Assembly: GCA_016234845.1 (NCBI GenBank)
Contig: JACRNP010000117.1
Span: forward strand, 1 to 38,538
Length of the DNA: 38,538 nt
From: Deltaproteobacteria bacterium
GTDB lineage: Bacteria > Desulfobacterota > Deferrimicrobia > Deferrimicrobiales > Deferrimicrobiaceae
Direction: 5' to 3'
Part shown: piece by piece, positions 1 to 38,538 of the stretch
Position numbering within the stretch: position 1 is the stretch's first letter
How the letters are laid out: each line of letters begins with the position of its first letter
Position numbers and translations under genes: made by a program
The notes under the pieces: generated by a model
The model's input: the letters and a program-made list of their open reading frames with translations, nothing else
Database searches by the model: none
Told to the model about the DNA's origin: nothing

Positions 1-368
1 TTGTCCCCCCGGATGTGACCCGGAGGGACGGAAGAAGGGGCGGTGATCACCACGCCGTTGCGGCCCAGGTCGTATTTCGCGAACGTGAGGATCTCCGGGA
101 TCATCTCCACCGGGGAGTACGGTTCCATCGACGGTTCGTGCGGCCGCACGTAATTGGAAAAGTTCCGGATGATCGCCGCGGTCCTCTCCCCCGCGGAGAG
201 GATCTTCCCCGCCCCGTCGGCCACCTTCCGTTCGTTGGACGAAGTCATCCGGATGAGCTCGGAGAACCCGAGGACGACGCTCAGGTGATTGTCCACCTCG
301 TGGGCGACGCCCATCACCATCCGTCCGAACAGGGCCAGGCGGTACATCTCGACGGTTTTCCGGTCCAT
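1..368 (-). CDS. Histidine kinase, N-terminal part (cut by window edge)
   Basis: The reading frame opens with ATG at 368 and runs off the left edge without a stop, so only about 122 residues are visible. It begins MDRKTVEMYRLALFGRM and reaches an H-box, VAHEVDNHLSVVLGFSELI, with the likely phospho-accepting histidine at residue 23. A dimerisation helix follows (RTAAIIRNFSNYVRPHEP). There is no signal peptide, membrane segment or room for an N-terminal sensor, so what is visible is a soluble kinase that starts almost at its H-box. The proline usual four residues after the H-box E is replaced here (HEVDNHL). It lies 20 bases downstream of the diguanylate cyclase on the same strand, with a purine-rich ribosome site between them, so the two are probably co-transcribed. 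The ATP-binding domain should lie beyond the edge. Confidence 0.75.
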   Translation of the reverse strand, partial: MDRKTVEMYRLALFGRMVMGVAHEVDNHLSVVLGFSELIRMTSSNERKVADGAGKILSAGERTAAIIRNFSNYVRPHEPSMEPYSPVEMIPEILTFAKYDLGRNGVVITAPSSVPPGHIRGD

Positions 369-388
369 GGCGTCCCCTCGTCGTCCTT

Positions 389-1831
389 TCAGATCTGCTT
401 TCCGAGGACGCCGCCGCGCCCTCTCCGCTTCGACTCGTACATCAGCCGGTCGGCGATGTTCAGGATCTGGCTCCGCTGCGGGGAATCCGGGCGGCAGGCG
501 ACGTACCCGATGCTTGCGGTGAAGGAGATCACCTGGTCCCGGTCGGCGTCCAGCCGGACGCCGGAGATCCCCTCCGCGATCCGGCCGGCGATGACCGCCG
601 CCGCGGCCATGTCGGTTTCCGGAAGGATGACGGCGAACTCGTCCCCGCCGTACCGCGCGGCGATGTCGGTCTTCCGGAGGTGAGCGCCCAACGCGCCCGC
701 GACCAGAACGAGGACGCGATCCCCGGTGGTGTGGCCGTACGAGTCGTTGATCTCCTTGAATCCGTCCAGGTCGAGCATGAGCACCGACATCGTCCGCCCG
801 TAGCGGATCGCCCGCTCCAACTCGATCGCGAGACGCTCGTGGAACGAACCGTGGTTGTACAGCAGCGTCAGCGAGTCCTTCTCGGCGAGCGACCGGACGA
901 AACCGAACAGTTCCGCGTTCTCGATCGCGATGGCGAGATACGTGGCCAGCACCCGCATCGTGGGGAGCAACTCCGGCTCGAACGCGTGCGGCTCGGGGTG
1001 GTTCAGCATCAGAACCCCGATGCTCTTCCCCTTCGATACGAGAGGGACGCAGAGGAACGACTGGACGTCCTTCCGGCGACCGCCGAAGTGCTGAAACTCC
1101 GGATGGCTCTTCACGTCGGGGATCCACGCCGGCTCGCCGGTGAGGAACACCTTTCCGGCGATTCCCTCCCCCGGGGCGAGGGTGAACGGCGGGGTCCCGG
1201 TCGCCTCGCCGCCGGAGGACGCCTTGGCCACCAGCCGCTTCGTCTCGCGGGAGTACAGCATGACGCAGAAGTCGTTCAGCCCCAGCTTCCGCATCACGCA
1301 TTCCGGGATGATCCGGTACAGCTCTTCGGGATCGAGGGTTCCGGTGATGACGGTGGAAATCTCCGCGATGGTCCGGAGGTACTGGACGTTCGACTCCAGG
1401 TTCCCGCGGGCCTCCTCGAGAGCCCGTCGGAGGCGCTCCACCTGGTCGAGCCTCTCCTCGCGGTCCCGGACCGCCTCCCGCAACGTGGCGACCGACCGTT
1501 CGAGCCTTTCGGAGACCGCGGCCGCCAGCGGAGCCAGCGGCCCGGAGACATCCGGCAGCGTTTTTCCGTTACCGGTCCCGATCGCGTCCCGGAGTCTCTC
1601 GACCGGACGGACCACCGAACGCTCGAGGACGAAGAAGCTCGCGACCGCGAGGACCGCCTCGCCCACCGCCGCGCCCGCGACGAGGACGGCCATTTCCGCG
1701 GACACGCGGCTGGCGAAGGCGGCGACCGCCAGGGTGACGAGGAACAGGGCCACCCAGGAGATGACGAACGACTTCCGCCACCCTGGACTGGAAAGATTCG
1801 AAGCGCTCGACGGTTGTCTTCCCGACGGCAT
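389..1831 (-). CDS. GAF-GGDEF diguanylate cyclase, membrane anchored
   Basis: This 480-residue protein should make cyclic di-GMP from two GTP at the inner membrane. Two hydrophobic segments lie at about residues 22-40 and 46-69, then a short HAMP/coiled-coil stretch (about 70-150), a GAF domain (about 155-305) and a C-terminal GGDEF domain (about 315-475). The active-site motif RYGGDEF (GGDEF at 395-399) is intact, and the product-inhibition site RKTD sits at 386-389, five residues ahead of it, so the enzyme looks active and feedback-inhibited. The metal-site aspartate is in MLDLDGF. No EAL or HD-GYP domain is present. It is followed by the partial histidine kinase. The input to the GAF domain cannot be read from sequence. 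The ribosome site before ATG 1831 is poor, so the start is somewhat uncertain. Confidence 0.92.
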   Translation of the reverse strand: MPSGRQPSSASNLSSPGWRKSFVISWVALFLVTLAVAAFASRVSAEMAVLVAGAAVGEAVLAVASFFVLERSVVRPVERLRDAIGTGNGKTLPDVSGPLAPLAAAVSERLERSVATLREAVRDREERLDQVERLRRALEEARGNLESNVQYLRTIAEISTVITGTLDPEELYRIIPECVMRKLGLNDFCVMLYSRETKRLVAKASSGGEATGTPPFTLAPGEGIAGKVFLTGEPAWIPDVKSHPEFQHFGGRRKDVQSFLCVPLVSKGKSIGVLMLNHPEPHAFEPELLPTMRVLATYLAIAIENAELFGFVRSLAEKDSLTLLYNHGSFHERLAIELERAIRYGRTMSVLMLDLDGFKEINDSYGHTTGDRVLVLVAGALGAHLRKTDIAARYGGDEFAVILPETDMAAAAVIAGRIAEGISGVRLDADRDQVISFTASIGYVACRPDSPQRSQILNIADRLMYESKRRGRGGVLGKQI

Positions 1832-1865
1832 GATGGGAAGGTATCACGAATTCCTCTTACCGGAA

Positions 1866-1886
1866 ACGGTTGAAACCGTATAAAAT
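1866..1886 (+). promoter_or_regulatory. Candidate promoter and operator of the RDD gene
   Basis: A perfect 6-base inverted repeat, ACGGTT-GA-AACCGT (1866-1879), abuts TATAAAAT (1879-1886), which could serve as a -10 element about 32 bases ahead of the GTG-preceded ATG at 1918. No good -35 box is seen at the right distance, so activator dependence is possible. This is the only space between the divergent diguanylate cyclase and RDD genes. Confidence 0.3.
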
Positions 1887-1917
1887 ACCCGATTATTCCA
1901 TGTCTTTGAGGTGAACC

Positions 1918-2418
1918 ATGACGAACGGCGCCACTACGGGATTCTCCGGCGGAGCCGCCGGATGGGATGGAGTGGACCGCAGAAAGTCGGCGGTACCGCC
2001 CCCTCCTCCCCCCGACCCCTTCATCCCCTCCCCGTCGGACTGGCAGTCCCGCGGGATCGCCTTCCTGATCGACATCTTCCTCTACTGCCTCCTTCATTTC
2101 GGAGGCCCCGCGCTCGGATTCGGAATCCTCGGCGGGTTTCTCGCGGTCATCTACATCACGTTCCGCGACGGGCTGTTCGGGGGACAAAGCATCGGGAAGA
2201 AGATCCTGGGGCTCCGGGTCGTACACGTGGACGGAAGGCCGATCTCCTATATCGACTCCTCTTTCCGGAACGTCGTGTTCATCATCTACATGCTGATCCC
2301 GCTCGCCGTTGTGATCGAAGCGATCGCAGCCTGGAAGCACCCCGAACGGCGTCGCCTCGGCGACCGGATCGCCAGGACGTGCGTGGTACAGAAGGAGACC
2401 GTGCCGGTCCTCGCGTAG
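1918..2418 (+). CDS. RDD family membrane protein
   Basis: The 166-residue product has a proline-rich cytoplasmic N-terminus (PPPPPP at about 27-32) followed by an RDD domain. Hydrophobic segments lie at about 46-60, 62-82 and 117-135. The residues that name the family are visible: Arg45 and Asp52 in SRGIAFLID, the loop GQSIGKKILGLRVV, and Asp149 in LGDRIAR near the end. Some RDD proteins have been linked to ion or small-solute transport, but no substrate can be assigned here. The start ATG 1918 has GAGGTG just upstream. It is a single-gene plus-strand unit, divergent from the diguanylate cyclase and convergent with the Omp85 gene 22 bases away, so it is likely transcribed alone. Confidence 0.85.
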   Translation: MTNGATTGFSGGAAGWDGVDRRKSAVPPPPPPDPFIPSPSDWQSRGIAFLIDIFLYCLLHFGGPALGFGILGGFLAVIYITFRDGLFGGQSIGKKILGLRVVHVDGRPISYIDSSFRNVVFIIYMLIPLAVVIEAIAAWKHPERRRLGDRIARTCVVQKETVPVLA

Positions 2419-2440
2419 CGCTTACTTCCATTCGGCGGGG

Positions 2441-5209
2441 TCAGAACACCGCGCCGATGGTGAAGTGCCACTCCGACGGGGTCTCACCCGGCCGCCGGTC
2501 CAGTTTCCATCCGTAGTCGAGGCTGATGGGCCCCACCGGCGTGAGATACCGCAGGCCCGCGCCGGCGCTCTCCCGAAGGTCGAACCCGGAGAGCGGCGCC
2601 CCGTGGATCCACACGCTTCCGGCGTCCACGAACAGCGCGCCGAGGAATCCGTACCGGATGGGGACCCGCAGCTCCGTGTTGATGTTCAGCATGTAGTCGC
2701 CGCCGGTGGGCGTACCGTCCGCCGCTTTCGGCCCCAGGGACTCTTCCCGGAACCCGCGTACCGTCGTCCGCCCGCCGAGGAAGAACCGTTTCTGGATCGG
2801 GACCTCCTCCGTCGATCCGTACGACCGGATCGCCCCGGCGCGTCCCGAAAGCACGAAGGTGTTTTTCCGGAATACCGGGAAGTAGAACGCCGTCTGTCCG
2901 CTCAGCTTGTAGTAGTCCACCTCGGAGCCGAGCGGAAGGGAGGCAAGCTCCGCCAGGCCGGAGAGAAACACCCCTTTCCTCGGATTGAACGGGTCGTCCC
3001 GGAAATCGAGGGCGACCAGCCCCCGGACCGCGGCGATGGTCGCCTGTCCCTGGTCCTCCGGGGAGAGGACCGCTCCCGGGGCGACGTCGAACACCTGGTC
3101 CCTGGACAGTTCGTACTGGAGCGACACGGACGACCGCTCGAAGAACTTCTGGTTGATGCTCGCGACGAGACTGGCTTTCCTCAGGGAGAAGCTGCGACGT
3201 TCGGCCTTCTGGTAGGACCCCGTGAGCCCGCCCTCCCACTTCCACCGGTTGCCGAGGATGTACGGCTCCCGGAAGTCGCCGATGAACTTCTGCTCCTTCT
3301 GGCTCACCATCGCCTGCCCGGTCAGGCTCCGCCCCAGGCCGTCCAGGTTCTTCTCCTTGGCCCCGAGAAGCCCCCGAACGCCGGTGTCGGTCCCGAACCC
3401 CCCTCCGAACTCCACTTCGAAGAACATCGCCTCCTCGACCTCCACCACGAGGTCGAGGATCCCGTCGTCCGGACGCTTCACGCGCTGCAGCCGGACGCTC
3501 TTGAACAGGCCCGTCCCGTACACCGACTGCTGGAACGAAAGGAGCGCCTTCTCGCCGGCCGCCCCGCCCGGCAGGATCGGATTTTCCCGGAGGACCACCG
3601 TCGCCTTCGTCAGCGCCGTGCCGCGCACCAGGACGTTCCCGAGACGGTACCGGGGCCCTTCCCGGATCTCGAACCGCATCACCGTCCCGTCCCCGTCGGG
3701 ATCGAAGAGGAGTTTCGCCTCGACGACCGCGTCCAGGTAGCCGTCGTTCCGGTAGTGGACCGCCACGGCCTCCTGGTCCGCGTCCATCGACGCGTAGTCG
3801 ACGAACGCGCCTTCCCGGTTCCGGATCAACCGAAGAAGCTCCGATCGAAGGAAATGGTCGTTTCCCTGGAAGACGATCTCCCGGAGCCGGTATCGCGACC
3901 CCTCGTCGATCCGGACCGTTTTCGTCACGCCTCCCCGGTCGTCGACCTTGTCGTCGACGCCGAGGATCCTCATCCTGGCGTATCCGTTCTTCTGGTACAG
4001 GCCGGTCAGGGCGTTCAGGTCGTCGTTCCACGCATCGTCGGAGAATTTCCCGGACCCGGTGACCCGGTGGAAGAACCCGCGCTCGCGCGTCGCCATCTGC
4101 CGGAGCAGATCCTTCGTGCCCAACCCGCGGTTCCCCTCGAACCGGATCTCCTTGATGTACCCTCTTCTCCCCTCGTTCACGGTGACGGTCAGCGGAACGC
4201 GTCCTTCGGCCTCCACCCCGGAAGATACCGAGACGTCGGCCCGGAGATACCCCCGCTCCCGGTAGAACGCGAGGACCCGCTCCCGGAGGTCGTGGACGAG
4301 CGCTCCCTCCGAGACCTCTTCTTCGCCTTCCAGCCCGGACGCGGCGGCGACCTTTCCCGCGTCGAACTCCTTCAGGCCGATCCATCGGAGTTCGTAGCGG
4401 GGGCCTTCCTCGACCTGCGCCCGCGGACAGAACGGCTCGTCGCCCTCGTCGCACCGGGGGGCGAGTTCCGTCACATGCACCGTCAGGAATCCCGATTTCC
4501 GGTATTCCCGCCGCAGCCGGACGATTCCGCTCTCCCACCGCTCGAAGTCGTGCGGCTTCCCGCGCTCCACTCCCACGATCCGGTCCAACCGCTCCGCGGT
4601 GAAGAAGGCGGCCCCCGGAAAAGCGGCGGAGCGGACCGCGGCAGGGGGTCCTTCGAGGATGTCGATCCGCACCTTTCCCGATCCGTTCGCCACGCTGCAC
4701 GTGGCGGCGAGCGAAACCTTCGCGCCGGGGAACCCCTTGCCGGCGAGGAACGCCCGGATCGCCTCCTCCGCCTCCGTCAGCTCCTTTTCCCCGGCCGCAA
4801 CCCCCCGCCGGAGCCGGGAAGCCGCGAGGATCCTGGCGGCCGGGACGCGCTTCGCGCCGGCGACCTCGATGTCCGAAACGAGAGGGAGGGGACGGAGATG
4901 GAAGAGAAGGTGCGCCTTGCCGCCCTCCTCGCGAACGTAGGCGGACACTTCGCGGAAGACGGATTTGGCGTAGAGCCCCCGGATGGAGGTCCGCACCGCG
5001 TTCTCTCCGAGCCGGTCTCCCGCCCGGATCGCCACGAGGCCGGAAAGCTCCTCGTAGGATATGAGGTACGGAGACGCCACGCGGAAGGAGACCGACGCCA
5101 CCAACGGTTCACCCGGAGAGACGACGTTGTCGGACGCCGGGGAGTCCCCCCGACCGGACAGGAGAAGCGCAGCGGCGAGGAGGAGCGGGAGGAGCCTACT
5201 CCTTTCCAC
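2441..5209 (-). CDS. Omp85-family outer membrane assembly protein with about seven POTRA domains (TamA/BamA-like)
   Basis: The 922-residue protein starts at GTG 5209, overlapping the end of tamB by 14 bases, and has a signal peptide (MERSRLLPLLLAAALLLSG, no lipobox cysteine). I count seven POTRA-like repeats, each closing with an EG-type turn: about 36-108, 109-188, 189-270, 271-347, 349-437, 438-519 and 520-595. The rest (about 596-922) is a 16-strand-type barrel with the Omp85 lid-lock motif VRGF at 817-820 and a C-terminal phenylalanine, the usual outer membrane insertion signal. TamA has three POTRAs and most BamA proteins five. Adjacency to tamB argues for a TamA-like role, inserting or transporting outer membrane material together with TamB. 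The absence of skp, lpxD or fabZ neighbours argues against the housekeeping bamA. A main BamA elsewhere in the genome is expected. Confidence 0.9.
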   Translation of the reverse strand: MERSRLLPLLLAAALLLSGRGDSPASDNVVSPGEPLVASVSFRVASPYLISYEELSGLVAIRAGDRLGENAVRTSIRGLYAKSVFREVSAYVREEGGKAHLLFHLRPLPLVSDIEVAGAKRVPAARILAASRLRRGVAAGEKELTEAEEAIRAFLAGKGFPGAKVSLAATCSVANGSGKVRIDILEGPPAAVRSAAFPGAAFFTAERLDRIVGVERGKPHDFERWESGIVRLRREYRKSGFLTVHVTELAPRCDEGDEPFCPRAQVEEGPRYELRWIGLKEFDAGKVAAASGLEGEEEVSEGALVHDLRERVLAFYRERGYLRADVSVSSGVEAEGRVPLTVTVNEGRRGYIKEIRFEGNRGLGTKDLLRQMATRERGFFHRVTGSGKFSDDAWNDDLNALTGLYQKNGYARMRILGVDDKVDDRGGVTKTVRIDEGSRYRLREIVFQGNDHFLRSELLRLIRNREGAFVDYASMDADQEAVAVHYRNDGYLDAVVEAKLLFDPDGDGTVMRFEIREGPRYRLGNVLVRGTALTKATVVLRENPILPGGAAGEKALLSFQQSVYGTGLFKSVRLQRVKRPDDGILDLVVEVEEAMFFEVEFGGGFGTDTGVRGLLGAKEKNLDGLGRSLTGQAMVSQKEQKFIGDFREPYILGNRWKWEGGLTGSYQKAERRSFSLRKASLVASINQKFFERSSVSLQYELSRDQVFDVAPGAVLSPEDQGQATIAAVRGLVALDFRDDPFNPRKGVFLSGLAELASLPLGSEVDYYKLSGQTAFYFPVFRKNTFVLSGRAGAIRSYGSTEEVPIQKRFFLGGRTTVRGFREESLGPKAADGTPTGGDYMLNINTELRVPIRYGFLGALFVDAGSVWIHGAPLSGFDLRESAGAGLRYLTPVGPISLDYGWKLDRRPGETPSEWHFTIGAVF

Positions 5210-8200
5210 GCAGGAAATCCTTCCAGTCGCGATAACGGTACCGGAACTTGAGGTCCGCCCCCAGGTCCCCTTCCTTCGTGGTGGTCGCGCTCTCCCACGC
5301 CCCCTGGAGGTAGACGTTCTCGCGGAGCTTGACCTCGGCGGTGGCGGAGCTCTCGGCGGTCGTGCCGACGCTCGTGGAAACCGCGACCGTGGCGCGTTCG
5401 CCGAACGACTTCCCGACGATGAACCGCGGCTCGATGGTCTTGGTGGTGGAGGAGAATCCGGGCTCGATCGCGAAACGGTCCAGCCCCACCGCCCCGCGGA
5501 TCCCCTCTTCTACCCCGCCCTTGTACGGTCCCAGGGCGAGAGAGGCGGCGGCCGCGGACCCGACCGTGCCTTCCTGTCCCGCGAGGGCCTGGGTGGTCAC
5601 GCCGAGCGATAGAAGGGCGACGATGTCGTTCTTCCCCAGCGGCGGATCGGAGAACATGTCCACCTCGTACTTCTCGAGGGTTCCGGTCACCGTCACGGTC
5701 ACGTTGACGTTCCCCTTCCGGGTCTCCGCCCGGCCGTCGATCCTCGGATTGTTGTTCCGGGGATCCTGGAAATCGACCATCGCCCGCTTCAGCTCGTACC
5801 TGTTTCCCCGGAACTCGACGACTCCCTCGGTCACGTCGAAGGAGCCGAGGATGATCACCCGGCTGCTGTCGCCCACGACCTTGAACTCGCCCTTCGCCTG
5901 CGCGTCCGCCAGGTTGTTCTTGATCCGGATCGTGCCGTCCGCGATGGCGTTGATGTCGAGCCGGACGCGGAACGCCGACTTCTCCCGCCGCGCGGTGACG
6001 TCCGAAAGCCGCTTGCCGAAATCCACGAGCGCCTTCTCGGGCCGGAGGGTCTTCGTGTATTTCGCGGACTGGACCTCGACGTCCCCGGTCACCATGAGGT
6101 CGTCCACGGGGCCGAACAGTTCCGCGTGACCCTGGATCACCGGCCGGAACTCGTCCGGGTAAGGATACCTCAGGTCCATGAAGTCGACCGAGAAGTACAT
6201 CCGCTGTCCGGCGTCCATCCGGAGGGGCACTTCCCCCCAGCCGTCGATGTAGCCGCCCCCGCTCCGCCCCTCGAAACGCTCGAACACGACCTTTTCCCGG
6301 CTGATGACGGCGTCCGCGCGCAGCCCTTCGAACTGCTGCGCGTACCCCAGGAACGAAAGGGTCCCCCCCTCGAGATGCCCCGTTCCCACGATCGCCGGAT
6401 CGGAACGGTTTCCCGTCACGCGCGCCTCGACGGTCACCGCCCCGTCCAGGCGGTCGAAGACGTCCGGGACGGCGAGGCGGATGATTCCCGCGGGCAGCTT
6501 CCCCTCCAAGCGGAGGTCCAGGTCGCCTTTCCAGGAAACCTTTCCCGAGATCCGTACCGGGCTGCCGGCCGCCTGGAGCGTCCCTCCCGTCCAACGCACG
6601 CCTTCGGGATCCAGCCTCGCGGAGAGGTCCTTCCCCGAAAGGTCGAACCCGCCTTCCCGGTACGCCAGCGATTCCACCCGGACGATTCCCGTGGTCCTGT
6701 CGACGGCTCGAAGGGCCCCCTGGATCTCCGCGCGCCCCCGCAGCAGGAAGCGGCGTTTTTCGTCCCTTGGCGCGTCCGATGCCTCGCCGATGGAGAACGG
6801 TCCTTCGAGGCGGAACCCGAACGGCTCCCGGAGGGCCACCGTCCAGCCCAGCCGGGTATCGGGATTCCTGGTGACGAGCTCCCCGGCGATCGCGTCCCCC
6901 TGTCTCCTTCCCGACACCTCGCCCTCCAGGAACCGGACCTCTCCGAAGGAAGGCTCCCGGGCGCGGACGGACACGCTCAGGGCGGGAAACGACTCCGGCG
7001 TCGGCGGCCTTCCGGTCCGGAAATCCTCCAGCCGGAGCACGCCCGAAGCGTCGAAGGACCAGGTCCCGCCCGACGGAATATCCGAACGGCCCGCGGCCGC
7101 GAGGAGAAAAGAGGTAGGCACCCCCGGAGCGGAGAGTGAAAATTTCGCGGGCCAGCCGCCCCCTCTCTGGAAATCGGCCGAAAGTTCGACCCGCGGGGAG
7201 TCCACCCGGACAGAGACCGTGCCGGCGGCCGTGCCCAGGCTCCCCGCCGCCCGCACTCCCGTGAAATGGGCCTCCCCGGCGGACAATTCCTTCGAATCCG
7301 CCGAGAAGCCCGCAACTTCCCAGCCCGAGGGGCCTTCCGTCGCGCGGAATCTCGCGGCGACCAGTCCGCGGACCCTCTTCAGGTCATCCCGCTTCGCCAG
7401 CGCGACGACCTGCGCGATTTCCACAGCGGCCAGATCCCCGGACAGTTCCGCCCCACGCCCGTTTCCCCCGGAGGCCGAAACCCGCGCCGAACCTCCCCCG
7501 AAACTCCCCTCCGCGCGGGCGGTCCAGAGTCCGGCGCGAACGTCCCCTTCTGCCGTAACCCCCCGAAGCGCAATCCGCCGGACGGAGACCTTCGCCGACC
7601 GGAACGATCCGGACGCGGTTACGTCCGCGGCCGATACCGAGACGTGCGCGTCGGCATCTCCGCTCCCCTCCACCTCTTCGAAGTATTTCCTGAAGGGTGC
7701 GGGATCCTTTCCCAGCGACGAGGCGACGGCGGCCACCCATCGGCCGCTGTCGGCAAGGTCGATCTCCCGCAGGGAAACCGAGAAATCCGCCCTCGCCTTC
7801 GAACGTTCCGGCAGAGCGGTGACCGTCCCCACCGCGGTGACCTTCATCGAAGGGAGCGGGACGTCCGCGACGAAGTGAAGCGTATCGGCCGGCACGCCCT
7901 CGGCCTTGACCGTCAACGGCATCGGGGGGAGCGAGCGGACGGCGACGGATGCGGCCGTGAGGGAAAACTTCGCGCGAGGGCGGTTCATCGGTCCGGATAA
8001 TTCCCATTCCACGGCCGCCTTGTCCCAGGAGAGGGGGTACGCCCACCCGTACTCCGCCGTCTTCCCGGCCGGTGCGACCCCGGATCCCCGGAGGTCCACG
8101 CTGCGCCGCGCAAGGGAAAGATCCCCCTCGCCGCGGATTTCGGCGCGCCCCGCCGAAAGACGGAACGAATCCAGCCGGACGTCCTCCCCGTTCGCGACGC

Positions 8201-9470
8201 CGCCCGCGACGTCGAGCGAAAGGGGAATACGGATTACCGTCCCGGCGCGACCTCCGGACGCAGGCACTACGACGCCTTCGGGAAGGGAGACGGTCGCGTC
8301 TCCCTTCCAACGACCGGGGGTCCCGGAGACGGTCGCGACGAGGTCGGCCGTACCCGAAAGCCGCACGGGGGAACCGGCGTCGTCCCACGGGACGGCGGCG
8401 AGGGAGAAGCGTCGCAGGGACGCCTTACCTTCCGACCGGCCGGAATCGATCGCGTAACGGCCCGACGCCTCGAGCGCGCCGCCCCACACCTTTCCCCGCG
8501 CCCGGTCGAGCCGCACGATCCGCCCCGCCAACGACAGCTCCGCCTCCCCCTCCGTCGTAGCAGCCCCCTTCACGTTCCCCTCCCGCAGGGTGACTTTCGC
8601 CGTCCCGACGGGATCGTCCGGACGACCGGCCACGGAGGCGGAGAATTCCAGCTTCCCTTGGCGGACCACGTCCTTCACGTAGGCGGAGCCGGGCGCCCCC
8701 GAAGCGATCCATCGCGCGAGATCCGCTTCCCCCGACGCCTTTGCGTCCAACGTCCGCATCTTCGTATCGAGGGTTCCCGATATGCGCACCGAAGCGGACT
8801 CGCCCCATGCCCTCGCGCGGCGGACCTTGAGGACGCGGTCCTTGTACACCAGGTCCGCGTCCAGCGAAGGGTACGGCCAGACGGCCGCCCGCTCCCCCGG
8901 AATGCCGACCGACCCGGCGACCTTCGCGAGCGAAAGGGTCATGCGTTTTCCGAGAAACCGCGTTTCGCGGACCCGGAGTTCGCGGACATCCGCGGTAAGC
9001 CCGCGGATGGGACCGAGCGGCCCCAGGGCAAGAACACCGTCGACGAGCAGGATCTCCGGAAGCGTCCCCCGCGGTTCTCCCCCCGGGGACGAAAGCCTTT
9101 CGTAGAGCGCCCGGTTCCGTTCCCCCGCCTCGACGCGGAAGTTCCTGGCCCGGACCCTCGATACGGGAGTTTCGCCGGACAGGATCCGCAAGGGGGAGAT
9201 GGAGACGTCGACGGCGCCGGCGTTCGCGATCGGAAGGCCGGCGAGCGCGTCGCGAACCGCGACGTTGTCGATCGTCACGAGGAGGCGCAGCAGGTGGATC
9301 CGGATCTCGCCGTACCGGACGTCGAGCCCGTATCGTCCGGCCATCGCGACCAGTTCCCGTTCTGCGTTCCGCAGTTTTTCGGGAATCCCGACCGAAATCC
9401 GCCACCCGAGGAACACCGCCAGGGCGGCGAGGAGGAACCCCCCGGCCCAACGAACCCATCGCCTCGACAT
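5196..9470 (-). CDS. tamB: Translocation and assembly module protein TamB
   Basis: The 1424-residue protein has one N-terminal membrane anchor (about residues 8-26) and a long periplasmic body of repetitive beta structure, as in AsmA-like bridge proteins that span the periplasm. The C-terminal TamB domain (roughly 1080-1424) shows family phrases such as YPDEFRPVIQGHAELFGPVD, ETRKGNVNVTVTVTGTLEKY and SDPPLGKNDIVALLSLGVTT. It overlaps the Omp85 gene by 14 bases, so the TamB and Omp85 partners are translationally coupled. Family work links TamB to outer membrane protein insertion and to phospholipid movement between membranes. No Shine-Dalgarno sequence precedes ATG 9470, yet the hydrophobic anchor begins immediately, so the start cannot lie much further downstream. 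A TATAAT lies just ahead of it. Confidence 0.93.
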   Translation of the reverse strand: MSRRWVRWAGGFLLAALAVFLGWRISVGIPEKLRNAERELVAMAGRYGLDVRYGEIRIHLLRLLVTIDNVAVRDALAGLPIANAGAVDVSISPLRILSGETPVSRVRARNFRVEAGERNRALYERLSSPGGEPRGTLPEILLVDGVLALGPLGPIRGLTADVRELRVRETRFLGKRMTLSLAKVAGSVGIPGERAAVWPYPSLDADLVYKDRVLKVRRARAWGESASVRISGTLDTKMRTLDAKASGEADLARWIASGAPGSAYVKDVVRQGKLEFSASVAGRPDDPVGTAKVTLREGNVKGAATTEGEAELSLAGRIVRLDRARGKVWGGALEASGRYAIDSGRSEGKASLRRFSLAAVPWDDAGSPVRLSGTADLVATVSGTPGRWKGDATVSLPEGVVVPASGGRAGTVIRIPLSLDVAGGVANGEDVRLDSFRLSAGRAEIRGEGDLSLARRSVDLRGSGVAPAGKTAEYGWAYPLSWDKAAVEWELSGPMNRPRAKFSLTAASVAVRSLPPMPLTVKAEGVPADTLHFVADVPLPSMKVTAVGTVTALPERSKARADFSVSLREIDLADSGRWVAAVASSLGKDPAPFRKYFEEVEGSGDADAHVSVSAADVTASGSFRSAKVSVRRIALRGVTAEGDVRAGLWTARAEGSFGGGSARVSASGGNGRGAELSGDLAAVEIAQVVALAKRDDLKRVRGLVAARFRATEGPSGWEVAGFSADSKELSAGEAHFTGVRAAGSLGTAAGTVSVRVDSPRVELSADFQRGGGWPAKFSLSAPGVPTSFLLAAAGRSDIPSGGTWSFDASGVLRLEDFRTGRPPTPESFPALSVSVRAREPSFGEVRFLEGEVSGRRQGDAIAGELVTRNPDTRLGWTVALREPFGFRLEGPFSIGEASDAPRDEKRRFLLRGRAEIQGALRAVDRTTGIVRVESLAYREGGFDLSGKDLSARLDPEGVRWTGGTLQAAGSPVRISGKVSWKGDLDLRLEGKLPAGIIRLAVPDVFDRLDGAVTVEARVTGNRSDPAIVGTGHLEGGTLSFLGYAQQFEGLRADAVISREKVVFERFEGRSGGGYIDGWGEVPLRMDAGQRMYFSVDFMDLRYPYPDEFRPVIQGHAELFGPVDDLMVTGDVEVQSAKYTKTLRPEKALVDFGKRLSDVTARREKSAFRVRLDINAIADGTIRIKNNLADAQAKGEFKVVGDSSRVIILGSFDVTEGVVEFRGNRYELKRAMVDFQDPRNNNPRIDGRAETRKGNVNVTVTVTGTLEKYEVDMFSDPPLGKNDIVALLSLGVTTQALAGQEGTVGSAAAASLALGPYKGGVEEGIRGAVGLDRFAIEPGFSSTTKTIEPRFIVGKSFGERATVAVSTSVGTTAESSATAEVKLRENVYLQGAWESATTTKEGDLGADLKFRYRYRDWKDFLRGKE

Positions 9471-9476
9471 GGTTCA

Positions 9477-9482
9477 ATTATA
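9477..9482 (-). promoter_or_regulatory. Candidate -10 box for a leaderless tamB transcript
   Basis: A perfect TATAAT (minus strand 9482-9477) is followed by six bases and then the tamB ATG, which would place the transcription start at or next to the A of the start codon. tamB also lacks a Shine-Dalgarno sequence, in agreement with a leaderless message. The matching -35 position falls inside the tRNA-Gly acceptor end and reads poorly (TCGCCC), so co-transcription with the tRNA is the main alternative. Confidence 0.3.
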
Positions 9483-9493
9483 AAGGAGGAAGG

Positions 9494-9568
9494 TGGAGCG
9501 GGCGACCGGATTCGAACCGGCGACGTTCAGCTTGGGAAGCTGACATTCTACCCCTGAATTACGCCCGC
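9494..9568 (-). tRNA. tRNA-Gly (anticodon CCC)
   Basis: Reading the minus strand from 9568 gives a full cloverleaf. The acceptor stem is GCGGGCG paired with CGCCCGC, the D stem is ATTC/GAAT, and the anticodon arm is TCAGC-TTCCCAA-GCTGA with anticodon CCC. The T arm is GCCGG-TTCGAAT-CCGGT, followed by discriminator T and an encoded CCA at 9496-9494. It would read GGG glycine codons, which suits a GC-rich genome. It sits between the TPR gene and tamB on the same strand, 23 bases before the tamB ATG. Confidence 0.97.
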
Positions 9569-9608
9569 GCGCCCTGATATTCTTACCACATCACGAAAAG
9601 ATTTTGCA

Positions 9609-9625
9609 ACGGGTTCCGAACCCGT
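9609..9625 (-). terminator. Candidate hairpin terminator after the TPR gene
   Basis: A perfect inverted repeat, ACGGGTTC and GAACCCGT around one base, begins 4 bases past the TPR stop codon on the minus strand. The bases that follow (GCAAAATCTTTTC) are only loosely T-rich, so this may be a weak terminator or a 3'-end processing hairpin at the end of the long aro-acc operon. Confidence 0.4.
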
Positions 9626-9628
9626 CTT

Positions 9629-10984
9629 TCAGGAACGGTAGCCTTCCGTCCGCGCCCGCACGTCCCGGTAGTCCGGCGCTTCCTCGAACAGCGCGAGAAG
9701 GATCTCCCGCGCGCTCCCCTCGTTCCCCGAGCGAAGCAGGAGAACCGCCTTGTGGTACCGGAGGTCCCGCCGCTCCTCGGCGGTAGGGGAACCGCTCGCG
9801 AGCACCTCGTCGAGGATCGCGACCGCCGCGTCCGGGTCCCCCTGGTCGGACAAGGTGTCCGCCAGGAGCGACGACGCCCCGATCGCCAGCTCCGGCTTCC
9901 GCATCGCGAGGCGGAATTCCTTCACCGCCTCCTCGAGCAGCCCCATCTCCTTGTAGGCGATGCCGAGATTGTATCTGGCGTCGAGGTCCGTGTCGCCGAT
10001 CTCCTCGTGGACCTTCGCCTGGAGGCGCCCCAGCGCGCTCCGGACGATGTCCTCCTCTTGCTCGTACTCGCCTTCGTCCGGGGACGACGGTTCCGCGATC
10101 CCCGGGGCGGAGCCCGGGTCGGAGAGGATGGGTGCGGGAGGCGGCGGGGGCGGGGCCGACTCGGGCGGGGGGGACTCCTCCGGCGCGGACATCTTCTGCA
10201 GCACCTCGGAAAACGAGAACGTTCCGGATCCGGCGACGTCCCATCCGCGGCGAATCGCCTCGACGGCTTCCCGCGCCTGCGCCGCGCGTTCCGGGCTCCC
10301 CAGCGCCTCCTCGAAATCGATGAGATGGTCCAGCAGCGGCAACCCTTCCTCCGGCGCCCCGACGGCGAGCCAGAGGAACCCGCAGATTTCGAGGACCGCC
10401 GGTTCCTTGTCGGCCAGGGAGGCGAGCGCTCTCACCCGCTCCGAGAACTCGGCGATCATCCCGGACGAAACCGCCGCCTTCACCGCCCGCTGCAGCTCGT
10501 TCCCGGACTCGATGAGTTTCCTCTGCCCCCGGTAGACGTCCGCGATGTACAGGCGCGGAAGGGGGTTCTTCGGAAGGAATTCCGCCGTCTGCCGGAAGAA
10601 ATCGATCTTCTGTTCGTCGCTGGTGAACCGGCCCGGCTCCGCGGCGACCTTCCGCAGCTCCATCTGCGCGTCCGCCGTGAGGCCCTCCGCCGCCAGCAGG
10701 CGGATAAGCCACTTCTGGAAGTCGTTGCTTCCGGGGTCGTGCTTGAGCATCTGCCGCAGGACCGCGATCGCCTTGCTCGCGAACCCGTCCTTCTCGTAGA
10801 GAACGGCCGAGCGTGCGAGCTGGTCGAGCCCCTCGACCACCTCGCCGACCCGCATGAGGAAGATCCCCAGCTTCTGGCGCGCCTGCGGGTCGTTGGGGGC
10901 GGACTGGACCTTTCGGGAAAGGGAACTACGGTCATCCTGTTCCTGGGAGGAAAAGAACTTCTTGAAGGAATCGAGGAAGCTCAC
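9629..10984 (-). CDS. Tetratricopeptide repeat protein
   Basis: The 451-residue protein starts at GTG 10984, whose GTGA overlaps the accC stop by 4 bases; an in-frame extension further upstream would lie inside accC and is not real. It opens MSFLDSFKKFFSSQEQDDR with no signal peptide, so it is likely cytoplasmic. The N-terminal half has helical repeats (for example PNDPQARQKLGIFLMRVGE and DGFASKAIAVLRQMLKHDP). A low-complexity proline/serine linker at about 268-305 follows, then a C-terminal TPR array (DLDARYNLGIAYKEMGLLEE onward). Such proteins bind partner proteins. Coupling to accC hints at a scaffold for the carboxylase, but that is only positional. A hairpin follows the stop. Confidence 0.85.
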   Translation of the reverse strand: MSFLDSFKKFFSSQEQDDRSSLSRKVQSAPNDPQARQKLGIFLMRVGEVVEGLDQLARSAVLYEKDGFASKAIAVLRQMLKHDPGSNDFQKWLIRLLAAEGLTADAQMELRKVAAEPGRFTSDEQKIDFFRQTAEFLPKNPLPRLYIADVYRGQRKLIESGNELQRAVKAAVSSGMIAEFSERVRALASLADKEPAVLEICGFLWLAVGAPEEGLPLLDHLIDFEEALGSPERAAQAREAVEAIRRGWDVAGSGTFSFSEVLQKMSAPEESPPPESAPPPPPPAPILSDPGSAPGIAEPSSPDEGEYEQEEDIVRSALGRLQAKVHEEIGDTDLDARYNLGIAYKEMGLLEEAVKEFRLAMRKPELAIGASSLLADTLSDQGDPDAAVAILDEVLASGSPTAEERRDLRYHKAVLLLRSGNEGSAREILLALFEEAPDYRDVRARTEGYRS

Positions 10985-12315
10985 CGCAGTTTCTCGATGA
11001 AGTTCGTCGAAAGCCGCGCCTCGACGAAGTCCGAATTCACCATGATCTTCTTGTGGAACCCGACCGTCGTGCGTACCCCCTCGATCCGCACTTCCTCGAG
11101 CGCGCGACGCATCCGGAGAATCGCCTCGGCGCGGTCGTCCCCGTGGACGATCAGCTTGCCGAGCAGGGAGTCGTACGTCGACGGCACGACGTATCCCGGG
11201 TAGATCGCCGAATCGATCCGGACGCCGAACCCTCCCGGGAAGATGCACGAATGGATCGGGCCCGGGAACGGCAGGAACGTCTCGGGGTCCTCCGCGTTGA
11301 TCCGCACCTCGATGGCGTGCCCCCGCTGGGGCACGTCCTTCTGCTCGTACCGCAGCTTCTTCCCGTCCGCGATCCGGATCTGTTCCCGCACGATGTCGAT
11401 CCCGGTGACCATCTCCGTCACCGGGTGCTCCACCTGGATGCGGGTGTTCATCTCGAGGAAATAGAACTCCCCGTCCGGGACGTACAGGAACTCGACGGTC
11501 CCCACGTTGTTGTAGTTCACGCCCGCCGCCGCGTCGACCGCCGCCTTCCACATCCGGTGCCGAACCCTTGCGGGCAAGGCGGGGGCGGGGGACTCCTCGA
11601 TCAGTTTCTGGTGCCGCCGCTGGATGGAGCAGTCCCGGTCGCCCAAGTGGATCACGCTCCCGTGGCGGTCTCCCATCACCTGGACCTCGACGTGGCGCGC
11701 GTTGTCGAAATATTTCTCGATGTAGACGTCGGGAACGCCGAAGGCCGACAGCGCCTCGGACTGGGCGGTCAGGAAGGCGTTGATGAAGGAAGCGGGGCTG
11801 TGGACGATCTTCATGCCGCGGCCGCCGCCCCCCGCCGCCGCCTTCACGATGACCGGAAAGCCGATCTCCTTGGCGACGCGAAGCCCCTCTTCCTCCTCGG
11901 TGATCGCCCCGTCGCTCCCGGGAACCACCGGCACCTTGGCTTTCCGCACGGCGTTCCGGGCCTGGATCTTGTCCCCCATCAGGCGGATGGCCTCCGCGGA
12001 GGGGCCGATGAACTTCACGCCGTAATTCTGGCAGATCTCGGCGAACGCGGCGTTTTCCGCGAGGAAGCCGTACCCCGGGTGCACGGAGTCGGCGTCCGTG
12101 ATCTCGATCGCAGAGAGGATGGCCGGGACGTTCAGGTAGCTCTCCGCGCTGGGAGGAGGGCCGATGCAGACGGCCTGGTCGGCCATCTTCACGTGGAGGG
12201 CTTCCTTGTCCATCGTGGAGTAGACCGCGACCGTCCCGATTCCCATCTCCCGGCAGGTCCGGATGATGCGGACCGCGACCTCTCCCCGGTTGGCGATGAG
12301 AACCTTGTGGATCAT
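10981..12315 (-). CDS. accC: Acetyl-CoA carboxylase, biotin carboxylase subunit
   Basis: The 444-residue protein carries out ATP-dependent carboxylation of the biotin on AccB, the first half-reaction in making malonyl-CoA for fatty acids. Visible family marks are the N-terminal IANRGEVAVRIIRTC, the glycine-rich ATP loop AAAGGGGRGMK (about 160-170), the HQKLIEE segment, the metal and catalytic stretch EMNTRIQVEHPVTE (about 288-301) and INAEDPE. Length matches stand-alone AccC (about 445-450). It follows accB by 10 bases and shares 4 bases with the downstream TPR gene. The carboxyltransferase subunits (accA, accD) are not in the window. A product inside a multi-domain pyruvate or propionyl carboxylase is ruled out by size. 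Confidence 0.97.
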   Translation of the reverse strand: MIHKVLIANRGEVAVRIIRTCREMGIGTVAVYSTMDKEALHVKMADQAVCIGPPPSAESYLNVPAILSAIEITDADSVHPGYGFLAENAAFAEICQNYGVKFIGPSAEAIRLMGDKIQARNAVRKAKVPVVPGSDGAITEEEEGLRVAKEIGFPVIVKAAAGGGGRGMKIVHSPASFINAFLTAQSEALSAFGVPDVYIEKYFDNARHVEVQVMGDRHGSVIHLGDRDCSIQRRHQKLIEESPAPALPARVRHRMWKAAVDAAAGVNYNNVGTVEFLYVPDGEFYFLEMNTRIQVEHPVTEMVTGIDIVREQIRIADGKKLRYEQKDVPQRGHAIEVRINAEDPETFLPFPGPIHSCIFPGGFGVRIDSAIYPGYVVPSTYDSLLGKLIVHGDDRAEAILRMRRALEEVRIEGVRTTVGFHKKIMVNSDFVEARLSTNFIEKLR

Positions 12316-12325
12316 CTAAGCCGCC

Positions 12326-12784
12326 CTACTCCGGAAGCACGTGGAACAGCGGCTGGCCGTACGCCACCGGCTGGGCGTTCTCCACCAGGATCGCCGCGAT
12401 CGTCCCGGTGGTGTCCGACTCGATCTGGTTCATGATCTTCATCGCCTCGACGATGCAGAGGACCTGCCCCTTCACGACCCGGGCGCCCACCTCGACGAAC
12501 GGCGCGGCGTCCGGCGCCGGCGCGCGGTAGAAGGTCCCGACGATCGGGGAAACGATCTCCTTGTGGGCCGGCTTGGGAGCCGTTTTCGCCTCGGCCGGAG
12601 GGGGCCCGGCCGCCCCGGGCGAAGCGGTCGGCGCCGGGACCGGCGCCTGCGCCTGGGGGGAGAACACGACCGGCGGGGCGCCGCGGCGGATCTTCAGCAC
12701 CGTGTCGCCGCGACCCAGTTCGAACTCGCTGATTTCGGATCCCTTCAACAGCTCCAGGATCTCGCGGATCTCCTTCAGGTTCAT
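12326..12784 (-). CDS. accB: Biotin carboxyl carrier protein of acetyl-CoA carboxylase
   Basis: This 152-residue protein carries the biotin that shuttles CO2 between AccC and the carboxyltransferase. The N-terminal helix ([20 protein letters not shown]) is followed by a proline/alanine-rich mobile linker (about 40-75) and a biotinyl domain (about 76-152). The biotinylated lysine is Lys116 in EAMKIMN. The thumb segment typical of AccB is visible as [28 protein letters not shown] lies ahead of ATG 12784. It stands between efp and accC, in the order common to many bacteria. Confidence 0.97.
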
Positions 12785-12794
12785 GGGAATCCCC

Positions 12795-13352
12795 TCACGC
12801 CCGCCCGATATAGGTGCCGGTCCGCGTATCCACCTTCACGACGTCCCCCTCGTTCAGGAACAGGGGCACCTGCACGACCGCCCCGGACTCCAGCTTCGCC
12901 GGTTTGGTCGCGCCGCTCACCGTGTCCCCCCGCACTCCGGGCTCGGTCTCCGCGATCCGGAGGTCGATGAAGAACGGGATGTCGACGCCGATGGGCTCCC
13001 CCTTGTAGAACAGGATCTTCACGGGGAGGTTTTCGATCAGGTAGCTCCCGGCCTCCTCGACGTGGTCCTGGTCGAGGTAGATCTGTTCGTACGTGCGGTT
13101 GTCCATGAAATGATACTGGTTCTCCATCCGGTACATGAACTGCATGTCCCGTTCCTCGAGGTCCGGCTTTTCCACCTTGTCCCCGCTGCGGAACGTGTGC
13201 TCCAGGACCGCGCCGGACTTCAGGTTCTTGAGCTTGGTCCGTACGAACGCGTTCCCCTTTCCCGGCTTCACATGCTGGAAGTAGACGATGATGTAGGGGG
13301 CTCCTTCGAATTCGATCTTGAGCCCGTTGCGGAAATCCGACGTCGTGTACAT
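12795..13352 (-). CDS. efp: Elongation factor P
   Basis: EF-P enters the ribosomal E site and relieves stalling at polyproline stretches. I place the start at ATG 13352 ([17 protein letters not shown]), preceded by GGCAGGGA, giving 185 residues, the usual length. A longer open frame upstream lies inside the peptidase gene and is a shadow. The tip loop reads [10 protein letters not shown], with Lys32 at the position that is lysylated by EpmA in E. coli-type EF-P. No epmA or epmB gene is in the window. The three beta-barrel domains are complete, ending [14 protein letters not shown]. Several proteins encoded here carry polyproline tracts (RDD protein, TPR protein, LysM protein), which are natural EF-P targets. 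Confidence 0.97.
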
Positions 13353-13368
13353 TCCCTGCCCCGCCCCC

Positions 13369-14442
13369 TCAAACCAGAGATGCCGCCGCCTTGGGCAGAA
13401 ACGTGATCCGTTCGCACCCGGTCGCGGTGACTTTGACCGTATCCTCGAGCCGGACGCCGCCGACACCGGGGAGGTACACCCCGGGCTCCACGGTGACCAC
13501 CATCCCCTCCGCGATCCGATCCTTCGAGCGGATGGAAATGGACGGGCGTTCGTGGATGTCCAACCCCACGCCATGCCCGGTCGAATGAACAAAATACTTC
13601 AAATATCCCGACCGGTCCAGCGATTCCCGCACCTTCGCGTCCACCTGCTTGCACCGCACGCCGGGGCGGAGGACCGCCAACCCGGCTTCCTGCGCGCGCC
13701 GCACGGCGTCGAACACCTTCCCGATGCGCGGTTCGGGTCTCGATGGGATGACGGTCACCGTCTCGTCCGAGCAGTAACCGTTCTTCCTTGCGCCGAAATC
13801 GAGAACCAGGGGCCCCTTCCCCGATATCCGGCTCCCCCCGGGGGAGGCGTGGGGCATCGCCGACCGGGCCGCGTCGGCCACGATCGGCGGGAAGGAGACC
13901 CCGTCGGCGCCACGCCGGATCATTTCCCGCTCCAGGTCCGCGGCGACGGCCCTCTCGGTTCTTCCGCGGGTTCCCCCCGACAGCACGCGGAGCAGCGCGG
14001 CCGCCGCGATGGCGGTCGCGGCCTCGATCTCGCGGATCTCCCCCGGTTCCTTTCGCATCCGCAGCGGTTCCACGAGGTCTTCCCCGAGGATCCACCGTTT
14101 CTCTCCGCCGCGGGCCAGGGCGCGGAACGATTCGACGCTCAGGTACCGGGATTCGAATCCGATCTTCCGCGCACCGGTCTTCCGAAGTCGCCTGGAGACG
14201 TCGGCCCATTTTCGTCCCGTGACGACCACCTGGGCCCCCCGGACTTCGCCCCGGGCCTGGACGTCGTACCGCCCGTCGGTGAAGAGGATCGCGTCTCCCG
14301 GGACGACCAGCAGCGCCGCCTCGCTCCCGGTGAATCCGGTGAGGTAGCGAACGTTGGAGAGGCGGACGCACAGGTACGCCCCGATGCCCCGTCTCCGGAG
14401 GACGGCGTGAAGCCGAGCGAGCCGGCGTTCCCCCGCGGTCAC
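13369..14442 (-). CDS. M24B metallopeptidase, Xaa-Pro aminopeptidase type
   Basis: The 357-residue protein (GTG start 14442, GGTAGG upstream) should remove an N-terminal residue preceding proline, or cut Xaa-Pro dipeptides. It has an N-terminal creatinase-like domain (about 8-125) and a pita-bread catalytic domain (about 130-357). The five metal ligands are visible: the two Asp in LDFGARKNGYCSDET (11 residues apart, as in PepP), His in STGHGVGLDIHE, Glu in VTVEPGVYLPG and Glu in GGVRLEDTV. The protein is shorter than E. coli PepP (about 440) and matches the 350-residue group often placed beside efp, as here (16-base gap). Its role is likely peptide turnover; whether it is an aminopeptidase or a prolidase cannot be told. 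Confidence 0.92.
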   Translation of the reverse strand: MTAGERRLARLHAVLRRRGIGAYLCVRLSNVRYLTGFTGSEAALLVVPGDAILFTDGRYDVQARGEVRGAQVVVTGRKWADVSRRLRKTGARKIGFESRYLSVESFRALARGGEKRWILGEDLVEPLRMRKEPGEIREIEAATAIAAAALLRVLSGGTRGRTERAVAADLEREMIRRGADGVSFPPIVADAARSAMPHASPGGSRISGKGPLVLDFGARKNGYCSDETVTVIPSRPEPRIGKVFDAVRRAQEAGLAVLRPGVRCKQVDAKVRESLDRSGYLKYFVHSTGHGVGLDIHERPSISIRSKDRIAEGMVVTVEPGVYLPGVGGVRLEDTVKVTATGCERITFLPKAAASLV

Positions 14443-14449
14443 GAACGGC

Positions 14450-14899
14450 CTACCGCCCCAGATGCCGGAGGAGGGCCTGCAGGGCCAGTACGTACCCGTG
14501 GCCGCCGACGCCGCAGATCCGCCCGAGAACGACGTCCTCCACGAGGGAGACCTTCCGGAACGGCTCCCTGCGGGCGGGGTTGGACAGGTGAACCTCGATG
14601 GCGGGCACTCCGCAGAAGAGAAGGGCGTCGCGGATGGCGACGCTGGTGTGGGTGTACCCCGCGGGATTGATCACCAGCCCGTCCGCGGCGCCCCGGGCCC
14701 GCTGAAGCCTCTCGACGATCTCGCCCTCGTGGTTCGACTGGAAGAACTCCACCGTCGCCCCCGCGGCGCGGGCCGCGGCGGACACCTCTTTGCGGATGGC
14801 GGCCAGCGTGTCCTTCCCGTACACGGACGGCTCCCTCTCCCCGAGGACGTTCAGGTTGGGGCCGTCGACGAAGAGGATCCGGAGGGGAGGCGCCTTCAC
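14450..14899 (-). CDS. aroQ: 3-dehydroquinate dehydratase, type II
   Basis: This catalyses the third step of the shikimate pathway, dehydrating 3-dehydroquinate. The start GTG 14899 overlaps the roadblock gene stop as GTGA, giving 149 residues, the normal type II length. The catalytic segments are all present: GPNLNVLGEREPSVYG (with the Arg and Tyr of the lid), SNHEGEIVERL, INPAGYTHTSVAIRDAL and the substrate-binding EVHLSN. It belongs to the same operon as aroC, aroK and aroB, so four shikimate steps are encoded together. aroA and aroE are not in the window. Confidence 0.97.
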   Translation of the reverse strand: MKAPPLRILFVDGPNLNVLGEREPSVYGKDTLAAIRKEVSAAARAAGATVEFFQSNHEGEIVERLQRARGAADGLVINPAGYTHTSVAIRDALLFCGVPAIEVHLSNPARREPFRKVSLVEDVVLGRICGVGGHGYVLALQALLRHLGR

Positions 14900-15255
14900 A
14901 GCATCTCCCGGGTGCGGCGGGCCGCCTGGCGGAGAAGGAAGCGGCACTTCCCGGGAACGATCCCGGTGGTCGTCACCACGGCGAGGAAATATTCGGCGCT
15001 GACCCTTCGGACGAAGACCATGGCGAGCAGGCCGGCGAGATAGATCTCCTGCGCCGCCCCCAGGCCGTTCTCCGCGGCCACCCGGTCCGACTCCCGGAAG
15101 AAATGCACGACCTCCGCGGCGAGCGCGGGGAGGTCTCGCTCGTCTCCCGGGGAGTGCCATTCCTCGACCGTCAAGCCGTCGGCGCCGACCAGCGCCCCCG
15201 ACGTGATCCCGGGATCCTTCCGGCTCATCTCCTCAATGATATCTCGAAAGGTCAT
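14896..15255 (-). CDS. Roadblock/LC7 domain protein (MglB-like)
   Basis: The 119-residue protein is a single roadblock/LC7 fold: N-terminal helix MTFRDIIEEMSRKDPGI, strand GALVGADGLTVEEW, a long central helix (LPALAAEVVHFFRESDRVA) and the strand pair AAQEIYLAGLLAMVFVRRVS / AEYFLAVVTTTG. In MglB, proteins of this fold act on the small GTPase MglA in polarity and motility control. No MglA-like GTPase is present in this window. Its start overlaps the end of the AroB-TPR gene by 23 bases, with AAGGAG well placed, and its stop overlaps aroQ by 4 bases, so its synthesis is coupled to the aro operon. Its target is unknown. Confidence 0.85.
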   Translation of the reverse strand: MTFRDIIEEMSRKDPGITSGALVGADGLTVEEWHSPGDERDLPALAAEVVHFFRESDRVAAENGLGAAQEIYLAGLLAMVFVRRVSAEYFLAVVTTTGIVPGKCRFLLRQAARRTREML

Positions 15256-17008
15256 ACCCGTACTCCTTCGCCGTCATGTCGAGGAAGGCCGCCAGGACCG
15301 CCTCCACGGGGTCCTCCTCGCCGCGATCCGCCATCCAGGCCAGCGCCCGCGCGTTCTCCGGATCCCGTGCCAGGATCTCGCCGACGATCCCGCGGGCCGT
15401 TCTTCTCTCGCCCTGGGACCAGTACACGTCGGCCAGGGTGATCGTCCCCACCGCGGGGGACGCCGGAACGCCCACGTCCGGCCCGGGCTCCCGGGCTTCC
15501 GTCGGCTCGGCGTCCCGCAGCCTCGTCCGACCCGTCTCCAGCGGGAGAACCTCTTCCGCCGACCGGATCTCGTACGACTCGTCCCCGACGAGAACCAGGT
15601 TGGCCAACGGGTGCGCCGCGGGAGACTCCTCCGGCTTCGATTCCCCGGGCACCGTCCTGCCGATGTCCGACGCGACCCGTTGGGCCGGAACGAAGGAAGG
15701 ATTCCGTTCGAGGACGACCTGGATCGCCTGCCATGCCGCCGTCACGTTCCCCGACTCCCGATACGCGTCGGCGAGGAGCGTGATCGCGTCGTTGTCCCTC
15801 GGGTTGGACGTCACGCGGCGTTCCAGCGACCGGACCGCGTCGTCCCCCCCTCCGGGTGAGGGCTCCGGGGACGGAAACGGAAGTTCCGGTTCCGCGGAGG
15901 ACGCGGCGGAACCGCGTCCCGCCGAGCGCTCGCGGACCTCCGCGCGGATCGAGGGGAGTTCCCGGCGGATTTCCGAAAGCGGGACCCGTCGGAGCTCGCA
16001 CCGGCCGGGCGCCGCGATCAACGGAAGGTCCACGTCGGCGACGAGCCGCTTCTTGTCCGAGCCCATCGCCGCGGCGATCGACGAAAGCGGCATCCCCGGA
16101 TCGTCCAGCTCGTACCCCATGGCCAGGAGCAGGGAAACGACCTCGCCCACCAGCCTTTCCTCCGTCACCCCGAGACGGTGGCCCAGGACCGCTTCCCAAG
16201 CAAGCCCCATCGCAACGGCCTCGCCGTGGAGGAGCCTCCCGAATCCGCTCGCTCTTTCCATCGCGTGACCGACGGTGTGCCCGAGATTCAGGATCCGCCG
16301 GAGGGAGGATTCCCTTTCGTCCTTCTCCACAACGGATGCCTTGAAGGCGATCGCGCGCCGGATCAGCCACCGCCAGTCGTCCCCCGAGAACCCCTTCCAG
16401 CGGGCTCCTTCCGCCCGGAGCCGTTCCCAGAGCTCCGGGTCCCCCGCCAGCCCGATCTTGACCACCTCGGCGAGACCCGCGAGGAGATTCCGATCGTCCA
16501 GCGTCCGGAGAAACGCGTCGTCGATGAAGACGGCCCGCGGCTGGTGAAACGCCCCGACGAGGTTCTTTCCCTCCGGAAGGTTGAACCCGGTCTTCCCGCC
16601 GACGCTGCTGTCCACCTGCGCCAGAAGGGTCGTCGGAATCTGGATGCAGGTGATTCCGCGGAGAAACGTGGCCGCCGCGAAACCCGCCAGATCCCCGACC
16701 ACCCCGCCCCCGAACGCCACCACGAGGGATTCCCTCCCCGCCTGACCCCGGGCGAGGAATTCGTAGATCCTGCCCACCGTCTCGTGGTTCTTGTGCTCTT
16801 CCCCGGGGGGGAGCGCCAGGACTTCGTGCGGTATTCCGGCGAGCCAGCGGCGGATGTCGTCCCCGTAGATGGACGCGACGTTGCGGTCGGTCACGACGTG
16901 GACGGTGCCGCCCGGATAGAAGCGGCATATCCATTCCTGGAACAGCGAGTAGATGTCCCGGCTGAAGAAGATGTCGTATGTCCGCTCGCCCAGGGAGACG
17001 GTGATCAT
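15233..17008 (-). CDS. aroB: 3-dehydroquinate synthase fused to a C-terminal TPR region
   Basis: Residues 1 to about 360 are a full AroB, which turns DAHP into 3-dehydroquinate. The NAD site GGGVVGDLAGFAAATFLRG (100-118), VDSSVGGKTGFN, and zinc ligands Glu181 (AEVVKIG), His244 (LGHTVGH) and His261 (LLHGEAV) have the spacing seen in E. coli AroB. The frame then continues without a stop for some 230 residues: an acidic, proline-rich linker (about 361-390), a TPR-like pair (about 391-440), a second linker and another TPR-like unit (about 520-562), ending EYGYDLSRYH. Ordinary AroB is about 360 residues long. The start is ATG 17008, 8 bases after aroK. The tail overlaps the roadblock gene by 23 bases. 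I see no internal start with a good ribosome site that would make the tail separately. A sequencing error that removed a stop cannot be excluded. Confidence 0.92.
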   Translation of the reverse strand: MITVSLGERTYDIFFSRDIYSLFQEWICRFYPGGTVHVVTDRNVASIYGDDIRRWLAGIPHEVLALPPGEEHKNHETVGRIYEFLARGQAGRESLVVAFGGGVVGDLAGFAAATFLRGITCIQIPTTLLAQVDSSVGGKTGFNLPEGKNLVGAFHQPRAVFIDDAFLRTLDDRNLLAGLAEVVKIGLAGDPELWERLRAEGARWKGFSGDDWRWLIRRAIAFKASVVEKDERESSLRRILNLGHTVGHAMERASGFGRLLHGEAVAMGLAWEAVLGHRLGVTEERLVGEVVSLLLAMGYELDDPGMPLSSIAAAMGSDKKRLVADVDLPLIAAPGRCELRRVPLSEIRRELPSIRAEVRERSAGRGSAASSAEPELPFPSPEPSPGGGDDAVRSLERRVTSNPRDNDAITLLADAYRESGNVTAAWQAIQVVLERNPSFVPAQRVASDIGRTVPGESKPEESPAAHPLANLVLVGDESYEIRSAEEVLPLETGRTRLRDAEPTEAREPGPDVGVPASPAVGTITLADVYWSQGERRTARGIVGEILARDPENARALAWMADRGEEDPVEAVLAAFLDMTAKEYGYDLSRYH

Positions 17009-17016
17009 GTCGTTGG

Positions 17017-17556
17017 TCAGGATCGGCCTCCCCCCCGTTTCGCCAGCCGTTCGACGATCCGGTCCGCCACCTCCGGAACCGTCCTGTCGTCGGTCTCGAT
17101 CGAGAAATCCGCCTTCCGGTATCCCGGCGTCCTCCGGCCGAGCAGCTCCCGGGCGACCTTCTCCCGGTCGCCGCCGCGGAGCAGCGGCCGCACCGCGTCC
17201 CCCGACAGGCGGTGCAGGATCGTCTCGGGCTTCGCCTCGAGGTGCACGACCGGGCCGTACCCCTTCAGGAGCTTCCTGTTTCCTTCGTCCATGAAGGCGC
17301 CTCCGCCGGTCGCCACGACCCGCCCCTCGACCGCGAGGATCTCGCGCAGCGCGGCGCTCTCCCGCCGGCGGAACGCGGCCTCTCCCTCGTCGACGAACAG
17401 ATCGCGGATCTCCCGACCCGACGTACGTTCGATCCACTCGTCGACATCGACGAATTCCGCGCCGATCCTCCGGGCCAGTTCCTTCCCCACGGAACTTTTT
17501 CCCGACCCCATGAATCCCACCAGGACGACCCCGGGAAATTCCCTTCGACGGATCAT
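17017..17556 (-). CDS. aroK: Shikimate kinase
   Basis: This phosphorylates shikimate at the 3-OH with ATP. The 179-residue protein has the Walker A loop GFMGSGKSSVG (Lys20), the DVD motif in FVDVDEWIE, the shikimate-binding GEAAFRRRE, the Walker B-like ATGGGAF and the lid arginine in RPLL. Length is normal. Its ATG overlaps the aroC stop as ATGA (17553-17556), and aroB starts 8 bases after its stop, so aroC, aroK and aroB form one coupled set. Confidence 0.96.
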   Translation of the reverse strand: MIRRREFPGVVLVGFMGSGKSSVGKELARRIGAEFVDVDEWIERTSGREIRDLFVDEGEAAFRRRESAALREILAVEGRVVATGGGAFMDEGNRKLLKGYGPVVHLEAKPETILHRLSGDAVRPLLRGGDREKVARELLGRRTPGYRKADFSIETDDRTVPEVADRIVERLAKRGGGRS

Positions 17557-18746
17557 TCCCCGCAGATGCGCGTGAGATATCGGGAATAATTATAGAGGAT
17601 ATCCCGCATCGCATCCCCCCCGAACTTTTCCAGGAACGCGTCGGCGAGCACGATCGCCACCATCGTTTCGGCCACCACCGACGCGGCGGGAACCGCGCAG
17701 ACGTCGCTCCGTTCCCTGTGCGCCTCCGTCGGCTTCCAGCCGTCCACCGTGACGGTCCGGAGCGGCCGGGACTGGGTGGGGATCGGCTTCATCGCGGCGC
17801 GGACGACCAGCGGTTCCCCGTTCGTCATCCCCCCCTCGAGTCCTCCCGCCCGGTTCGTCTCCCGGTGGAAGGGAAGGAGGTGCGATCCGAGAAGGGGGCG
17901 GCGTCCGCCCGGGCCCGGCAGGACCTCGTCGTGCACTTCGCTGCCCGGAAGGGAGGACAGGGACATCCCCCCGCCGACCTCCACGCCCTTGATCGCGGGA
18001 ATGCACATCAGGGCCTGCCCGAGACGGCCGTCCAGACGCCGGTCCCAGGCGACGTAGGAACCGAGTCCGGGAGGCACCCCGGTCGCGATCACCTCGACCA
18101 CGCCGCCGGCCGTGGTTCCCGACTCCTTCAGCTCGTCGATCCAGCGGACGACGTTCCGCTCGGTGTCCCTGTCCGCCATCCGGACGGGGCTCCCCTCCGC
18201 GAGGGCCGCCGCTTCCGGGTTCCCCTCGACGTCGGGCGGCACGCGGAAATCGCCGATGGAGAGGACGTGTCCGACGACCTCCGCTCCGACCTCGCGAAGG
18301 AACGCCTTCGCCAGGGCGCCCGCCATCACGCGGGCGGCCGTTTCGCGCGCGCTGGCCCGCTCGAGGACGCTTCGTACGTCCCGCAGGTCGTACTTGAGGA
18401 TCCCGCCGAGGTCCGCGTGCCCGGGGCGGGCGGTATCCAGCGGGGAAACATCGCCCCCGTCGCCGTCCACCGCCATCTTCTCCCGCCAGTTCGGCCAGTC
18501 GAGGTTCCGAAGGAGCATCGCCACCGGCCCGCCCATCGTCTTTCCGAAGCGGACGCCCGACAGGATCTCCACCTCGTCCTTTTCGATCTTCATGCGGTCG
18601 CCGCGCCCGTACCCGGTCTGGCGCCGCGAAAGCTCGCGGTTGATGTCCGCGGCGACGACGGGAAGTCCGGCCGGCACCCCCTCGACGATCGTCACCAGGG
18701 CGGGGCCGTGGGTCTCGCCGGCGGTCCGGAACGAAAAACGGATTAT
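17553..18746 (-). CDS. aroC: Chorismate synthase with a non-AUG start (ATA or ATC)
   Basis: This performs the last shikimate step, FMNH2-dependent removal of phosphate from EPSP to give chorismate. Conserved stretches are visible: RRQTGYGRGDRMKIE, EILSGVRFGKTMGGP, RPGHADLGGILKYD and ERASARETAARV. The family N-terminus, here FSFRTAGETHGPALVTIVEG, lies upstream of the first possible GTG (18695), so the true start must be earlier. In that frame there is no ATG, GTG or TTG. The only codon at the right distance from the strong GGAGG (18757-18753) is ATA at 18746, with ATC next to it, giving about 397 residues. The nearly universal GESHG motif reads GETHG. A small indel or a base error near the start is the alternative. 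It overlaps aroK by 4 bases. Confidence 0.9.
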   Translation of the reverse strand: MIRFSFRTAGETHGPALVTIVEGVPAGLPVVAADINRELSRRQTGYGRGDRMKIEKDEVEILSGVRFGKTMGGPVAMLLRNLDWPNWREKMAVDGDGGDVSPLDTARPGHADLGGILKYDLRDVRSVLERASARETAARVMAGALAKAFLREVGAEVVGHVLSIGDFRVPPDVEGNPEAAALAEGSPVRMADRDTERNVVRWIDELKESGTTAGGVVEVIATGVPPGLGSYVAWDRRLDGRLGQALMCIPAIKGVEVGGGMSLSSLPGSEVHDEVLPGPGGRRPLLGSHLLPFHRETNRAGGLEGGMTNGEPLVVRAAMKPIPTQSRPLRTVTVDGWKPTEAHRERSDVCAVPAASVVAETMVAIVLADAFLEKFGGDAMRDILYNYSRYLTRICGE

Positions 18747-18752
18747 GGTCCA

Positions 18753-18757
18753 CCTCC
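18753..18757 (-). promoter_or_regulatory. Ribosome binding site deciding the aroC start
   Basis: GGAGG on the minus strand lies six bases ahead of ATA 18746 and nine ahead of ATC 18743. It is the only strong site in the short gap after the pilQ terminator, and it fixes the aroC start to a codon that is not ATG, GTG or TTG in the aroC frame. A GTG overlapping it (18753-18751) opens a different frame. Confidence 0.6.
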
Positions 18758-18770
18758 CGCGGTCGGAATG

Positions 18771-18805
18771 AAAAAGGGCACCCGGACCGTTCCGCCCAGG
18801 TGCCC
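18771..18805 (-). terminator. Intrinsic terminator after pilQ
   Basis: On the minus strand GGGCACCTGG (18805-18796) pairs with CCGGGTGCCC (18785-18776), ten pairs including one G-U, around a 10-base loop, followed at once by TTTTTC (18775-18770). It begins 23 bases after the pilQ stop and ends only about 25 bases before the aroC start, so it separates the pil and aro operons or allows partial read-through. No clear promoter for aroC is visible after it. Confidence 0.85.
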
Positions 18806-18828
18806 CCGGCCTTGCGTCTTTCCCCGGC

Positions 18829-21162
18829 TCAGGAGGCCTTCGCCTGCACCGGTTCCGCCTTGAGGATCCGCGGCGTGATGAAGATCAGCAGTTCGCGGTT
18901 CCTGCCCTGGGACGAGTCCTTGCGGAACAGGTACCCGAGAACGGGTATTTTCGAGAGCCACGGGACCGCCGCCTGGGATTCGGAGCGGCTGATCTGGAGG
19001 ATTCCGCCGATGACCGCCGTCTCCCCGTCGCCGATCAGCACTTCGGTGGTGGCCTTCTTCTTGTTGATCGCCGGCTTCCCGTCGATGCCCACCTCTCCCT
19101 GGGAGTCGTTCTTCGCCTCGAGCTTCATCGTTACCTTGCCGTCGGGCGTGATGTGCGGGGTCACCTTCAGGCTGAGCGTCGCGTCGATGAACTGCGTGTT
19201 GGTGCCGGAAGCGGACACGGTGGAGTACGGGATCTGCGTGCCCTGCTCGATCAACGCCTCCTTGTTGTCGACCGTGACCACCTTCGGGGAGGAGACGATC
19301 TTCGCCTTGCCCGACGCCTCCAGGGCGGAGAGCGAAAGATCGAGACGGAGGTTGTCCCTCAGGATCCCGAAGGCGATCCCGCCGCCGGCCCCGGCCCCGA
19401 TCGCCGCCGGAAGATTCACGGCGAAGTTCGGGGACGGCGCGGCGGATGTGAACGGACGGTCCGTGTTCGTGCTCACGGGCGCCCCCGGAAGCGGGGCGCC
19501 GGTGGAAGTCTGCGCGCCGGTGACGCCGAACTGCATCCGGTTGCCGGACCGGAAGGCGCCGCCCCACTGGACGCCCAGCTCCTGCGTGGAGGTCGTGTCG
19601 ACCTCGACGATCCGCGCCTCGATCAGCACCTGCGGGGTCGCCGTGTCGAGTCGCGCCACGAGGGAACGGATCTCCACGATGTTCTGCGGCAGGTCGCGTA
19701 TGATCAGGACGTTCGTGCGGTCGTCGCTGTCGAGCTTGCCGAACTTGGACGCCTGCGGCTTGATCTTCGTCAGCATCTCGGACGCCTTGGAGTAGCTCAC
19801 GGGGATCGTGTCGAACACCGCTTCCTGCGCCGCGCGGTTCTCGGCGGCCCGGGTGATCGCCTCCTGCTTGGACAGTTCGATCTGCTTCTGCGCGTTCAGC
19901 CGGTCCTGCTCCTCCTTCTGCAGCGAGGCGACCGGCGCGATCCGGAGGACGTTCCCCTCCTGCACGGCGCCGAGCGCCTTGGACCGGAGGACGATGTCGA
20001 GCGCCTGATCCCAGGGAACGTTGATCAGACGCACGGACACCTTCCCCTTCACGTCGTCCGTCGTGATGATGTTCAAGTTGCTGACCTCGGCGATGATGCG
20101 GAACACGTTGGAGAGATCCGCGTCCTTGAAGTCCATCGAGATCCGCTGGCCCCGGTATTTGCGGGTCGTGTCGGAACTGCCCATGAGAAATCCCCACTGC
20201 TTGCCGCCCTGTCCCCCCGCGGCATCGGGAGGGGTCTCCGCCGCCTCCTGCCCCGCCGCGTCCCCGTCCTCCGTCCCGTTCACTTTCGGAACGGCGCGGG
20301 CTACCAGTTCCCCTCCGCCCGACGCCGCCCCCGCCTTCGCGAAGGAGACGACCACCCCGTTTTCCTTCTTCTCGACCGTGTAGTTCGACCCCGGGGCGAA
20401 CGCGATGGCCACGGACGTTCCCTTCTTCCCGCCGGACGGAGTCACGGTCTTGATGGGGATCCCGAACTTGCGGGCGTCGATCATGCGGAGGAGCCCCTTG
20501 TCGACGGATGTCCCGGGGAAGGTCAGCGTCACGCCGCCCCCCTTCTTCGCGACCTGGAACGCCGGCCCGCCCGTGGTCGCGATCACCACGTTCGACGCGT
20601 CGGGAAGATCCTCGAGGTCGATTCCCGTGACGGCGGCCCCCTTCGGGACCTCCTTCCCGTCCTGGAACCGGTCGGTGCTCGCGACCTTCCCCTCCGGACC
20701 CCCGCCCACCGCCAGCACGAGGGATCCGCCTTCGGTATTGACGAGGAACGGCATCGGCTTGTCCCCGGGCGTCTCGACGACCATCCGGAGCTTCTTGTCC
20801 TGGGAGGACAGCTTCACGACCTTCACCTGCGGAGTGTCCACCGCGACCTCGGAGGACGCCGCCCCCTGGGCGACGCCCCAGATGTCGACCACGATCCGGA
20901 ACGGGTCGTTCAGCTTGAAGGAGTTGTAGTTTTCGATGGCCCCCTCGATCACCGCCTGGATGGTGGTGCCGTACGGTGTCTTCGAGACCGTCAACTCCTT
21001 CACCCTGGATCCGGCCCCCCCCGGCTTCGCCGCTCCGGGGCCGGCGGGCTCCGCGGCGAGAGCCGGCGACGCCAACAATGCGCAGGCAAGGGTCAACGCC
21101 ACCATCCCCTGCGTGACGCGGGGCCGGAAAACGCGGCCCGAGAGCCGTAACGGGGTCATCAT
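18829..21162 (-). CDS. pilQ: Type IV pilus secretin PilQ
   Basis: This forms the outer membrane ring through which the pilus passes. Start ATG 21162 overlaps the pilP stop (TAATG) behind AGGAGG; a second ATG follows directly. The 777-residue protein has a signal peptide (to about residue 37, ALAAEP), an AMIN domain (about 53-152) that would bind peptidoglycan, a second AMIN-like region (about 178-276), a glycine/acidic linker and a secretin-TonB N0 domain (about 340-408). An N1 domain (about 450-515) and the secretin pore domain (about 530-765) follow, the latter with VPWLSKIPVLGYLFR and ELLIFITPRIL. A coiled-coil insert (about 412-448) sits between N0 and N1. The order AMIN-AMIN-N0-N1-secretin is typical of PilQ. 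A strong terminator follows. Confidence 0.97.
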   Translation of the reverse strand: MMTPLRLSGRVFRPRVTQGMVALTLACALLASPALAAEPAGPGAAKPGGAGSRVKELTVSKTPYGTTIQAVIEGAIENYNSFKLNDPFRIVVDIWGVAQGAASSEVAVDTPQVKVVKLSSQDKKLRMVVETPGDKPMPFLVNTEGGSLVLAVGGGPEGKVASTDRFQDGKEVPKGAAVTGIDLEDLPDASNVVIATTGGPAFQVAKKGGGVTLTFPGTSVDKGLLRMIDARKFGIPIKTVTPSGGKKGTSVAIAFAPGSNYTVEKKENGVVVSFAKAGAASGGGELVARAVPKVNGTEDGDAAGQEAAETPPDAAGGQGGKQWGFLMGSSDTTRKYRGQRISMDFKDADLSNVFRIIAEVSNLNIITTDDVKGKVSVRLINVPWDQALDIVLRSKALGAVQEGNVLRIAPVASLQKEEQDRLNAQKQIELSKQEAITRAAENRAAQEAVFDTIPVSYSKASEMLTKIKPQASKFGKLDSDDRTNVLIIRDLPQNIVEIRSLVARLDTATPQVLIEARIVEVDTTSTQELGVQWGGAFRSGNRMQFGVTGAQTSTGAPLPGAPVSTNTDRPFTSAAPSPNFAVNLPAAIGAGAGGGIAFGILRDNLRLDLSLSALEASGKAKIVSSPKVVTVDNKEALIEQGTQIPYSTVSASGTNTQFIDATLSLKVTPHITPDGKVTMKLEAKNDSQGEVGIDGKPAINKKKATTEVLIGDGETAVIGGILQISRSESQAAVPWLSKIPVLGYLFRKDSSQGRNRELLIFITPRILKAEPVQAKAS

Positions 21163-21707
21163 TATTTTCCTCCTGCCGTTGTGAGCTGCAACGCGTTCTC
21201 CCTGAACACCTTGTCCCCACGGGTCCCGATGAACTCCTCCCGCACCAGGATCTCCTTCTCCGTGATCCTCGTCACGACCCCCCCCATGCGGCCGATCCGG
21301 GAGCCGACGAGCACGGAATACCCCTTCCCCTCGCCGTCCTCGACGAGCGCCCTCGCGCCCTTTTTCGCCCAGATCAGGCCGACGTACTTCAATTCCGCCA
21401 GTTCGTACCGCTGCAACGGGGGCAGAAGGGAGAGGTCCGTCCGGAGCTGCTTCGTTTCGGCCTTGATGAACGGGACGAAGGGATCCCGCTTCCCGGCGGA
21501 GCTGTAGACCGTCACCGGCGCGGGCTTCTTCTCGCCCTCCGCGGCGGCCTTCGCGGGCGCCGGGGGCGCGGACTGCATCGGGGCGATCTTCTTCACGACC
21601 GGAGCCGGTGCCGGCGCTTCCTTGGAGCAGCCCGCGACGACGGCCAGCAGGAAGATCCCGACGAACGGCAGCACGATCCTTCGATACGTCACTGGAGACC
21701 GTCTCAT
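21162..21707 (-). CDS. pilP: Type IV pilus inner membrane lipoprotein PilP
   Basis: PilP links the PilNO inner membrane complex to the N0 domain of PilQ. I place the start at ATG 21707, overlapping the pilO stop as ATGA, giving 181 residues with a lipoprotein signal ending LAVVAGC (Cys27). A proline/alanine-rich tether (about 30-66) leads to the beta-sandwich (about 75-175), which contains the family phrase KRDPFVPFI and the stretch YELAELKYVGLIW. The C-terminal GDKVFRENALQLTTAGGK is followed immediately by pilQ. Confidence 0.95.
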   Translation of the reverse strand: MRRSPVTYRRIVLPFVGIFLLAVVAGCSKEAPAPAPVVKKIAPMQSAPPAPAKAAAEGEKKPAPVTVYSSAGKRDPFVPFIKAETKQLRTDLSLLPPLQRYELAELKYVGLIWAKKGARALVEDGEGKGYSVLVGSRIGRMGGVVTRITEKEILVREEFIGTRGDKVFRENALQLTTAGGK

Positions 21708-22321
21708 TTTGCCTTCCCCTGGCCACCCGCATCCTTGGGCTGCGCAGCCGGCTGCTCCAGGAACCGGAAGGTCGTGGCCGTGCAATTGATGGTCTCGCTG
21801 ACCATGTTCTCGCCGGTCGATTTGGGGCTGGTGAACGTGATGTTCGAAAGGTTGACGATCCGGGGGTAGTGGCTGACCTTGTCGGCGAAAAGGACGAAGC
21901 TGTGGTAGTCCCCGGTGACGGAGATCGAGACGGGTATCTCCGCGTAGAAATCCTTCTTCGCCTCGCCGGAAGGGGCGAACTTCAGGAACTCCAGCCCCGA
22001 CTCCTTCCCGAGGTCCGATACGCTCTTCAGCAGCGACGGGATCTCCGCCGAATTGGGAAGCTGTTCGAGGAGCAGGGTCAGCTGGTCCTCGAGCCGCTTG
22101 ACCTCCTCCTGGAACGACTTCAGGTTTCCGGCGATCACCTCCTGCTCCTTGACCTTGCTGCGAAGGCTCGCGAGCTGGGTTTCGAGCTGCGTGATCTGCC
22201 GGGAAGCGTCCCTGTAATAGAGGTAGTAGTACCCCACGATCACCAGGCCGCAGAACAGAACGGCCAGGAGGACCCTCTGTTTGGCCGGAACCTTGGAGAG
22301 ATCGTCCAGTTTCAGCGCCAT
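21704..22321 (-). CDS. pilO: Type IV pilus alignment protein PilO
   Basis: The 205-residue bitopic protein pairs with PilN in the inner membrane. It has a short cytoplasmic start (MALKLDDLSKVPAKQR), one membrane helix (about 17-35, ending YYYLYYRD), a coiled coil (about 40-90, SRQITQLETQLASLRSKVKE) and a periplasmic ferredoxin-like domain (about 95-190) with the PilO stretch GLEFLKFAPSGEAKKDFYAE. A lysine-rich tail follows. It starts 28 bases after pilN, the largest gap in the operon, and overlaps pilP by 4 bases. Confidence 0.96.
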   Translation of the reverse strand: MALKLDDLSKVPAKQRVLLAVLFCGLVIVGYYYLYYRDASRQITQLETQLASLRSKVKEQEVIAGNLKSFQEEVKRLEDQLTLLLEQLPNSAEIPSLLKSVSDLGKESGLEFLKFAPSGEAKKDFYAEIPVSISVTGDYHSFVLFADKVSHYPRIVNLSNITFTSPKSTGENMVSETINCTATTFRFLEQPAAQPKDAGGQGKAK

Positions 22322-22349
22322 TCCGTGCCCTCTCTCTCCGACGCGGAGA

Positions 22350-22883
22350 TCAGTTGACGACCGAGAACGAAAGGTTGAACCGCACGAGCTTCACGTTCAT
22401 CATCGAAGACTGGTCGGCGGATCCGAGCGTCACGTCGCGGAATCGCCCGGTCTGCCCCAGCGCGGTCATGAAATTCGCGACGGTGTTGTTGTTCAACGCG
22501 ACCCCGGAGAGGGTGATCCTCTCGCCCTGGACGCTCAGCTGGTCGATCCAGCACTTCTCGGGGATGGCCGCCGACAACGCTTCGAACGTCTTTACCGGAG
22601 CCTTTCTTCCCGTCTGCAGGCTCGATATGATGTCCACCTTCTTCTGCAGCTCCGCCTTCCGGGACTTGAATCTCTCGACTTCTCCGATCTCCTTCTTCAG
22701 CCGCTCGATGTCGGCGTTCGCCTGCCGGATGTTCTGGTTCAGCGTCTTGATCTTTCCGGACACCGTGGTGTGGAAGTACAGCGTCCCCAGCAGGACCACC
22801 AGGGGAGCCAGCAGGAAGACGAACCCGACGTTGAATTCCCGGCGCTTCTTCCGTTTTCCCCGGATGAGGTTGATCCGGATCAT
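22350..22883 (-). CDS. pilN: Type IV pilus assembly protein PilN
   Basis: The 177-residue protein begins MIRINLIRGKRKKRRE, the conserved INL(I/L) motif that docks into PilM in the cytoplasm. A membrane helix (about 20-40) and a coiled coil (about 44-88) lead to a periplasmic domain that pairs with PilO. Its ATG overlaps the pilM stop by 4 bases (ATGA), in keeping with the tight PilM-PilN stoichiometry. Confidence 0.96.
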   Translation of the reverse strand: MIRINLIRGKRKKRREFNVGFVFLLAPLVVLLGTLYFHTTVSGKIKTLNQNIRQANADIERLKKEIGEVERFKSRKAELQKKVDIISSLQTGRKAPVKTFEALSAAIPEKCWIDQLSVQGERITLSGVALNNNTVANFMTALGQTGRFRDVTLGSADQSSMMNVKLVRFNLSFSVVN

Positions 22884-23941
22884 CCGCGAGCCTCCAGGTT
22901 CCGCAGCGCGAGGCCGATCGAGACCGTTGCGGAGGTGTTGAATTGGGCAACCACGGCGGGATCCACGGCCTTGTCGTCCACGGTCAATCCCTCGATCGGA
23001 TCGAAGATCTCGACTCCGACCCCGATCTTGTCGGAGAGCAGCTCCTTGAGGAACATCGATTTCGCCGCGCCGCCGGTGAGGAAGACCTTCGTCACCAGCC
23101 GGTCGGGGTAGGTCGCGGAAAAGAAGTTGTACGAGCGCTGCGCTTCCGTGGCCAGGAGGTTCGATACGACCTTCATGATCTCCTGGAACTTCTGGGCGCG
23201 CTCCCCGGGATCCTTCTTCCCCAGCTTGTACTCCTCGGCCGTCTCGTAGCTCACGGCCAGCTGCTTCTGGATCTCCGAAGTGTACATTCCGCCGCCCATC
23301 GGGACGTCGCGGGTGAACAGGGGGACCCCGGCGTGGAGGATGTTGATGTTCATGAAGGAGGCTCCGACGTTCACCACCATCGGCACCTGCTCGTCCGCCA
23401 CCGGGTGGGTGAGCTCGAACGCGTTCCCGACGGCCAGCGAGTCGATGTCGACCAGCCGCGGGACGAGGCCGGCGTCCTTGACGACGGCCATGTAGTCGTT
23501 GATCAGGTCGGTTTTCGCGGCCACCAGCAGGACGTCCATCTTGGAAGGGTCATCCTTCAATGGGCCGATCACCTGGAAATCGATCTTCACGTCCTTGATA
23601 TCGAAGGGGATGTACTGCTCGACCTCCCACTGGATCGACTCCTCGAGCTCCTCGGCGGTGGTGGTGGGGAGCTGGACCTTCTTGATGATGACCGAATGGC
23701 CCGAGAGGGAGATGGCGACATCCTTCTCGCTGACCTTCAGCTCCCGCATGGCGGTCTTGATTCCCTCTACGACGGCGGCGTGGTCCATGATCGCCCCGTC
23801 GACGATCGAGTCGGCCGGCAGGGGGAACACGCCGAACTTCCGCAGCCGGTTTTCCGCGCCGATCGCCTTGACATGGGCCATCTTCACGGCGCTCGACCCG
23901 ATGTCCAGCCCGATCACCTCTTTGCTGCCGAACAGGCCCAT
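22880..23941 (-). CDS. pilM: Type IV pilus actin-like ATPase PilM
   Basis: The 353-residue cytoplasmic protein has an actin/FtsA fold and forms a ring under the pilus by binding the PilN tail. Family marks are MGLFGSKEVIGLDIGSSAVK (phosphate 1 loop), VQLPTTTAEELEESIQWEVE, VVNVGASFMNINIL (phosphate 2) and VFLTGGAAKSMFLKELL (adenosine motif). Length is normal. It follows the small XRE-type regulator after 23 bases and opens the pilMNOPQ set. A weak GGGGG lies before ATG 23941. Confidence 0.96.
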   Translation of the reverse strand: MGLFGSKEVIGLDIGSSAVKMAHVKAIGAENRLRKFGVFPLPADSIVDGAIMDHAAVVEGIKTAMRELKVSEKDVAISLSGHSVIIKKVQLPTTTAEELEESIQWEVEQYIPFDIKDVKIDFQVIGPLKDDPSKMDVLLVAAKTDLINDYMAVVKDAGLVPRLVDIDSLAVGNAFELTHPVADEQVPMVVNVGASFMNINILHAGVPLFTRDVPMGGGMYTSEIQKQLAVSYETAEEYKLGKKDPGERAQKFQEIMKVVSNLLATEAQRSYNFFSATYPDRLVTKVFLTGGAAKSMFLKELLSDKIGVGVEIFDPIEGLTVDDKAVDPAVVAQFNTSATVSIGLALRNLEARG

Positions 23942-23964
23942 CGCAAGCCCCCGTGGCTCCGTCG

Positions 23965-24198
23965 TTAGATCTTGAACACCTTGTCCCGGTCGGACAGCTT
24001 CAGGCCGAGCGACAGGATGATCTTTCTCTTAGTGTCCATCCGGCACGCCAACCCCTTTTCCACCCGATCGATCGTCAGGACGGACAGCTTTGCCCGCCTG
24101 GCCAGCTCCGCCTTGCTCATCAGGAGCCCTTCACGGATCTTTCGGACGTTGTTCGGGTCAACTTTAATCTTTTCTCGCTCCGGGCTTCCCACGGTCAT
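23965..24198 (-). CDS. Small XRE-type helix-turn-helix regulator
   Basis: The 77-residue protein is a single HTH_3-like domain. VRKIREGLLMSKAELARRAK forms helices 1 and 2 and LSVLTIDRVEKGLACRMDTK the recognition helix and turn, followed by KRKIILSLGLKLSDRDKVFK. No sensor or dimerisation domain is attached. It is the first gene of the pilMNOPQ transcript, 23 bases ahead of pilM, behind a sigma-70 promoter whose spacer holds an inverted repeat, so autoregulation of the pilus operon is a reasonable inference. Its DNA is less GC-rich than that of its neighbours. ATG 24198 has AGGGGTGA upstream. Confidence 0.88.
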   Translation of the reverse strand: MTVGSPEREKIKVDPNNVRKIREGLLMSKAELARRAKLSVLTIDRVEKGLACRMDTKRKIILSLGLKLSDRDKVFKI

Positions 24199-24252
24199 TC
24201 ACCCCTATGGGCTTCTTATGATCCGACATCCAGTCCCGTCCATACAAGCGAA

Positions 24253-24280
24253 ATGATAACCTCTTGATATTATGTGTCAA
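24253..24280 (-). promoter_or_regulatory. Sigma-70 promoter of the regulator-pilMNOPQ operon
   Basis: On the minus strand TTGACA (24280-24275, a perfect -35) is followed by a 16-base spacer and TATCAT (24258-24253, five of six -10 bases). The predicted transcription start near 24246 leaves a leader of about 48 bases before ATG 24198. The region is clearly AT-richer than its surroundings. It is the best sigma-70 promoter in the window. Confidence 0.8.
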
Positions 24281-24283
24281 GAG
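24261..24283. promoter_or_regulatory. Inverted repeat overlapping the pil promoter (candidate operator)
   Basis: A perfect 7-base inverted repeat, CTCTTGA (24261-24267) and TCAAGAG (24277-24283), is separated by nine bases. It covers the -35 box and spacer of the promoter, so a bound protein would block RNA polymerase. Its size suits a small XRE-type dimer, and the regulator encoded just downstream is the obvious candidate. Confidence 0.55.
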
Positions 24284-24322
24284 ATTTCCAACTAGAATCC
24301 ATTGACGCATAGTTATACCTAA

Positions 24323-25723
24323 TTATGCCCCCTCGACCCCGTACTCCTTCGCCTTGTACAGCAAGGCCGGGTGACTGATCCCCAGGAGCTCCGCCGCCTT
24401 CGGTCTGCTCCCTCCGGTGCGCTCGAGCGCCATCCGGATCAGCTGGCGTTCCAGCTCCCGCACGGCCCCTTTCAGGTCCGGCCGCTCGGGGGACACGGGG
24501 ATACGGACGACGTGGGCGGGACCCGCGTCCTGCGCCCGGCCCCCCGGGCCGGCGGCGTTCCAGACCGCCATCAACTCCCCTCTCGTGATCTCCCGGGAGG
24601 CCCCGAGAAGGGCGCATCGTTCCATCAGGTTCTTGAGCTCCCGGACGTTCCCGCGCCACTCGTGGGCGCCGAGTGCGATCAGGACGTCGTCCGAAAGCTT
24701 CATCTCCGTCTTCCCGTACTTTCGGCAATAGTGGGAAATAAAATTCCTAGCGAGGAGCGGGATGTCCGCCGGACGCTCGCGCAACGGGGGAACGTGAATC
24801 CGGATCACGTTCAACCGGTAGAACAGGTCGTCCCGGAAACGCCCCGCTGCAACCTCGGCCTCGAGGTCGCGCGCGGTCGCCGCCACCATCCGGACATCGA
24901 CCCGGCGGGTCTCGGAGTCGCCCAGCCGCCGGATCTCCCCCTCCTGCAGGAATCGGAGCAGCTTCGTCTGCAGGGGGTTCGGCAGCTCTCCGATCTCGTC
25001 CAGGAACAGCGTCCCCCGGGCCGCCTCTTCGATGAGTCCCGCCCGATCCTTCTTCGCTTCGGTGAAGGCCCCTTTCCTGTGCCCGAACAGCTCGCTCTCC
25101 AGCAGGGTCTCCGGGATCGCGCCGCAGTTGACGGCGACGAACGGCCTCTCCCGGCGTTTCCCGCCGTAGTGCAGGAGGCGCGCGATGAGCTCCTTCCCGG
25201 TCCCGCTTTCTCCCGTGACCAGGACCGTGGCGTCGTAATCCATCACCTTCTCCGCCATCCGCACCGCGGCGTCCATGGCCGGATCGGCGTACAGCAGCTC
25301 GCCGGGGCGCGCGGATTTCTCTATCTCGCTCCGGAGGTACTCGTTTTCCGTTCGGAGCCGCTCCCGTTCCGCTGCCTTCCTGAGGGTCAGGAGGATCTCG
25401 TCGCTCATGAACGGCTTGGACACGTAGTCGTACGCCCCGAGCTTCATCGCCTCGACCGCCGTCTCCACCGTTCCGAACGCCGACATCATGATCACCGTGC
25501 CCGGGATCCCCTTCGCGGTGACCTCCCGCAGAAGGTCGAGGCCGCCCAGGACCGGCATCCGGAGGTCGCAGAGGATGAAATCGAACCGCTCCTCCCCCAG
25601 GATCCGGAGCGCCTCCCGCCCGTCCCCCGCCTGGCGGACCTCATATCCCTCCGCGGAGAGAATCCTTCCGAGGGCGTCCCTCAGGGACGGCTCGTCGTCC
25701 ACCACCAGGATCCGGTCAGCCAT
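24323..25723 (-). CDS. NtrC-family response regulator with a GAFTEA loop
   Basis: The 466-residue protein has a receiver domain (about 4-118, phosphorylation site Asp53, Ser81, Lys103), an AAA+ sigma-54 activation domain (about 145-375; Walker A GESGTGKE at 171-178, Walker B LFLDEIGE) and a Fis-type DNA-binding C-terminus ([20 protein letters not shown]). The loop that touches sigma-54 is normally GAFTGA; here it is GAFTEA (218-223), a change that may alter or bypass sigma-54 contact. The gene overlaps the end of its kinase by 8 bases, so the two form a pair. Its targets are unknown; nearby candidates are the divergent HAMP/pseudopilin genes. The stop at 24323 precedes the AT-rich promoter of the pil operon. 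Confidence 0.93.
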
Positions 25724-27263
25724 CCTTCCCCCCCTCCTCGTGCATCGCGGCCTCCCTTCGCGCCGGCGGAAGAACGACGACGAAGGTCGCTCCGCCCCCC
25801 TCCACGCTTTCCGCGCGGATCTCCCCTCCCGCGCTTTCCACGATCGTCCGCGAAACCGATAAGCCGAGGCCGGTGCCCTTGCCGGGGTCCTTGGTCGTGA
25901 AGAACGGGTCGAACACGAGCGGGAGATCCTCCGGCCGGATGCCGCTGCCGGTGTCCGAGACCGAGAGGGCGACGCCGCTTCCCGCCCGCGCGCCGGCGGC
26001 CCGGAGCGGAATCCCGTCCATCCCGGGCGGATCGGTCGAACGGCGGCGGAGCGCCTGTCCGTGCCCCGGGTTCCACCCTTCCATCACCCACGTCCGCACC
26101 GTCATCCTCCCCTTCCCCGACATCGCGTCGACCGCGTTGATCGCAAGGTTCAGGAGAACCTGCCGGAAACGGTCCTCGAGGATCGCGGCCCCCGGGACAT
26201 CGTCCAGCTCGAGGCGAACCTCGACCTCCCGGAAGAGGTTCCGGAACGAGAGCATCTCGACCGTCCGGCGCACCACCGCGTTCACGTCCGTGGCCCCTTC
26301 CCGCCCCCCCGCCGGAGAGGCGACCGAGAGGAGCCCGCGGACGATCTGCTCCATCTTCCGGGTTTCCTCGACGACCTTCCCCAGGCACTCGTCCGTCTCC
26401 TCGCGCCCCGGGCGGTGCCGGAGCAGATGCTCCGCGTACCCTCGGATCGCCATCAGCGGACTTCCCACCTCGTGCGCCACTCCCGCGGCGAGCCGCCCGA
26501 CGGTCGCCAGCTTGTCCGAGCGGAACGCCTCCAGCTCCGACCGGCGCGAACGCTCCTTCGCCTCGAGGATTCCGTCCACCATCTTGTTGAAGGAGGCGGC
26601 GAGCTGGCCGATCTCGTTTCCTTCGACCCCCTCGGCGCGAAGTTCGTACTCCCCCGCGGCGATCTTCTCCGACGTCGCCGCCAGACGGCGGACGGGCGCG
26701 ATCACCGACCGATCCAGGAGGAACCCTCCGAACAGGACGAGCACGCCGACGTCGATCGCCGCGAGCACCATCGTGACGTTCACCAGGGTCCGCACCTCTT
26801 CCGCGATGCCGGAGGAGTGGAAACGGACCCGCATCCCCCGGACCCTGTCCCCCGGCGCTCCCCCCGGAACGGGTTCGGGGAGGGAGAACGGCAGCGTCAC
26901 GTCCACGGTCGGGCTGATCGAAAGGAGGGCGAAGACCTTTTTTCCGACCGGAACGACGGCGGGCCGTCCGTCGGGAGGCCCCTCCGGCAGGAGGTCGATG
27001 CCCCGGATATACGGCGTGAGGTACCCGGCGAGATCGGGCCGGGAAGAGGCGGGGGAAAACTTCCCCGAGGCGAAATCGTTCTGGACCGCCCTCCGTACCA
27101 CTTCGGCCACGGTGACGCCCGCCTCCGCGTGGCGGCGTTCGAGGGCGACTCCGACCGCCTTCAAAGCGAACACGGCGACGAGCGCGAGGGAGGCGGCGGC
27201 CACCAGCACCAGCTGGACCAGGACGCCGGCACGGATCGACAGGGGTCGGTTCAGCGGAGCCAC
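25716..27263 (-). CDS. Membrane sensor histidine kinase
   Basis: I choose GTG 27263 as the start (MAPLNRPLSIRAGVLVQ), giving 515 residues, because longer versions run into the divergent plus-strand gene; no Shine-Dalgarno is visible, so the start is provisional. It has TM1 (about 10-36), a periplasmic sensor (about 40-160), TM2 (about 164-184), HAMP (about 185-237), a HisKA domain with His264 in AHEVGSPLMAI, and a HATPase domain with NLAINAVDAM, DTGSGI, DPFFTTK and GTGLGLS. The residue four past the histidine, usually Thr or Asn and needed for phosphatase action, is Ser268. It is paired with the downstream NtrC-type regulator. Two TM segments and a HAMP domain differ from the multi-TM PilS of Pseudomonas. 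Confidence 0.92.
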   Translation of the reverse strand: MAPLNRPLSIRAGVLVQLVLVAAASLALVAVFALKAVGVALERRHAEAGVTVAEVVRRAVQNDFASGKFSPASSRPDLAGYLTPYIRGIDLLPEGPPDGRPAVVPVGKKVFALLSISPTVDVTLPFSLPEPVPGGAPGDRVRGMRVRFHSSGIAEEVRTLVNVTMVLAAIDVGVLVLFGGFLLDRSVIAPVRRLAATSEKIAAGEYELRAEGVEGNEIGQLAASFNKMVDGILEAKERSRRSELEAFRSDKLATVGRLAAGVAHEVGSPLMAIRGYAEHLLRHRPGREETDECLGKVVEETRKMEQIVRGLLSVASPAGGREGATDVNAVVRRTVEMLSFRNLFREVEVRLELDDVPGAAILEDRFRQVLLNLAINAVDAMSGKGRMTVRTWVMEGWNPGHGQALRRRSTDPPGMDGIPLRAAGARAGSGVALSVSDTGSGIRPEDLPLVFDPFFTTKDPGKGTGLGLSVSRTIVESAGGEIRAESVEGGGATFVVVLPPARREAAMHEEGGKDG

Positions 27264-27333
27264 GGGAGGGAAATTGCGCTCGGATCTGGTATCATCCGGA
27301 TCAGAATAGCAAAAACGGGTTCCGGAGGCGAAG
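27264..27333. promoter_or_regulatory. Divergent promoter region, kinase versus HAMP protein
   Basis: This 70-base gap holds two head-to-head extended -10 sequences. On the plus strand TGGTATCAT ends at 27295. On the minus strand TGCTATTCT lies near 27303-27311. The perfect palindrome ATCCGGAT (27294-27301) sits between them. Neither has a convincing -35 box. A shared regulator site controlling both directions is plausible. GGAGG at 27324-27328 is the ribosome site for the plus-strand GTG. Confidence 0.4.
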
Positions 27334-27813
27334 GTGGATCGGAAGGACGACCGACGCGGCACCATACTGATCGACAGGGAATTCCAGATCAACCTCGCCT
27401 GGCACTACCTGCTCGCCGTCGCGTTCTTCTTCGGAGTGGGACTGGTCCTGGTCTTCCTCCCCTCCGCGTACGTCCTGTTCACCACCGACGACCTGAAGTC
27501 GCTCGAGGCCGCCGTCGCCGAATTCTTCGTTCTTCACAAGCGGATCTGGCCCGCGGCGATCGTCACGCTGGCGGGCGTGTTCCTCTATTCGTTCCTGATC
27601 GGCCACCGCATCGCCGGACCCGTATATCGGGTCAACCAGGTCCTTCGGCAGCTCCTCCGCGGAGAGCGCCCGGAGAAAGTCGAATTCAGGAGTCCCGACT
27701 ATTTCCACGAAACGGCGAAACTCCTCACCGAGCTCTCCGGGAAACTTTCGGCGATACCCCCGCGCGAACGGACCGGGAACGACGAACCGTCCATCGGAGA
27801 GCCGCGCCCTTGA
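27334..27813 (+). CDS. Two-pass membrane protein with a HAMP-like segment
   Basis: The 159-residue product starts at GTG 27334 behind GGAGG. It has TM1 (about 21-48) and TM2 (about 72-92), then a HAMP-like cytoplasmic helix pair beginning HRIAGPVYRVNQVLRQLLRG, and ends shortly after without any kinase, cyclase or chemotaxis output domain. The region between the membrane helices (about 49-71) is too short for a folded sensor. It is translationally coupled to the pseudopilin gene by a TTGA overlap (27810-27813) and divergent from the sensor kinase. A HAMP domain with no output suggests that it passes a signal to a partner protein, perhaps that kinase. I do not recognise a named family. Confidence 0.85.
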   Translation: MDRKDDRRGTILIDREFQINLAWHYLLAVAFFFGVGLVLVFLPSAYVLFTTDDLKSLEAAVAEFFVLHKRIWPAAIVTLAGVFLYSFLIGHRIAGPVYRVNQVLRQLLRGERPEKVEFRSPDYFHETAKLLTELSGKLSAIPPRERTGNDEPSIGEPRP

Positions 27814-28205
27814 TCGCGCGACGAAGATCCCGGAACCGCGGCTTCACGCTGATCGAGCTCTCGGTGGTCCTCCTGATCACCGGGATATTGGCCGCCCTCG
27901 CGGTGTCGACCTATTTCCGCATGATCTCCAAGGCCCGGATGGCGCAGGCCTCGATCGTCCTGAAACACCTCCACAAGACGGAAACCGTCTATTTCAGCGA
28001 AAGGAACGCGTACACGGACAACGTGACGGTACTGGACTTCGACCCGGTGCAGTACGACTACTACCGGGTTACCGTCACGGTCGACAACACGGGGACGGAT
28101 TTCCTGGGGGTCGCGGAAGGAGTGGGGCCGATGGCGGGGGACCGGTGGACGATCGACAAGGACGGAGTCCCGACGCAGGACAACGCGGCAAGACTCAGGT
28201 TCTGA
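27810..28205 (+). CDS. Type IV pilin-like protein (pseudopilin)
   Basis: The 131-residue protein starts at TTG 27810, inside the stop of the preceding gene, with GGAGAG eight bases upstream; no other start is available in frame before the pilin motif. The prepilin site is RNRG/FTLIELSVVLL, cut after Gly11, with the conserved Glu at position 5 of the mature chain (residue 16). The globular part is short (KHLHKTETVYFSERNAYTDN, then DFDPVQYDYYRVTVTV), like minor pilins or GspG/GspH-type pseudopilins. PilD, encoded on the opposite strand, should process it. The last 11 bases overlap the 3' end of pilD tail to tail. It is probably a minor subunit or a sensor-linked pilin rather than the main fibre, which is PilA at 31820-32308. 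Confidence 0.9.
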   Translation: MIARRRSRNRGFTLIELSVVLLITGILAALAVSTYFRMISKARMAQASIVLKHLHKTETVYFSERNAYTDNVTVLDFDPVQYDYYRVTVTVDNTGTDFLGVAEGVGPMAGDRWTIDKDGVPTQDNAARLRF

Positions 28206-28959
28206 AGAGGAACCCCCAGAACGCCCCTCCGGTGAACCGCGCCGCAACCGCTCCGACGCACAGGTACGGACCGAACGGGATCGCCGTCCTCAGGCCGTCC
28301 TTTCCACCCCTCATGGCGATCACGCCTCCCGCCACCCCCAGAAGGGAACCGGCGAAGATGGTGACCAGCGCCCCCCTCCAGCCGAGAAACGCCCCGATCA
28401 TGGCCATGAGCTTCACGTCCCCTCCCCCCATGCCTTCCCGCCCCGTCGCCTTGAGGTACGCCGCGGCCGTCGCGTAGAGGATGCCGGCGCCCGCCGCTGC
28501 GCCCAGAAGGCCGCCCTTCCAATCGCCTCCCGGAAGGAACGACATCAGGATCCCGGCCGCGAATCCTCCCAGGGACAGTTCGTCCGGGATGATCCGGTGG
28601 TCGATGTCGATGATGGCGATCGGAACCAGGAGGGAGACGAAGAGGAAGTCCCGCGCCATCGGCACGCCCCACCCGTCGACCCACGCGATCCCCCCGAAGG
28701 CGACGGCCGTCATTCCTTCCACCAACGGGTATCTCCACGAAATGGCCCCGCCGCACCCGGCGCACCTGCCGCCGAGCGCGAGGAAGCTCGCCACGGGGAT
28801 GTTCTCGAACGGCCGGATTTCCCTCCCGCAGGAAGGGCAGCGGGACCGCGGCGAGACGATCGACTCCCCCCGGGGGAGGCGGTAGATGACGACGTTCAGG
28901 AAACTTCCGACGCACGCTCCGAGCAGGATGGCGGCGAGCGGAAGCGCGACTCCCGTCAC
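28195..28959 (-). CDS. pilD: Prepilin peptidase PilD (with N-methylase domain)
   Basis: This inner membrane aspartyl protease cleaves prepilins after Gly and methylates the new N-terminus. The start GTG 28959 shares GTGA with the permease stop, giving 254 residues; longer in-frame forms lie inside the permease gene. The cytoplasmic loop has the two CxxC pairs (CPSC at 41-44, CAGC at 66-69) of bifunctional enzymes, and the catalytic aspartates are in AIIDIDHRIIPDE (Asp118) and GGGDVK (Asp181). About eight hydrophobic segments are seen. It sits downstream of the ABC genes, as in the Myxococcus pilGHI-pilD order, and should act on both PilA and the convergent pseudopilin. Confidence 0.96.
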   Translation of the reverse strand: MTGVALPLAAILLGACVGSFLNVVIYRLPRGESIVSPRSRCPSCGREIRPFENIPVASFLALGGRCAGCGGAISWRYPLVEGMTAVAFGGIAWVDGWGVPMARDFLFVSLLVPIAIIDIDHRIIPDELSLGGFAAGILMSFLPGGDWKGGLLGAAAGAGILYATAAAYLKATGREGMGGGDVKLMAMIGAFLGWRGALVTIFAGSLLGVAGGVIAMRGGKDGLRTAIPFGPYLCVGAVAARFTGGAFWGFLFRT

Positions 28960-29732
28960 TTGAAATCCTTCCGCGAAAACAGAAGGCAGGAAACGATCAG
29001 CACGCAGGCGGCGTAGCAGAGAAGGTAACCCGCCGCCCAGACGAGGACGGAAAGCGAATTCAGCGTCCCGTACGCGACCTCGTTCTTCCAATTGAAGTTT
29101 TCGAGGTTCGGAAGAAGGTGGAAGAGAAACCGCCCCCCCCACCGCACCGCGACCAGCCGGGAACGCTCGCCGATCAAGTGCAGGTAATCCGACAGATGTC
29201 CGATCAGGAACAGGGAGAGGGTGAAGATGGCGCTCAGCACCGGCGTGGTGAAGGTGGAAAACAGGGAGGCGATGCAGGTTAGGAGCACCAGCTCCATGTA
29301 GATTCCACCCGACGCGATGAAGATCCCGATCTCCGCCCTTCCTCCGTGCCGGTAGGACAGGTGCACGAGAAACAGCACCACCGCCATGGCCGCGGTCGTG
29401 AGGGCCAGCGTGACGCTCAAGCCGATGGTTTTCCCCAGGAGAAACTCGAAGCGCCGCACCGGTTTCGACAGGATGATGTAGATCGTTTTCCGCTCCACCT
29501 CGTTGCTGACGAGATGGATCCCGAGGAAGACGGCCATGACGACCCCGAACAGGTGGATGCTGGCCAGCCCGATGTCGGCGATGATCCGTGCGAAGTCGCC
29601 CACCGACAGGTCCGCGAGAAAGAAGGTCGTTCCGATGACGAACAGGGCGAAGGCGAGGATCGCATAGAGGATCTTGTTCCGGATCGTCTCCCGGAACGTG
29701 TTGGCCGCGATCGAAGCGATCCTCCGGATCAC
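28956..29732 (-). CDS. ABC transporter permease, PilI position
   Basis: The 258-residue protein has about six membrane helices (first about 20-42, after MIRRIASIAANTFRETIRNK) and the ABC-2 type phrase NEVERKTIYIILSKPVRRFE, which marks the coupling region of this permease group. It lies one base after the ATPase gene and overlaps pilD by 4 bases. By position it corresponds to PilI of Myxococcus xanthus, part of an ABC system needed for pilus formation there. The transported substrate is unknown, in this organism and largely in the model. Confidence 0.88.
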   Translation of the reverse strand: MIRRIASIAANTFRETIRNKILYAILAFALFVIGTTFFLADLSVGDFARIIADIGLASIHLFGVVMAVFLGIHLVSNEVERKTIYIILSKPVRRFEFLLGKTIGLSVTLALTTAAMAVVLFLVHLSYRHGGRAEIGIFIASGGIYMELVLLTCIASLFSTFTTPVLSAIFTLSLFLIGHLSDYLHLIGERSRLVAVRWGGRFLFHLLPNLENFNWKNEVAYGTLNSLSVLVWAAGYLLCYAACVLIVSCLLFSRKDFK

Positions 29733-29733
29733 G

Positions 29734-30696
29734 TCATTTCACCGTTTCCGTCACGTCGGGCCTCCCGACGCGCTGGAGGAATATCTCCTCGAGACTCCGC
29801 TTCACCGGTACGCAGGAGAGAATCGAGCACCCCTCCCGCAGAAGGTGGGCCATCCAGCGATTCGCCTCTTCGGCCCCCGGGGCGCGTAGCACGAGCTGGT
29901 TCCCGCATGGGTACCCGGCCTCCGCCGGGATTCCCGCCGCAGCCAGCCGTTCGGGCGAGGGGACCGGCGAGACGACCAGCTCGGTGTACAGGTTTTCCGC
30001 GACGGCCAGGTCCCCCACCGTCCCTTCCGCCACCTTCCTGCCCTTGTGCAGCATGATCACCCGATCGCACAGCGTTTCCACGTCGGGAAGGATGTGGGTG
30101 CTGAAGAAGACCGTTTTCCCCGCCGACTTCAGATCCCGGATGATCCCGCGCACCTCCATTCGCCCCATCGGGTCCAGTCCGGACATCGGCTCGTCCAGAA
30201 TCACGAGCTCGGGATCGTGCATTATCGCCTGCGCCAGCCCCAGCCGCTGCATCATGCCCTTCGAATATTTCCGGATCGAGGTGTCCCGGGACCCGGACAG
30301 GCCGACACGTTCGAGAAGATCCGAGGAACGCGCACGGACCGTCCCGGGGGACATTCCGCAGAGCTGTCCGCAAAGGCGGAGGAACTCCCCGCCGGTCAGA
30401 TATTCGTAGAAGTACGGCTGCTCCGGCATGAATCCGATGCGGTGGCGGAATTCCTTCTCCCCATGGAGATTCTCCCCGAACGCCTTCACCACCCCCGCAT
30501 CCGGGAACGCAAGGCGGTTCAGGATCTTGATCGTCGTGGTCTTCCCGGCGCCGTTGGGGCCCAGGAATCCGACGACCTCGTTCGCATGCACGTCGAACGA
30601 AAGGTCCGTCAACACGCGGAACGGCTTCCGCCAGAACCCGGTCGGGTACGACTTGGTCAGCCCCTCGACGGAGAGAATCTTTTCACGGTCCTTCAT
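29734..30696 (-). CDS. ABC transporter ATPase, PilH position
   Basis: The 320-residue protein has a single nucleotide-binding domain (about 7-225): Walker A GPNGAGKTT (Lys52), Q-loop in FMPEQPYFYEYLTG, signature YSKGMMQRLGLAQA, Walker B LVILDEPMSGLD and switch histidine in FFSTHIL. A C-terminal extension of about 90 residues is typical of ABC-2 exporters. Its ATG overlaps the stop of the upstream membrane protein as ATGA, and the permease follows after one base, so the three are made as a unit. By gene order it matches PilH of Myxococcus xanthus. Confidence 0.92.
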   Translation of the reverse strand: MKDREKILSVEGLTKSYPTGFWRKPFRVLTDLSFDVHANEVVGFLGPNGAGKTTTIKILNRLAFPDAGVVKAFGENLHGEKEFRHRIGFMPEQPYFYEYLTGGEFLRLCGQLCGMSPGTVRARSSDLLERVGLSGSRDTSIRKYSKGMMQRLGLAQAIMHDPELVILDEPMSGLDPMGRMEVRGIIRDLKSAGKTVFFSTHILPDVETLCDRVIMLHKGRKVAEGTVGDLAVAENLYTELVVSPVPSPERLAAAGIPAEAGYPCGNQLVLRAPGAEEANRWMAHLLREGCSILSCVPVKRSLEEIFLQRVGRPDVTETVK

Positions 30697-31595
30697 CTCG
30701 TCCGGAACACCCCCAGGCGAACGTTCGTCCGGTCGCTTCGCACCTTCCCGTCCTTCCCGAGCAGGTACCTCCCCCCGTTCGGTTCGGCCGGGATCCGCGG
30801 AAGGATCCCTTCGCGGACGAGGTCCGACAGGTGGACGGGCGCGTCACCGATCGTTCCGCGATAACGGGCCACCGCCCGTTCCAACGCCTGCAGATCCCGC
30901 TCCACGGTGACCTCCCGGATCCTGCGCTCCAGTACCGAACGACGGGCGGGATCGGTTTCCTGTCCGGCGATGGCCTTCAGCAAGGCGAGCGCCGATTCCG
31001 GTTCCCTGCCTTCCAGCAGCATGCGGGACGCGAGTCCCGGAAGATAGGGCGGGCTCCCGGGGATCCGGGCCGCCTCGGCCATCGCCTCTCCCCCGGACAC
31101 CGCGTCGCCAATGGAGAAGTACCGCGTGAACCCGATATAGAAAGGGAAACGCCAATCCGAAGGGTACTGCCGTTTCCCCCGCTCGAGAATCAGAAGCGCC
31201 TTCCGGGAGTGGGCCGGCGACTCCCCGAGAACCAGGCCCCCGAGAAAATACGGGACCTGGAACTTCGCATCGAAATTCGCGGTGATCGTCAGAAGGTCAA
31301 ACAGTCGATCGTAATCCGCCGGGGCCATCTCCGGGCTCCCGACCACCTGGATCGCCTCCAGCCAGGTGACATCGGCCAGGACGTTCCGGAAACCGAAGGA
31401 GAGCGAAGGCCTCCGGCTGATTTCGAGAAGGGCGCTCGAATCCCCCGTCCACCCGGTTCCCCGTTTCACCATTTCGGACCGAACTTCGAACATCCGGGAA
31501 GACAAATACCCTGTTGCGGCGATCAACAGAAGCAGCAACGCCCAGGGAGCAGATGCCCGGACTCGTTCCCGACCAGCGTTTCCCGTCATCTCCAT
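30693..31595 (-). CDS. Membrane-anchored helical-repeat protein, PilG position
   Basis: About 300 residues. One N-terminal membrane anchor (APWALLLLLIAATGYLSS) is followed by a periplasmic helical region with TPR-like spacing (DRLFDLLTITANFDAKFQVP, SRKALLILERGKRQYPSDWR, PESALALLKAIAGQETDP) and a C-terminal stretch, HLSDLVREGILPRIPAEPNG. I placed the start at ATG 31595; ATG 31589 and an in-frame ATG at 31667 are also possible, but the added residues of the long form are glycine/arginine-rich and look non-coding. It sits between pilA and the ABC genes, where Myxococcus xanthus has pilG, whose product is needed for pilus formation. The assignment rests on position and a similar layout, not on a recognised domain. 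Confidence 0.75.
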   Translation of the reverse strand: MEMTGNAGRERVRASAPWALLLLLIAATGYLSSRMFEVRSEMVKRGTGWTGDSSALLEISRRPSLSFGFRNVLADVTWLEAIQVVGSPEMAPADYDRLFDLLTITANFDAKFQVPYFLGGLVLGESPAHSRKALLILERGKRQYPSDWRFPFYIGFTRYFSIGDAVSGGEAMAEAARIPGSPPYLPGLASRMLLEGREPESALALLKAIAGQETDPARRSVLERRIREVTVERDLQALERAVARYRGTIGDAPVHLSDLVREGILPRIPAEPNGGRYLLGKDGKVRSDRTNVRLGVFRTR

Positions 31596-31691
31596 CCGCC
31601 GCCCGCCACCGCCGCCCGCCGGCTTGGATCCTTCACACGACGCGCCTTCCCGGTGCCCGGTGCGCATCCCGCCCGTATCGGCGGCGGGAAA

Positions 31692-31700
31692 AGTCTAACA
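31692..31700 (-). promoter_or_regulatory. Candidate extended -10 promoter for the PilG-like/ABC/pilD operon
   Basis: TGTTAGACT on the minus strand (31700-31692) fits an extended -10 (TGn before TAGACT). No -35 box is convincing. It lies after the pilA terminator and before the PilG-like gene, where a promoter is expected because the terminator should stop most pilA transcripts. Confidence 0.3.
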
Positions 31701-31741
31701 CACCCCGGCGGATCCAAGGCACGCGATGAAATCGTGCCCGG

Positions 31742-31783
31742 TAATAAAAAAAAGAGGAAAGGCGGCATCGCTGCCGCCCTTCC
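31742..31783 (-). terminator. Strong intrinsic terminator of pilA
   Basis: On the minus strand GGAAGGGCGGCA (31783-31772) pairs with TGCCGCCTTTCC (31767-31756), twelve pairs with one G-U, around the tetraloop GCGA (GNRA type), and then TCTTTTTTTTATT follows. It begins 36 bases after the pilA stop. It should end the abundant pilA message and isolate it from the downstream operon. Confidence 0.95.
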
Positions 31784-31819
31784 TTGCATCCTGCAACGAC
31801 CCCGGTGCGGTTACCGGCG

Positions 31820-32308
31820 TCAGTTCGTCACGTCGTCCGTTACGTTGGTCAGGGCCCTGGTATTTTGCATCGACCATACGTCTTCCGTCGTATCCGTGTC
31901 GATGTTCCCGGCCGCCTCGATCAGGAACGTATTGTCGGAACGCGCGGAGGCGAAGGTGTGCGCCACCGTACCGGTGAATCCGGCGTTGTCCGTCCCACCC
32001 GGCGTCGGCGTATACGTTCCGCCGAGGACGTTGGTAAAGGCCCCGCTGACATACCGGTACCGGGCGGTTGTTCCAATCGGCGCCCATGCGATTTCACCGA
32101 AGTTCCCGTAATAGTTGTGCTCCCCGTAGTACGCCACCTCGGCCGTGAAGATGCCGCCGAGGTTCGTCTTGGCCTCCGACTGCTTCGACTTCGCCTGGAA
32201 GCGCAGGAAGTTCGGGATGGCGATTGCCGCCAGGATGCCGATGATCGCGACGACGATCATCAGTTCGATCAGGGTGAATCCCTTCTTGCTCCGGAGCATG
32301 CTCAGCAT
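31820..32308 (-). CDS. pilA: Major type IV pilin PilA
   Basis: The 162-residue prepilin starts at ATG 32308 behind AAAGGAGGA (ATG 32299 is an in-frame alternative). The leader is [10 protein letters not shown], cleaved before Phe11, and Glu5 of the mature chain is residue 15 ([20 protein letters not shown]). The stretch [20 protein letters not shown] is close to the Myxococcus PilA pattern. A full globular domain follows, with many aromatics ([20 protein letters not shown]) and no cysteine, so there is no disulphide loop. This length differs from the roughly 60-residue pilin of Geobacter. A sigma-54 promoter precedes it, pilR lies directly upstream, and a strong terminator follows, so it forms its own highly expressed unit. 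Confidence 0.96.
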
Positions 32309-32361
32309 TCTTTCTTCCTCCTTTCGGGTCTGGGAGAACGATCTCGTTGCTCCGGTATATC

Positions 32362-32377
32362 GCAAGGGGCGGGCCAA
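32362..32377 (-). promoter_or_regulatory. Sigma-54 promoter of pilA
   Basis: On the minus strand TTGGCCCGCCCCTTGC (32377-32362) fits the sigma-54 pattern TTGGCACG-N4-TTGC, with the GG and GC doublets exactly ten bases apart. The start of transcription would be near 32351, about 43 bases before ATG 32308. PilR, a sigma-54 activator, is encoded directly upstream. No good sigma-70 promoter is seen in this gap. Confidence 0.85.
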
Positions 32378-32413
32378 AACTTTAATGCATCCTGAAGGCA
32401 CACGATCGGAATT

Positions 32414-33802
32414 TCATTCGATCCCGTGTTTTTGAATCCGATACCGAATCGACCGAAGGGAAATATTGAGTAGTTTCGCGGCTTCCGTCCGGTTTCCCAC
32501 GGTCTTCTCCAACGCTTTTTCGAGGTATATCTTCTCCAGTTTATCCATCTCCGTGTCCAGGAAAACCCCATCATCCGGGAATGACTCCTTGTAAGAAGCC
32601 GATTCACCGGCTTCTCTCGTGACAATTTTTGTCACATTGGGAGGAAGGGCATCGATGGAGATGACATTTTTTGTCTCCATGATCATCGCCCGCTCGAGGA
32701 TGTTCTCCAGCTCCCTCACGTTCCCGGGGAAATCGTACGCGAGGAGAGCCCGCATGGCCTCGCCGTCGATCCGCCCAAACGGCTTGCCGTGCTTTTCGGC
32801 GAACTTCCGGACGAAGTGGGCGGCCAGCGCGGGGATGTCCTCCCGCCGGTCCCGGAGGGGTGGAACGAAGATCTGGATCACGTTCAACCGATAGTAGAGG
32901 TCGTCCCGGAACCGCCCCTCCATCATCTCCTGGTTCAGGTCCCGCTTCGACGCGCAGAGAATCCGGAAATCGATCGACAGGTCCTCGTTCCCGCCGACCC
33001 GCCGGAACGACCGTTCCTGCAGGGCGCGAAGCAGCTTGCTCTGCATCGGCTGCGGAAGCTCCCCCACCTCGTCGAGGAACAGGGTTCCCCGGTGCGCCGC
33101 CTCGAACAGCCCTTTCTTGGTCTGCACCGCGCCGGTGAAAGCCCCGCGGACATGCCCGAACAGCTCGCTCTCGATCAGCGTCTCCGGGATCGCCGCGCAG
33201 TTGATCGGGACGAACGGGAACTCCTTCCGGTTGCTCCGGGAGTGGAGGGCGGCCGCCACAAGCTCCTTCCCCGTGCCGCTCTCCCCCAGGATCATGACGT
33301 TGGCGTCGGTGGGCGCCACCCGGTCGATGAGCTCGAACACCCCCAGCATCGTCTCGCTGCGCCCGACGATCCCCTCGTACGACGAGGTTCCCCGGACCGA
33401 CTCGCGGAGCGCCCTCCGGCGCCCCACGGCGTCCTCTTTCCGGGCAAGCGCCGACTGCACGAGCGCGCGCAGCTCCGCGTTGTCGAACGGTTTGGCGATG
33501 TAGTCGTACGCGCCGAACTTCATCGCCTCCTTCGCCGTCTCGACGGTGCCGTACGCGGTCAGCACGATCACCTGGGTCCAGGGATTCTTCCGGACCGCCG
33601 CCCGCAGCACCTTGAGGCCGTCGTCGGATCGTCCCATCCGGAGATCGGTCAGGACCAGGTCGTACGCGTTCGCCTCGATCGCCTCCTCCGCCTCGGCCAG
33701 GGAGGAGGCCGTGTCGACCTCGAACCCCTCCTTCCGGAAGAAAAGACCCAAGACCTGTCGAAGGCTCTGTTCGTCGTCGACTACGAGGACATACTCCTTC
33801 AA
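32414..33802 (-). CDS. pilR: Sigma-54 dependent response regulator PilR
   Basis: The 462-residue protein starts at TTG 33802, overlapping the topA stop as TTGA, with GGGGAGG upstream; the long open frame above it lies inside topA and is a shadow. A receiver domain (about 3-120, phosphorylation site Asp53) is followed by the AAA+ domain (about 142-375) with Walker A GESGTGKE and an intact GAFTGA (220-225), and a Fis-type HTH ending NRTEAAKLLNISLRSIRYRI, the form seen in PilR proteins. It lies 105 bases upstream of pilA and its sigma-54 promoter, so it most likely activates pilA. Its usual kinase PilS is not adjacent; topA occupies that place. The kinase at 25716-27263 or one outside the window may serve it. 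Confidence 0.93.
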   Translation of the reverse strand: MKEYVLVVDDEQSLRQVLGLFFRKEGFEVDTASSLAEAEEAIEANAYDLVLTDLRMGRSDDGLKVLRAAVRKNPWTQVIVLTAYGTVETAKEAMKFGAYDYIAKPFDNAELRALVQSALARKEDAVGRRRALRESVRGTSSYEGIVGRSETMLGVFELIDRVAPTDANVMILGESGTGKELVAAALHSRSNRKEFPFVPINCAAIPETLIESELFGHVRGAFTGAVQTKKGLFEAAHRGTLFLDEVGELPQPMQSKLLRALQERSFRRVGGNEDLSIDFRILCASKRDLNQEMMEGRFRDDLYYRLNVIQIFVPPLRDRREDIPALAAHFVRKFAEKHGKPFGRIDGEAMRALLAYDFPGNVRELENILERAMIMETKNVISIDALPPNVTKIVTREAGESASYKESFPDDGVFLDTEMDKLEKIYLEKALEKTVGNRTEAAKLLNISLRSIRYRIQKHGIE

Positions 33803-36237
33803 CCCGCCTCCCCGGCCGGGGCGGTTTCCCCCGGGCCGATCTTCCCCTTGCACCCCTTCCTCAGGCAGGAGAGGTGGGTTCCCCCGTCCTTCCGCACCCG
33901 TTCGGTCATGGCCGGATACCCGCACTCCGGGCAGACGGCCACGACCGGCTTCCCCCAGGAGGCGAACCTGCATTCGGGATACCGCGAGCAGCTGTAGAAC
34001 ACCTTGCCGAACCGGGAGGAGCGTTCGACCACGTCCCCCTCCCCGCAGTCGGGGCACGACACCCCCACGGGGAACGGCTTGCTGTTGCGGCATTCCGGGT
34101 ATCCGGAACAGGCGATGTAACGGGACCCTTTCCAGTTCCGGACGACCATCGGCTTTCCGCACTTGTCGCAGGGAACGCCCGCCTCGCGCGGCGGAAGGAT
34201 CTCCACCGTCCCTTCCGGGGTCTCCCGGAAATCCGCCGTGTTCCGGCAGGTCGGATAGTTCCGGCAGGCGAGGAAACGCCCCGCGCGGCCGAACCGGATC
34301 ACCATCTCCCCCCCGCAGGCCGAACACGGGATCCCCGTGGCGATCAGCCGCTCCTTCACGTCGTCCATGTCGATCTTCGCCCGCTCGAGCTCCTCGGAAA
34401 ACGGCAGGTAGAAATCGCCCATCGCCTTCGCCAGCTCCCGCCCGCCGTCCTCGATCAGATCCAGCTCCTCTTCCATCCGGGCCGTGAACGCCACTTCCAT
34501 CACCCGCGGAAAGCTGTCCTCCAGCAACCCGTTCACGATGGTGCCGAGTTCCGTCGGTGCGAACCGGCCCTCGGCGGTCCTGACGTACCCCCGGTCCCGG
34601 ATCGTCTTCACGATCGACGCGTAGGTGGACGGGCGGCCGATCCCCTGCTCCTCGAGTTCCTTGATGAGGGAGCTCTCGGAGAAGCGCGGGGGGGGCTGCG
34701 TGAAGTGCTGATTGCCGTCCAGGCCGGCGAGGGAGAGGCGGTCCCCCTGCGCAAGCGGCGGGAGGACGATCTCCTCGGGCTTCTCCCCGTCGGCGCCCGG
34801 GGAGGCGTCGCCCTTCGTTCCGTTCTCCTCCTCGGGCGGTTCCCCGTTCGCCGGCTCGTGCCGCTCCTCCGTCGCGTTCCCCTGGTACACCTGAAGGAAT
34901 CCCGCGAACTTCGGGATGGACCCGCTCGCGCGGAAGAGGTATCCGCCCGCGATCCCCCCCGCCGGGTCGCAGAGGATGTCGACCGTCGTCTGCTCGAATT
35001 CGGCCGCCGCCATCTGCGAAGCCACGAACCGGTTCCAGACCAGTTCGTACAGCCGGAACTGGTCCCGGTTGAGGATCCCCTTGAGGGAGGAAGGAGGGTG
35101 CTCCATGGAGGTGGGCCGAATCGCTTCGTGGGCGTCCTGCGCCGACTTCCGGTTCCGGAACGCGTTCGGGTTCCCGGGCAGGAACGGTTCGCCGTATTCC
35201 CGGCGAATGAGGTCGCGGACCGCCGCGACCGCCTCGTCGGCGACCCGGACCGAGTCGGTCCGCATGTAGGTGATGAGCCCCACCAGTCCCGCCCCGGGGA
35301 TCTCGACCCCTTCGTACAGGGATTGCGCGACCATCATCGTCCGGTGCGCCTGCATCCGCAGCGCGCGGGACGCTTCCTGCTGGAGCTTGGACGTGGTGAA
35401 CGGCGCCGGCGCCAGGCGGCGCCGCTGCTTCTTCCGGACCTCGCGAACGACGAAGGGACCGTTCTCGACGGCGGCCCGCAACGCGGCGGTCTCCTCCCCG
35501 TTCCGCGGACGAATCTTCTTTCCGCCCGCTTCCACCAGTTTGGCGGGAAACGGCGGCGGGACCTCCGCCGAAAGCCGCGCGGTCAGGGACCAGTACTCCT
35601 CCGGGACGAACGCGAGGATTTCCTTTTCGCGGGCGCAGACCATCTTCACCGCCACCGATTGCACGCGGCCGGCGGAAAGCCCGCGGCGGACTTTCGTCCA
35701 CAGCAACGGGGAAAGGGTGTACCCGACGATCCGGTCGAGTATCCGGCGCGCCTGCTGGGCGTCGAACTTGTTCCGGTCGAGCGGCCTCGGCGCCGCCATC
35801 CCCTGGGCGATCCCCTTTTTCGTGATTTCGTGGAACAGCACGCGGTGGATCACCGGCGACGCCGAACCCGCCGCCTTCCTCCCTTTGGGGGGAGCGGCCG
35901 TGCGGGAGCCTTTCCGCTTCATCCGCTTCTCGCCGTCCTGCCGGATGGCGTCCGCGATGTGCCACGCGATCGCCTCCCCTTCCCGGTCGGGGTCGGGTGC
36001 GAGGTACACGGTATCGACCGATCGGGCCGATTCGAGAATCTCCCCGAGCACCTTCTTGCGGTCCTTGATGACCACGTACGAGGGAGCGAAGCCGTGCTCC
36101 ACGTCCACGCCCATCCGGCTTTTCGGCAGATCCTTCACGTGCCCCATCGAGGACAGGACCTGGAACCCCCGCCCCAATATCTTCTGTATCGTCTTGGCCT
36201 TCGCGGGCGACTCGACGACGACTAACGACTTGGCCAT
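33799..36237 (-). CDS. topA: DNA topoisomerase I
   Basis: The 812-residue type IA enzyme relaxes negative supercoils. The start ATG 36237 (MAKSLVVVESPAKAKTI) has GGAGGGAGA upstream; a longer open frame is not needed. The Toprim domain shows VVESPAKA and the metal-binding DPDREGEA (82-88), and the nucleophile is Tyr324 in GLITYMRTDSV. A basic insert (about 103-128, KRMKRKGSRTAAPPKGRK) follows Toprim, and an acidic linker lies at about 515-545. The C-terminus carries four Cys4 zinc ribbons, beginning CSACGG, CDKCGK, CPDCGE and CPECGY. It follows dprA after 40 bases containing a small GC hairpin (36259-36276) and overlaps pilR by 4 bases. Confidence 0.97.
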   Translation of the reverse strand: MAKSLVVVESPAKAKTIQKILGRGFQVLSSMGHVKDLPKSRMGVDVEHGFAPSYVVIKDRKKVLGEILESARSVDTVYLAPDPDREGEAIAWHIADAIRQDGEKRMKRKGSRTAAPPKGRKAAGSASPVIHRVLFHEITKKGIAQGMAAPRPLDRNKFDAQQARRILDRIVGYTLSPLLWTKVRRGLSAGRVQSVAVKMVCAREKEILAFVPEEYWSLTARLSAEVPPPFPAKLVEAGGKKIRPRNGEETAALRAAVENGPFVVREVRKKQRRRLAPAPFTTSKLQQEASRALRMQAHRTMMVAQSLYEGVEIPGAGLVGLITYMRTDSVRVADEAVAAVRDLIRREYGEPFLPGNPNAFRNRKSAQDAHEAIRPTSMEHPPSSLKGILNRDQFRLYELVWNRFVASQMAAAEFEQTTVDILCDPAGGIAGGYLFRASGSIPKFAGFLQVYQGNATEERHEPANGEPPEEENGTKGDASPGADGEKPEEIVLPPLAQGDRLSLAGLDGNQHFTQPPPRFSESSLIKELEEQGIGRPSTYASIVKTIRDRGYVRTAEGRFAPTELGTIVNGLLEDSFPRVMEVAFTARMEEELDLIEDGGRELAKAMGDFYLPFSEELERAKIDMDDVKERLIATGIPCSACGGEMVIRFGRAGRFLACRNYPTCRNTADFRETPEGTVEILPPREAGVPCDKCGKPMVVRNWKGSRYIACSGYPECRNSKPFPVGVSCPDCGEGDVVERSSRFGKVFYSCSRYPECRFASWGKPVVAVCPECGYPAMTERVRKDGGTHLSCLRKGCKGKIGPGETAPAGEAG

Positions 36238-36277
36238 TCTCCCTCCGACGCATGTCCCGGGGCGGTTCCCCCGGCGC

Positions 36278-37378
36278 TCAAGACTTCCTCTTATAATAGT
36301 CCCCCGGCCTTTTTTCAACCAGATTCGCCACTTCCAGCTCCATCAGCGCCGGCAGCAGCTCGGATAACGGCGACGAAAGCGCGGCCGATATCTCCCCTGC
36401 GTGTCGCTTCCGGCTCAGGAATTCGATGATCCTCCCTTTCAGACCCGCATCCCGCGCCGGCGACGGCGCCCCGAGGGCGTCCAGTACGTCGACGGCGGAG
36501 CAGACCGGGGCCGCCCCCTCCCGGAGCAGGCGGTTGCTCCCCGCGGTGTGCGCGAACCACGGGTTCCCCGGCACCGCCATCACCTCCCGCCCCTGCTCCA
36601 GCGCGATGCGGGCGGTGATCAGCGCGCCGCTGCGTTCCGGCGCCTCGGCCACGACCACCCCCGCGCACAGGCCGCTCACGATCCGGTTGCGGGCCGGGAA
36701 CCGGCGCGGCAGCGGGAGCGATCCCGGGGGGTATTCCGAGTAGATCGCCCCCCCTTCCAGGATCTCCGCGCGCAGGCCGGCGTGCTCGGGCGGGTACGTC
36801 ACGTCCACCCCGCACCCGAGAACGGCGACCGTCCCGCCCCCGCCCCGAAGCGCCCCTCGATGCGCCGCCGCGTCGACCCCCCGCGCCATTCCGCTCACCA
36901 CGACGCACCCGGCCGCCGACAGCTCCTCCGCCAGGACACGAGCGAACTCCCTCCCGACGGCGGTGGGAGTCCGGCTTCCGACCACCGCTACGGCGACGCC
37001 GCCCGTCCACGGCGGACCGGCCCGGTACAGCACCAGCGGAGCGCCGCGGATTTCGAGGAGCGGTTCGGGGTACTCCCTTTCCCCGAAGGCGACGATCGCG
37101 ATGCTCGCCCGGGCGCACGCCTCCCGTACGGCTTCGACGCGGTCCCCCGCGGCCGGGGAGTCCAGGGACATGCGCCCCTTGTCGAGGAGCGATCGTTCGG
37201 AACCGGGAGGGACGCCGGCGAACGGCAGAGGGGACGGCGCCCCCCCGGATCGAAGGCGCCGAAGGTGGTCCACGGTGAACCCTTCCGTGAGGGAGAGCCT
37301 GAGAAACGTGTCGAGGACCGACGCGGAGAGGCCAGGATCGTCCATGGGGGACCCCCGGGAGGTTTCCCCCATGGACAT
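36278..37378 (-). CDS. dprA: DNA processing protein DprA
   Basis: DprA protects incoming single-stranded DNA and loads RecA during natural transformation. The protein (366 residues from ATG 37378) has a SAM-like N-terminal region (about 8-60), a central Rossmann-like domain (about 75-295) with VGSRTPTAVGREFA, SGMARGVDAAAHRGAL, LGCGVDVTYPPEH, FPARNRIVSGL and ALITARIALEQGRE, and a winged-helix C-terminus (about 305-366). Three ATG codons could start it (37378, 37372, 37345); none has a clear ribosome site, and the last two lie in the arms of a 9-base inverted repeat. It follows the LysM gene after 36 bases and precedes topA, a common order. With the pilus genes nearby, natural transformation is possible, but comEC or comEA are not seen. 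Confidence 0.95.
   Translation of the reverse strand: MSMGETSRGSPMDDPGLSASVLDTFLRLSLTEGFTVDHLRRLRSGGAPSPLPFAGVPPGSERSLLDKGRMSLDSPAAGDRVEAVREACARASIAIVAFGEREYPEPLLEIRGAPLVLYRAGPPWTGGVAVAVVGSRTPTAVGREFARVLAEELSAAGCVVVSGMARGVDAAAHRGALRGGGGTVAVLGCGVDVTYPPEHAGLRAEILEGGAIYSEYPPGSLPLPRRFPARNRIVSGLCAGVVVAEAPERSGALITARIALEQGREVMAVPGNPWFAHTAGSNRLLREGAAPVCSAVDVLDALGAPSPARDAGLKGRIIEFLSRKRHAGEISAALSSPLSELLPALMELEVANLVEKRPGDYYKRKS
37342..37374. repeat. Inverted repeat at the dprA start
   Basis: CCATGGGGG (37342-37350) and CCCCCATGG (37366-37374) form a perfect 9-base inverted repeat around a 15-base loop. Two of the three candidate dprA start codons (37372 and 37345) lie one in each arm, so in RNA a hairpin would hide both. 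Confidence 0.6.
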
Positions 37379-37414
37379 CAAATGTCGTGCCGCCCGTGAA
37401 TGCCGGGCGCGCGG

Positions 37415-38506
37415 CTACTTCGCCGGAATCCCCCGCAGCGCGGAAACGCCGGCGGCGAACGACTCCGTCCCGCTCGCCACGTACGCCGTCGAGAAGTCCG
37501 GGTTCACACGGACGATCACGGCCCTGGCCGCCTCGGTCCGCACTTTACCGCCGGAATCCCTCGACGATCCGACGGCAAGGGATGCCGGGGCGAACACCCG
37601 GAACACGTTCCCCTGCGCCACGCCCGCGGACGCCCCCTTGTCGAGGTAGACGAAATCGCCGGGTGCGATCTCCTTGTTCAGCTGCCTTGCGGTGATGACG
37701 ACCGACGGGATCCCCTCTTCCCCCGGGACGATCTTCACGCGGGAATACGCGGGGATCTCCTCCGACAGGAGGTCTTCCCGGGTGATGTCCTCGAACGACT
37801 GGCGGACCTTGCCGGATAACTGTCCGTCCACCGACGGTCCCACCTGGATGATCCCGATCAGGTACTTCACGTATCCGGAAACCGGTCTCCCTCCCGCGGG
37901 AACCATGATCGGTCCCCGGACCCTGTACACACCGAGCATCTGCCCCGCGGGGACCGTCTTGTCGAGGCCGAGATACACCGCGTCGTTCTCCGCGAAACCC
38001 ACCTTCGAGTCCTTGCCGCCGCGGATCCGCCCGATCCCCTTCGGCGCATCCCGGACAAACTCCCCCGCCCGGACGAAATCCTCCGGCAGGCTGTCGAGGT
38101 CCCGATCCCCGGGCCCCGCGGCGGGGGCGACGGCAGGGACCGGCTTCGCCTCCTCGGCGGGCGGGGCGACCGGCTCAGGGGCCGCCGCCGGAGGCGGCTC
38201 GACCTTCATCGTGATTTCCCGGGGGGGAGGCGGCACGATCACGACCTTGATCCCGGGGTAAATGTAGTGCGGATTGGTGATGAACCGGTTCCGTTCCCAT
38301 ATCTCGGTCCACTTCCACGGGGATCCGAGATGTTTTGCCGAGAGGTCCCACAGAGTGTCCCCCTCCACGACCGTGTGGACGATCCCGCCGGCGGGCGCGT
38401 TCGCCTCCGCCGGGGCTGCTTCCTGCTGCGAGAATGCGCGGACCGGAAGGAGGAACAGCGTCCCGATCACCGCAACCGCCCAGACGAACCGTGAAGGCCT
38501 CATCAT
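37415..38506 (-). CDS. Secreted LysM domain protein
   Basis: The 363-residue protein has a signal peptide (MMRPSRFVWAVAVIGTLFLL, cleavage likely after AFSQ), then a LysM domain (about 41-91; HTVVEGDTLWDLSAKHLGSP to YIYPGIKVVI) that should bind peptidoglycan. A proline/alanine-rich linker (about 92-135) leads to a C-terminal beta-rich region (about 140-363) with no catalytic motif that I recognise. It is likely periplasmic and cell-wall bound. LysM proteins of this layout often precede dprA and topA in related bacteria. The start ATG 38506 has AAGAGG upstream. The 32 bases left of the window show nothing further. Confidence 0.88.
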   Translation of the reverse strand: MMRPSRFVWAVAVIGTLFLLPVRAFSQQEAAPAEANAPAGGIVHTVVEGDTLWDLSAKHLGSPWKWTEIWERNRFITNPHYIYPGIKVVIVPPPPREITMKVEPPPAAAPEPVAPPAEEAKPVPAVAPAAGPGDRDLDSLPEDFVRAGEFVRDAPKGIGRIRGGKDSKVGFAENDAVYLGLDKTVPAGQMLGVYRVRGPIMVPAGGRPVSGYVKYLIGIIQVGPSVDGQLSGKVRQSFEDITREDLLSEEIPAYSRVKIVPGEEGIPSVVITARQLNKEIAPGDFVYLDKGASAGVAQGNVFRVFAPASLAVGSSRDSGGKVRTEAARAVIVRVNPDFSTAYVASGTESFAAGVSALRGIPAK

Positions 38507-38538
38507 CGGAGAACCTCTTTTCCCCGCCCGGAGGGCGC

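Follow-up and report, generated by a model that had tools for sequence, protein, structure and literature searches.

In the window, by which we mean the whole stretch of 38,538 nucleotides analysed, a membrane protein consisting of little more than a HAMP segment (HAMPm) and a type IV pilin-like protein (psp) are encoded as an overlapping gene pair. We consider that the two proteins form an inner-membrane input unit that serves different signalling enzymes in different lineages, and that in this family the enzyme is probably the adjacent histidine kinase with its NtrC-type regulator (RR1); we put the probability of this reading at about one half. The recurrence of the pair beside exchangeable signalling enzymes suggests that a pilin is used as a signal input.

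The window belongs to an incomplete genome of 213 contigs (G000), and its named relatives are metagenome-assembled genomes of uncultured "Deltaproteobacteria". Type IV pili occur in the described member of the MBNT15/Deferrimicrobia group (PMC9386147), to which this genome may belong. The features are listed in Table 1. The four genes are flanked by pilM-Q (18.8-23.9 kb) on one side and by pilD/pilA (28.2-32.3 kb) on the other, and pilD is convergent with psp, which its product would process. The preliminary description of this DNA proved accurate as to the gene positions, the kinase and regulator pair diverging from a two-gene unit, the TTGA overlap, the 70-base gap, and the placement between two pilus blocks. 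A small gene for an XRE-type HTH protein of 77 aa lies between pilM and RR1; it stays beside pilM in genomes G018 and G010 and in genus g2, which is without the four-gene module.

Table 1 Features of the window, with positions, strand, and the basis of each assignment.
Feature	Position	Strand	Basis
pilM, first gene of pilMNOPQ	22880-23941	-	named by eye from sequence; ORF and conserved synteny
Small XRE-type HTH protein	23965-24198	-	
RR1, NtrC-type response regulator (receiver, sigma54 AAA+, Fis-type HTH)	24323-25723	-	Pfam
Membrane sensor histidine kinase (HAMP, HisKA, HATPase)	25716-27263	-	Pfam, hydropathy, orthologues
Intergenic region kinase/HAMPm, exactly 70 bases	27264-27333		
Conserved AGAATAGCAAAAA block, oriented towards the HAMPm gene	27303-27315		
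GGAGG	27324-27328		
HAMPm, HAMP-only membrane protein, 159 aa	27334-27813	+	
psp, type IV pilin-like protein, 131 aa	27810-28205	+	PF07963, AlphaFold model, PDB matches
PilD prepilin peptidase	28195-29142	-	Pfam A24_N and Peptidase_A24
Best sigma54 (-24/-12) site in the window, TGGCCCGCCCCTTGCG, directly upstream of pilA	32361-32376	-	
RR2, second NtrC-type regulator, canonical GAFTGA, adjoining pilA	32414-33802	-	orthologues

HAMPm has two transmembrane (TM) helices joined by a periplasmic loop of about 25 aa, followed by a HAMP-like helix-linker-helix. A Pfam scan of the window protein itself gave no HAMP domain and no domain at all, so that in this respect its earlier naming as a HAMP-like segment was not borne out by the protein alone. 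The naming stood on other grounds: two relatives exceeded the Pfam HAMP cut-off of 25 bits (L100, 25.8 bits; L107, 27.2 bits), and profile-profile alignment placed the HAMPm family profile onto a kinase HAMP at 96% (E 2e-9), the direct profile match being weak against the window kinase and good against the kinases of relatives. The predicted structure (pLDDT 79) consisted of TM1, a short turn, TM2 continuing into the first HAMP helix, a linker, and a second helix; its best PDB match was the TM-HAMP part of WalK, a weak one (E 0.4), and a sequence search against the PDB returned designed repeat proteins only (E > 0.3). Invariant positions among 21 relatives include Gln18, Pro43, Gly95-Pro96, Arg119, and Asp122. 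From the Pfam scores of the relatives, the profile-profile match, and the model topology, HAMPm is a HAMP domain protein. It has no sensory domain, and therefore a partner must supply the input.

The start codon of psp, TTG, overlaps the HAMPm stop, and a 4-nt overlap of this kind was found in 12 of 14 genomes. The protein carries the prepilin motif RGFTLIEL and scored above the Pfam cut-off for PF07963. The best fold matches of its AlphaFold model (pLDDT 80) were Thermus PilA4, a Shewanella pilin, and Myxococcus PilA, none of which reached E 0.001. With the class III prepilin signal GFTxxE and the modelled pilin fold, psp is a type IV pilin-like protein. The name pseudopilin given to it before is better replaced by this one, given the model matches. 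As the type II secretion pseudopilin GspG, psp was rejected, the GspG equivalog giving 33.6 bits against a cut-off of 88.85.

The association of the two proteins was then followed through the phylum. A profile search of 395 genomes found HAMPm relatives in 102, and a further search of the class added more; neighbourhoods were read for 74 HAMPm loci outside the main family group. Counted by profile, because a prepilin regular expression had missed the pilin of L202, a prepilin gene lay within 3.5 kb in 30 of the 74 loci and in none of 20 control regions from the same genomes. All 30 were on the same strand as HAMPm, mostly touching or overlapping it, and the linkage extended over about 12 families. 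In a tree of 82 HAMPm sequences with a midpoint root, two deep clades were separated (SH-aLRT 99), one with 38 of 52 members pilin-linked, the window included, and one with 0 of 30. Part of the unlinked members sit at contig ends, and the count of 38 labels L044, where the pilin is lost and HAMPm kept, as pilin-linked along with its family. The co-occurrence suspected in the preliminary description is thus confirmed by the conserved overlap, the same-strand linkage, and the clade split. HAMPm and pilin are an old, translationally coupled, and widely kept pair, and the core unit is this pair, not the four genes. A second HAMPm relative in the window's genome, from the clade without pilins (L062, G000:C107, 3975-4859), adjoins another pair of kinase and NtrC-type regulator.

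Within the family, the order pilMNOPQ-RR1-kinase / HAMPm-pilin-pilD is kept in most of 24 genomes, and most genera (in family f1 and one f2 genome) have the four-gene block; G024, of a sister family, has the same order of pilM-Q, RR1, kinase, HAMPm, pilin, and pilD. Because it recurs across the family, the arrangement is not due to chance. The search across genomes that had been proposed earlier gave a positive result, in most family genomes and one sister-family genome, but it did not support the claim of one four-gene module as stated, since parts are split off or lost in several lineages. In G018 (L064), HAMPm and pilin are gone and pilD abuts the kinase, which is kept with RR1. In G010 (L043), kinase and RR1 are gone and the order is pilM, the small HTH gene, HAMPm, pilin, and pilD, with the pair intact. 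In G009, the pair is on another contig (L041) and kinase and RR1 are still beside pilM (L065). The pilin is gone and HAMPm kept in G008 and G014; genus g9 has lost the pilin and kept HAMPm, kinase, and regulator, and genus g2 (three genomes, one near-complete) is without all four genes, its pilus genes being intact. These exceptions, read from mechanical gene calls in partly incomplete genomes, indicate that HAMPm with pilin and kinase with RR1 are two separable units. Pilus genes persist without either of them.

Such separability is also what would be expected if HAMPm and pilin were a part of the pilus, namely a minor or alternative pilin with its dedicated holdase, stabiliser, or assembly factor, and if the kinase pair were uninvolved, adjoining only because pilus genes cluster. 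The pair retained without the kinase in G010, and moved away from both the kinase and the pil genes in G009, accords with this explanation, as does its promoter. In relatives, a TTGAC element lies 16-17 bases upstream of the -10, and the family consensus upstream of HAMPm is TTGAC, 16-17 bases, TAGAATAGCAAAAA; in the window the -35 is degenerate. The region carries a predicted, conserved sigma70-type promoter reading into HAMPm, and this promoter stays with the pair in both G010, where the kinase is absent, and G009, where it is elsewhere. Sigma54 control of the shared gap was rejected, as the site is absent there in all relatives. Of the shared control region postulated earlier, the gap exists, and the sigma70-type promoter in it is no sign of control by the NtrC-type regulator. 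Even so, we regard the explanation as a pilus part as rather unlikely: HAMP domains normally pass signals, and in g9 the pilin has been lost while HAMPm, kinase, and regulator remain, so that HAMPm is not only a partner of the pilin.

The gene neighbourhoods argue in the same direction. A signalling neighbour was defined as a kinase, receiver, sigma54 activator, or HD-GYP gene within 4.5 kb, recognised by small home-made profiles in loci unevenly spread over families. By this measure, 22 of the 30 pilin-linked loci had one (L218 being counted by its shared sensor domain alone), against 6 of 44 loci without pilin and 4 of 20 controls. Fisher tests that ignored kinship gave p 3e-7 against the unlinked loci and 4e-4 against the controls; with kinship considered, the direction was the same and the association was not significant (about 4:0 independent pairs, median p 0.125). 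HAMPm-pilin pairs with no signalling neighbour also exist (L101, L102, L103, L107, L111, L206, and L217), which suits a pilus part. Around L101, L102, and L104, where HAMPm, accompanied by a pilin in the first two, has no signalling genes beside it, M20-type peptidase, sulfate-assimilation-like, and FlgT/GNA1162-like secreted genes were seen.

Among these loci a module recurs that also speaks against a pilus part; it joins a pilin, a small lipoprotein (about 130 aa, present where read), HAMPm, and a membrane sensor of one type (27-38% identity in most cross-pairs, falling to 22-25% where L213, an outlier, is involved). The output of this sensor is HisKA/HATPase in L106, L110, L113, L129, L204, L209, and L215, and GAF-HD-GYP in L055, L115, L201, L202, L205, and L213, with at least three changes of output on the tree. 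L106 matches the window in all four kinds of component, its genes for the pilin, the kinase, HAMPm, and an activator of GAF-sigma54 type following one another in a single run. Pilin, sensor, lipoprotein, and HAMPm were all seen in L055, L106, L110, L115, L202, L204, L209, and L213 (families f34, f50, and f69), and a Pfam scan of one module lipoprotein (L055) matched no family. The repeated module is the strongest single observation, and it has the look expected of an input unit whose outputs can be exchanged. HAMPm-pilin pairs recur beside membrane signalling proteins, which supports the preliminary description. They also occur widely without the kinase pair, which it had named as evidence against its proposal, because the kinase pair is separable from HAMPm and pilin; yet most such loci carry another signalling gene.

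The kinase (GTG start) has two TM segments by hydropathy, a periplasmic stretch of about 130 aa, and the phospho-acceptor region GVAHEVGSPL. Its position with RR1, an NtrC-type pair inside a pilus cluster with a sigma54 promoter at pilA, would also fit a system of the PilS/PilR type, with a periplasmic signal of its own or the major pilin as the stimulus and pilA or pilM-Q as the target, in which HAMPm and pilin play no part. G018 agrees with this, as it has kept kinase and RR1 without HAMPm and pilin; relaxation of the kinase sensor region was not seen there, its conservation equalling that in relatives with HAMPm. However, the kinase is by topology not PilS, since two TM segments were predicted from hydropathy in it and its relatives, against six in PilS (PMC6058289). 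The AAA+ domain of RR1 is clear (Pfam, E 3e-70), but its sigma54-contact loop is GAFTEA in place of GAFTGA, and all 16 orthologues read have GAFTEA or, in g9 and f2, GAFTDA. In Desulfovibrio, the variants GAFSEA and GAFTDA occur naturally and are regarded as functional (PMC4641369); in the GAFTGA loop of NorR, a Gly-to-Asp change made the protein constitutive and Gly-to-Glu at the same position made it inactive (PMC2941729). Sigma54 sites upstream of pilA are strong and conserved in relatives, and the window site adjoins RR2, not RR1; upstream of HAMPm, the kinase, or pilM, no such site was found in any family member. RR2 orthologues lie beside pilA in L034, L063, L065, L069, and L070. RR2 has no kinase beside it; with its canonical loop and the conserved site at pilA, it probably acts as the PilR of this lineage, and a PilS/PilR role for kinase and RR1 seems to us improbable.

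We therefore rank the input unit first, the pilus part second, and the PilS/PilR-type system third. The gene pair, its conservation, the prepilin motif, the pilin fold, the HAMP homology, and the recurrence beside swapped outputs are observed; that the proteins touch, which way the signal runs, what the stimulus is, and which targets the regulator has are inferred. The hydrophobic N-terminal helix would anchor the pilin in the inner membrane, where its abundance or conformation may change, for example by exchange between the membrane pool and the pilus or by binding of something to the domain on the periplasmic side. HAMPm, which has two TM helices and hardly extends into the periplasm, could sense the pilin by helix-helix contact. 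A conformational change of its HAMP segment would then be handed on to the HAMP domain of the kinase, which in turn would set the phosphorylation of the regulator. Against the input unit stand the independent loss or unlinking of kinase and pair (G010, G018, g9, and G009), the unrelaxed sensor of G018, the loci without a signalling neighbour, and the lack of significance once phylogeny is corrected for. Of the chain from pilin sensor through HAMP link to kinase that was first proposed, a real pair beside signalling genes remains, and the obligate four genes do not. As a wider and more tentative idea, Desulfobacterota-type bacteria might possess an undescribed class of modules that sense outside the cytoplasm by a dedicated pilin, relay the signal within the membrane by a HAMP-only protein, and have interchangeable outputs (a kinase with or without an NtrC-type regulator, or an HD-GYP c-di-GMP enzyme). 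The version in the window would be the one built into a type IV pilus locus.

The route from pilus state to cytoplasm has been worked out in a few model bacteria only. If the reading is true, a pilin with a bare HAMP relay would be a general plug-in converting pilin state into phosphorylation or c-di-GMP, short enough to dissect, and the loci offer definite candidates for study in lineages not yet cultured, where pili may be used on mineral surfaces. A literature search covering few subscription journals found no description of HAMP-only proteins paired with pilins, and no described system matched in the literature searched, as the preliminary description had also concluded.

Three known systems come closest. 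In PilS-PilR of Pseudomonas, the pilin PilA is an intramembrane input to a kinase paired with an NtrC-type regulator (PMC6058289), and the window likewise has a kinase and an NtrC-type regulator with a pilin in a pilus locus, the pilin input here being proposed; it differs in the two-TM HAMP kinase, the extra HAMP-only protein, the small separate pilin that is not the major pilin, the GAFTEA loop of RR1, and a sigma54 site at pilA beside the other regulator. In the Pseudomonas system of minor pilins, PilY1, and FimS-AlgR, a two-component system receives feedback from the minor pilins that does not depend on the assembly of pili (PMC5979040), whereas the window regulator is NtrC-type and not AlgR, a HAMP-only protein is present, and neither PilY1 nor a minor-pilin operon was seen next to the window genes. 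In the Pil-Chp system, the membrane receptor PilJ is proposed to read the state or concentration of PilA in the inner membrane (PMC9210963); unlike it, HAMPm lacks both a sensory and a CheA-coupling domain, and it is found with a kinase or an HD-GYP protein. By analogy, the proposed working of the window module would resemble pilin-to-kinase sensing as in PilS-PilA or in minor pilins and FimS.
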